Shown: positions 1 to 38,360 of the stretch, one piece after another | Layout of the letters: every line of letters starts with the position of its first letter | How positions within the stretch are numbered: position 1 is the stretch's first letter | Source of the DNA: Candidatus Eiseniibacteriota bacterium | GTDB lineage: Bacteria > Orphanbacterota > Orphanbacteria > Orphanbacterales > Orphanbacteraceae | Direction: 5' to 3' | NCBI GenBank assembly: GCA_024276995.1 | Contig: JAJRWB010000003.1 | Span: forward strand, 1-38,360 | Length of the DNA stretch: 38,360 nucleotides | Position numbers and translations under genes: made by a program | Notes under the pieces: model-generated | Databases searched by the model: none | What the model was told of the DNA's origin: nothing | The model's input: the letters and a program-made list of their open reading frames with translations, nothing else

Positions 1-590
1 ATGTGCACCGCCGACGTGGCGAGAAAATATGAGCCCGCTCTCAAGGGATAGCGGAAGTGGTGGATCGGTTCGACGATGCACTTCGGGAGCTTCCAGTCCT
101 CCAGCATCCCGCCGAGGTGGCGGAGCATCCCAGCGGCGGCGATCGATCCGCACCCGGGAAACGAGAGAAGTCTCGCCGTTTCCACCGCGGCGACGCCGCC
201 CCACACCGAACCTTCCCACACGGGATAGACTTCCTCCCTGTCGACGCCGTTCCCCTCGCCCGCCAGGGCGTCGAGAACGAATCGGACGGTGAGCGCCCCG
301 GCGAGGCTCTCCGGATCCTCCGGGTCTCCACCGGTGAGGTGGCAGAGGCTCTTCGCGGAGGCGACCGTGTCCCGATCGACATCCGCCTCTTCGAGGAGGC
401 TCTCGATCGCCACCATGCCCCGTTCTTCGTTCACCAGGTGCCAGATGATCGGGAGGACGTCCGGCGCGCCGCCGAGATAGCCCGTCGAACCCGCGGGGGT
501 GTCGAGGTCGAGGTCGATCTCCTTCGGAACTGCCAGTTTCTTCGACAACGTCGCTGTCCTCTCTGGGCGGAAGCGGATCGTGACGGGCAT
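1..590 (-). CDS. HDOD-like domain signalling protein (C-terminus cut by window edge)
   Basis: This open frame runs off the left edge; 196 residues are visible from the ATG at 588-590. An in-frame ATG at 606-608 is an equally possible start, and neither has a clear ribosome binding site. The visible part resembles an HDOD domain, a non-catalytic relative of HD hydrolases used in bacterial signalling. An early stretch (about residues 45-100) looks like the N-terminal HDOD helices. A later one reads VWEGSVWGGVAAVETARLL, then a W-K-L-P turn followed by IVEPIHHF, matching the usual end of the fold (W-G-L-P, then a HH pair). The central segment that normally reads like AGLLHDIG is very short or missing. 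Third-codon G/C preference supports this strand. The identification is from pattern only and is moderate at best. Confidence 0.5.
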   Translation of the reverse strand, partial: MPVTIRFRPERTATLSKKLAVPKEIDLDLDTPAGSTGYLGGAPDVLPIIWHLVNEERGMVAIESLLEEADVDRDTVASAKSLCHLTGGDPEDPESLAGALTVRFVLDALAGEGNGVDREEVYPVWEGSVWGGVAAVETARLLSFPGCGSIAAAGMLRHLGGMLEDWKLPKCIVEPIHHFRYPLRAGSYFLATSAVH

Positions 591-747
591 GGGGCGCCGG
601 GGGCTCATCAACCGGGGGACGGCTCACGGAAAACTCCCGCCGCCCGTGTCATGCCCATCACCTTTCCGATTATCGACGGACCACTTGTTTTTCTTGAGTC
701 TTCCCGGATGGGGGGAGAAGCGCCGCGCGGAGGGGGATTCCGGGGGG

Positions 748-2421
748 TTACCTGGTGTAAGACATTGATTTCAAACGTTTTTCCAGCTCTTTCCTCTCCT
801 TCCCGGTCAGCGCGTCCTCGCCGCCGGTCTTCCCGGAATCGGGCGGTTCTTCGGTGAAACACACCTTCGCGGGGTGATCGAGAAGGGAGGTGAGGGGCTC
901 GCCGTCCATGTCGCGGTGGATGGGGAGATCGAACAGAGCGAGGAGCGTCGGCGTGATATCGAGGATCGATGCGGAACCTCTCTCTTCGATATGGCGGAAC
1001 GAGGGACCGGCGGCGACCAGAATTCCGGCCAACTCGTGGTCGGAAAGGGGCGCATCGAGGGAGTCGACCGAGGGGTAGCGGGTAAAGGGGCGGACGAGGA
1101 GTCTCTCATCCGCCTCGAAGAGAATGTCGGGGAGATCGGCGAGGAATTCCCCGTCGTAGAGATCTCCCGTCCGGAAGGCGCGGCGGACGAGCGGTCCGCC
1201 GTAAACCGGGTCGGCGGCGCTTCGGAGGGAGTCGAGGATGGCGTCGACGACGGCGTCGTACCGGTCGGGTGTCACCGCACCGTCCGGTTCTCTTCCGGCG
1301 AGATTGATCCGGATCGAACCGAAATTCCCCTCTGCGGGACCGGTGAAGGCGGCGCTTCGCGGAAGATCGAGGAGCGACATTTCATAGGCATGACTCCTCG
1401 TGCGGGCGGTGGCGATCGGCCCGCTCCGGTCGATCTTTTCGTTCGGCGAGTCTTCCGACGCCTTCGCGAAGCCGCGCTCCACGAGCCAACCGTTGATGTT
1501 GAAGGCGGCGCCGTAACTCCGGAAACCGTGATCCGACAGGACGATGATGTCGCACCTCTCCCCGGCGAGGCGTTCGAGCGAACCGAGCATCCTGTCGAGA
1601 TACCGGTAGAGATCGTCCACCCTCGCGCGCGACTCGCCCGTCGTCCCCCTGTGCTTCAGCACGTCGAGGCTCTTGAACACGATGATCGCCGCATCCCAGT
1701 CGTTTCCTGTGAGAAGCGCATTCAGTGCGTGCCGCTTCGTCTCGAGCTGGTTGTACAGGATGTTGTAGTTGAGCGCGCGGTCCTCCCGCCAGATCCCCAG
1801 GTCGGGGAGAAAACCCACCGACCGGAGGGCGCCGGCGAGGCCGGGAGGATAAGCGTAATCCGCCTCTTCGGGAGAGAGCATCCCCGACACCATGATCGAT
1901 TTCACCCGCTCGGGGGGATAGGTGACCGGCATTCCGAACACGATGACGTTCCGATCGTGACGGTTGAGGATCCGCCACACCGGCGTGGCGCGCCGGTTCC
2001 GCGAGCTGATCACCCGGATATTGTAGGTTCCCGGAACGGTTTCGAAGAACGAGAACACCCCTGTCTTGGCCGGCGATTTGCCCGTCACCGACGAAGTCCA
2101 CGCGGCGGAGGAGATCGGGATGATCGTCGATTCGAGCACATCGGAGACCCCCCGCGCGGCGAGCGCCTCGAGATGGGGCATCTTCCCCGCCCCCATGAGA
2201 GGATCGATGAAGCGGAAGTCGGCGCCGTCCCAGCCGATGATCATCACCCTGTGCTTGCGCGCGTCCGCTTCCTCCGGACGGAACGGCTCGAGGGCGGAAA
2301 GAACGACGGGGTCGATGAAAGGGGAGTACGTTTCGGGGGCGCGTTCTTTCTGAGTAAAGTATCCGGCCACCGCCCCGGCGAAGGCGACGAACACGAACAG
2401 GGCGATCCGTCTTCCGGTCAT
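748..2421 (-). CDS. Membrane-anchored alkaline-phosphatase-superfamily hydrolase (type I phosphodiesterase/nucleotide pyrophosphatase family)
   Basis: A 557-residue protein with one N-terminal membrane segment (about residues 5-22), so the catalytic domain should lie outside the cytoplasmic membrane. AlkP-superfamily metal-site motifs occur in order: IGWDGADFRFID (first Asp, residues about 62-73), PISSAAWTSSVTGKSP (nucleophile Thr/Ser region), a D-V-L-K-H motif, and VLSDHGF (Asp-His pair). A final SDHELAGILVAAGP box is followed by a typical C-terminal segment. Families like this cleave phosphodiesters or phosphomonoesters; the substrate cannot be read from the sequence. The ATG overlaps the stop of the upstream GT-C glycosyltransferase gene by four bases (ATGA), so the two are translationally coupled. 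This suggests the hydrolase acts on a glycan or lipid-linked product of that enzyme. The C-terminal 40 residues are charged and probably disordered. Confidence 0.85.
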   Translation of the reverse strand: MTGRRIALFVFVAFAGAVAGYFTQKERAPETYSPFIDPVVLSALEPFRPEEADARKHRVMIIGWDGADFRFIDPLMGAGKMPHLEALAARGVSDVLESTIIPISSAAWTSSVTGKSPAKTGVFSFFETVPGTYNIRVISSRNRRATPVWRILNRHDRNVIVFGMPVTYPPERVKSIMVSGMLSPEEADYAYPPGLAGALRSVGFLPDLGIWREDRALNYNILYNQLETKRHALNALLTGNDWDAAIIVFKSLDVLKHRGTTGESRARVDDLYRYLDRMLGSLERLAGERCDIIVLSDHGFRSYGAAFNINGWLVERGFAKASEDSPNEKIDRSGPIATARTRSHAYEMSLLDLPRSAAFTGPAEGNFGSIRINLAGREPDGAVTPDRYDAVVDAILDSLRSAADPVYGGPLVRRAFRTGDLYDGEFLADLPDILFEADERLLVRPFTRYPSVDSLDAPLSDHELAGILVAAGPSFRHIEERGSASILDITPTLLALFDLPIHRDMDGEPLTSLLDHPAKVCFTEEPPDSGKTGGEDALTGKERKELEKRLKSMSYTR

Positions 2422-3902
2422 CTCCGGCGCTCCCTACCGACGCGGACGACGAGGAGGAGTTCATCCGGGGCGGGCGGTGGGGGCGACGATCTGCCGTAGG
2501 CGACGCGGATCTTCCGGTCCGGGTGGACAAGCTCCGCCCACGCCTGGACGGTGTAGTCCGCCAGGCCCGCGGCGATGACGATCGGCGAGCCGGGCCGCTT
2601 GATCGTGCCGTAGGGGAGGCCGTCGAGCGTCGCGGTGGAGCCGTCCGGTGTCGTGGCGACCGCCTCGTTCGCCTTCTCGATGAAGCGTTCGGTCAGGAGG
2701 GAGAGATCGTGCCATTCGGGGTGGAAGCGGAAAAGGGGCGCGCCGCGGAGATTTACGGCGAAGAGCAGGAGGATCAGTGCCGTCGCTCCGAGGGGGATCG
2801 CGCTTGCCGGGCGGAACGATTTCCCGGCGAATCGAAGAATCGTCTCCCTGGCGATCAGTCCCGCCAGGAGGGAGAGGGGAACCACGGTGTGAACGACGTA
2901 CCACGGGGAAATCGATCCGGAGAATGCATGGATCGCCCACCCGAAAAGAGCCCAAACGATGGTGAAAAGCGCCGCGCCCGCCGAATCGCTCCGCCGAAAG
3001 AGGAGCATGCAAAAGAGGAGGAGCGTCGCCGGGAGGATCAACGAGACAATCGGTCCCGGAACGATCCCGGCGAGGAAGGGGTACGGGTAGAACGTGCCCC
3101 TGAGAAACTCCGGAAGGATGAAGAGCGCGTTCTTCGCGAGCGCCGGTATGCTCAGTTCCATGTGGCCGCCAAGGCCGCCGATCACCGCCTGCCTGGCGAC
3201 GATGAAAGGAACGAGGGCGGCGAACGATGGGAGGGAGAGGGAAACCGCCCCGCGCCATCTCGAGCGGCCGGCGCCGTCCGGATGAAGGAAGCGCCAGGCG
3301 AAGAGGAGGAGAGGGGTGATCGCCCCGGTCTCTTTCGACGCCACCGAAAGGAGCGTGAAAACCGCGACCGCCACGGCGCGTTTCCACGGCGCTCGGATCA
3401 TTGAAGAGTGAAGTGCAAGAAGCATGAAGAGGAGGGTGAGCGTGTCCCCCCGCCGGGGAGGTACGGGGAGGACGTTCATTTGCACCGGATGGACGAGGAA
3501 GAAGAGCGCCGCCGCGAAACCGGCAACGCCGTAGAGCGCCCCCGCACAGAGAGCAGGTAATAGCCGGGCGAGAAGAGCGGCGGTCACGGCGAGGATCGCC
3601 ATGTCGGTTAGGTGATAGCCGAACGGTTGGAGGCCGTAAAGAGCGTGATCGAGGGCGAAGGAGAGATTGAGCGCCGGACGGTAGAAATGTCCCTTCGGAT
3701 AGCGACCGTCCATCAGTTCCTCGGTGAATGTTCCGGCGAGGTCGGCGCCGCCTTCGATCTTCGAAGCGAGGATGATCGGGTACGAGTCGTGGCCGAGCTG
3801 GCTGAGCGGAAGGTAATCGCGGTAAAGGAGAAACGTCACCGCTGCAAGGAGAATCGATACCGCCGCGCCGGCGACGCGGCTCTTCCTGCCCGGCGCGGTC
3901 AC
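2418..3902 (-). CDS. Polytopic GT-C fold glycosyltransferase, TMTC/O-mannosyltransferase-like
   Basis: A 494-residue integral membrane protein with about ten hydrophobic segments. It starts at a GTG (3900-3902), four bases after the stop of the upstream gene. An acidic pair in the first outside loop (LSQLGHDSYP, residues about 33-42) is where GT-C enzymes carry their catalytic Asp. The stretch HPVQMNVLPVPPRRGDTLTL and the following SKETGAITPLLL closely resemble the HPVHTEAV...GR.D.L and SKE....PLLL motifs of TMTC-type transferases, which use polyprenyl-phosphate sugars. Unlike many of that family it has no C-terminal TPR repeats; the C-terminal about 100 residues form a small soluble domain. 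Coupled translation with the downstream AlkP-type hydrolase points to a two-enzyme surface-glycan or lipid-modification pair. The sugar and acceptor are unknown. Confidence 0.75.
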   Translation of the reverse strand: MTAPGRKSRVAGAAVSILLAAVTFLLYRDYLPLSQLGHDSYPIILASKIEGGADLAGTFTEELMDGRYPKGHFYRPALNLSFALDHALYGLQPFGYHLTDMAILAVTAALLARLLPALCAGALYGVAGFAAALFFLVHPVQMNVLPVPPRRGDTLTLLFMLLALHSSMIRAPWKRAVAVAVFTLLSVASKETGAITPLLLFAWRFLHPDGAGRSRWRGAVSLSLPSFAALVPFIVARQAVIGGLGGHMELSIPALAKNALFILPEFLRGTFYPYPFLAGIVPGPIVSLILPATLLLFCMLLFRRSDSAGAALFTIVWALFGWAIHAFSGSISPWYVVHTVVPLSLLAGLIARETILRFAGKSFRPASAIPLGATALILLLFAVNLRGAPLFRFHPEWHDLSLLTERFIEKANEAVATTPDGSTATLDGLPYGTIKRPGSPIVIAAGLADYTVQAWAELVHPDRKIRVAYGRSSPPPPAPDELLLVVRVGRERRR

Positions 3903-3906
3903 CGGA

Positions 3907-4470
3907 TCAGTCCGACCTTACGAGGAGAGCGGTCACGTCGTCCCCCGGGTCGCCGTCGAGGCGGAAATCGATCACCGTATCGATCGGTTTTTCCGCGAAT
4001 TCATGGGGGGAGAGCGCCCGGTTCTCGGCGAGGAAGTTCGCGAGTTTCTCCTCGCCGAACTCCCCGTCGTCGCCGTTCCTCCCTTCGGTGACCCCGTCGC
4101 CCGGTGCGATCCACATCGTGCCGTCCCCCCCGAGGAAATAGTCGAAATAGTCGTCGCCCACCTCGAGGGAGGGTTCCTGCGCCGTCGCGTGGGGTACGAG
4201 TTCCCCCGATTCCCGATCCACCAGGAAGAGCGCCGCCCTCTCGACGTGGAGCACTTCGCGCACGCGGTCCACGACGATGCCGAGCAGCTCGTCGAGCGGC
4301 TTGTGGGCGACGAGCGCCTGGCCGACACGGTCCATGCCCATGAGGAAACGGCTCGCCTTCTCCGAGGGCTTTTCCGGCTTCGCTTGTCGTCGGGTGGGAG
4401 AGCTTTGGTCGATGGTTCTCGCCGGCAGGTCGGGTCCCCGGAGCACCACGACGGGACCGTTCTGGGTCAT
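3907..4470 (-). CDS. Shortened GAF + PP2C (SpoIIE/RsbU-type) phosphatase-like protein, probably non-functional as a phosphatase
   Basis: The start is the ATG at 4468-4470, which has GGGAGG eight bases upstream; the frame stays open to 4629 but without a better start. The product is 187 residues. Residues about 35-95 look like the first half of a GAF domain (FLMGMDRVGQALVAHKPLDE, then RAALFLVDRESGELVPHA). This runs straight into EVGDDYFDYFLGGDGTMWIA, which matches the first motif of SpoIIE-type PP2C phosphatases (VGGDYYDFF...). It then jumps to GDGVTEGRN and EFGEEKL, and ends with GDPGDDVTALLV, which match the last third of that fold. The second half of GAF and the middle of PP2C, including the D-x-S-G-H-G and separate T-D-G motifs, are absent, yet the frame is intact. 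Full-length relatives are GAF-PP2C regulators in partner-switching stress pathways. The gene lies four bases upstream of the GT-C gene. Confidence 0.7.
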   Translation of the reverse strand: MTQNGPVVVLRGPDLPARTIDQSSPTRRQAKPEKPSEKASRFLMGMDRVGQALVAHKPLDELLGIVVDRVREVLHVERAALFLVDRESGELVPHATAQEPSLEVGDDYFDYFLGGDGTMWIAPGDGVTEGRNGDDGEFGEEKLANFLAENRALSPHEFAEKPIDTVIDFRLDGDPGDDVTALLVRSD

Positions 4471-4572
4471 GGAGGGAACCTCCCGCTGAAAGGGGCGCAC
4501 GCGAATCAACGTCCATGGTAGCACGTCGCCGGACGGCGCTCCACGGCGGAATCGGGCGAAATGAAACAGGGC

Positions 4573-4606
4573 ATTATATGAATCCGACAGAATGCCGAAA
4601 TGCGGT
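4573..4606 (-). promoter_or_regulatory. Possible promoter for the GAF/PP2C-like gene
   Basis: On the minus strand a perfect TATAAT lies at 4573-4578. The region 16-17 bases upstream offers only a poor -35 (TTTCGG/ATTTCG). The intergenic stretch between the two divergent genes is GC-rich apart from this AT patch, so it probably holds the promoters of both, but the assignment is weak. Confidence 0.3.
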
Positions 4607-4618
4607 AGGGGTAGAACC

Positions 4619-6898
4619 ATGGATATCATTCTCGACGAGAAAACCGCCGCCGAACGGAAGAGGGAGAACGACTACCGTCTTCACGGCGTGCAGATACCGC
4701 TGATACGTCTCGCGGGTATCGGGCTGATGTCGTTCACCGTGTTTCTCTTCCGCCGATGGGGAGGCGCCGGTGACGCGGGGGGAAGCGTCCTTCTCTTCTC
4801 CTCGTATTCGCTCGCCTATGCCCTCCTTTCTCTCGTCATCCTGCGGCGGTTCTACGGGCGCACTGGATCGCTGAACCTTAGCGACCTTTTTCTCACCCTC
4901 GACATCGGCATATTCGTTCTCGCCATCTACCTCACCGGTGCGGAGAAGAGCTGGCTCTTCTTCTATCTCATGGTTCGAGTAGCCGACCAGAACTACACCA
5001 CCTTCCGGCGGGTGGTCTTTCTTGCGCACGTATCGGTCCTCACATACCTGGCGATGCTTCTCTACGCCGCGTTCGCCGCCGGTCACGACGTACCGTGGGG
5101 TGTGGAGGTGGTGAAACTCTTCTCCATCTACATGGCCAATCTATATGTGTCGGTCACCGCGAAGGTGGCGGAGAAGCTACGGAAGCGAACCCGGGCGGCG
5201 ATCCACATGGCGCGCGACCTGATCGTCGAAATGAGGGCGCAGTCGAGTGAACTGAGCGAATCGAAGCGGCGGGCGGAAGAGGCGAGCCTGGCGAAGAGCA
5301 CGTTTCTCGCGAACATGAGCCACGAGATCCGCACGCCGATGAACGGCATCATCGGCATGACCGAACTCGCCCTCGAGACGGATCTTTCCGAGGAGCAGCG
5401 GGAATACCTCTCCATGGTGCGCACTTCCGCCGATTCGATGCTTCGCGTGATCAACGATATCCTCGACTTCTCCAAGATCGAGGCGGGCAAGCTCGACATG
5501 GAGGAAATCGTCTTCTCCCTGCAAGACGTGCTCTCCGATAGCTTGAGGACGATCGGGCCGAAGGCGCACGAGAAGGGCCTCGATCTCGCGTGTCGCGTCG
5601 ATCCGAACCTGCCGGACGCGCTTGTCGGAGATCCGGTGCGGCTTCGCCAGATTCTTCTCAACCTGCTCGGCAACGCCGTGAAGTTCACTACCATCGGCGA
5701 GGTGGTGGTCGACGTATCGCGGGGAGAGTTCGACGGGGAGGAAGTGGAACTTCACATCGTGGTGGCCGACACCGGCATCGGCATCGCACGGGAGAAGAGG
5801 TCGGCGATCTTCGATTCGTTCACCCAGGCGGACGGCTCGACCACCCGGGAGTACGGCGGCACGGGACTCGGTCTGACGATCACGGCGAACCTCGTCGAAA
5901 TGATGGGCGGCACGATCCGCGTGGAAAGCGCGCCGGGGAAGGGGAGCCGCTTCCACCTGACGCCCCGCTTCCGCGTGGCGGAAAGGGAAGGGTGGGAACC
6001 GGCCGGCGCACTCCCCGAGCCGCTCCGGGGCGGTCGCGCTCTCGTGGCGGACGGGAACGACACGACCCGGGCGATTCTCGTCGAGGCGCTCGCCCACGGG
6101 GGGATGAAACCCGAGGGCGCCGAGAGCGCCGCCGCGGCTTGCACTCTTCTCGACGGGCGCGCCGGCGCCGGCGGCGATTATCTCCTCGTGGTGGTCGACG
6201 CCGATCTTCCCCAGGCCGACTTGCTCGACCTCCCCGGGAGGCTCGCCGGCGGGGACGGGGGGGACGCGATCATCGTCCTTCTCGCCACGGCGTGCTCCCC
6301 CTCGCCCAGGAGAGATCCGGCGCGGTGGGGCGCCGACACCCTTCTGATGAAACCGGTGATCGCCCGGAATCTCCTCGCCACCGTGGCGAGGCTCGCCTCC
6401 GGGGAGCGCTGTGAACGGCGGGCGAAGGCTCCTGCAACGCCCGTCGCCGCGGAACCTTCCTCCGCGGGCGCCCCCGGGGCGTGCCCCGCCACGGAAGGCG
6501 TGCCCGCTGATCGCGCCGGCGCACCCGCCGTTCTCCTCGCCGAGGACAACACGGTGAACCAACTCGTGGCGAAAAAGCTTCTCATGAAGCTCGGCTATGC
6601 TGTGACGGTTGTTTCCGACGGCAAGGAGGCGGTGGAGGCGTTCGGCCGGTCCCGCTTCGCCGTGATCCTCATGGACGTCCAGATGCCCGGCATGGACGGT
6701 CTCGAGGCGACCCGCGAAATCCGCCGGCTCGAGTTGGAAACGGGACGCCATACTCCGGTGATCGCCCTCACCGCCCACGCGATGAAGGGCGACCGGGAGC
6801 GGTGTCTCGAGGCGGGGATGGACGGCTATCTCACCAAGCCGATCGGGCGGGATGAACTGCGCGAAGTCCTCGAAGAGATCACCGCCCGGTCATTCTGA
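4619..6898 (+). CDS. Hybrid sensor histidine kinase with two receiver domains
   Basis: A 759-residue membrane sensor kinase. The start is the ATG at 4619, preceded by GGTAGGGGT; an upstream in-frame ATG at 4592 has no binding site. The N-terminal third (about residues 25-180) has five hydrophobic segments and no extracellular domain of note, so the sensor is buried in or near the membrane. A short coiled coil leads to the HisKA H-box [15 protein letters not shown] (phospho-accepting His235). The HATPase domain follows, with [15 protein letters not shown] and GTGLGLTI boxes. The first receiver (about 475-600) is degenerate at the acidic pocket (VADGN instead of DDN) but keeps an Asp in VVVDADLP and a Lys in LLMKP. 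The second receiver is canonical: LLAEDN, the phospho-acceptor Asp686 in [11 protein letters not shown], and LTKP. It is transcribed divergently from the PP2C-like gene; no dedicated output gene is adjacent. Confidence 0.93.
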
Positions 6899-6934
6899 CC
6901 GGTCGCGGTTTCCCGTCCAATCGGATCTGCCTGC

Positions 6935-8077
6935 TCAGATGTGCGCGAGATCGCCCCGGGACGGGGCGAGGGAACACTCCGGTTCGGCGGAGGGAGACTC
7001 TTCCGGTCGCTTCTCGCCGCCCGGGAGAAGAGGGATGGTGAAGAAGAACTCGCTCCCCGTGCCCGGCTGGCTTTCCGCCCAGATCTGACCGCCGAAGTGC
7101 TCGACGATCTCCTTGGAGATGGCAAGCCCGAGGCCGGTCCCCTTGGCACGCACCCCCATCGGCGTGGCGGCGCGATGGAAGCGGTCGAACACGTGGCTCA
7201 GCTGATCGGTGGGAATACCGACGCCGTTGTCTTTCACGGAGAAGCGGACGGCGTCGATCTCGTTCCCCGTCCTGTCGGTCGCCCGGTTTACACGGACCTC
7301 GACGTGGCCGCCGTCGGGCGTGAACTTGAGGGCGTTGCCGATCAGGTTGGTGAGCACCTGGATCATCCTGTCCCTGTCGATCGGGAGGAGGGGGAGATCG
7401 TCGCCGATATGATCGGTGATCCGGATCTTCCGCTCCGCCGCGAGCACGCCGGTCACCGCCATGGCGGTGCTCACCACTTCCTCGGCGCGGTGAAGCTGGA
7501 TATCCCACTTCATGGTGCCCGACTCCATCTTGGCGATGTCGAGCAGGTTCCTCACGAGATCGGACAGGCGCCGGCTCTCCTCGCTGATCAGGCGGTAGAA
7601 TTTCCGGGTTGTCGCGGTGTCGCCGTCGTAGTTCAGAAGCGTCTGGGCGATGGTGTAGATCGACGCCAGCGGAGTCTGCAGTTCATGGGAGACGGTGGAG
7701 ATCAGCATATCCTTCACCTCGCCCACCTTGCCGAGTTCCTCGAGGGTGTTCTCCAGTTCATTGGTCCTGTCGGCGAGACGCCGGAGGAGGAACTGCTGGC
7801 TGTAGAGGGTCGACTTGAGAAACTGGATCTCCCTTCTCTTCGCCGTCGTGTAGAGGCAAAAGAGGATGATCAGCCCGGGGAGACCGACGGAGAGTGTCGT
7901 CCTGTACTGGTTCTCCGCGTTCAACCCGATCGTAACCAGGCCGTACGAGGAGAGGTATTGGAGGATCACCGTGAGCGAAAGGACGATGAGAAGCACCGTG
8001 GTGAGAACCCAGTAATTCCGCTCCTTGCGGTTCAGTCGCTTCAGTTCGCCTTCGTTCACCTCGTGGATCGCGTGCAT
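6935..8077 (-). CDS. Membrane sensor histidine kinase (HisKA + HATPase)
   Basis: A 380-residue kinase from the ATG at 8075-8077; its binding site is weak (GGGCGG). Two hydrophobic segments at about residues 22-46 and 62-77 enclose a very short loop, so the sensing input is probably intramembrane or cytoplasmic. A coiled coil (about 95-122) precedes the H-box VSHELQTPLASIYTIAQ with phospho-accepting His131. The ATP-binding domain has NLIGNALKFTP (N box), DNGVGIP (G1), and KGTGLGLAI (G2). The C-terminal about 25 residues are a charged tail. There is no receiver domain and no response regulator beside it. The gene is convergent with the hybrid kinase across a gap of 36 bases with no terminator hairpin that I can see. 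The two kinases differ in sequence and are unlikely to be a recent duplication. Confidence 0.92.
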   Translation of the reverse strand: MHAIHEVNEGELKRLNRKERNYWVLTTVLLIVLSLTVILQYLSSYGLVTIGLNAENQYRTTLSVGLPGLIILFCLYTTAKRREIQFLKSTLYSQQFLLRRLADRTNELENTLEELGKVGEVKDMLISTVSHELQTPLASIYTIAQTLLNYDGDTATTRKFYRLISEESRRLSDLVRNLLDIAKMESGTMKWDIQLHRAEEVVSTAMAVTGVLAAERKIRITDHIGDDLPLLPIDRDRMIQVLTNLIGNALKFTPDGGHVEVRVNRATDRTGNEIDAVRFSVKDNGVGIPTDQLSHVFDRFHRAATPMGVRAKGTGLGLAISKEIVEHFGGQIWAESQPGTGSEFFFTIPLLPGGEKRPEESPSAEPECSLAPSRGDLAHI

Positions 8078-8196
8078 CGGTACCGCCCGTTTTTCGTTCG
8101 TCCTGCCGCCCGGCGGGAACCGGCGGGCGGGGCTCTTTCTTGTGCCCTTAACCGTGTATCGGCCCGGCGCGGGGCGTTCTTTACAGGCGGGAGGAA

Positions 8197-9672
8197 TCAG
8201 TAAATCGCGTGTTCGGACGTCTTTGCCGTCCCCGCCGGCTCGAGGGCGGCGTCGAGACTCTCCCTGAGGATCGCCCCGATTCTGCGGAAACTCTCCTCGG
8301 TACGGCCTTCGTAGCGCATGTGAACCGTCCCCTCTTCCGCGGCGGCGGCGATGATTCCCCAGGCGCCCTCCCCGTGGACGGCGACCGCCGAGCGTGCCTC
8401 GGTCTCCACCGAGACGATTCCGCCGCCGTTGCCGGCGCACTCCTTCAGGTACTCGGCGACCGGCCCGATCGGATCGGCGCCGGCGCGGAAGGGGATCACC
8501 TTCTCGAGTGCCACGTATCTATCGATTTCGGGGAGCACCGAGCGGAGCGTTTCCCGCCGGCCGCTTTCGCTCCGCCGCCGAGCGATAATTTCCGCGAGGC
8601 GGAGCGCGGCGTACAGGCCGTCGTCGTTGCCGTACGAGCGGTCGGCGAAATGGTAGTGGCCGTCCGACGATCCGGCGAGAAGCACTTCACCGCCGTGGAT
8701 CGCGTGCATCAGGTGTCCGTGGCCCGACGGGACGCGCATCACCGTGGCGCCGCGCGGCTCGAGAAGCTCGTCGAGAAGATCACTCACGCCCAGGTCGCAC
8801 GCCACGCGGCAGCCGTCGACCCTCTCCGCCACCGACCGGGCGAAGAGCATGAGGAGGTGATCGGGGCGCACAGGCTCTCCCTTGTGGTCGACCACCCGAA
8901 CTCGGTCGCCGTCGCCGTCGAAGAGAACGCCGAAATCGGCCTTCGCGGCGCGCACGGCGGAGCCCGTTTCATTCAGAAATAAGGGATCGGATGGGTCGTG
9001 GGCCTGCGATTGTTTCGGCCCTTCCAGGGAGCAGCCGTATTTCAGCACGCGGCAACCGAGTCGTGTGAACGCCACCGGGGCGGTGAGCGACGCCGCGCCG
9101 TTTCCTCCGGCCACCACCACGCGGAGCGGTCCGTTGCGGTTGAGCGCCTTGAGCGGCGCGAACTCTCTTTGCAGCGTGCGGAGGTAGTCGGGAACCATGT
9201 TGAGGTACGTCACTCTTCCCGCCATCGGGAGGAGGTCGCGCCTTCCCAGGCTTCGTGCCTGGGAGAGGATCTCCTCCACGGTGCGCCCGGGGAGGGGCTG
9301 GCGCCCGAGGTAGAAGCGGATGCCGTTCCAGCCGGCCGCGCGGTGGCTCCCGGTGACGATCACGGCGCCGTCGGTCTTCAAACGGTGAATGCTGAAGTAG
9401 ACGAGCGGCGCCGGCGCGAGGCCGACGTTGAGCACGTTCACCCCCTCGGCGGCGAGGCCGCGCTGGAAGGCGTTCTGGAGATCGATCGAACTCGGCCGCG
9501 CGTCGAAGCCGAGGGCGAGGCGATACGGTTTCCCCTTCTTGTGATGGAACGCCTCCCGCACAAAGACGCCGAAAGCCCTGCCGAGCGGGACGAGGAAGTC
9601 GGGGGTGAGCGAGAGACAGTGCAGTCCCCGCACTTCGTTCTCCTCGACGATCAGCTTGTAGTCTTCCCTCAC
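8197..9672 (-). CDS. manB: Phosphomannomutase/phosphoglucomutase (alpha-D-phosphohexomutase family)
   Basis: The preferred start is a GTG at 9670-9672 with GGAAGG eight bases upstream, giving 491 residues; an ATG frame start at 9792 would add a 40-residue extension unlike the family. The enzyme interconverts hexose 6- and 1-phosphates, which feeds sugar-nucleotide synthesis for surface glycans. The N-terminus VEENEVRGL corresponds to the usual YDIRG box. The catalytic phosphoserine loop reads TGSHRAAGWNGIRF in place of the common T(A/G)SHNPP.YNG. The metal loop is DGDGDRVRVVD. The sugar-specificity loop is LLAGSSDGHYHF instead of the more usual GEMSGH, followed by the family-typical YGNDDGLYAALRLAE. 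A C-terminal phosphate-binding box RYEGRTEESF is present. The changes in the serine and sugar loops leave substrate preference open. The gene stands alone between a kinase and the enoyl reductase. Confidence 0.88.
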   Translation of the reverse strand: MREDYKLIVEENEVRGLHCLSLTPDFLVPLGRAFGVFVREAFHHKKGKPYRLALGFDARPSSIDLQNAFQRGLAAEGVNVLNVGLAPAPLVYFSIHRLKTDGAVIVTGSHRAAGWNGIRFYLGRQPLPGRTVEEILSQARSLGRRDLLPMAGRVTYLNMVPDYLRTLQREFAPLKALNRNGPLRVVVAGGNGAASLTAPVAFTRLGCRVLKYGCSLEGPKQSQAHDPSDPLFLNETGSAVRAAKADFGVLFDGDGDRVRVVDHKGEPVRPDHLLMLFARSVAERVDGCRVACDLGVSDLLDELLEPRGATVMRVPSGHGHLMHAIHGGEVLLAGSSDGHYHFADRSYGNDDGLYAALRLAEIIARRRSESGRRETLRSVLPEIDRYVALEKVIPFRAGADPIGPVAEYLKECAGNGGGIVSVETEARSAVAVHGEGAWGIIAAAAEEGTVHMRYEGRTEESFRRIGAILRESLDAALEPAGTAKTSEHAIY

Positions 9673-9794
9673 TGTGCCCACCTTCCGGGTCGCGGTCGAC
9701 GCTGCTGGTGGGAGATTCGGCCCGGAGAAGGTGTCTCTTGAATGGAGGGTCGCCGCGCATCGCCCCCCGGCGGGCGCGGCACGGGGCATCACGA

Positions 9795-10598
9795 TCAGAC
9801 GGGCAGGGTGTACCCGCCGTCGGCGATCACCGTTTCACCGGTGATCCAACGCGCGGCGGGGGAGGCGAGCAGTTCGATCACCGCCGCCACTTCGCCGGCG
9901 GTCTGCACCTTTCCGCCGACTCCCCGCTTCGTCGCGGATGCGAGAAGCTCGCTTCGATTCGGGAAGAGGGCGAGGGAATCGGTGGCCACCACCCCCGCCG
10001 AAACGGCGTTCACCGTGATCCCCTCCGGCTTCAGCTCCACGGCGAGATAGCGGACGAGTGCTTCGATCGCCGCCTTCGACGCCCCGATGGCGGCGTAGTT
10101 CGGGATCACCCGCGCCGAACCCATGCTGGTGACGGCGATAATCGCCGGGTTCGGCCGGCCACGCATGAGCGGCACGGCGCGCTGGGCACCGAAGAGGAGC
10201 GCCCGGGCGTTCACGTCGATCGAGCGCGCCCAGTCGCGCGCCGTCAATTCGAGCGCCGGCTTGAGCACGCCTGTTGCGGCGTTCGAGACGAAAAGATCGA
10301 GGCCGCCGAACGTCTCTTCCACTTTCCGGAACATCGTGTCGAGGTGCGCTTCGTTCCCCACGTTCGCCCGGATCGGAAGGGCGCGGACACCGTGCTCTTC
10401 GATCGCCGCTGCGGTCTCGGCGGCGGCGGTGCGGTTCGAGAGGAAGCAAAACGCCACGTCGATGCCGCGCCGGGCGAAAAGGAGAGCGCTCGCCCTGCCG
10501 ATACCGCGCGACCCGCCGGTGATCAGCGCGACGCGGCGGTTTTTCGAGGCGGAAGGCGCTCCGCCGGGTGTCGGTTCCGAACGCTCGTCTCGGTTCAT
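9795..10598 (-). CDS. fabL: FabL-type enoyl-[acyl-carrier-protein] reductase (SDR superfamily)
   Basis: A 267-residue short-chain dehydrogenase from the ATG at 10596-10598, with AGGAG about seven bases upstream. The NAD(P)-binding motif TGGSRGIG lies at about residues 28-35. The family is decided by the active site and by overall similarity to Bacillus FabL. SNAATGVLKPALEL, NARALLFGAQRAV, YAAIGASKAAIEALVRYLAV and FPNRSELL match the corresponding FabL segments closely. Its catalytic Tyr and Lys are separated by six residues (YAAIGASK), the enoyl-reductase spacing, rather than the YxxxK of ordinary SDRs. The enzyme would carry out the last reductive step of type II fatty-acid elongation, where the FabL type is largely insensitive to triclosan. 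A short N-terminal extension (about 20 residues) is Pro/Ser-rich. It is divergent from a ferredoxin gene across 68 bases. Confidence 0.85.
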   Translation of the reverse strand: MNRDERSEPTPGGAPSASKNRRVALITGGSRGIGRASALLFARRGIDVAFCFLSNRTAAAETAAAIEEHGVRALPIRANVGNEAHLDTMFRKVEETFGGLDLFVSNAATGVLKPALELTARDWARSIDVNARALLFGAQRAVPLMRGRPNPAIIAVTSMGSARVIPNYAAIGASKAAIEALVRYLAVELKPEGITVNAVSAGVVATDSLALFPNRSELLASATKRGVGGKVQTAGEVAAVIELLASPAARWITGETVIADGGYTLPV

Positions 10599-10666
10599 GG
10601 CGAATCTCCTGTTGCCCGCCGCGCTCGGCGGCATTAGCTTCTTCGAATGGACGGGAACGATTATAG

Positions 10667-10990
10667 ATGAGCGACGCGGCGCGGCCAATGAAGATGGTGC
10701 GTATCCTCTTTCTTCCCTCGGGAAGGGAGGTGGAAGTCCCGCAGGGGGATGACATCCTCTCGGGCGCGCTTCGCGAAGGGGTGCCGATCCGGACGAGCTG
10801 CGGCGGGAACGCGCGGTGCGGAAGCTGCCTCGTCGACGTGGTCGAGGGGGCGGACAACCTGAACGGTGTGAAGGTGGATGAGAAGGACTACCTCGCCGCG
10901 AAGACCCACCGTCTCGCGTGCAGGGCGCGGGTCTTCGGCCCGGTGACGGTCCGCTGCGTGCTCGAACCGGAAGGCGGGCGACCCGGTTGA
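10667..10990 (+). CDS. Small [2Fe-2S] ferredoxin, adrenodoxin-type cysteine spacing
   Basis: A 107-residue soluble electron carrier. Cys45, Cys51, Cys54 and Cys85 form a C-x5-C-x2-C-x30-C pattern (TSCGGNARCGSC, then RLACRARV). That is the adrenodoxin/Isc-type spacing rather than the C-x4-C-x2-C of plant-type ferredoxins. The beta-grasp framework around it is intact (VRILFLPSGREVEVPQGDDI at the start, and FGPVTVRCV near the end). Starts at 10667, 10688 or 10694 are all possible; none has a good ribosome binding site. It is divergent from the fabL-type gene and convergent with the glutamate dehydrogenase gene (26-base gap). The redox partner is not encoded next to it. A similar cysteine spacing occurs in the N-terminal domain of corrinoid-activating ASKHA proteins, but here the domain stands alone. 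Confidence 0.87.
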   Translation: MSDAARPMKMVRILFLPSGREVEVPQGDDILSGALREGVPIRTSCGGNARCGSCLVDVVEGADNLNGVKVDEKDYLAAKTHRLACRARVFGPVTVRCVLEPEGGRPG

Positions 10991-11016
10991 GGGCGTCTCC
11001 CCGTGGGGCGCGTTCT

Positions 11017-12453
11017 CTACGGAAAGATTCCCATCTCGAGATATGAGGTTCCGATTTTTCGGATCGCCGACACGTAGGCGGCGGTGCGCAGATCCTCGAT
11101 CTTCTTGTGTCGCATCATCACGTCGCGGATTTCGAGGTACGCATCCACCATCGTCTGCTCGAGTCCGGAGTGAACGAGATCCCGCTCGTCGCCGCCATGG
11201 ACGATCCGTTTCCTCTGCTTCGCCGGGAGCGTTCTTTTCGACAATCCCTCGGCGGCGTCGAGCATACTCCCCCGCTGCATCTCGCCGATCCTCTTTTCCA
11301 GGCGGCCGAAGCGCATGTGGGAGAGGTTCTTGCTCCATTCGAAGTACGACACCGTCACGCCGCCCGCGTTGAGGAAGATGTCGGGCAGCACAATCGCTCC
11401 GCGTTTCAGCAGGTACTCCTCCGCTCCCGGCGTGGTCGGCCCGTTCGCCGCCTCGGCGATGATCTTCGCCTTCACTTTCGCGCGGTTTTCCATGGTGATC
11501 TGGTTTTCGAGCGCCGCCGGAATGAGGATGTCGCACTCCACCTCGAGACAGTGCGTTCCCTTCGCCGTCGTCTTCGCCCCGGGGAAGTTCCGGATCGAAC
11601 CGGTGCGGTGCCGGTGCTCGGCGAGGGCGGTGACGTCGATCCCCTTCGGGTTGTGCACCGTGCCGTCCCACTCCCCCACGGCGACGATCTTCGCGCCGTC
11701 TTCGTTGAAAAGGGTGGATGCCGCGTAGAAACCGACGTTGCCGAATCCCTGGACGGCGACCCTCTTCCCTTCCAGAGTGCCGGCAAGGCCCAGGCGCCTC
11801 AGATCCTTCTGGTGGCGGAACACTTCGCGAAGCGCGTAGATCACGCCGAGGCCGGTCGCCTCGCGCCGCCCATTGATCCCTCCCTGGCTGAGCGGCTTGC
11901 CGGTGACGCACGCCATGTTGTCGAGCCCTCCGGGGTGGAAGACGTCGTACGTGTCGGCGATCCACGCCATCTCGCGCTCACCCGTGCCGTAGTCGGGGGC
12001 GGGCACGTTCACCCCCGGACCGATGAATTCCTTCTTGATCAGCTCGGTGGTGTAGCGGCGGGTGATCCTCTCGAGCTGTTCGGCGCTGTAATTTCGCGGT
12101 CGGACGCGAACGCCCCCCTTCGAGCCGCCGAAGGGAACGTTCACGATGGCGCACTTGTACGTCATCAGTGCGGCGAGGGCCATCACCTCGTCCTGGGTGA
12201 CCATCATGCTGTAGCGGATCCCGCCCTTGAGCGGTTTCTTGTGATGGGAGTGTTCGGCGCGCCACGCCTCGAACATTTCGTACCGCTTGCCGATGCGGAC
12301 CGGAAAGCGGACGTAATAGACGTTGCTGCATGTCTTGATCTGCTCGAGAAGCCCGGCGTGGAGCTTCACGTGCCGTGCCGCCCTGTCGAACTGGTCGTTG
12401 ACGATGTGATTCAGATTGAGGTCTTCGACGGCGGCTCTCTTTCGCGTGGCCAA
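11017..12453 (-). CDS. gdhA: Glutamate dehydrogenase (Glu/Leu/Phe/Val dehydrogenase family)
   Basis: A 478-residue enzyme that interconverts glutamate with 2-oxoglutarate and ammonia. The start is TTG (12451-12453): AGGAG sits six bases upstream, and no ATG or GTG lies between it and conserved sequence. Substrate-side motifs include KPLKGGIRYS, MTYKCAIVNVPFGGSKGGV (with the conserved Lys residues) and a P-A-P-D-Y-G-T-G segment around the catalytic Asp. The dinucleotide-binding motif is VQGFGNVG in the second domain. IIAEAANGPTTPGAEEYL and LPDIFLNAGGVTVSYFEW are classic for the hexameric family. The C-terminal region (about 370-478) is somewhat longer than the shortest members because of a basic insertion (LPAKQRKRIVHGGDERDLVH). 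It is a single-gene unit with its own promoter at 12505-12534. The family cannot tell NAD from NADP by eye, but the absence of a biosynthetic neighbour fits a catabolic role. Confidence 0.93.
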   Translation of the reverse strand: MATRKRAAVEDLNLNHIVNDQFDRAARHVKLHAGLLEQIKTCSNVYYVRFPVRIGKRYEMFEAWRAEHSHHKKPLKGGIRYSMMVTQDEVMALAALMTYKCAIVNVPFGGSKGGVRVRPRNYSAEQLERITRRYTTELIKKEFIGPGVNVPAPDYGTGEREMAWIADTYDVFHPGGLDNMACVTGKPLSQGGINGRREATGLGVIYALREVFRHQKDLRRLGLAGTLEGKRVAVQGFGNVGFYAASTLFNEDGAKIVAVGEWDGTVHNPKGIDVTALAEHRHRTGSIRNFPGAKTTAKGTHCLEVECDILIPAALENQITMENRAKVKAKIIAEAANGPTTPGAEEYLLKRGAIVLPDIFLNAGGVTVSYFEWSKNLSHMRFGRLEKRIGEMQRGSMLDAAEGLSKRTLPAKQRKRIVHGGDERDLVHSGLEQTMVDAYLEIRDVMMRHKKIEDLRTAAYVSAIRKIGTSYLEMGIFP

Positions 12454-12504
12454 GGGTCTCTCCTATCGGTACGGGCACCGGGTAACGGGACGGATTCTGT
12501 ATGA

Positions 12505-12534
12505 ATTGTAGGGGCGGAACGGTCCTGAAGTCAA
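12505..12534 (-). promoter_or_regulatory. Sigma-70-type promoter of the glutamate dehydrogenase gene
   Basis: Minus strand: -35 TTGACT (12529-12534), an 18-base spacer, and -10 TACAAT (12505-12510). A start about seven bases on would leave a 5' leader of roughly 45 bases before the AGGAG and the TTG start codon. The same TACAAT with an 18-base spacer appears in front of the amidohydrolase operon. Confidence 0.7.
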
Positions 12535-12604
12535 CGCGGGGAAAGGGAGACGGCGCTGAACCGGGAGGCTTCCCGTATCCCCGGTGATGGAGATGGCTTG
12601 AAGC

Positions 12605-12633
12605 AGCCGGCCGGGGGCGCTCCCCGGCCGGCT
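12605..12633 (-). terminator. GC-rich hairpin downstream of pntB
   Basis: A perfect 12-base inverted repeat (AGCCGGCCGGGG / CCCCGGCCGGCT) with a five-base loop at 12617-12621 lies 24 bases past the pntB stop. No T-run follows on either strand. It is therefore terminator-like but not a textbook intrinsic terminator; it could also protect the 3' end of the transcript or insulate the gdh promoter. Confidence 0.5.
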
Positions 12634-12657
12634 TGAGCGTTCGATGGTACGCGGAGG

Positions 12658-14061
12658 CTACGCGTCCTTGATCGCCGCGATCAAATCGAGCATGTTCTGC
12701 TTCGCGTCGCCGAAGAACATCAGCGTGTTGTCCTTCGCGAAGAGCGGGTTCGGGATCCCGGCGAAACCGGGGCTGAGCGACCGCTTGATCACCACCACGG
12801 TGCGCGCATAGTCGACGTCGAGAATCGGCATGCCGGCGATCGGACTCGTCGGATCCTCGCGGGCCGACGGGTTCACCACGTCGTTGGCGCCGAGGACGAT
12901 GGCAAGATCGCACTGGGCGAATGCCGGGTTGATCAGGTCCATTTCCACCAACTCGTCATACGGCACGTCCGCCTCGGCGAGGAGGACGTTCATATGGCCG
13001 GGCATCCGTCCCGCCACCGGGTGGATCGCATATTTCACGTCGGTGCCGTTCGCCTTGAGCATATTGGCGAGATCGCGCACGGCGTGCTGTGCCTGGGCGA
13101 CGGCGAGTCCGTAACCGGGGACGATGATCACCGAGCTGAGCCCGTCGAGCATCATCGCCACTTCCTCGGCGGACGTCGCCTTGATCTTCCCCTCGTAGAT
13201 CTCGTCGGCGCCGGGAACCGACGCCATCGCGTCGCCTCCCCACGTTCCGAAGAGCACGTTGTTCAAAGAGCGGTTCATCGCCTTGCACATGATGAGCGTC
13301 AGGATGATCCCCGACGCCCCGACGAGCGATCCGGCGATGATGAGCACCGTGTTGTCGAGCACGAAGCCGGTCGCCGCGGCGGCGAGGCCGGAGTACGAGT
13401 TCAACAGCGTGATCACCACCGGCATGTCCGCCCCGCCGATCGGGATCACCACGAGCACGCCGAGCACGGCGGAGACGAGCATCACGTACCAATAGAGTTC
13501 ATACTGTCCCGACGGATCGCCGACGATCATCACGATGAGGGCGAGACAGGCGAGGGCAAAGAGTGCTTTCACCACCTGGTCGCCCGGGTACTTCACATTC
13601 CCGCTGAACGCGAAGCCCCGCAGCTTGATGAAGGCGATCATGCTGCCGGTGAAGGTCACCATGCCGATCAGGCCGGAAGCGCCCGCCGCGATGGCGAACT
13701 GGGTCACCGGCACCTCCACCGTGCCGCCGTGGGCGTAGCGGAAAAGCTCCGCCCCCGCCACGAGCGCCGAGGCGACACCGCCGAAGCCGTTGAACACCGC
13801 CACCAGCTCGGGCATGGCGGTCATTTCGATCTTCACGGCCATGACCGCGCCGATCACCGTGCCGAGGGCGAGCCCGGCGATGATCCACTGGTAGGTCATC
13901 ACGTTCCGGTCCACCAGGGTGACCACGATGGCGATCAGCATGCCGAACGCGCCGAGCCGGTTCCCCCGCACCGCCGTCCGCGGATGGGTCAGCCCTTTTA
14001 ATCCGAAGATGAAGAGGACCGAAGCGAGCAGATAGGCAAGATTCGTCACAATCGGATTCAT
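12658..14061 (-). CDS. pntB: NAD(P) transhydrogenase beta subunit (domains II-C and III)
   Basis: A 467-residue subunit of the proton-translocating transhydrogenase, which uses the proton motive force to reduce NADP+ with NADH. The N-terminal about 270 residues hold eight to nine membrane helices, including RLGAFGMLIAIVVTLVDRNV, the conserved VFNGFGGVASALVAGAEL loop and the GADMPVVITLLNSYSGLAAA segment. The C-terminal domain binds NADP(H). VIIVPGYGLAVAQAQHAV is its dinucleotide motif, followed by YAIHPVAGRMPGHMNVLLAEADVPYD and the GANDVVNPSA box. The protein ends with FFGDAKQNMLDLI, as in the family. The gap to the upstream alpha-2 gene is four bases. Length and motifs are complete. Confidence 0.97.
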   Translation of the reverse strand: MNPIVTNLAYLLASVLFIFGLKGLTHPRTAVRGNRLGAFGMLIAIVVTLVDRNVMTYQWIIAGLALGTVIGAVMAVKIEMTAMPELVAVFNGFGGVASALVAGAELFRYAHGGTVEVPVTQFAIAAGASGLIGMVTFTGSMIAFIKLRGFAFSGNVKYPGDQVVKALFALACLALIVMIVGDPSGQYELYWYVMLVSAVLGVLVVIPIGGADMPVVITLLNSYSGLAAAATGFVLDNTVLIIAGSLVGASGIILTLIMCKAMNRSLNNVLFGTWGGDAMASVPGADEIYEGKIKATSAEEVAMMLDGLSSVIIVPGYGLAVAQAQHAVRDLANMLKANGTDVKYAIHPVAGRMPGHMNVLLAEADVPYDELVEMDLINPAFAQCDLAIVLGANDVVNPSAREDPTSPIAGMPILDVDYARTVVVIKRSLSPGFAGIPNPLFAKDNTLMFFGDAKQNMLDLIAAIKDA

Positions 14062-14065
14062 TTGC

Positions 14066-14347
14066 TCAGCCCTTCTTCTTCTTGAACATTTCGAGCATGC
14101 GGTTGGTCACCATGAATCCGCCCACTACGTTGAGGGTGGCGAAGAACACGGCGAGAAAACCGAGCAGCGTGGTGACCTGGTTATGCTGCGACCCCGCCGC
14201 CAGGAGCGCACCGATGATCGAAATACCCGAGATGGCGTTCGACCCGGACATGAGCGGCGTGTGCAGTGTCGGCGGTACCTTCGTGATGATCTCGAACCCG
14301 ACGAAAATCGCCAGGATGAAGATCGTCAGGAGAAGAACGAGTTCCAT
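14066..14347 (-). CDS. pntAB: NAD(P) transhydrogenase subunit alpha part 2 (membrane domain II-N)
   Basis: A 93-residue membrane protein with three to four helices that supplies the first membrane domain of transhydrogenase. The signature FEIITKVPPTLHTPLMSGSN is present at residues about 18-37, followed by AISGISIIGALLAAG and a C-terminal helix ending VVGGFMVTNRML. In Escherichia coli this domain is fused to the NAD-binding part of PntA. Here it is a separate gene, the arrangement known from Rhodospirillum rubrum. The gene lies 17 bases after the alpha-1 gene and four bases before pntB. The C-terminus is a short basic tail (KKKKG). Confidence 0.96.
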   Translation of the reverse strand: MELVLLLTIFILAIFVGFEIITKVPPTLHTPLMSGSNAISGISIIGALLAAGSQHNQVTTLLGFLAVFFATLNVVGGFMVTNRMLEMFKKKKG

Positions 14348-14364
14348 TGTGCGGCGTCCTCCCT

Positions 14365-15519
14365 TTATTCCTTGCCGATCGCCGCGAGCACCATCGGGTG
14401 AACGACTTCACCGTTTTGGGCTACCAGGGATCCGCTTGTGATTTCATCTTCCATGTCCAGCTCGATCTTTCCGTCCTTCAGGAGGTGGAGCAGGAAGGTT
14501 GCGACGTTTTTCGAATACATCTGGCTCGCGTGATGCGCGAGCTGCGAAGGGAGGTTCACCGCGCCGATGATCGTCACGCCGTGGCGCACCACCGTCTCGC
14601 CGGCCACCGTGAGAGCGCAGTTGCCCCCCTTTTCGGCGGCGAGATCGACGATCACCGAGCCGGGGCTCATTCCCTTCACCACGTCTTCGGCGACGAGCAC
14701 GGGGGATTTCTTCCCCGGCACGGCGGCGGTGGTGATCACAACGTCGGCGGCGCGGATATGGTCGGCCATCAGCTCCGCCTGCTTCCGTTTCTGCTCGTCG
14801 GTCAATTCCTTCGCGTATCCGCCGGCGTCCTCCGCTCCCTCCGTCTCGAGGGGAAGTTCGACGAACCGCGCACCGAGCGATTCGATCTGCTCTTTCACCG
14901 CCGGGCGGACGTCGTACGCCTCGACCACCGCGCCGAGGCGCTTCGCCGTGGCGATCGCCTGGAGCCCCGCCACGCCCGCGCCGAGGACGAACACCTTCGA
15001 AGGCTTGATCGTGCCGGCGGCGGTCATGAACATGGGGAAGAACTTCGGCAGGTTCGTCGCGCCGATCAGCACGGCGAGGTAGCCCGCCACCGACGCCATC
15101 GAGCTGAGCACGTCCATGCTCTGGGCTCGGGTGATCCGCGGCACCAGCTCGAGGGCGAATACGTTCGCTTTCTTCGCCGCGAGCTGTTTCATCATGTCGG
15201 TCGCGGCGAGCGGGTCGAGAGACGCCACGAGAAACTGCCCCTCGCGGAGCAGCGCGAGATCCGCCTCGGCGCCGTCCGGGTTCGCCCCGGCGCCGCGCAC
15301 CTGGGCGATGATATCGCATTCCGAGAAGAGCCGGGTGCGATCGGCGATGACGACGGCACCTTTCTGTTCGTACTCGCTGTCCGGGAAGCCGGCGGGAACT
15401 CCCGCGCCCGTTTCGATCGCCACTTCGACGCCCGCCTTCAGCAGCGACGGCACCGTCGCGGGGATCAGGGCCACGCGGCGCTCCCCCGGATACGTTTCTG
15501 CAGGTATTCCGATTTTCAC
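14365..15519 (-). CDS. pntAA: NAD(P) transhydrogenase subunit alpha part 1 (NAD-binding domain I)
   Basis: A 384-residue soluble subunit that binds NAD(H) and passes hydride to the PntB NADP domain. The GTG start (15517-15519) follows AGGAAAGG. KIGIPAETYPGERRVALIPA is the family N-terminus shared with alanine dehydrogenase. The nucleotide-binding fold carries VFVLGAGVAGLQAIATAKRLGA. The RQD-loop region and the mobile loop can be followed through VYDVRPAVKEQ-like and EGAEDAGGYAKEL segments. VVITTAAVPGKKSPVLV and GSVIVDLAAEKGGNCALT are conserved. The C-terminal linker ends before the membrane domain, which is encoded by the next gene. It is the first gene of a three-gene unit with a promoter at 15578-15608. 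Confidence 0.96.
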   Translation of the reverse strand: MKIGIPAETYPGERRVALIPATVPSLLKAGVEVAIETGAGVPAGFPDSEYEQKGAVVIADRTRLFSECDIIAQVRGAGANPDGAEADLALLREGQFLVASLDPLAATDMMKQLAAKKANVFALELVPRITRAQSMDVLSSMASVAGYLAVLIGATNLPKFFPMFMTAAGTIKPSKVFVLGAGVAGLQAIATAKRLGAVVEAYDVRPAVKEQIESLGARFVELPLETEGAEDAGGYAKELTDEQKRKQAELMADHIRAADVVITTAAVPGKKSPVLVAEDVVKGMSPGSVIVDLAAEKGGNCALTVAGETVVRHGVTIIGAVNLPSQLAHHASQMYSKNVATFLLHLLKDGKIELDMEDEITSGSLVAQNGEVVHPMVLAAIGKE

Positions 15520-15577
15520 GGCAGCCTTTCCTCTTCGTTAGATCGGGCAGGATGATACGGTTATTGGGAAACCGACG

Positions 15578-15608
15578 ATAATATCGAGCTATCGCGCTCG
15601 TCCGTCAA
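15578..15608 (-). promoter_or_regulatory. Probable promoter of the pnt operon
   Basis: Minus strand: TTGACG at 15603-15608 and TATTAT at 15578-15583, separated by 19 bases, about 60 bases upstream of the pntAA GTG start. The -10 element sits in the only AT-rich patch of the intergenic region. Confidence 0.5.
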
Positions 15609-15626
15609 CCCTAAATCGGCCGCCCA

Positions 15627-16280
15627 TCAGCCGGTTCTTCCGCTGCGGAGCAGATCGAGGAACTCTTCGCGGGCGCCGGTGATCACTTTTTCGGGTCCCA
15701 CGGCCTTGAAGAACCACGGTCCGCCGTCCCCTTCGATGATCCCGCCCATCAACCTCCAGCCCGGTTCGTTGTATGATTTCGCACCGCCCGGCATGCTGCT
15801 CACGTAGCGGCCGTTCACCTCGATCGTCGTGATGGTGAGCGAATTCGATTCGAGTTTATCGATCACCGCGTGGTCGATCGCCTTCGATCCGTCCTCCTGC
15901 TGGAACTGGCCCGCCCACCGGGCGAGATTCGACTCGGCGTCGCCCCCGCGGCCGACTCCGAAGTGGAAGAGCGTCACCTCACCGTCCGCCACCCCCGGCT
16001 CGGTCGACGGGATGCGGTACTGGCCGAGGCGCATGGCGGAACTCGGTCTTTCCGACACCCACCGGGATGGGATGGTGAAGGCGAGTCCGGCGGCGATCGT
16101 CTCGCCCGGCCGGGGCGTGATCGCGGCGATCCGTTGCGCCGCGCCGCCTCCCTGCGCGCCGCCGCCGGCGGATGTCGATTCGGAATCACCCCCTCCCGAG
16201 CACCCTGCCGCGATGAAGGCGATGAGCGCCGCGGCGGCGAGACGGCGGCCGGGGCGACGAAAAGGAATACGAACGATCAT
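15627..16280 (-). CDS. Exported lipoprotein of unknown function
   Basis: A 217-residue protein from an ATG preceded by GGAGGAG. The N-terminus is a lipoprotein signal: basic RRPGRR, a hydrophobic stretch, and the lipobox IAAGC (Cys27), followed by a low-complexity Gly/Ser/Ala linker. The rest (about residues 50-217) is a single compact domain. It contains FTIPSRWVSERPSSAMRLGQ and a later W-F-F-K-A-V-G-P motif. This is the style of lipoproteins in which a small alpha/beta domain predicts membrane-stress or foldase association, but I do not recognise a named family. Its ATG overlaps the stop of the M20 amidohydrolase gene by four bases, so it is the last gene of the amidohydrolase operon and its product is probably periplasmic, facing the same compartment as the exported amidohydrolases. 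Confidence 0.8.
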   Translation of the reverse strand: MIVRIPFRRPGRRLAAAALIAFIAAGCSGGGDSESTSAGGGAQGGGAAQRIAAITPRPGETIAAGLAFTIPSRWVSERPSSAMRLGQYRIPSTEPGVADGEVTLFHFGVGRGGDAESNLARWAGQFQQEDGSKAIDHAVIDKLESNSLTITTIEVNGRYVSSMPGGAKSYNEPGWRLMGGIIEGDGGPWFFKAVGPEKVITGAREEFLDLLRSGRTG

Positions 16281-17461
16281 GGGTCACTCCTCCGTTCAGC
16301 GGTTCGGAAGTAACGTTCCACCAGGCCGCCGAGCATTCGTACACCGATGGAGAGCGCCGATTCGTCGATGTCGAACCGGGGCGAATGATGGGGCTCGTCC
16401 TTTCCCAGGGCTTCGTTTTTTGATCCCACGAAGAAGAAGCAGCCGGGCACGCGGTGAAGGAACTCGCCGAAATCCTCGGCACCCATGGTCCTCTCTTCCA
16501 CGACATGGTCCTCCCCGACGAGATCGGCCGCCGTCTCCCGCACCAGCCGGGTAAGGGCGGCGTCGTTGACGACCGGACGCGCACTTCGGATATAGTCAAT
16601 CTCCGCTTCGCAGCCCATCGCACGGGCGGCGTTTTTCGCCACTTCGGCGAAAAGGGAGGGGATCGTCTCCCACAGGTCGTGGTCGAAGCAACGGATGGTG
16701 CCTCGCAGGATCACCTCCTCGGGGATCACGTTGAATGCGTTCCCGCCGTGGATGCTCCCCACGGTGACCACGAGGCTCGCGAGCGGGTCGGTGCGCCGGG
16801 AAGCGATCTGTTGGAGCGCCGTGACGACGGCGGCGGCGGCGGGCACCGGATCGCGGCCGTCCTGGGGGCGCGCCCCGTGGCAGCCGGTTCCCGCTACGCG
16901 GACGGCGAACTCGTCGGCCGCCGCCATCACCGGCCCTACAGCGGCGGCGATCTTTCCGACATCGAGGGAGTTCCACAGGTGAAGGCCGAACGCTGCGTCG
17001 ACCGGGCGCTCATCGAGCACGCCGGCGTCGATCATCGCTTTCGCCCCGCCCGCCGTTTCCTCGGCCGGCTGGAAGAGAAGCTCCACCGAACCGGCCGCCG
17101 GGATGCCGAGGCGCAAAAAGAGGCGCGCCGCGGTGAGGAGGATCGCCGTGTGACCGTCGTGGCCGCACGCGTGCATGGCACCTTCGGCGGTAGAGCGGTA
17201 CGGCTCGTCGCTCTCTTCTTCGATCGGCAACGCATCGATATCGGCCCTCAGGAGAACCCTCTTCCCGGGGATGCCGCTGTCGATCGAAGCGGTCAATCCC
17301 GTACCGGCGATCCCGGTGCGCGGCGAAAGGCCGAGCGATTCGAGCCGCTCCGCCACGACGCGGGCGGTGCGTTTCTCTTCAAACGCCGTTTCCGGATGGG
17401 CATGGAGATCCCTGCGCGTTTCGATCAGTTCCCGTTCCTCTTCAGGCGTGAGCGGTTCCAT
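16277..17461 (-). CDS. M20-family amidohydrolase/metallopeptidase (N-acyl amino acid hydrolase type)
   Basis: A 394-residue enzyme from the ATG at 17459-17461. It belongs to the IAA-amino acid hydrolase/hippurate hydrolase/N-acetyldiaminopimelate deacetylase branch of M20. The N-terminus RRDLHAHPETAFEE is diagnostic. Metal ligands can be followed: the bridging ACGHDGHTA box, the FQPAEE pair, the HLW motif, and a late HHSPRFDID motif that ends the active site. The lid/dimerisation domain is seen in the middle (AVRVAGTGCHGARPQDGRDP). No signal peptide is present, so it should act in the cytoplasm, cleaving an acyl or acetyl group from an amino acid or a small peptide derivative. It follows the B3/B4 gene by 17 bases and overlaps the lipoprotein gene by four, in the same operon as two exported amidohydrolase-fold proteins. 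Confidence 0.93.
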   Translation of the reverse strand: MEPLTPEEERELIETRRDLHAHPETAFEEKRTARVVAERLESLGLSPRTGIAGTGLTASIDSGIPGKRVLLRADIDALPIEEESDEPYRSTAEGAMHACGHDGHTAILLTAARLFLRLGIPAAGSVELLFQPAEETAGGAKAMIDAGVLDERPVDAAFGLHLWNSLDVGKIAAAVGPVMAAADEFAVRVAGTGCHGARPQDGRDPVPAAAAVVTALQQIASRRTDPLASLVVTVGSIHGGNAFNVIPEEVILRGTIRCFDHDLWETIPSLFAEVAKNAARAMGCEAEIDYIRSARPVVNDAALTRLVRETAADLVGEDHVVEERTMGAEDFGEFLHRVPGCFFFVGSKNEALGKDEPHHSPRFDIDESALSIGVRMLGGLVERYFRTAERRSDP

Positions 17462-17478
17462 CCGGTCCCTTTCGGCTC

Positions 17479-18165
17479 TTATTCCTCGGGAAGAACGGCG
17501 AAGCCGGTCCGCTCCGCGCCGGCATGTTGCGCGAGGAGATCGGCGAAGAAGCTCGACGCCTCCTCCATGACGCTTCGCGTCGCCGCGCCGTTGCCGCCGT
17601 AGATCACGGCGAGTACGTTGCGCGTGCCTTCCCATGTTTTCGAAAGCATCGAATCTTTCACCGGGTTCGCGAGCGCCGTGCCCGACGAGTCGTTGCGCGC
17701 GAGGGAGATCAGCCCGCCGAACTCGATCTCCTGCCCCGAGTTGTTGAAGATATACGATTCTTTCGTGCCGCCGAGCCTCAGGATGAGCCCTCCCCCCTCG
17801 GGGAGTGCGAGATCGAGATCGATCACGGAGATCGGCAGGCCGAAGCGGAGCGACACGAGATTATTGATGTCCACGATATTGTTGATCGAAGGAAAATCGC
17901 CTTTCGACGCGCATGCGGCGAGATACTCCGACGCCGGCTTGTTCCGCCCCGCCGGTTTGAAGCCCCCCCGCCGGAGAAGATCGCGCACCGCTTTCTTCCT
18001 TTCCGGGGGCACATCCGAATCGCCGCCGGCACTCCTTCGGATCGCCTCGTCGAGGAGCGATCGAAGCGTATCGTCCGACGGGGCGATCGTGACGCCGCAC
18101 CCTTCCACCGCACCGGCGAGGAAGGAAGGGTCGCCCACGTCGATTCTCAGCGGCGTTTCGATCAT
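17479..18165 (-). CDS. B3/B4 tRNA-binding-domain protein
   Basis: A 228-residue cytoplasmic protein. The central part (about residues 80-200) matches the B3/B4 domain found in the beta subunit of phenylalanyl-tRNA synthetase and in stand-alone proteins. NIVDINNLVSLRFGLPISVI is the typical opening, DLDLALPEGGGLILRLGGTKE follows, and a late W-E-G-T-R-N-V-L-A-V-I-Y segment closes it. In PheT this domain carries the editing activity that removes mischarged tyrosine. The role of free-standing copies is poorly known; an editing or amino-acid-handling role is inference. There is no aminoacyl-tRNA synthetase module attached. The start codon overlaps nothing upstream in frame, but the ATG (18163-18165) overlaps the stop of the amidohydrolase-fold gene by four bases, so it is translated as part of that operon. 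Confidence 0.75.
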   Translation of the reverse strand: MIETPLRIDVGDPSFLAGAVEGCGVTIAPSDDTLRSLLDEAIRRSAGGDSDVPPERKKAVRDLLRRGGFKPAGRNKPASEYLAACASKGDFPSINNIVDINNLVSLRFGLPISVIDLDLALPEGGGLILRLGGTKESYIFNNSGQEIEFGGLISLARNDSSGTALANPVKDSMLSKTWEGTRNVLAVIYGGNGAATRSVMEEASSFFADLLAQHAGAERTGFAVLPEE

Positions 18166-19511
18166 TCGATGAGCCCCAGCTGCCTGTACTTGGTACGGTA
18201 CTTCCGGTAAAGCTCCTTTTGGTGATCGTCGAGATCGATCTCCCGTCCGTCGATGAAGGCACTCTCCACCCGGCTCGTGATCTCGAGGATGTCGCCGTCG
18301 CTGATGAAGAGTGTCGCACGGAGCCCCGGCCTGAGCGAGCCGATCCGGTCGGCGACGCCGAAGATCTCAGCGGGATAGAGGGTGATCGCCCGGAGCGCCT
18401 CTTCCCGGTCGAGGCCGTACGCCGCCGCCTTCGCCGCGGCGTAGGGGATATTCCTCGCGATGGCGCTCCCCCAGCTTCCGCCGCCTCCGGCGATGGCGAA
18501 GAGAACCCCCGCCTCGTGAAGTCTCGCGGGAAGGGTGAACGGATCGTCGTAGCCCGAGTGGCGGCCGTAGGGAATCGACCACGACAGGGAGTTCACATCG
18601 GTGAGGATCACGGGGATGTGCCGCTCGGCGAGGAGGGAAGCCACCTTGTCGGCCCGGGCACCGCCGACGATGATCGGCCTAAGCCCCCTGGCCGCGCTCC
18701 ACGCCACGGCGTCACGGATATCCTCCGCCTCTTGCGCGCCGATCAGCACGGGCGTCGCGGCATCGATCACGTCGCGAAGCGATGCCAGGCGTGCATCGTA
18801 GCGCGGCGGCTTCGCCTCCCCGCGCTTAGCCGCTTCTTCGGCATGCGCGTACGCCGCGGCGTCGTCGAAGAGGCGGTCGAGTTCGTCGAGCCGTTTCCGC
18901 CTCTTTTCAGAGCGCTCCTTCTCCTTAGCGATGGGGATCCGGTTCGATCCGGATCGTCGCCTCGGCCAGTTCACCACGAGCGCGGCGCCGCTCTTCAGCA
19001 GCATCTCTTCCCACGTCCACCCGTCGAGACGCATGAGCGCCGCCCGCCCCGATACGAGGCCGCCGCCGGGGGCGCTGAGCGCCGTCAAGATCCCGTTCGA
19101 GCGGGCGACCGGGATCAGCTCGCTGTCGGGGTTCCACGCCACTTCGACGCGGACATTCGGGTTGATCTCTCCCGTTTCGTTGATGTCGTTCGTCGCGCGC
19201 ACCGCGCCGATCTCGGTCAGCCCGAGAGCGGTGTTGAGCGCGATGATGCCGGGATAGACGTGCTTGTCGGACGCATCGATCACCCGGCAGTCGTCGGGGA
19301 GCGCCACCCTCGTTCCGACGGCGACGATCTTTCCTTCATCGAAGAGAACCGTGCCGCCGATGATATCGCCGTCCGACACGGTGTGCACCGTGCCGCCGGT
19401 GATCGCCACCGCGCCCTTTTCGACCGGGGCGGGAATCTGATCGTTCGCGCCGGCGCTCGGGGCGAACAGCGCCGCGCCGAGAAGAACGGTCGCCACCTTC
19501 CGGGCGCTCAT
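18162..19511 (-). CDS. Exported amidohydrolase-fold protein lacking the HxH metal motif
   Basis: A 449-residue protein from the ATG at 19509-19511, which overlaps the upstream stop by four bases and has AGGAGG inside the upstream gene. The N-terminus (ARKVATVLLGAALFAPSAGA) is a signal peptide. An amidohydrolase-type beta-sandwich opens the mature protein (GAVAITGGTVHTVSDGDIIG...). The usual P-G-x-I-D-x-H-x-H box reads HVYPGIIALNTALGLTEIGA, with both metal-binding histidines gone. The later part still follows the fold: FAIAGGGGSWGSAIARNIPY, EEALRAITLYPAEIFGVADR and GSLRPGLRATLFISDGDIL. It is therefore probably a catalytically silent partner of the upstream 997-residue protein, with which it shares compartment and translation coupling. 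A charged coiled segment in the middle (KEKERSEKRRKRLDELDRLF) is unusual for the family. Confidence 0.85.
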   Translation of the reverse strand: MSARKVATVLLGAALFAPSAGANDQIPAPVEKGAVAITGGTVHTVSDGDIIGGTVLFDEGKIVAVGTRVALPDDCRVIDASDKHVYPGIIALNTALGLTEIGAVRATNDINETGEINPNVRVEVAWNPDSELIPVARSNGILTALSAPGGGLVSGRAALMRLDGWTWEEMLLKSGAALVVNWPRRRSGSNRIPIAKEKERSEKRRKRLDELDRLFDDAAAYAHAEEAAKRGEAKPPRYDARLASLRDVIDAATPVLIGAQEAEDIRDAVAWSAARGLRPIIVGGARADKVASLLAERHIPVILTDVNSLSWSIPYGRHSGYDDPFTLPARLHEAGVLFAIAGGGGSWGSAIARNIPYAAAKAAAYGLDREEALRAITLYPAEIFGVADRIGSLRPGLRATLFISDGDILEITSRVESAFIDGREIDLDDHQKELYRKYRTKYRQLGLIE

Positions 19512-22501
19512 CGCATTTCCTCCTTCTTCTCCGGCGTCTCGTCGTCGCCGCTCTTCTTCTCTTCCCGGGAAAGGAAGTACTGCACGAGGGCGTTTCGTTC
19601 CGCCTCGGCGACTTCGCGCAGACGTGCATCCTCGCCGGCGTCGAAATAGCGCCGGCCGTCGATCCAGGTCTGCTCGCACTTCGTCGCCGTCGACAACGGC
19701 GGGCCGCTCCAGACGACGAAGTCGGCGTCCTTCCCCGGTTCGAGCGAGCCGACACGGTCGTCGATGCCGAGCTGGATCGCCGGATTGATGGTGACGAACT
19801 TCACCGCCTCGGCCGGGGAGAGGTGGCCGTACTTCACCGCTTTCGCCGCCTCCATGTTCAGCCGCCGGGCGAGTTCGTGGCTGTCCGAGTTGAACGACAC
19901 CACCACGCCTGCGTCGTGCATGAGCGTGCCGTTGTAGGGGATGGCGTCGGCCACTTCGATCTTGTACGCCCACCAGTCGCTGAACGTGGAAGCACCCGCG
20001 CCGTGGGCGGCGATCGCGTCGGCCACCTTGTACCCTTCGAGGACGTGCTGAAACGCGCCGATGGTGAAGCCGAGCCGGTCGGCGAGGCGGATCAGCATGA
20101 GGATCTCGTCCTGGCGGTAAGCGTGGCAGTGGACCTTCCGTGTGCCGTCGAGCACTTCGAGGAGCGCGTCGAGTTCAAGGTCGGGCCTCGGCCGGCGGAA
20201 GCGCGACGGATCGCTCCGGGCGAGTTTCTTCGCCTCTCGATAATCGAGAGCCTGCCGGAACCGGTCTTCCATGATCTGTTCCACCCCCATGCGGGTCTGC
20301 GGGTAGCGGGTCTTGTACTTGTCCCCCCAGTTGCTCTGCTTCACGTTTTCGCCGAGAGCGAACTTGATCCCCGGCGCGGCGGTGCGCAGTTTCATCTCCT
20401 CGTCGAGAGCCCCCCACCTCAGCTTGATCACCGACGATTGGCCGCCGATCGGGTTCGCCGAACCATGAAGCTGGTTGATCACGGTGAGCCCGCCCGAGAG
20501 CTGGCGGTACAGCTCGATCCTGTCGGGGTCGATCACGTCGCTGACGCGCACTTCCGCCGTCACCGCCTCGGTCCCTTCGTTCACCGCCCCGGCGATTCCG
20601 GTGTGGGAGTGGCAGTCGATCAGCCCGGCGGTGACATGCTTTCCCGTCCCGTCGATGACGACCGCCCCGCGGGGAGGCTCGATCCCGCGGCCGACGCGCT
20701 CGATCCTTCCCTTGCGCACGAGGAGGTCGGCGTCCTCGAGGATCCCGTCATTGGCGGAGGTCCAGATCGTGGCATGACGGACGAGCACGACGTCCGGCCT
20801 CTCGGGCAACGCCTCCCGGCCGAAGGCGCCCGACGGATAGATGTCGGGAAGGGAGGGAAGGGGCGGTTCCTTCTTTTCATCCTTCTTTTTCTTGTCGCCT
20901 TCCCGGACGAGTGTCCCTTTCCATTCGAGCGGCGTGTCGTCTGCGAGGGTGAGTCGGCCCTGCGGGCCTTCGGGGAAGAGCGCGGCGTCGAGGCGGACGA
21001 ACCGGTCGAACCCGAGCGGCGTGCCGTCGAAGGCACCGCTCAGCGATCCCCCGACACGGTCGATCTCCTTCAGGGAAACGGTGGAGTCGCCCCTCGAAAT
21101 GCGCGCCGAAACATTCGGTTCCTTCCCTTCGAAGCGGATCTCGATCGAATCACCGTCCGCGAGCATCCATTTCCACTTGTCGCCGGGGCGGATCGGTTGA
21201 ACCTCGTCGATCACGTGACATTTCCCGCCGATCCAGCTTTCGCGGATCTTCGCCTCCGGATCGAAGAGATCGCCTTCGACGACGAGGAAGTCGGCGGCGT
21301 AGCCCACCCGCAGCGCGCCGCGGGCGGCGCCCACACCGGCGAGACGGGCGGGCACCGTGGTGAGCGCCGCGAGGGCGTTCTCGGGCGAAAGGCCGCGGTC
21401 GATCGCTTCGGCGAGGTTCTCGCGGAAATGATCGATCGCCGCCGAATCGCCTGGCGTGAGGGCGATCTCGACGCCCGCCTCCACGAGGCGCGCCGGATTC
21501 TCCGGCCCGAGCGCCATATGTCTCAACTCGCGCAGGGAGATCCAGTACCCCTCGTCCGCGGAGGCGAGAGGATCCCGCCGGAGCGATTCTCCTTTCGGCT
21601 TCGGAAAATCGAGCGGGACGACGAAGGGGAGATTCAGATTGCGGACCGCGTCGAGGCGCCTGTACTCGTATCCGCTGCCGAGGATGACGCACGTCACGTC
21701 CGCTTCACGGGCGATCCGCGCCGCGCGGAGCGCCCCCCATTCGTCATCCACTTCCCACAGGAGTGTCGCGTCGCCCGAGAGCACGGGGAGGAGCGCGTCG
21801 AGGGCGAGGTTCTCTTCCGTTTCTTCGGGGTGCTTCGCCCGTTCGTCGCGATACCATCGCGCGTCGAGGAACGTCTGCCGCTCGAGGGCGATCACCCCCA
21901 TGAGAGATGAGGGGTAATGATCTCCGGCGAGGGGATGGAAGTCGATCCCTTGAATCGCTCGGGAAGGGATGATTCTCTTCGCCACCGCGCGATCCGCCAG
22001 GGAGAGGAGGACCGACTCGCCTTTGAAGATTCCTTTGCGCGGCGTGACGAGAACCGATGTGAATCCGGCGCGCCGGTATGCCTTCTCCCTCACCGGGTCG
22101 CCGCGGAAGAGGGCCGCCGCGCGGCGGTCGGGGCGGACGGCGCTGTTCCAGTGATGCGCGCCCACCGTGTCCGCTGCGTCGTCCGCGAGCCCGAATGACG
22201 CGCCGAGGTCGATCAGTCCGGGGTAGATCATCATACCCGAAACGTCGTGTACCGCCGCGTCGGGGGGAATCGCCGCATCCGGCCCGACGGCGGCGATGAT
22301 CCCGTCGCGCACGACGAGCACGCCTTCGACGGGAGGCCTTCCCGGCGCGGTGACGATCCGCCCCCCCCGGAAGGCTTCGACCGACGGGGTGTTTCGGGCG
22401 ATGCCGCGGAGCGGCTCGACGGCGGAGCGGCTCGCACCGGCCGCCTCCGCACCGGCAAGGATCAGCAGCGGGGCGAAAAGGAAGATAATCGCATTTCTCA
22501 T
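19508..22501 (-). CDS. Exported tandem amidohydrolase; first domain degenerate, second with intact HxH
   Basis: A 997-residue protein starting at the ATG 22499-22501, with a signal peptide (about residues 1-22). Two amidohydrolase domains are joined by a beta-rich linker with a Lys-rich run near residue 550. Domain one (about 40-440) keeps the surrounding framework, such as GMMIYPGLIDLGASFGLADD and VGYAADFLVVEGDLFDPEA, but has no HxH. Domain two (about 590-980) has GLIDCHSHTGIAG, a second metal region VHCHAYRQDE, the FQHVLEGYK box, SFNSDS carrying the late Asp, and a normal ending EPGKDADFVVWSG. Relatives are imidazolonepropionase/prolidase-like periplasmic amidohydrolases; substrates are not readable. 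It is the first gene of the operon running down to 15627 and has a good promoter at 22540-22569. Confidence 0.88.
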   Translation of the reverse strand: MRNAIIFLFAPLLILAGAEAAGASRSAVEPLRGIARNTPSVEAFRGGRIVTAPGRPPVEGVLVVRDGIIAAVGPDAAIPPDAAVHDVSGMMIYPGLIDLGASFGLADDAADTVGAHHWNSAVRPDRRAAALFRGDPVREKAYRRAGFTSVLVTPRKGIFKGESVLLSLADRAVAKRIIPSRAIQGIDFHPLAGDHYPSSLMGVIALERQTFLDARWYRDERAKHPEETEENLALDALLPVLSGDATLLWEVDDEWGALRAARIAREADVTCVILGSGYEYRRLDAVRNLNLPFVVPLDFPKPKGESLRRDPLASADEGYWISLRELRHMALGPENPARLVEAGVEIALTPGDSAAIDHFRENLAEAIDRGLSPENALAALTTVPARLAGVGAARGALRVGYAADFLVVEGDLFDPEAKIRESWIGGKCHVIDEVQPIRPGDKWKWMLADGDSIEIRFEGKEPNVSARISRGDSTVSLKEIDRVGGSLSGAFDGTPLGFDRFVRLDAALFPEGPQGRLTLADDTPLEWKGTLVREGDKKKKDEKKEPPLPSLPDIYPSGAFGREALPERPDVVLVRHATIWTSANDGILEDADLLVRKGRIERVGRGIEPPRGAVVIDGTGKHVTAGLIDCHSHTGIAGAVNEGTEAVTAEVRVSDVIDPDRIELYRQLSGGLTVINQLHGSANPIGGQSSVIKLRWGALDEEMKLRTAAPGIKFALGENVKQSNWGDKYKTRYPQTRMGVEQIMEDRFRQALDYREAKKLARSDPSRFRRPRPDLELDALLEVLDGTRKVHCHAYRQDEILMLIRLADRLGFTIGAFQHVLEGYKVADAIAAHGAGASTFSDWWAYKIEVADAIPYNGTLMHDAGVVVSFNSDSHELARRLNMEAAKAVKYGHLSPAEAVKFVTINPAIQLGIDDRVGSLEPGKDADFVVWSGPPLSTATKCEQTWIDGRRYFDAGEDARLREVAEAERNALVQYFLSREEKKSGDDETPEKKEEMR

Positions 22502-22539
22502 GGCGGGCCCGTCCTGTTCGGGAAAAGGGTGATGGCGGG

Positions 22540-22569
22540 ATTGTAGACCCTGGGGCGGTGGTCGGGCAA
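22540..22569 (-). promoter_or_regulatory. Sigma-70-type promoter of the amidohydrolase operon
   Basis: Minus strand: -35 TTGCCC (22564-22569), an 18-base spacer, and -10 TACAAT (22540-22545), about 40 bases before the ATG. It lies between the end of the exopolysaccharide operon and the amidohydrolase operon, so the two are probably separate transcription units. Confidence 0.65.
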
Positions 22570-22592
22570 GGATGGGAGGGGGATCTCTTTTT

Positions 22593-24482
22593 CTACGACA
22601 GATCGATGCGGAACGAACGGTTTTCCCGCGGTTTCAGCTTCTCCAAGCGGAGATTCAAACGATAACCGTCATCCGACAGGTCGTAATCGGGTTGCGGCGT
22701 TCCGACGATGTCGGACGAGATCCGGATCGAAGAGGGGCGCCGGGGCAGATCGAGGAAGGTCACGGCGCGCGGAACGGTTCTATCGTATTCGTTCGAAACA
22801 TGAACTGTCAGGCGGCCCGGGGACGTGACGTCCGCGCTCATGCGAAGAGCATCCCTCTCGACCCACCACTCCGCCACACCCGCCGCGGAGGTGATCCATG
22901 TCTTCTTCGAACGGACATGGTTCACCAGTTTCGGCATCACTTCCGCGACCCCCTCGCGGGCGAGGAGATGCGTGTGGAACGAGACGAAGTAGACCCCTCC
23001 GCGCATGTACTGCGTCTGGAACGAGCGCCTGTAGGCGTCGAGGATCTCCTTCGGTTCGTGAAGAGCGAGCTGTTCGATGATGTAATTGTCGTCATACCCG
23101 GTGCGCGGGATCGCGACGATCCTTCGCGCGCCGCCGCCCGCCGCGACGTGGGTTCCCGGCACGGTCAGGATCCGGGGCACCGCCGAGGGGAGGCGCACGC
23201 CGCCCACAAGGTAGCGATAACCGGCGGCGGCGAGCGCCGCCACCGTGTTGCCGTCATACTTCTCCTCCGGCGGTCTCATCCCGACGCACGGCGAGCCGGT
23301 GATCTCCTCGAGATCGTCCCGGCTGCGCGCGAGCCGCTCGTACTGCGTGTCGTAGCTCTCGCCGGCAAAGGGGGCGTGATTGTCGGAGTGGGAGCCCACC
23401 TCCCCCGTGCCGGCGAGGGAAGCGGTGAGGGGGGCGTTCTTCACGGCGGAGTCGGATACGCAGAAATACGTGATCGGCACGCCGATCTTCTCGAAAACGG
23501 AGCGCGTGGCGGCGGCGTTCTCGAAGTACGATTCGGTGTCCTGCGAGAAGACGACGGCGCACCGTTCGGCATCCGGCCATGTGGCGATCGCCCCGACGGT
23601 TCTGCCGGACGTCCATCGGACGGCGTTGACGGCCATCCGGTGGGGCGCGCCGACGATCTCCTTGTCGAACACCACGTTCGCCATGGTGAACCCGATCCAC
23701 ACGATCCGCCCCTTCCCGGCGCGGCGGCGCACCACGGCCGGGAAGATGTCCGCGGCGGCATCGGGGAGAATGTCGACGGGAGCGCCCGTGCCGTCGGCGT
23801 AGAATGCGGCGCTTTCTCCGTCCGCGCCGGTGACGGCGAGCGCGAAGCGGCCGTCGCGGATGCGGATCTTGAGGCCCGCCGGCAGGTTCGCGGTGACCGG
23901 CGTCTCTCCCCGGAGCGAGATGTACCAGGGGAGGACCGCCGTGGAGTCGGAGAGCGGGTCGACGATGGCGCCGCCGGTGAGAGTGCGCAGGAAATCGAAT
24001 GTCGCCCATGCCCCCGTTTCGTCGCGGCACCCCGTCGGTCCGGTGGCCACCACGCCTCCCCCCGCTTCGAGGAAGCGCGTGATCGCGTCGCGTTCCGCAC
24101 TCGAGAGACAGTAGACCCCCGGAAGAACGAGGTTGTCGTACTTCCGGTTCCCCGAGCGTCCCCACCGCTCGAGATCGTCGTCGTCGATCAGCTCGACGTC
24201 GGCGGCGCCCTCTTCGCTCCTCAGGTGATCGACCCAGAACCGCTCACCCCCGGCGAGGAACTCCGACCCGATCGACGCCCCGTAGTCCGCCGTGTACTTC
24301 GACACGAGCACCGCCGTCCGGGGCGGCGCACCCGCGAGCCAGCCGCCGGAGCGTCCGTCGAAGGAGCCGAGCACCGTCTTCAAGACGAGCAGGTAGATCA
24401 CGCCTGCGGCGCACACGAGGATGACGCCGAACAGGGCGGCGTACACCTTCACGAGCCAGCGTGGCTGCGGGCGGCTTCTCAC
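22593..24482 (-). CDS. Membrane-anchored polysaccharide deacetylase with N-terminal GATase-like domain (PgaB-like role)
   Basis: A 629-residue protein starting at GTG (24480-24482), overlapping the upstream stop by four bases. A single N-terminal membrane helix (about 13-36) anchors it, with the rest in the periplasm. Residues about 55-290 form an alpha/beta domain like the GATase-type domains seen beside glycosidases (LVLPGVYCLSSAERDAITRF, EAGGGVVATGP). Residues about 300-480 are a NodB deacetylase. Motif 1 is FSQDTE, with one Asp where most enzymes have two. Motif 2 is GSHSDNHAPF (metal ligands His365 and His369). Motif 3 is RPPEEKYD, and a late SFHTHL supplies the final His. A C-terminal beta-sandwich (about 530-629) ends it. 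Position behind a processive glycosyltransferase and an outer-membrane TPR-barrel suggests deacetylation of the exported polymer, as PgaB does for poly-N-acetylglucosamine. PgaB itself is an outer-membrane lipoprotein with a C-terminal hydrolase domain, so this is a different build. Confidence 0.82.
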   Translation of the reverse strand: MRSRPQPRWLVKVYAALFGVILVCAAGVIYLLVLKTVLGSFDGRSGGWLAGAPPRTAVLVSKYTADYGASIGSEFLAGGERFWVDHLRSEEGAADVELIDDDDLERWGRSGNRKYDNLVLPGVYCLSSAERDAITRFLEAGGGVVATGPTGCRDETGAWATFDFLRTLTGGAIVDPLSDSTAVLPWYISLRGETPVTANLPAGLKIRIRDGRFALAVTGADGESAAFYADGTGAPVDILPDAAADIFPAVVRRRAGKGRIVWIGFTMANVVFDKEIVGAPHRMAVNAVRWTSGRTVGAIATWPDAERCAVVFSQDTESYFENAAATRSVFEKIGVPITYFCVSDSAVKNAPLTASLAGTGEVGSHSDNHAPFAGESYDTQYERLARSRDDLEEITGSPCVGMRPPEEKYDGNTVAALAAAGYRYLVGGVRLPSAVPRILTVPGTHVAAGGGARRIVAIPRTGYDDNYIIEQLALHEPKEILDAYRRSFQTQYMRGGVYFVSFHTHLLAREGVAEVMPKLVNHVRSKKTWITSAAGVAEWWVERDALRMSADVTSPGRLTVHVSNEYDRTVPRAVTFLDLPRRPSSIRISSDIVGTPQPDYDLSDDGYRLNLRLEKLKPRENRSFRIDLS

Positions 24483-24676
24483 CGTTCGCCGTCCCGCGTT
24501 CCGTCGACCGGCCGATACTCGTATTTCCGGAAGAACGTCTTCCCTTTCCCGGCCGGAACGGGAAGTGGTTTCTTCGCCTCTCGCATCTTGTAGACCAGGA
24601 ACGATCCCGTGGCGATCACGATCGTCACGATGGTGGCCACCAGGATGATCGTGGAAAGAAGCGGAATGAGATCCAT
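24479..24676 (-). CDS. Small single-TM protein in the PgaD position
   Basis: A 65-residue protein from the ATG at 24674-24676, with a strong GGGAGGAA upstream. One hydrophobic helix spans about residues 4-30 (LIPLLSTIILVATIVTIVIA), followed by a basic, Pro-containing cytoplasmic or periplasmic tail. It overlaps the deacetylase gene by four bases (GTGA) and sits 16 bases after the glycosyltransferase gene. In the E. coli pga operon this is where PgaD is encoded, a small two-TM protein that joins PgaC to form the c-di-GMP-responsive synthase. There is no sequence evidence for homology, only size, topology class and position. The good binding site, coupled stop and codon use make it a real gene. 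Confidence 0.75.
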   Translation of the reverse strand: MDLIPLLSTIILVATIVTIVIATGSFLVYKMREAKKPLPVPAGKGKTFFRKYEYRPVDGTRDGER

Positions 24677-24692
24677 CGTTTTCCTCCCCGGC

Positions 24693-26030
24693 TCAGATCT
24701 TCCCGAGCCGACTCAGCTTTCCCCACGCCATGCGAAGGCCGAGCGCCTGTTCGACCATGGCATAGACTTTATAGATATCGATCAGCAATATAAAAACAAG
24801 ACGGTAGATCACGGCGTAGCCGACGAGAGAGAGGTCCTCCTTCTCCATGACGCTGCAGTGGAGCGCCATGGCGACGTCGAGGAGCGTGAGCTGCACCCAC
24901 CAGAGGACGAGCAGGCTCGAGAAGCCGTACACGGCGCCGACATAGATCAGCATCGTGTTGGCGGTGAGATTGACCACGGGCCAAACGATTCCCTCGAACA
25001 CCATGTAGCCGGTCACCGCCGGCACGGTGAGATCGCGCCAGGGGGGACGGAAGATGGAGCGCTGTTTCCACAGCGCCTGCAGGATCCCGCGGGTCCACCG
25101 GTAGCGCTGGCGGAGGAGGTCGCCGAGCCGTTCGGGCGCTTCGGTCCAGGCGACGGCGAGCGGCTCGTAGGTGACGTGCCATCCCCCTCGGAGGATCCGG
25201 AGCGTCAGGTCGCAGTCCTCGGCGAACGTGTCCCCCTCGTAGCCGCCCACTTCATCGAGCACGTGCCGCCGGAAGAGGCCGAGCGGTCCGGGAATGATGT
25301 TCACCGTGCGGAAATACGCCTGCGCCTTGCGCACGAGGTTCAGCCCCTCGATGTATTCGAGCGCCTGGAGACGCCCGAGGAGGGTCCCGCGGTTCGACAC
25401 CTTCACGTTCCCCGCCACCGCGCCGATCCGGGGCTCGGCGAAGTGGCGCGCCGCCATGGCGATGGAGTCCGGGTCGAGGCGCGAGTCGGAATCGATGCAC
25501 GCCACGATCTCGCCGGAGGCGCGGGCGATGCCGTAGTTGAGCGCCGCCGCCTTCCCGTTGTTCGCCGTGCTGAAGGCGAGAACGCGGCAAGGTCCGTGCT
25601 CACCCTCCCACCCCCTGGCGCGACCGAATGTTTCGTCGGTGGAGCCGTCGTCCACGATAATCACCTCGTATGCCGGGTAACGGAGGCGAAGGAGCGAGGC
25701 GACGGACGCATCGATCACTTTCGCCTCGTTGTATGCGGGAACGATGATCGAAACGAAGGGGAGGTCGGTGTCCTTGCCCGTTCCCCTCTCCTCGAGTTGC
25801 TGCAGCCAGGAGAACCAGAGAAGAAGGAGGTAGCGGGCCACCAGGATCAGAAGAAACGCGAGGAGGAAGACGATGAGCGTTTCCACCACCGTACCGGAAA
25901 GGGCGTCGCGCGTGCGGAGCACTACGAAATAGATCGCCCCCGAGCTTCCGAGTAGGGCGAAGGCGATGAGCACGAACAGGAGAAAATAGCGGCCCAGCCG
26001 CACCACCGCCGGTTTTCCTTCGGCGCTCAT
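24693..26030 (-). CDS. Processive family 2 glycosyltransferase (PgaC/IcaA-like exopolysaccharide synthase)
   Basis: A 445-residue inner-membrane synthase, close to the 441 residues of E. coli PgaC. Two N-terminal helices (about 13-35 and 45-70) precede the GT-A domain. Catalytic features are in order: FVSIIVPAYNEAKVIDASV, VDDGSTDETF, the metal-binding ACIDSDSRLDP, the catalytic-base region TFAEDCDLTLRI, and RQRYRWTRG (the QxxRW motif of processive enzymes). Three or more C-terminal helices follow (from VTGYMVFEGIVWPV). Such enzymes polymerise UDP-sugars, typically UDP-GlcNAc in the Pga/Ica branch, and push the chain through the membrane. No PilZ domain is fused, so any c-di-GMP control must come from another protein, such as the BcsE-like product of the first gene. 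The ATG overlaps the stop of the TPR-barrel gene by four bases. Confidence 0.92.
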   Translation of the reverse strand: MSAEGKPAVVRLGRYFLLFVLIAFALLGSSGAIYFVVLRTRDALSGTVVETLIVFLLAFLLILVARYLLLLWFSWLQQLEERGTGKDTDLPFVSIIVPAYNEAKVIDASVASLLRLRYPAYEVIIVDDGSTDETFGRARGWEGEHGPCRVLAFSTANNGKAAALNYGIARASGEIVACIDSDSRLDPDSIAMAARHFAEPRIGAVAGNVKVSNRGTLLGRLQALEYIEGLNLVRKAQAYFRTVNIIPGPLGLFRRHVLDEVGGYEGDTFAEDCDLTLRILRGGWHVTYEPLAVAWTEAPERLGDLLRQRYRWTRGILQALWKQRSIFRPPWRDLTVPAVTGYMVFEGIVWPVVNLTANTMLIYVGAVYGFSSLLVLWWVQLTLLDVAMALHCSVMEKEDLSLVGYAVIYRLVFILLIDIYKVYAMVEQALGLRMAWGKLSRLGKI

Positions 26031-27919
26031 CGCGCGACCCCGATCGACAGCGTCCAGCCGGTGGACCAGTAATCGCCGTCCGCGCGGATCACCCTGCCGT
26101 GATAGAACGACGACGATGCCTTCGCCCCCGCAGGCAGACGAAGCGAGCCGGCGAGCGAGAACTCCGTCGCGAAGCCGGTGACGGCGCCGGCCGTGTCTCT
26201 GCCGGCGAGCGCCTCCGCCTCGATGTCGTAACGGGAAGCGTACCGGGAGAAACGGATGCCTCCGCGGTGGCTCACGTAGCGATCGGGCGTCCAGTAGGCA
26301 TCGGACTCGTTGTCGTACGAGAGGTAGCTGCCCATGTAGCGAAGCTGCACGGAGGTGGATCGGAACGGGAAGAACGACACGTTGAGATTGCCTCCCCGGC
26401 TCCGGTTGCCGTCATCCACCCGGGAGAGCCTCCCGTCGGCGCGGGCGGTGAGCGGCAGGTCGGGCGTCCATTCGAAACCGGCGCTCCAGGCCTCCTCTCC
26501 GAGCGGTCCGTCGGCGGTCACCGTGGCGACCGAAAGGGCGCGGTCGATGAAATCAGATCGCTCGAAGCGGGTGGACGCCTTCCAGCGGATGTGATGCAGA
26601 TAGGAGGCGCCCGCGCTCCATTCCGCCGACGATCCCGCCTCGTTGTACGATCGCACCGCCCCCGCCGCGTCGATCGAAAAACCCCGGAGGAGAAGAAGCC
26701 GCGCGGTCACGGCGATCCGGTCCGCCCTTTCGCCGGCGCCGTTCTGGCGGTAGTCGGTTCTCCCGGCGATGATGCGGCCGCGGCCGCCCGCACCGAAGTC
26801 TCCGGCCACCTGGAACTCGGTCGTCGTGGCGCGAAATCCTTCCGAATCTCCCGTGTACCGGTAGGCGGGCGCCGCCTCGGCGCCGGCGATCGTTCCCGCC
26901 GCGGGGGCGGATCCGGTTCCGGCCGACTCTTTGCGCGCCCAGTCGCCGTGTCCCGTCCATCGGTAGAGAGTGGCGATCTGTTCCCGGGCGTTCCCGTTCG
27001 TTTCGTCCCTGTCGAGAAGGGCGCGGAAGTGGTCGAAGGCGCGCCGCTCTTTTCCCGCCCATAGGAGGACCGTCGCGTATTCTCCCTCGAGGGAGTCGCG
27101 CTTCGTCCCGTCCGGCGCCTTCTCCCATGCCTCGCGCCGCCGGACGATCTCCGCGGCGAGCCACTTCCGGTTCCCCTCTTCCGCTTCGCGCCGGAGCGCG
27201 TCGATCGCCCCGTCGGGATCGTCGAACAATTCGCGACCGAGGACCGAGTCGGCCGCTTCGAAGGCGGTATAGAAGTCGGAGGCGGTGATGAGCGATTCGA
27301 GCCACGCGATGAACCGGTCGCGGTCGCGCGGGTTCGCGTCGAGCCTTCCCTTCGCCATTCGCGCCGCGTACCGCGGGTTCGCGTCGAGCCTCTTGATGCC
27401 GTCCATCGCCTCGCGGTTGTCCGGTTCGATGAGAAGCGCCGTTTCGTACTGGGTGCGGGCCTTGTCGAACTCGTCGAGCCACGAGAAGAGATCGCCCCGT
27501 GCCGTATGAACGGCGCTTCCCCGGAGGCGGTGGCGGTCGAGAAGGTCGAGCCCCTCGCGACTCTTTCCGGACCACCCGAGCACGAGGGCGAGTTCGACCG
27601 CGGCGGAGTCGCGTGCCGCGGCGGGGAGGAGATCGAGGTCGAAGAGCCGCCGGTAGGCGACGACCGACTCGTCGAGCCTTCCGCTCCACGAGAGGGCGCG
27701 TGCGACGCCGAGGAGCATCCGGGCGTCCTCCGTGGTGGGACCTGTCCCGCCCTCGCCGAGGGCGAGCGTGTATCCGCCGGTGAGGGAAAGTTCCGGCGCG
27801 GAAGCGTGTGCGAGGGGGAGAGAAGGGAGCGAGGGGAGCGCCGGCGGCGCCGCGGCGAGGAGGACGGGAACGAACGTGGTCGTTGCGAGAGCGTGGATCA
27901 TCCGGGGCCGGGCGGTCAC
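26027..27919 (-). CDS. TPR plus outer-membrane beta-barrel export protein (PgaA-like)
   Basis: The preferred start is a GTG (27917-27919) overlapping the upstream stop (GTGA), as elsewhere in this operon; it gives the signal peptide a basic n-region (TARPR). An ATG at 27899-27901 is the alternative. The 630-residue product has a signal peptide to about residue 40. Helical TPR-type repeats follow (about 55-320: ARALSWSGRLDESVVAYRRL, LFSWLDEFDKARTQYETALL, LEGEYATVLLWAGKERRAFD). A C-terminal half (about 335-630) alternates polar and hydrophobic residues with many Tyr/Arg, as in a transmembrane beta-barrel (for example FPFRSTSVQLRYMGSYLSYD). PgaA has the same order, TPR then barrel, and exports de-N-acetylated poly-GlcNAc across the outer membrane. 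The last residue is Arg rather than the usual aromatic, which is unusual for barrel assembly. Confidence 0.8.
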   Translation of the reverse strand: MTARPRMIHALATTTFVPVLLAAAPPALPSLPSLPLAHASAPELSLTGGYTLALGEGGTGPTTEDARMLLGVARALSWSGRLDESVVAYRRLFDLDLLPAAARDSAAVELALVLGWSGKSREGLDLLDRHRLRGSAVHTARGDLFSWLDEFDKARTQYETALLIEPDNREAMDGIKRLDANPRYAARMAKGRLDANPRDRDRFIAWLESLITASDFYTAFEAADSVLGRELFDDPDGAIDALRREAEEGNRKWLAAEIVRRREAWEKAPDGTKRDSLEGEYATVLLWAGKERRAFDHFRALLDRDETNGNAREQIATLYRWTGHGDWARKESAGTGSAPAAGTIAGAEAAPAYRYTGDSEGFRATTTEFQVAGDFGAGGRGRIIAGRTDYRQNGAGERADRIAVTARLLLLRGFSIDAAGAVRSYNEAGSSAEWSAGASYLHHIRWKASTRFERSDFIDRALSVATVTADGPLGEEAWSAGFEWTPDLPLTARADGRLSRVDDGNRSRGGNLNVSFFPFRSTSVQLRYMGSYLSYDNESDAYWTPDRYVSHRGGIRFSRYASRYDIEAEALAGRDTAGAVTGFATEFSLAGSLRLPAGAKASSSFYHGRVIRADGDYWSTGWTLSIGVAR

Positions 27920-29535
27920 GGCGAAACGGTCTTCGGCTTCCCCGCGCCGAGCGCGGGGCATGCCGCGAAGGACCGGACCAGCGTCTTGAGGAACGGTTGC
28001 ACGTCGGAGCCGGTCGAGCCGGCGCTCCACCGCGCCGTGCCGTACCGGTATCGCACGGGCGGCTCGCCGCCGAAGTGGGCCTTCTCGCGCTCCCACAGCC
28101 GTCGGTGAAACGCTTCGAAGCCCGCCTCGTCGGCGCCCACGAGAAAGGCGGCGAGTTCTCCGCCGGCGACACCGACCACCAGATCGTCGTCGCGCAGGCA
28201 TTCGAGAGCGACGCGCGCCGCTTCCGCGGGGGCGGACCGCTCCGCCGCGCCGTTCCCCTTTTCGGCCGCCACCGGCGTGAAACGGACGAGATAGCCGATC
28301 GCGTCGATATGCGTCTCGGCGAGCACTCCCGCGAGGTTTTCGAATCTCTCCATCGAGCCGGCGCTGAGCGAGGGGAGTGCATCGGTGGAGCCGGAGGTGA
28401 GGATCGTTCGAACCGTGGCGATCGGGCCGACGCCCCGGTCCGCGCACGCCTCCATGAAGGCGCCTTCGGTGAGGCTCGTATCGACGCCGCCGTCCGGGTG
28501 CACCTTTTGGGGGAGTTTCCCGACGCGAAAGCGGATTTCATCGGGATGCGTGTCCCGCCCGAGGACTTCGTCGGCGCCGACGCGGAAGCAGCGCACCCTG
28601 TCGAGAGAACGCATTCTCGACGGGCCGATGAACAGAACGGGCGTGGTCGAGCCGTTCTCTTTCAGTCGTGAACAGATTTCGAAGGGCTCCGAGTCGTCGT
28701 GTTCGAGATCGAGCACCACCAGGGCCGGCGGATGATGGATCAGCCGGGTGAACAGATCGATCGACGACCGAAGGGGGATCACCTCGAAGCGGTTCCCGAG
28801 GATCGCCTGGAGATCGAGCGACTCTCCCCGCGCGAGGTGAAGAACCGGCCGCGTGTCCGTGCTATTCGAATCGTTCGGCGACTCGCACGGCGCCGCATCG
28901 TCGATCGAAACGACGCGGCCCGCGAGGCGGGTGCCGCGCAGTTTCCGTACGAGCACCTCCCGCCTTCCACTCTCCCTCGCGCGGATGGCGAACACGCCGA
29001 AGGCGTAACGTTCCACGATCGACCGGGGGTAGACCGTATCGCCCTCGCCGTCGGTGTCGGCCATGAGGAGCGTGGCGGGCATGTCGTCGAGCCTGCCGAG
29101 CAGGGTGGTCACGAAACCCATGTTTCCCGTCACCGGATAGCGCGACTGGAGGAGTGCCGAGAACGACTCCACCACCACGCGGCTCCGTCCCTCGGCGAGG
29201 CGGACGATCTCATCGCCGATTCCGTGGGCGTCGCCGTTCCCCGTCACCATGTCGGCGTACCCGTCTTCGGGATGGTAGATCACGAGACGGTCGCTCTCGA
29301 GATGGGCCGTCGGATCGAAACCGAACGTTTCGGCCGTGAGAAGCAGGTCTTCCGGTTTCTCCGAAGCGATGAGAAGGCACCGTTCCTTGCGATCGAGGCC
29401 CTCTTTCAGGAAGCGAAGGGAAAGCTCCATCTTGCCCGAGCCGCATGGTCCGGTGATGAAATAGAACCGTCCGGCGACGACACCGCCGGTGACGGCGTCC
29501 AGTTCGGGAATGCCGATGAACTGCCTGCTCTCCAT
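27916..29535 (-). CDS. BcsE-like c-di-GMP sensor: degenerate KaiC/NTPase, receiver-like and degenerate GGDEF domains
   Basis: A 539-residue cytoplasmic protein from the ATG at 29533-29535. GGGAGGAA lies upstream at a long spacing of about 12. Residues 1-215 resemble a KaiC/RecA-like ATPase (FIGIPELDAVTGGVVAGRFY). Walker A is GPCGSGKM at 29-36, with Met where Thr or Ser should be; Walker B has become VVVESFSALL, and the usual E-E pair is E-K. Residues about 228-343 form a receiver-like domain with Asp276 in ALVVLDLEHD but no acidic pair after the first strand; an RSLD motif is at 309-312. Residues about 350-539 are GGDEF-like, with AGGEL (457-461) for the signature and RDDD (448-451) exactly where the RxxD inhibitory-site motif sits. 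The same order and size describe BcsE, a c-di-GMP receptor of cellulose synthases. It heads the exopolysaccharide operon and is coupled to the barrel gene. Confidence 0.82.
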   Translation of the reverse strand: MESRQFIGIPELDAVTGGVVAGRFYFITGPCGSGKMELSLRFLKEGLDRKERCLLIASEKPEDLLLTAETFGFDPTAHLESDRLVIYHPEDGYADMVTGNGDAHGIGDEIVRLAEGRSRVVVESFSALLQSRYPVTGNMGFVTTLLGRLDDMPATLLMADTDGEGDTVYPRSIVERYAFGVFAIRARESGRREVLVRKLRGTRLAGRVVSIDDAAPCESPNDSNSTDTRPVLHLARGESLDLQAILGNRFEVIPLRSSIDLFTRLIHHPPALVVLDLEHDDSEPFEICSRLKENGSTTPVLFIGPSRMRSLDRVRCFRVGADEVLGRDTHPDEIRFRVGKLPQKVHPDGGVDTSLTEGAFMEACADRGVGPIATVRTILTSGSTDALPSLSAGSMERFENLAGVLAETHIDAIGYLVRFTPVAAEKGNGAAERSAPAEAARVALECLRDDDLVVGVAGGELAAFLVGADEAGFEAFHRRLWEREKAHFGGEPPVRYRYGTARWSAGSTGSDVQPFLKTLVRSFAACPALGAGKPKTVSP

Positions 29536-29654
29536 GATTCGATCGATTCCTCCCGTGAACGGCTGTCGGGCAAGGGAGTCACCGTGCAAATCCTGTACCG
29601 GAATTGAGCAATGGGCCTTCGTGGTCGGAAGGGGGAACGGAGGGGACAGAACCG

Positions 29655-29753
29655 CGCATTGTTCGCGCCGTTGCCGGCGCGCCGGCGCGTACCGCGCGAT
29701 CGGCGCGTCGCATTGTGCGAAAATGGCGCACCGATTCGCGGCGGTTCGCGCCG
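29655..29753. promoter_or_regulatory. Intergenic region with palindromes and repeats upstream of the exopolysaccharide operon
   Basis: The 227 bases between the MoeZ-type gene and the BcsE-like gene hold no gene. They contain a perfect 14-base palindrome GCCGGCGCGCCGGC (29673-29686) and two copies of CGCATTGT (29655-29662 and 29709-29716). Two copies of GTTCGCGCCG are also present (29661-29670 and 29744-29753), as is an inverted repeat GTGCG-N7-CGCAC (29715-29731). No clear -35/-10 pair is visible. This is the only place where a promoter and operators of the operon could lie. Confidence 0.4.
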
Positions 29754-29762
29754 CTTCCTTAT

Positions 29763-30938
29763 TCAGTACTCGGGAAGATTCGGGTCGATCTCTCTCGCCC
29801 ACCGGTTGATGCCGCCGGCGAGATTCCACGTCTTCCGAAAGCCGAGCCGGGAAAGGTATTCCACCACGCGCGCGGAGCGGATGCCGGTCCGGCAGTAGCA
29901 TACGATTTCAGCATGGCCGTCGAGTTCGCCCAGGCGGTCGGGAATCTCGTTCATCGGGATCAGCGTCGAACCGGGAAGCTCGCTGATCTCTCTCTCGTAC
30001 GGTTCGCGCACGTCGAGGAGGAGGAATGTCCGGTCGCCCGAATCGAGTCGATTCTTCAGCTCTCCCACCGTCATCTCACGGGGAGGCGCCGGTGATTCCC
30101 CCGGCGCTTCACCGCTGTCCGGGTCATCGTCCCGACCGCCGCCGCAAAGCTCCTCGTAGTCGACGAGGGCGGTCACCTCAGGCGAGTCGCCGCACACGGA
30201 GCACGCCCGGTTGCGTCTCAGTTTCATCGTTCGGAAGCTCATGCCGAGAGCATCGTAGAGAAGAAGCCTTCCTGAAAGGGTCTCGCCCTTGCCGAGGAGG
30301 ATCTTGATCGTTTCGGTCGCCTGGACCATGCCGATCAGACCCGGAAGGACGCCGAGAACGCCCCCCTCGGCGCATGACGGCACCATGCCCGGCGGCGGCG
30401 GTTCCGGGTAGAGGCAGCGATAGCACGGCCCGCCCCGGTAGTGGAATACCGAGGCCTGGCCCTCGAACCGGAAAACGCTCCCGTAGACATTCGGAATGTC
30501 GAGCAGCACGCATGCGTCGTTCACCAGGTAGCGCGTGGGGAAGTTGTCGGTGCCGTCGGCGACCACGTCGTACCCTTTCAGGATGGAAAGGGCGTTCGCG
30601 GAGGTGAGTCTCTCTTCGAACGTATCGATTCGCACGTGCGGGTTGATCCGTGCAAGCCGCTCCTTTGCCGACTCGGTCTTCCGCCGGCCGACGGCGGACG
30701 TATCGTGCAGCACCTGGCGCTGCAGGTTGGAAAGATCGACCTTGTCGAAGTCGGCGATGCCGATGCGGCCGACTCCCGCCGCCGCGAGATAAAGGGCGAG
30801 CGGTGAGCCGAGCCCGCCTGCGCCGACGAGAAGAACCGATCCGGCTTTCAGTTTCTCCTGTCCCGCAATACCGACTTCGGGAAGCACGAGATGACGGCTG
30901 TAGCGGAGGTGTTCGTCCTTTTCGAGGGGTCCGTTCAT
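29763..30938 (-). CDS. moeZ: MoeB/MoeZ-type E1-like adenylyltransferase with C-terminal rhodanese domain
   Basis: A 391-residue protein from the ATG at 30936-30938. The N-terminal domain (1-255) is a ThiF/MoeB enzyme that adenylates the C-terminal Gly of a ubiquitin-like sulfur carrier. VLLVGAGGLGSPLALYLAAA binds ATP, LSNLQRQVLH supplies the Arg/Gln pair, ADGTDNFPTRYLVND holds the catalytic Asp, and CYRC plus CSVC form the zinc site. After an acidic, Pro-rich linker, residues about 285-391 form a rhodanese domain with LLDVREPYE and the persulfide loop CRTGIRS, so sulfur can be transferred to the activated carrier. Such fusions serve molybdopterin, thiamine or cysteine (CysO) synthesis. Its ATG overlaps the stop of the JAMM protease gene. 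The matching small sulfur carrier is not in the window. Confidence 0.95.
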   Translation of the reverse strand: MNGPLEKDEHLRYSRHLVLPEVGIAGQEKLKAGSVLLVGAGGLGSPLALYLAAAGVGRIGIADFDKVDLSNLQRQVLHDTSAVGRRKTESAKERLARINPHVRIDTFEERLTSANALSILKGYDVVADGTDNFPTRYLVNDACVLLDIPNVYGSVFRFEGQASVFHYRGGPCYRCLYPEPPPPGMVPSCAEGGVLGVLPGLIGMVQATETIKILLGKGETLSGRLLLYDALGMSFRTMKLRRNRACSVCGDSPEVTALVDYEELCGGGRDDDPDSGEAPGESPAPPREMTVGELKNRLDSGDRTFLLLDVREPYEREISELPGSTLIPMNEIPDRLGELDGHAEIVCYCRTGIRSARVVEYLSRLGFRKTWNLAGGINRWAREIDPNLPEY

Positions 30939-31384
30939 GCAGGTATCCCCTTCGTAGTGCCGGCGATGACGATCAGCTCCGGATGAAGCGCGCGCGAGTG
31001 GCGGGGGCGGTGCCATGCACGGATCCCGCCCGGCACGCCCCGTCTCACCTCGATGATCACCGTAGTGGAACCGGGCCAGGCGTTCGCCCCGTCGCGCGCC
31101 GATGGAATCGGAGGACGATCGGGATGAGAGTGGTAGAAGCCGATGATCTCGAACCCCCCGGCCCGGGCGTGCGCGATCGCCCGCCATACTTCCTCCGGAT
31201 CGATCCGAAACCGCCCCGCCGCTCCCGGGTGCTCCGTGCGATTCGCGGCGGCGTAGACGACATCGACCACGCGGTGCGCGGCGTCGCGCCGCCCGGCGAG
31301 GAAGCCGCAGCACTCGTCCGGCCACGCCTTCGCGCCTTGTGAGCGGATCGTATCGAGCCGTTCCTTTTCGAAGCGGATCGCCAT
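30935..31384 (-). CDS. JAMM/MPN+ metalloprotease (Mec-like), acting on sulfur carriers
   Basis: A 149-residue protein from the ATG at 31382-31384, with AAGGAACGGG upstream. The JAMM zinc motif is complete: Glu in PDECCGFLAG (about residues 23-32) and HSHPDRPPIPSARD, a perfect H-x-H-x7-S-x2-D. Prokaryotic members such as Mec of Mycobacterium cleave cysteine from the C-terminus of the ubiquitin-like carrier CysO, or trim MoaD/ThiS-type proteins. Overlap by four bases with the MoeZ-type gene makes the pair one translational unit, which fits a carrier-activation and release cycle. The last 40 residues are basic and less conserved (RAWHRPRHSRALHPELIVIA). Confidence 0.92.
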   Translation of the reverse strand: MAIRFEKERLDTIRSQGAKAWPDECCGFLAGRRDAAHRVVDVVYAAANRTEHPGAAGRFRIDPEEVWRAIAHARAGGFEIIGFYHSHPDRPPIPSARDGANAWPGSTTVIIEVRRGVPGGIRAWHRPRHSRALHPELIVIAGTTKGIPA

Positions 31385-31418
31385 CCCGTTCCTTTTCGCC
31401 GTGCATGAACCTGAGAAG

Positions 31419-31447
31419 ATTCTACACCGGCACGGCCGTTTCGTCAG
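31419..31447 (-). promoter_or_regulatory. Probable promoter of the JAMM-MoeZ pair
   Basis: Minus strand: CTGACG (31442-31447), a 17-base spacer, and TAGAAT (31419-31424), about 35 bases before the ATG at 31384. The match to the consensus is four of six and five of six. Confidence 0.4.
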
Positions 31448-31488
31448 CGCCCCGGGGGGAATCCGCTTGACAGATCAAGAGATTCTTT

Positions 31489-32694
31489 TCATTTCCCGAG
31501 CTTCAGCTTCGCCCCACCGATCCTACGCCCCACCGGGAGGAGGAGTGCGAACCCGACAAAGGCGGCGAGCGCCGATACGCCGAAAGGAACGGGCGCGCCG
31601 AGATGATCGTAGAGCCCTCCCATGGTGAAGCCGCTCGCCGAGCGGCCGAGACCGGTGATCCCCTGGTTGAGGCCCTGCACCTTCCCCTGGTCCGACTCGT
31701 CGGTGCGGTCGGCGAGGATCGCGGTCATCGTCGGCGTGTTGAGCGAGCTTCCGATCGCCGCGAGGGTGAGTGCGATCCAGAGAAAGGCCACCGGGCCGTC
31801 GGGCGCGAGGAAGGCGATCCCCAGGGCGAGGAGGAGCGCGCCGGCGCGGGCGAGGGCGAGCTGTCCGAAGCGGGGGACGAGCGACCGGAGCGCCCCGCCC
31901 TGCACGAGCGCGCCGATGAAGAAGAAGACGGCGAGCGCCTTGCCTGTCTGCGCCACATGGAATCCCCACCGGTCCTCGGCGAGAACGACGAGCGTCCCTT
32001 GAAGCACGGAGAGCCCCACGGTGGTGGCGAACACCGATGAAAGAAGAAGCCGGGCCGCCGGATGGGCCGCGGCTCGCCGCCACATGGCGAAGGCGTTCTG
32101 ATGATACGCCGTCGATCCGCCGCGCCTCGCCGTCTCCTTGAGGAAGAGGATCGTCAGCGCGATCGCCGTCGCCTCCATTCCGACGTTCATCCATCCCACC
32201 GCGTGGTAACTGGTGGCGTGTGCCACGATCCCGCCGAGGAGCGGCCCGACGATGAAACCGCCACCCGCCGTGGCGCCGAGCATGCCGAGCCCATGAGCGC
32301 GCCGCGACGGCGGCAGCCGGTCGGCGATGATTGTGGTGGCGAGGGTGAGCTGCGATCCGAAAAGTCCCATGAACGCCCGGGTGAGGAGAAAGATCAGCAG
32401 CGTCGGGGCGAGCGCCCACCCGGCGTAGGCGAGAAGCGATCCGAACAGGGCGATGAGGAGAACCGGCTTCCTGCCGATCCGGTCGCTTAAGCCCCCCCAG
32501 AGCGGTTGGAGGAAAACCTTCGGCGCCGCCGTGAGGAAGAACGCGAATGTCACATGAAAGGCGGTTCCACCCAGCTCGCGCACGTAGTACGCGATCACGG
32601 GAAACGTGGCGCCGAGGGAGATCAGTTCGAGAAAGAGGATCACCGGGAGAACGCGCGGCACACCCCCTTCGCGCTTCGCGCCGTGCCGCGTCAC
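31489..32694 (-). CDS. Major facilitator superfamily transporter
   Basis: A 401-residue, 12-helix transporter. The GTG at 32692-32694 is chosen because upstream residues in this frame are highly polar and belong to the end of the acyl-CoA synthetase gene. The MFS signature between helices 2 and 3 reads PLWGGLSDRIGRKPVLLIAL, and helix 5 has a Gly-rich GATAGGGFIVGPLLGGIVAH of the type seen in drug/metabolite exporters. A large cytoplasmic loop with KETARRGGS divides the halves. The second half opens at about residue 215. The substrate is unknown. It follows the acyl-CoA synthetase gene by 31 bases. A 12-codon ORF (32691-32729) overlaps both that stop (ATGA) and this GTG (GTGA) and may couple their translation. 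Confidence 0.85.
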   Translation of the reverse strand: MTRHGAKREGGVPRVLPVILFLELISLGATFPVIAYYVRELGGTAFHVTFAFFLTAAPKVFLQPLWGGLSDRIGRKPVLLIALFGSLLAYAGWALAPTLLIFLLTRAFMGLFGSQLTLATTIIADRLPPSRRAHGLGMLGATAGGGFIVGPLLGGIVAHATSYHAVGWMNVGMEATAIALTILFLKETARRGGSTAYHQNAFAMWRRAAAHPAARLLLSSVFATTVGLSVLQGTLVVLAEDRWGFHVAQTGKALAVFFFIGALVQGGALRSLVPRFGQLALARAGALLLALGIAFLAPDGPVAFLWIALTLAAIGSSLNTPTMTAILADRTDESDQGKVQGLNQGITGLGRSASGFTMGGLYDHLGAPVPFGVSALAAFVGFALLLPVGRRIGGAKLKLGK

Positions 32695-32725
32695 TGCGCG
32701 CCGGCTTTCGTCCGTCCGCCGGCCG

Positions 32726-34912
32726 TCATCCTCCCACCCCGCCGAGAAGGATCCGCGCGTCCACGGTGATGCAGCCTCGCCCTTCGGGACGGACCTTGAT
32801 CGGGTTGAGATCCATTTCGGAAATATCGGGGAAGTCGACCACAAGCGCCGATACGCGCTGCACCGTTTCCTCGAGTACCGGCGTGTCCGCCCGCGGCGCG
32901 CCGCGGTACCCCTCGAGCATCGGGTAGCCGCGCACGGAGCGCACCATCTCGATCGTGTCTTGGTCGGTCAGCGGGGCGATGCGAAACGCCACGTCCTTCA
33001 GAAGCTCCACGTGGACGCCGCCGAGACCGAACATGATCAGATGGCCGTAGGCGCTGTCTTTCTTCACGCCGATGATCGCCTCCACGCCGTCCTGGATCAA
33101 CGGCTGGAGCTGCACCCCCCGCATCTTCCCCGCGCCCTCGTGACGGACGAGGCTCTCCCGGATTCCGGCGTATGCGCTGTCGATTTCACTCTCGTTCCTC
33201 AGATCGACACGAACGCCGCCGACGTCGGTCTTATGCTCCACGCCGTCGGCGACGATTTTCATCACCAGCGGAAAACCCATTTCACGGGCGATCCCTCTCG
33301 CTTCGTCCGCGTTCGCGGCGAATCGTGATTCGGGAAGGTCGATCCCGGCGCCTCGCAGGACCTGCTCGACTTCGCCGGTACTCAGCCATCCGCCGTCTCC
33401 TCCGAGCCGCGCCCGCGCCTCGTCGAGCGCCCTTCCGACGGCGCCGCGATCCATATCGGGGAAAGCGCGGATCTTTCCCTCGGGCCGCTCGAGCCACTCG
33501 CCGTACCGGCAGGCGCGCGAGAGGACGCGCACCGCCGATTCGGGAAAGGCGTACGACGGGATCTTCGCCCTCTTAAGCGACGTGAGCGCCGCGGGAACGC
33601 CCTGGCGTCCCATGAGACATGAAATAATCGGCTTGTCCGCCCCTTCCGCGCCCGAGACGATACCGCGGCCGATCAGTTCCGGGTCGCGCACGAAGGGAGG
33701 ATGCACCGCGAGCACGAGGAGCGTGTCGATCCGCTTCGATGCGAGGAGCACGCGGGTCGCTCTCTCGAATTCCTCGGGTCCCGCCGAGGCGATCATGTCG
33801 ACCGGATTCCCCAGGCTCGCCTCGCCGGGCAAAAACTCGGCGAGTCTTTCGCGGATATCCTCCTCGAGATCGGGAATCTCGAGACCCCACGCCTCGCACG
33901 CATCGGTGGCGAGAATGCCCGGCCCCCCGGCGTTCGTCAAAATGGCGAGGCGCCGTCCGCGCGGCACCGGCTGGTGGGCGAGGAACGCGGCCATATCGAA
34001 AAGCTCGTCCACCGTGTCGACGCGGATCACGCCGGTCTGCTGGAGAAGGGCGCCCACCGCGCGATCGGTGCCCGCCAGGCTCCCGGTATGGCTGCTCGCC
34101 GCCTGGAGTCCGCGCCGGCTCCGCCCGCTCTTCACGGCGACGATCGGCTTCTTCCGGTTCACCCGGCGCGCGAGGCGTTTGAACTTCCCCGGGTTGCCGA
34201 ACGATTCGAGATAAAGAAGGATCACGTTGGTGCGTGGATCGTCTTCCCACCAGCGAAGGAGGTCGTTGCCCGACACGTCGGTCTTGTTTCCCATGGAGAC
34301 GAAATCGCTCATGCCGATGTTGAGGTCCCGCGCGTAGTCGAGCATCACCACGCCGAGGGCGCCGCTCTGGGTGCCGACGGCGACGCTCCCCTCGCTCGCC
34401 GGTGTGGGGGAGAAGGTGGCGTCGAGGCGGACTTTTGGGTTCGTGGAGATGATCCCCATGCAATTCGGGCCGACCATGCGCATCTGCGCGCCGCGCACCA
34501 CGTCGAACAAGCGCGCTTCTTCCGCCGCCCCGGCGGCTCCCGTCTCCTTGAAGCCGGCGGTGACCACCACCACGGCGCGTACCCCCCGCGCGGCGCACTC
34601 GCTCACCGCCTCGTGAACGAATGGGTGGGGCACGGCGATCACCGCGAGATCGATCTCATCGGGAATGTCGGAGATCGAGGGCCAGGCGCGGGAGGAATGG
34701 ACGAACTTCGCCCTCCGGTTTACCGGGAAGACCGGTCCCTTGAAGCCGAAGCGGACGAGGTTCGTGAAGATCATCCCCCCGAGCGATCCTTCCCGGCTCG
34801 ACGCGCCGATCACGGCGATCGACTTCGGCCGGAAGAGACCGCTTAGGTCTTCCGAGGCGTCGAGTCGCGGCGCCGCGACCGCGTCTGTCTCTTTTCGGTT
34901 GCCCTCTTTCAT
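32726..34912 (-). CDS. ADP-forming acetate/acyl-CoA ligase (fused alpha-beta acetyl-CoA synthetase)
   Basis: A 728-residue enzyme from the ATG at 34910-34912, with GAGGAAG upstream; a longer frame to 34957 lacks a binding site. It converts an acyl-CoA plus ADP and phosphate to the acid plus ATP, or the reverse. The alpha part has the CoA-binding fold: LFRPKSIAVIGASSREGSLG (about 30-49), MVGPNCMGIIST, and SVAVGTQSGALGVVMLDYA. The phosphohistidine that shuttles phosphate is in SSHTGSLAG (about 300). The beta part is an ATP-grasp domain from about residue 500 (GFPLVMKIVADGVEHKTDVG ... GGVHVELLKDVAFRIAPL). The final DLNPIKVRPEG is typical. The single-chain order alpha-then-beta is common in bacteria. 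It may serve energy conservation from acetate or amino-acid-derived acyl-CoAs, which would match the glutamate dehydrogenase and amidohydrolases nearby. Confidence 0.92.
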   Translation of the reverse strand: MKEGNRKETDAVAAPRLDASEDLSGLFRPKSIAVIGASSREGSLGGMIFTNLVRFGFKGPVFPVNRRAKFVHSSRAWPSISDIPDEIDLAVIAVPHPFVHEAVSECAARGVRAVVVVTAGFKETGAAGAAEEARLFDVVRGAQMRMVGPNCMGIISTNPKVRLDATFSPTPASEGSVAVGTQSGALGVVMLDYARDLNIGMSDFVSMGNKTDVSGNDLLRWWEDDPRTNVILLYLESFGNPGKFKRLARRVNRKKPIVAVKSGRSRRGLQAASSHTGSLAGTDRAVGALLQQTGVIRVDTVDELFDMAAFLAHQPVPRGRRLAILTNAGGPGILATDACEAWGLEIPDLEEDIRERLAEFLPGEASLGNPVDMIASAGPEEFERATRVLLASKRIDTLLVLAVHPPFVRDPELIGRGIVSGAEGADKPIISCLMGRQGVPAALTSLKRAKIPSYAFPESAVRVLSRACRYGEWLERPEGKIRAFPDMDRGAVGRALDEARARLGGDGGWLSTGEVEQVLRGAGIDLPESRFAANADEARGIAREMGFPLVMKIVADGVEHKTDVGGVRVDLRNESEIDSAYAGIRESLVRHEGAGKMRGVQLQPLIQDGVEAIIGVKKDSAYGHLIMFGLGGVHVELLKDVAFRIAPLTDQDTIEMVRSVRGYPMLEGYRGAPRADTPVLEETVQRVSALVVDFPDISEMDLNPIKVRPEGRGCITVDARILLGGVGG

Positions 34913-35210
34913 CGCTCTTCCTCGACCGGGAGTTCTTCGTCGCCCGCCGTCCTCCATAACTTGCGGCGGCGGCGGAACGTTGTCAACCGAAGGAAAGGGG
35001 AGGGGAGCGCTAATCTCGCGATGTCGGGCGGGCGCGCCGCGGCGTTCTCCCGCGCCCCACTCGCCGGCGCGTGGATCCCACGTCCGGGATCGCCGTCTTC
35101 AGTTTCTGTCTCCATGGCCGATTGAGAGAAAGATAGATCGATTTTCCCCGTTGTTCGCCGGAATAATTTATTCCATGCGGAGCGGGGGAATTCCGGACGG
35201 AGGTTTCAGG
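34913..35210. other. Divergent intergenic region (about 300 bases)
   Basis: No gene is visible between the acyl-CoA ligase and the tail-fibre-like gene. A minus-strand TTGACA lies at 34981-34986, a possible -35 for the ligase, but no convincing -10 follows at the proper distance. The right part becomes AT-rich from about 35115 and contains the palindrome listed separately. Confidence 0.5.
35160..35174. promoter_or_regulatory. AT-rich palindrome upstream of the tail-fibre-like gene
   Basis: GGAATAA-T-TTATTCC is a perfect 7-base inverted repeat around a single T, 37 bases before the ATG. It is the most AT-rich spot of the neighbourhood and could be an operator, part of the promoter, or both. 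Confidence 0.45.
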
Positions 35211-37178
35211 ATGAAGAGGATTGTTGCGCGTTTTTTCGCGATTTCGTTTGTACTCTCTCTCCTCGTGCTCCTCGCGCCGGCCCTCATCGCCGGCCCGCCC
35301 GAGCGGATCCAGTTCCAGGGAGTGCTGACCGACGGCGATGATCTGCCGGTGAGTGGAATGTATCGATTCGTTTTCTCTCTCTACACGGACACCACGCTGG
35401 CGCCGATCTGGACGGCGGACGATTCGATCTCCGTGCACGGCGGGTTCTACGAGACGCTGCTCGACGTCGCTGGCATCGATTTCGACACCTCCTATTACAT
35501 CGGTGTCGAGGTGAACGGTGCCGCCATAGGGCCGAAGAAGCCGCTGGCGAGTGTGCCGTACGCTCTCTCATCGCCGCACGGTGCGGTGGCGCCCTCATCG
35601 ATCGACACGACCGGCGCATCCGCGGGCGAAGTGCTCGTCTTCGACGGGAGTGCGGTGGTGTGGGACTCGGTGGCCGGCACGAAAATCGCCGACCAACAGG
35701 TGGTGCGGAGCGTGAACGGCCTGAAGGATACGATTTATCTCGTCGCGGGGGACCGGATGGAAATCCAAACGGCCGGTGACTCGATCCGCTTCAGCACGAC
35801 GATCGCAAGCGGCGGCGCCGACGCCGACTCCGACTGGACGATCAGCGGCGACGACATGTACTCGCACGTGGCGGGAAACGTCGGTATCGGGACGGCGGCG
35901 CCGGGGAAGAAACTCGATGTCGACGGCTCGATCCGGTCGACCGACCAACTGATCTCGACCGGGCCCGACGGCATGGCGCCGATCGTCGTCGCATCGAGCA
36001 CCCTCGTCGACAATCTGAATGCCGATAGGATCGACGGCTCGCATGCCGCCGATTTCGCGCCCGCGCTTCATCTCCACGACGGCGCCGATATCACTACCGG
36101 AGTGATCGATGCCGCCCGGTTGCCGTCGATCGACGACGGCGACTGGACCGTCTCGGGAGACGACGTCTACATCGATTCGGGACGCGTCGGTATCGGAACG
36201 TCGTCTCCGTCCGTGGAACTGGACGTGAAGGGAAGCGGCCGATTCTCCGAGATGGTCACGGGAGAATGGTATCTTTCCGTTGGCGTCGGTTCCGCCCAGG
36301 ATGATGATTACATCTTCTTCGACAGCACGTGGGCGCAGTACTTGAAATGGAATGACGATTCGACCCGCTTCGAGCTGAGTTCCGGTCTCGTGCTCCGGAA
36401 GCCGCTCCATGTGAGTACATTGCAGTCCCCGGCGAACAGGCCATATAACTATCTTTCCTACGACAACCTGTCGTCCCCCGTGACCGGGACGCTCAATGAT
36501 TGGTCGGATCTGTACATGGAGGGCGACTTCGAAGCGAAGGGAACGATCTACTGCGGCTCGGATGCCCGCTTCGAGGGGAATCTCTACGTCGGTTTCAACT
36601 CCCCCACGGGAGACGACTATCTCTACATGGATAACGGTTCCGAGTACCTCCGCTGGCAAAACGATTCGACATACTTTAGGCTCACCGACGCCCTCGCCAC
36701 GGGCGGCCCGCTCATGATCACCGGCACCTCCGTCGCTCCGAGGAAACATTCCTACAGCTACTTCGAATCGAGCGGGAACCCGAGCCCCGCAAGCGGCCAA
36801 CTCTCCTGGGCGAGCGACGTTTTCGTGGCGGATGACTTGGAGGTATACGATGACATTTTCTATTCCGGCGTTCTCACCGATCTTGCCCCCGTTCCGCCGA
36901 TGAAGGCGGGCGGTTCGGCGGGAATCACGGCGGCCGAAGCGGTCGACGCACTGAATCGTCTCCGGCCGGTAACCTATCGGAAAACCTCCATCGAAGGCCC
37001 GAACAAGCAAACGGCCACCGCCGTGAAGCTCGGCTTCGAAGAAGAGAGCATTCCAGCGCTGCTCGCCGGCGCGGGCGGGAAGGGATACCGGCCGATCGAT
37101 CTGGTCGTGCTTCTCACGAAGGTGGTGCAGGAGCAGCAGCGCAGAATCGAAGCGCTCGAAGCGAAGACGGCGAAATGA
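35211..37178 (+). CDS. Exported tail-fibre-like protein with VGIGT repeats and S74-type C-terminus
   Basis: A 655-residue protein from the ATG at 35211, with GGAGG upstream; the longer open frame has no binding site and overlaps the neighbouring promoter region. Residues 1-28 are a signal peptide (FFAISFVLSLLVLLAPALIAG). The next about 100 residues (RIQFQGVLTDGDDLPVSGMY...) are an N-terminal domain common in exported tail-fibre-domain proteins. Two VGIGT-type repeats follow, NVGIGTAAPGKKLDV (about 223) and RVGIGTSSPSVELDV (about 326). Two further paired repeats read FFDSTWAQYLKWNDDSTRFEL and YMDNGSEYLRWQNDSTYFRL. The C-terminus (about 575-655) is like the intramolecular chaperone domain of S74 peptidases: ALNRLRPVTYRKT, then a coiled coil VVLLTKVVQEQQRRIEALEA. 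The usual SDxRLK cleavage motif is not visible. Phage tail fibres use this domain to trimerise beta-helices; the signal peptide says this one is a cell-surface protein. Confidence 0.85.
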   Translation: MKRIVARFFAISFVLSLLVLLAPALIAGPPERIQFQGVLTDGDDLPVSGMYRFVFSLYTDTTLAPIWTADDSISVHGGFYETLLDVAGIDFDTSYYIGVEVNGAAIGPKKPLASVPYALSSPHGAVAPSSIDTTGASAGEVLVFDGSAVVWDSVAGTKIADQQVVRSVNGLKDTIYLVAGDRMEIQTAGDSIRFSTTIASGGADADSDWTISGDDMYSHVAGNVGIGTAAPGKKLDVDGSIRSTDQLISTGPDGMAPIVVASSTLVDNLNADRIDGSHAADFAPALHLHDGADITTGVIDAARLPSIDDGDWTVSGDDVYIDSGRVGIGTSSPSVELDVKGSGRFSEMVTGEWYLSVGVGSAQDDDYIFFDSTWAQYLKWNDDSTRFELSSGLVLRKPLHVSTLQSPANRPYNYLSYDNLSSPVTGTLNDWSDLYMEGDFEAKGTIYCGSDARFEGNLYVGFNSPTGDDYLYMDNGSEYLRWQNDSTYFRLTDALATGGPLMITGTSVAPRKHSYSYFESSGNPSPASGQLSWASDVFVADDLEVYDDIFYSGVLTDLAPVPPMKAGGSAGITAAEAVDALNRLRPVTYRKTSIEGPNKQTATAVKLGFEEESIPALLAGAGGKGYRPIDLVVLLTKVVQEQQRRIEALEAKTAK

Positions 37179-37370
37179 CCGGGGAACGGGTGGGAAGAGA
37201 CCGCAATCCCTCTCAAGGAACGGCCGTTTCGGACCGATCTTTGGAAGGACCGGCGCCGGTGTCGGGGACGATCGCACCCCCGTGACGCCGACGGGGTCGA
37301 ATCGCCGGGCGGATGCCGCGAGGGACGTTCGCCGCGCGGTCGCACATCGATACGAGGGAGGGCGAACGGC

Positions 37371-38360
37371 GTGGAATCGGTCGATTACCGGGAACGCATC
37401 GAAGAGCAGGTGAAGCAGTACGTCGACGAGGAGATCCACGATCTTCCTGAGAGCTTCCACTACTGGTCGAACCATCATCTCAGGCCGTTGATGAATGAAG
37501 TGCTGGGTGTCGACTCGGTTACCGAGTTCTACGGGAGTCACCTGGCGGACGCGCTGATCGCCACGCCGTCGAAGACGATCGTCTCTCTCGGTTCGGGAGA
37601 CTGCGAAAACGAGGTGGAAATCGCTAATTGGCTTCTCGACAACGGCGTGGATGATTTCACTTTCGAGTGTCTCGAGCTTTCGCCCCACCTGATCGACCGG
37701 GCGATCGAACGGATCTCGAAGCACGGCCTTTCCGGCTTCTTCCTGCATACGAGTTGCGACATCAACAAGTGGGAGCCGTCGAACGAATATGCCGGCGTCA
37801 TGGCGGCTCATGCGCTCCATCACTTCGTCGGTCTCGAGCGGATCTTCGACGCCGTTCGCGACTCCCTCGCCGACGAGGGAGTGTTCGTCGCCCACGACAT
37901 GATCGGCAGGAACGGGCATATGCGCTGGGGCGAAGCGCTCGAAATCGCCCAGGGCCTCTGGAACATCATGCCTGATTCATACCGGCATAACCACCGTACG
38001 GGGGAAACCGACGCGGTGTATCCCGACGTGAACTGCGCCCTCGAAGGATTCGAGGGGATCCGGGCGCAGGATATCCTTCCCCTCCTCGTGGAGCGTTTCG
38101 GGTTCCGGAAATTCCTCGCCTTCAGCGGTCTGCCCGATGTCTTCCTGAGCAGGGAACACGGCCGCAATCTCGATCCCGAAAACGAACGGGACACCGCGTT
38201 TATCGATTTCATCGAAAAGTTGAATTCGATCCTGGTCGACGCCGGCTATCTCAAGCCGACGCAGATGTTCGCCGTGATGCAGTGCAAGGCGGACAGGCTC
38301 GACTGTCATCGGCACTGGACGCCGGCGTTCTGTGTCCGCGATCCGGAGATCGATTTTCCG
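37371..38360 (+). CDS. Class I SAM-dependent methyltransferase (C-terminus cut by window edge)
   Basis: The frame opens with a GTG at 37371, preceded by GGGAGGG at eight bases, and runs in phase to the last base (330 codons). The fold signature VSLGSGDCENEVEIANWLL (about residues 70-89) is the glycine-rich SAM-binding motif I, followed by the acidic end of strand 2 (FECLELSP). VMAAHALHHFVGLERIF (about 145-160) is the strand-4 region typical of small-molecule and sugar methyltransferases. VFVAHDMIGRNGHMRWGEAL is the segment after it. The C-terminal 130 visible residues contain several His, Asp and aromatic residues (CHRHWTPAF). The target is unknown. It lies 192 bases after the tail-fibre-like gene, with no terminator visible between, so co-transcription is possible. 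Methylation of a surface glycan is one reading. Confidence 0.8.
   Translation, partial: MESVDYRERIEEQVKQYVDEEIHDLPESFHYWSNHHLRPLMNEVLGVDSVTEFYGSHLADALIATPSKTIVSLGSGDCENEVEIANWLLDNGVDDFTFECLELSPHLIDRAIERISKHGLSGFFLHTSCDINKWEPSNEYAGVMAAHALHHFVGLERIFDAVRDSLADEGVFVAHDMIGRNGHMRWGEALEIAQGLWNIMPDSYRHNHRTGETDAVYPDVNCALEGFEGIRAQDILPLLVERFGFRKFLAFSGLPDVFLSREHGRNLDPENERDTAFIDFIEKLNSILVDAGYLKPTQMFAVMQCKADRLDCHRHWTPAFCVRDPEIDFP

Follow-up and report, generated by a model that had tools for sequence, protein, structure and literature searches.

PgaD binds c-di-GMP jointly with PgaC, and PelD is a receptor with a degenerate GGDEF domain and an I-site that is encoded beside an exopolysaccharide (EPS) synthase. 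A third c-di-GMP receptor, BcsE, is to our knowledge found only in proteobacterial cellulose systems. In cellulose secretion BcsF tethers BcsE at the membrane, and BcsE employs its degenerate domains for protein contacts as well (PMC7439463, PMC11470070). The PssE protein of the Listeria pssA-E operon is likewise a degenerate-GGDEF I-site receptor encoded next to an EPS synthase (PMC4125290). Here we describe a five-gene operon from a 38,360-nucleotide stretch of DNA of a Candidatus Eiseniibacteriota bacterium (contig JAJRWB010000003.1; the whole stretch is termed the window below), of which literature searches returned no description. A sequence-only reading had presented it as a new hybrid form, in which a BcsE-type sensor drives a Pga-like machine. 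The claim of novelty is overstated, since degenerate-GGDEF I-site receptors beside EPS synthases are already known in the form of PelD, PssE and BcsE.

Organization and distribution of the operon

The five genes occupy positions 29535-22593 of the window, and they and all features listed below lie on the minus strand. Gene 1 (27916..29535, 539 aa) encodes a soluble protein with degenerate KaiC, REC and GGDEF domains, a putative c-di-GMP receptor. It is followed by gene 2 (26027..27919, 630 aa) for a TPR protein with a predicted outer-membrane beta-barrel porin, gene 3 (24693..26030, 445 aa) for a processive GT2 synthase of the PgaC/NodC-like kind with EDCD and QRYRW motifs, gene 4 (24479..24676, 65 aa) for a protein with a single conserved transmembrane (TM) helix and an FFRKY tail, and gene 5 (22593..24482, 629 aa) for a protein combining a TM anchor, a GATase/GH42M-like domain, a NodB deacetylase and a C-terminal domain. 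The tight coupling proposed earlier agrees with these coordinates: junctions 1/2, 2/3 and 4/5 are 4-base overlaps, with GTG starts in genes 2 and 5 yielding theirs, and genes 3 and 4 are separated by a 16-base gap. Upstream of gene 1, at a distance of 65 bases, lies a sigma-54-like site (29585-29600); it was rejected because shuffled sequences match in 6% of cases and orthologues do not conserve it.

The identical gene order, which had been suggested as a check on the linkage of gene 1, recurs in one relative of the same family and in six loci from Calditrichota, named MAGs included; the operon was not found in any other sampled family. Within the Calditrichota the sensor and the synthase occur in the same 10 of 39 genomes (co-occurrence 10/10, p about 2e-9), and the linkage of gene 1 to the other operon genes is far beyond chance. 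BcsB is missing from all 12 carrier genomes and BcsA, BcsC, BcsQ and BcsR from the operon, as expected from the reported absence of cellulose genes. An EPS operon with a degenerate KaiC-REC-GGDEF protein is present in two distant phyla without cellulose genes.

Domain architecture of the gene 1 protein

The gene 1 protein is soluble and has no TM segment. Pfam/NCBIfam searches recovered a KaiC/RecA-like domain at residues 8-206 (28918..29514; Pfam KaiC, 4.1e-15) and a weak match to Response_reg, which together with the sequence itself places a REC domain at about residues 228-343 (28507..28854). The GGDEF domain, at about residues 395-526 (27958..28353), is assigned in the window protein by the secondary structure of its model and by collinearity with homologues that have Pfam GGDEF matches, rather than by a Pfam match of its own. 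Pfam detects KaiC in 11/11 homologues, REC in 9/11 and GGDEF in 8/11. All three domains are degenerate. The P-loop (residues 29-36, 29428..29451) reads GPCGSGKM, with the counterparts GNIGSEKL in genome G001 and GP..SGR in most Calditrichota, and none of the 11 homologues has an intact G....GK[ST]; the REC domain lacks the acidic pair and is therefore probably phosphorylation-incompetent; and AGGEL stands where GG[DE]EF would be expected. Pfam results on the homologues and inspection of motifs thereby bear out the domain order and degeneracy given by the sequence-only reading. A GGDEF-like fold in the C-terminal part is supported through the family of the protein: the AlphaFold model of a homologue has PleD and WspR as its top PDB matches, followed by KaiC, which is the outcome that the earlier proposal called for. 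The model of the window protein is of low confidence (pLDDT 54), and Foldseek searches with it gave KaiC alone among the best 50 matches; a phmmer search of the PDB with the C-terminal domain of a homologue gave no match.

Two RxxD motifs are collinear with those of BcsE. The motif R309SLD in the REC domain (28600..28611) was automatically paired with BcsE R306ATD in the alignment, and its counterparts are RALD in G001 and RAKD in stand-alone paralogues. The candidate I-site R448DDD in the GGDEF domain (28183..28194), five residues ahead of the degenerate GGDEF motif, is collinear with BcsE R415TGD. From these features we infer that gene 1 encodes a c-di-GMP receptor. The window's own lineage combines a BcsE-like build with I-site motifs at both places, outside cellulose systems.

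The remaining genes

Profile and TM predictions agree with the domains first given to genes 2 to 5. Pfam/NCBIfam searches find TPRs in gene 2. The PgaA and BcsC models each match 5/7 of its homologues, all TPR-rich, and neither is listed for the window protein; the profiles do not assign the porin to either PgaA or BcsC, as the matches are unspecific beyond the TPRs. The single TM helix of gene 4 spans residues 3-21 and is strongly conserved together with the FFRKY tail; the protein has no family match in Pfam/NCBIfam. The gene 5 protein has one N-terminal TM helix (residues 16-34), a GATase/GH42M-like domain (113-269) and a NodB domain (322-424), the last supported by Pfam/NCBIfam; the anchor and the GATase/GH42M-like domain had not figured in the first description. 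An exact counterpart of this protein (P0004) in a single Calditrichota protein was considered and rejected, because NodB there belongs to a secreted protein of its own and no NodB match is seen in the homologue with the TM anchor. Genome G351 has a gene 5 homologue to which a segment resembling gene 4 is apparently fused, with no KaiC protein nearby, so that gene 4 may serve the synthase and deacetylase rather than tether the gene 1 product.

Comparison with described systems

The gene 1 protein shares with E. coli BcsE the order of KaiC/RecA-like, REC and GGDEF domains, all degenerate, a length of about 530 aa, a degenerate P-loop and RxxD at both I-site positions. Both this operon and bcsEFG open with the sensor gene and have 4-base overlaps, and in both a small one-TM protein precedes a membrane-anchored polymer-modifying enzyme, which is a deacetylase here and a pEtN transferase (BcsG) in the cellulose system. 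Gene 4 resembles BcsF in size, position, single TM helix and cytosolic tail, with FF.K..Y in both tails. Unlike the synthase of type II cellulose secretion, gene 3 has no PilZ domain. The Pel system too combines a degenerate GGDEF I-site receptor with a TPR-barrel exporter and a deacetylase; however, PelD carries a GAF domain and TM helices where gene 1 has KaiC and REC domains and no TM helix, and its synthase PelF is a soluble GT4 whereas gene 3 is a GT2. The operon therefore falls outside the Pel type as defined by a membrane-anchored receptor with GAF and degenerate GGDEF domains and a GT4 synthase. PssE shares with gene 1 a degenerate GGDEF domain in which RxxD lies five residues ahead of the dead motif, but it has no described KaiC or REC domain and belongs to a Gram-positive system without a porin.

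Proposed mechanism and alternatives

From the genes observed, their coupling and conservation, the degeneracy of the domains and the places of the motifs, we propose, with a probability of roughly 0.6, that the operon encodes a synthase-dependent, non-cellulose EPS secretion machine switched by gene 1 as the c-di-GMP receptor, with gene 4 as a possible tether; the ligand, the tethering, the activation of the synthase and the identity of the polymer are what we infer. Gene 3 would build the polymer from a HexNAc-type sugar and pass it across the inner membrane, gene 5 would de-N-acetylate it in the periplasm, and gene 2 would convey it through the periplasm and outer membrane. The catalytically dead gene 1 protein would bind c-di-GMP via the I-site of its GGDEF domain, aided by the second RxxD on the REC domain, and would turn the synthase on. 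Gene 4 would probably act much like BcsF in its tethering of BcsE, keeping the products of genes 1, 3 and 5 assembled at the membrane. We count against this mechanism the lack of RxxD at either site in Calditrichota, the non-significant BcsE profile match, the unlikeness of gene 4 to BcsF, the fusion in G351 and the low confidence of the window protein's model. This kind of link between a second messenger and biofilm production is suggested to extend beyond cellulose, and the operon offers an independent system for asking whether dead proteins of the KaiC-REC-GGDEF build serve more generally as c-di-GMP switches of membrane polymer synthases. It is a tentative further idea that such a receptor and a small TM tether form a portable control module independent of the polymer; were this true, BcsE-BcsF would be one instance and the present operon another, possibly older.

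That gene 1 belongs to the machine and yet senses another signal, with the KaiC domain oligomerizing and the REC and GGDEF domains being a mere scaffold that recruits the synthase, is rather unlikely in our estimate. All three domains are degenerate, BcsE likewise uses them for protein contacts, and in the Calditrichota homologues neither BcsE-equivalent site retains RxxD (RGxND occurs in these proteins, with RYMD further on) and the GGDEF hairpin is shortened. Against this, the arginine equivalent to R448 is invariant in 11/11 homologues, both RxxD motifs are retained in the window protein, in its G001 homologue and even in the stand-alone REC-GGDEF paralogue of G001, and real, active diguanylate cyclases are present in all system carriers examined. 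We consider it quite improbable that gene 1 is truly orthologous to BcsE, if very diverged, and gene 4 truly a BcsF, the two having moved as a module between cellulose systems and this one, although the equal domain order and length, the leader position, the overlaps and the shared tails would fit. In hhalign comparisons the gene 1 family is collinear with BcsE over 405 columns, and matched domains outscore mismatched ones (N-terminal domain 0.013 and GGDEF domain 0.0076, against 0.35-0.53 for mismatched controls), but the full-length match is not significant (P = 0.084). The BcsE profile PF10995 matches E. coli BcsE as a control but neither gene 1, G000 nor any of the 386 sampled genomes, and BLASTP gives no alignment of gene 4 with BcsF. 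Thus, of the BcsE-type sensor first proposed, the domain order and the register of RxxD with both I-sites hold and membership of the BcsE family is not supported; by these profile comparisons gene 1 is not a demonstrable BcsE.

With the proposed c-di-GMP-switched machine, or with a gene 1 protein that senses another signal, the nature of the product is a separate matter. The polymer is probably a poly-HexNAc. A polymer unrelated to PNAG, for example a chitin-like or mixed one of the wall or sheath type, is possible, if doubtful: gene 3 scores 217 bits against a PgaC equivalog cut-off of 422, about half, NodC is the next best model, and other related GT2s have GH18-like or deacetylase-like proteins beside or joined to them. 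On the other hand, the Pga-like character of the synthase stands, PgaC_IcaA being the best NCBIfam model for gene 3 by 90 bits, and its deacetylase and TPR porin partners are as in Pga. Strict Pga membership does not follow from this, in view of the score, of the lack of any PgaD match (gene 4 has one TM helix and no family assignment) and of the lack of PgaB or hydrolase-domain matches in Pfam/NCBIfam, where NodB alone was matched. Compared with PgaABCD, then, the operon shares a PgaC-like GT2, a TPR-barrel exporter and a NodB deacetylase, lacks PgaD and the PgaB hydrolase domain, and adds a cytosolic receptor and a GATase-like domain on the deacetylase; a Pga-type synthase here seems to work without the PgaD mode of control.

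Results and discussion

The five genes at positions 22593-29535 of the window indeed form a minus-strand operon with the coordinates and junctions (three 4-base overlaps and one 16-base gap) described in the sequence-only reading. In the product of gene 1 (29535-27916, minus strand), Pfam recognizes a KaiC domain at 4.1e-15 and, weakly, REC at 2.3e-4, while the product of gene 2 comprises TPRs followed by a C-terminal part rich in strands. Gene 3 specifies a GT2 enzyme, whose top NCBIfam model is PgaC_IcaA (217 bits against a cut-off of 422) and whose second is NodC (126 bits). The gene 5 protein combines a TM helix and a GATase/GH42M-like domain with a NodB deacetylase domain that, judged by its sequence, retains the D-T-E, HSDNH, RPPEEKY and HTH motifs. 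A sigma-54-like element (CGGTACAGGATTTGCA, 29585-29600, minus strand) 65 bases before gene 1 was rejected, being neither significant nor conserved. The genes next upstream of gene 1 (29763-31406) resemble ordinary sulfur-carrier genes, one frame having the sequence appearance of a JAB/M67-type peptidase and the other that of a ThiF/MoeB-rhodanese protein.

Across 11 gene-1 homologues, Pfam recognizes the KaiC domain in all, REC in nine and GGDEF in eight. The AlphaFold model of the window protein is poor (pLDDT 54), and the helix/strand order of the GGDEF domain is nonetheless visible in residues 395-524; the model of a homologue from Calditrichota is better (pLDDT 67 for the whole chain, mostly 70-87 within GGDEF), with PleD and WspR as its best PDB matches, followed by KaiC. 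All three domains look dead (hence KaiC*-REC*-GGDEF*, the asterisk denoting degeneracy) because: 1) the P-loop is broken in 11/11 homologues; 2) the acidic pair of REC* is absent; and 3) GG[DE]EF is replaced by AGGEL, SGCDV or a shortened hairpin. In the window protein, the I-site motif RxxD is found precisely five residues ahead of the dead motif in GGDEF* (R448DDD), and again in REC* (R309SLD) at the place of the second BcsE I-site, R306ATD; unconstrained hhalign pairs RSLD with RATD in an alignment that is itself not significant. Both motifs recur in the sensor of G001, the relative in the window's family, and in the Calditrichota homologues the GGDEF* arginine is invariant with the aspartate shifted (RGxND). 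Genuine GGDEF cyclases occur in every system carrier examined, with three GGDEF matches in the window's genome. Stand-alone REC*-GGDEF* proteins lacking KaiC are also encoded in G001 (a paralogue at L027:8019-9005, near topoisomerase VI-like and cysteine desulfurase-like genes) and G005 (L028:96-833); they keep RxxD in both domains (RAKD, RRDD) and are a second candidate c-di-GMP receptor of the window's family.

BcsE is likewise a degenerate NTPase-REC-GGDEF trio, which binds dimeric c-di-GMP through a composite R306ATD/R415TGD site and is recruited by BcsF, a one-TM protein whose tail acts through beta-strand addition (PMC7439463, PMC11470070). The E. coli bcsE-bcsF-bcsG genes show the same 4-base overlaps as the window operon. 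The proposal of a BcsE-type sensor thus holds for anatomy but not for membership: gene 1 cannot be classified as BcsE, since PF10995 matches neither it nor anything in the 386 sampled genomes, and an hhalign comparison with eight BcsE sequences falls short of significance (P 0.084). By domain, matched pairs do score better, at 0.013 and 0.0076 against 0.35 and 0.53 for mismatched ones. Between gene 4 and BcsF no similarity was detectable. Gene 1 may still act as BcsE does. As for the reported lack of cellulose genes, BcsB is absent from all 12 carrier genomes.

Within the window's phylum (seven genomes searched) the same-order operon occurs only in the window and G001. Beyond it, among 386 genomes sampled across the domain, G013 and G300 alone had full-length sensors; both are from one phylum, which the named loci L071-L076 identify as Calditrichota. 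Ten of 39 Calditrichota genomes carry the sensor, and exactly those ten also have the gene-3 family (chance agreement 1.6e-9). All six named loci there (L071-L076) begin with sensor, TPR porin, GT2 and small TM protein; where the contig suffices, the next genes encode a NodB protein that is secreted and a GATase-like one with a TM anchor. A scan of 84,980 species genomes, whose reach is limited to relatives matching its peptide patterns, recovered no further carriers. In G420, a single 1057-residue frame (L070:603-3776) joins a KaiC*-REC*-GGDEF* protein to a TPR porin with a hydrophobic stretch between; as the GT2 on that contig is interrupted by stops, this is possibly a sequence error or a real fusion.

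Most likely, gene 1 would bind c-di-GMP, its presumed ligand, and so activate the synthase complex; in the periplasm, gene 5 would modify the putative polymer that gene 2 exports. Degenerate-GGDEF I-site receptors adjoining exopolysaccharide synthases are already known in PelD and BcsE, and in PssE with DKDDA and RxxD (PMC4125290). What is new is that a KaiC*-REC*-GGDEF* receptor accompanies a non-cellulose machine of Pga-like type, a pairing conserved across two distant phyla; the open literature searched, where most subscription papers are missing, contains no earlier description of the locus.

Gene 4 encodes 65 residues with a single TM helix. Its first 36 residues, mainly this helix, are identical at 16-19 positions between the window and Calditrichota, a conservation that exceeds what a passive anchor would need. 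In G351, with no sensor nearby, a gene-4-like segment (called on position and an FFKKY motif, since by eye the helix is ~19% identical) is apparently the N-terminus of a gene-5 homologue adjoining a GT2; gene 4 is thereby linked to synthase and deacetylase, and may tether gene 1 too. The G351 protein (L100:5479-7626) apparently continues with another TM, a domain resembling GATase and a part that looks like a degenerate deacetylase; the related GT2 is at L100:7623-8978, and close by lie a protein of outer-membrane type and one with a divergent REC, but no KaiC sensor. The long cytosolic tail of the Calditrichota proteins carries short conserved motifs (S.AQ.AF, LR[RK]F and a terminal W[KR]), those at its end looking like docking motifs. 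These tails are of low complexity and span 145-285 residues (L071:7036-7737, L072:16585-17319, L073:9666-10280, L075:16708-17250, L076:14805-15764), and L074:16218-17446 has two copies of the gene with a short ORF in between.
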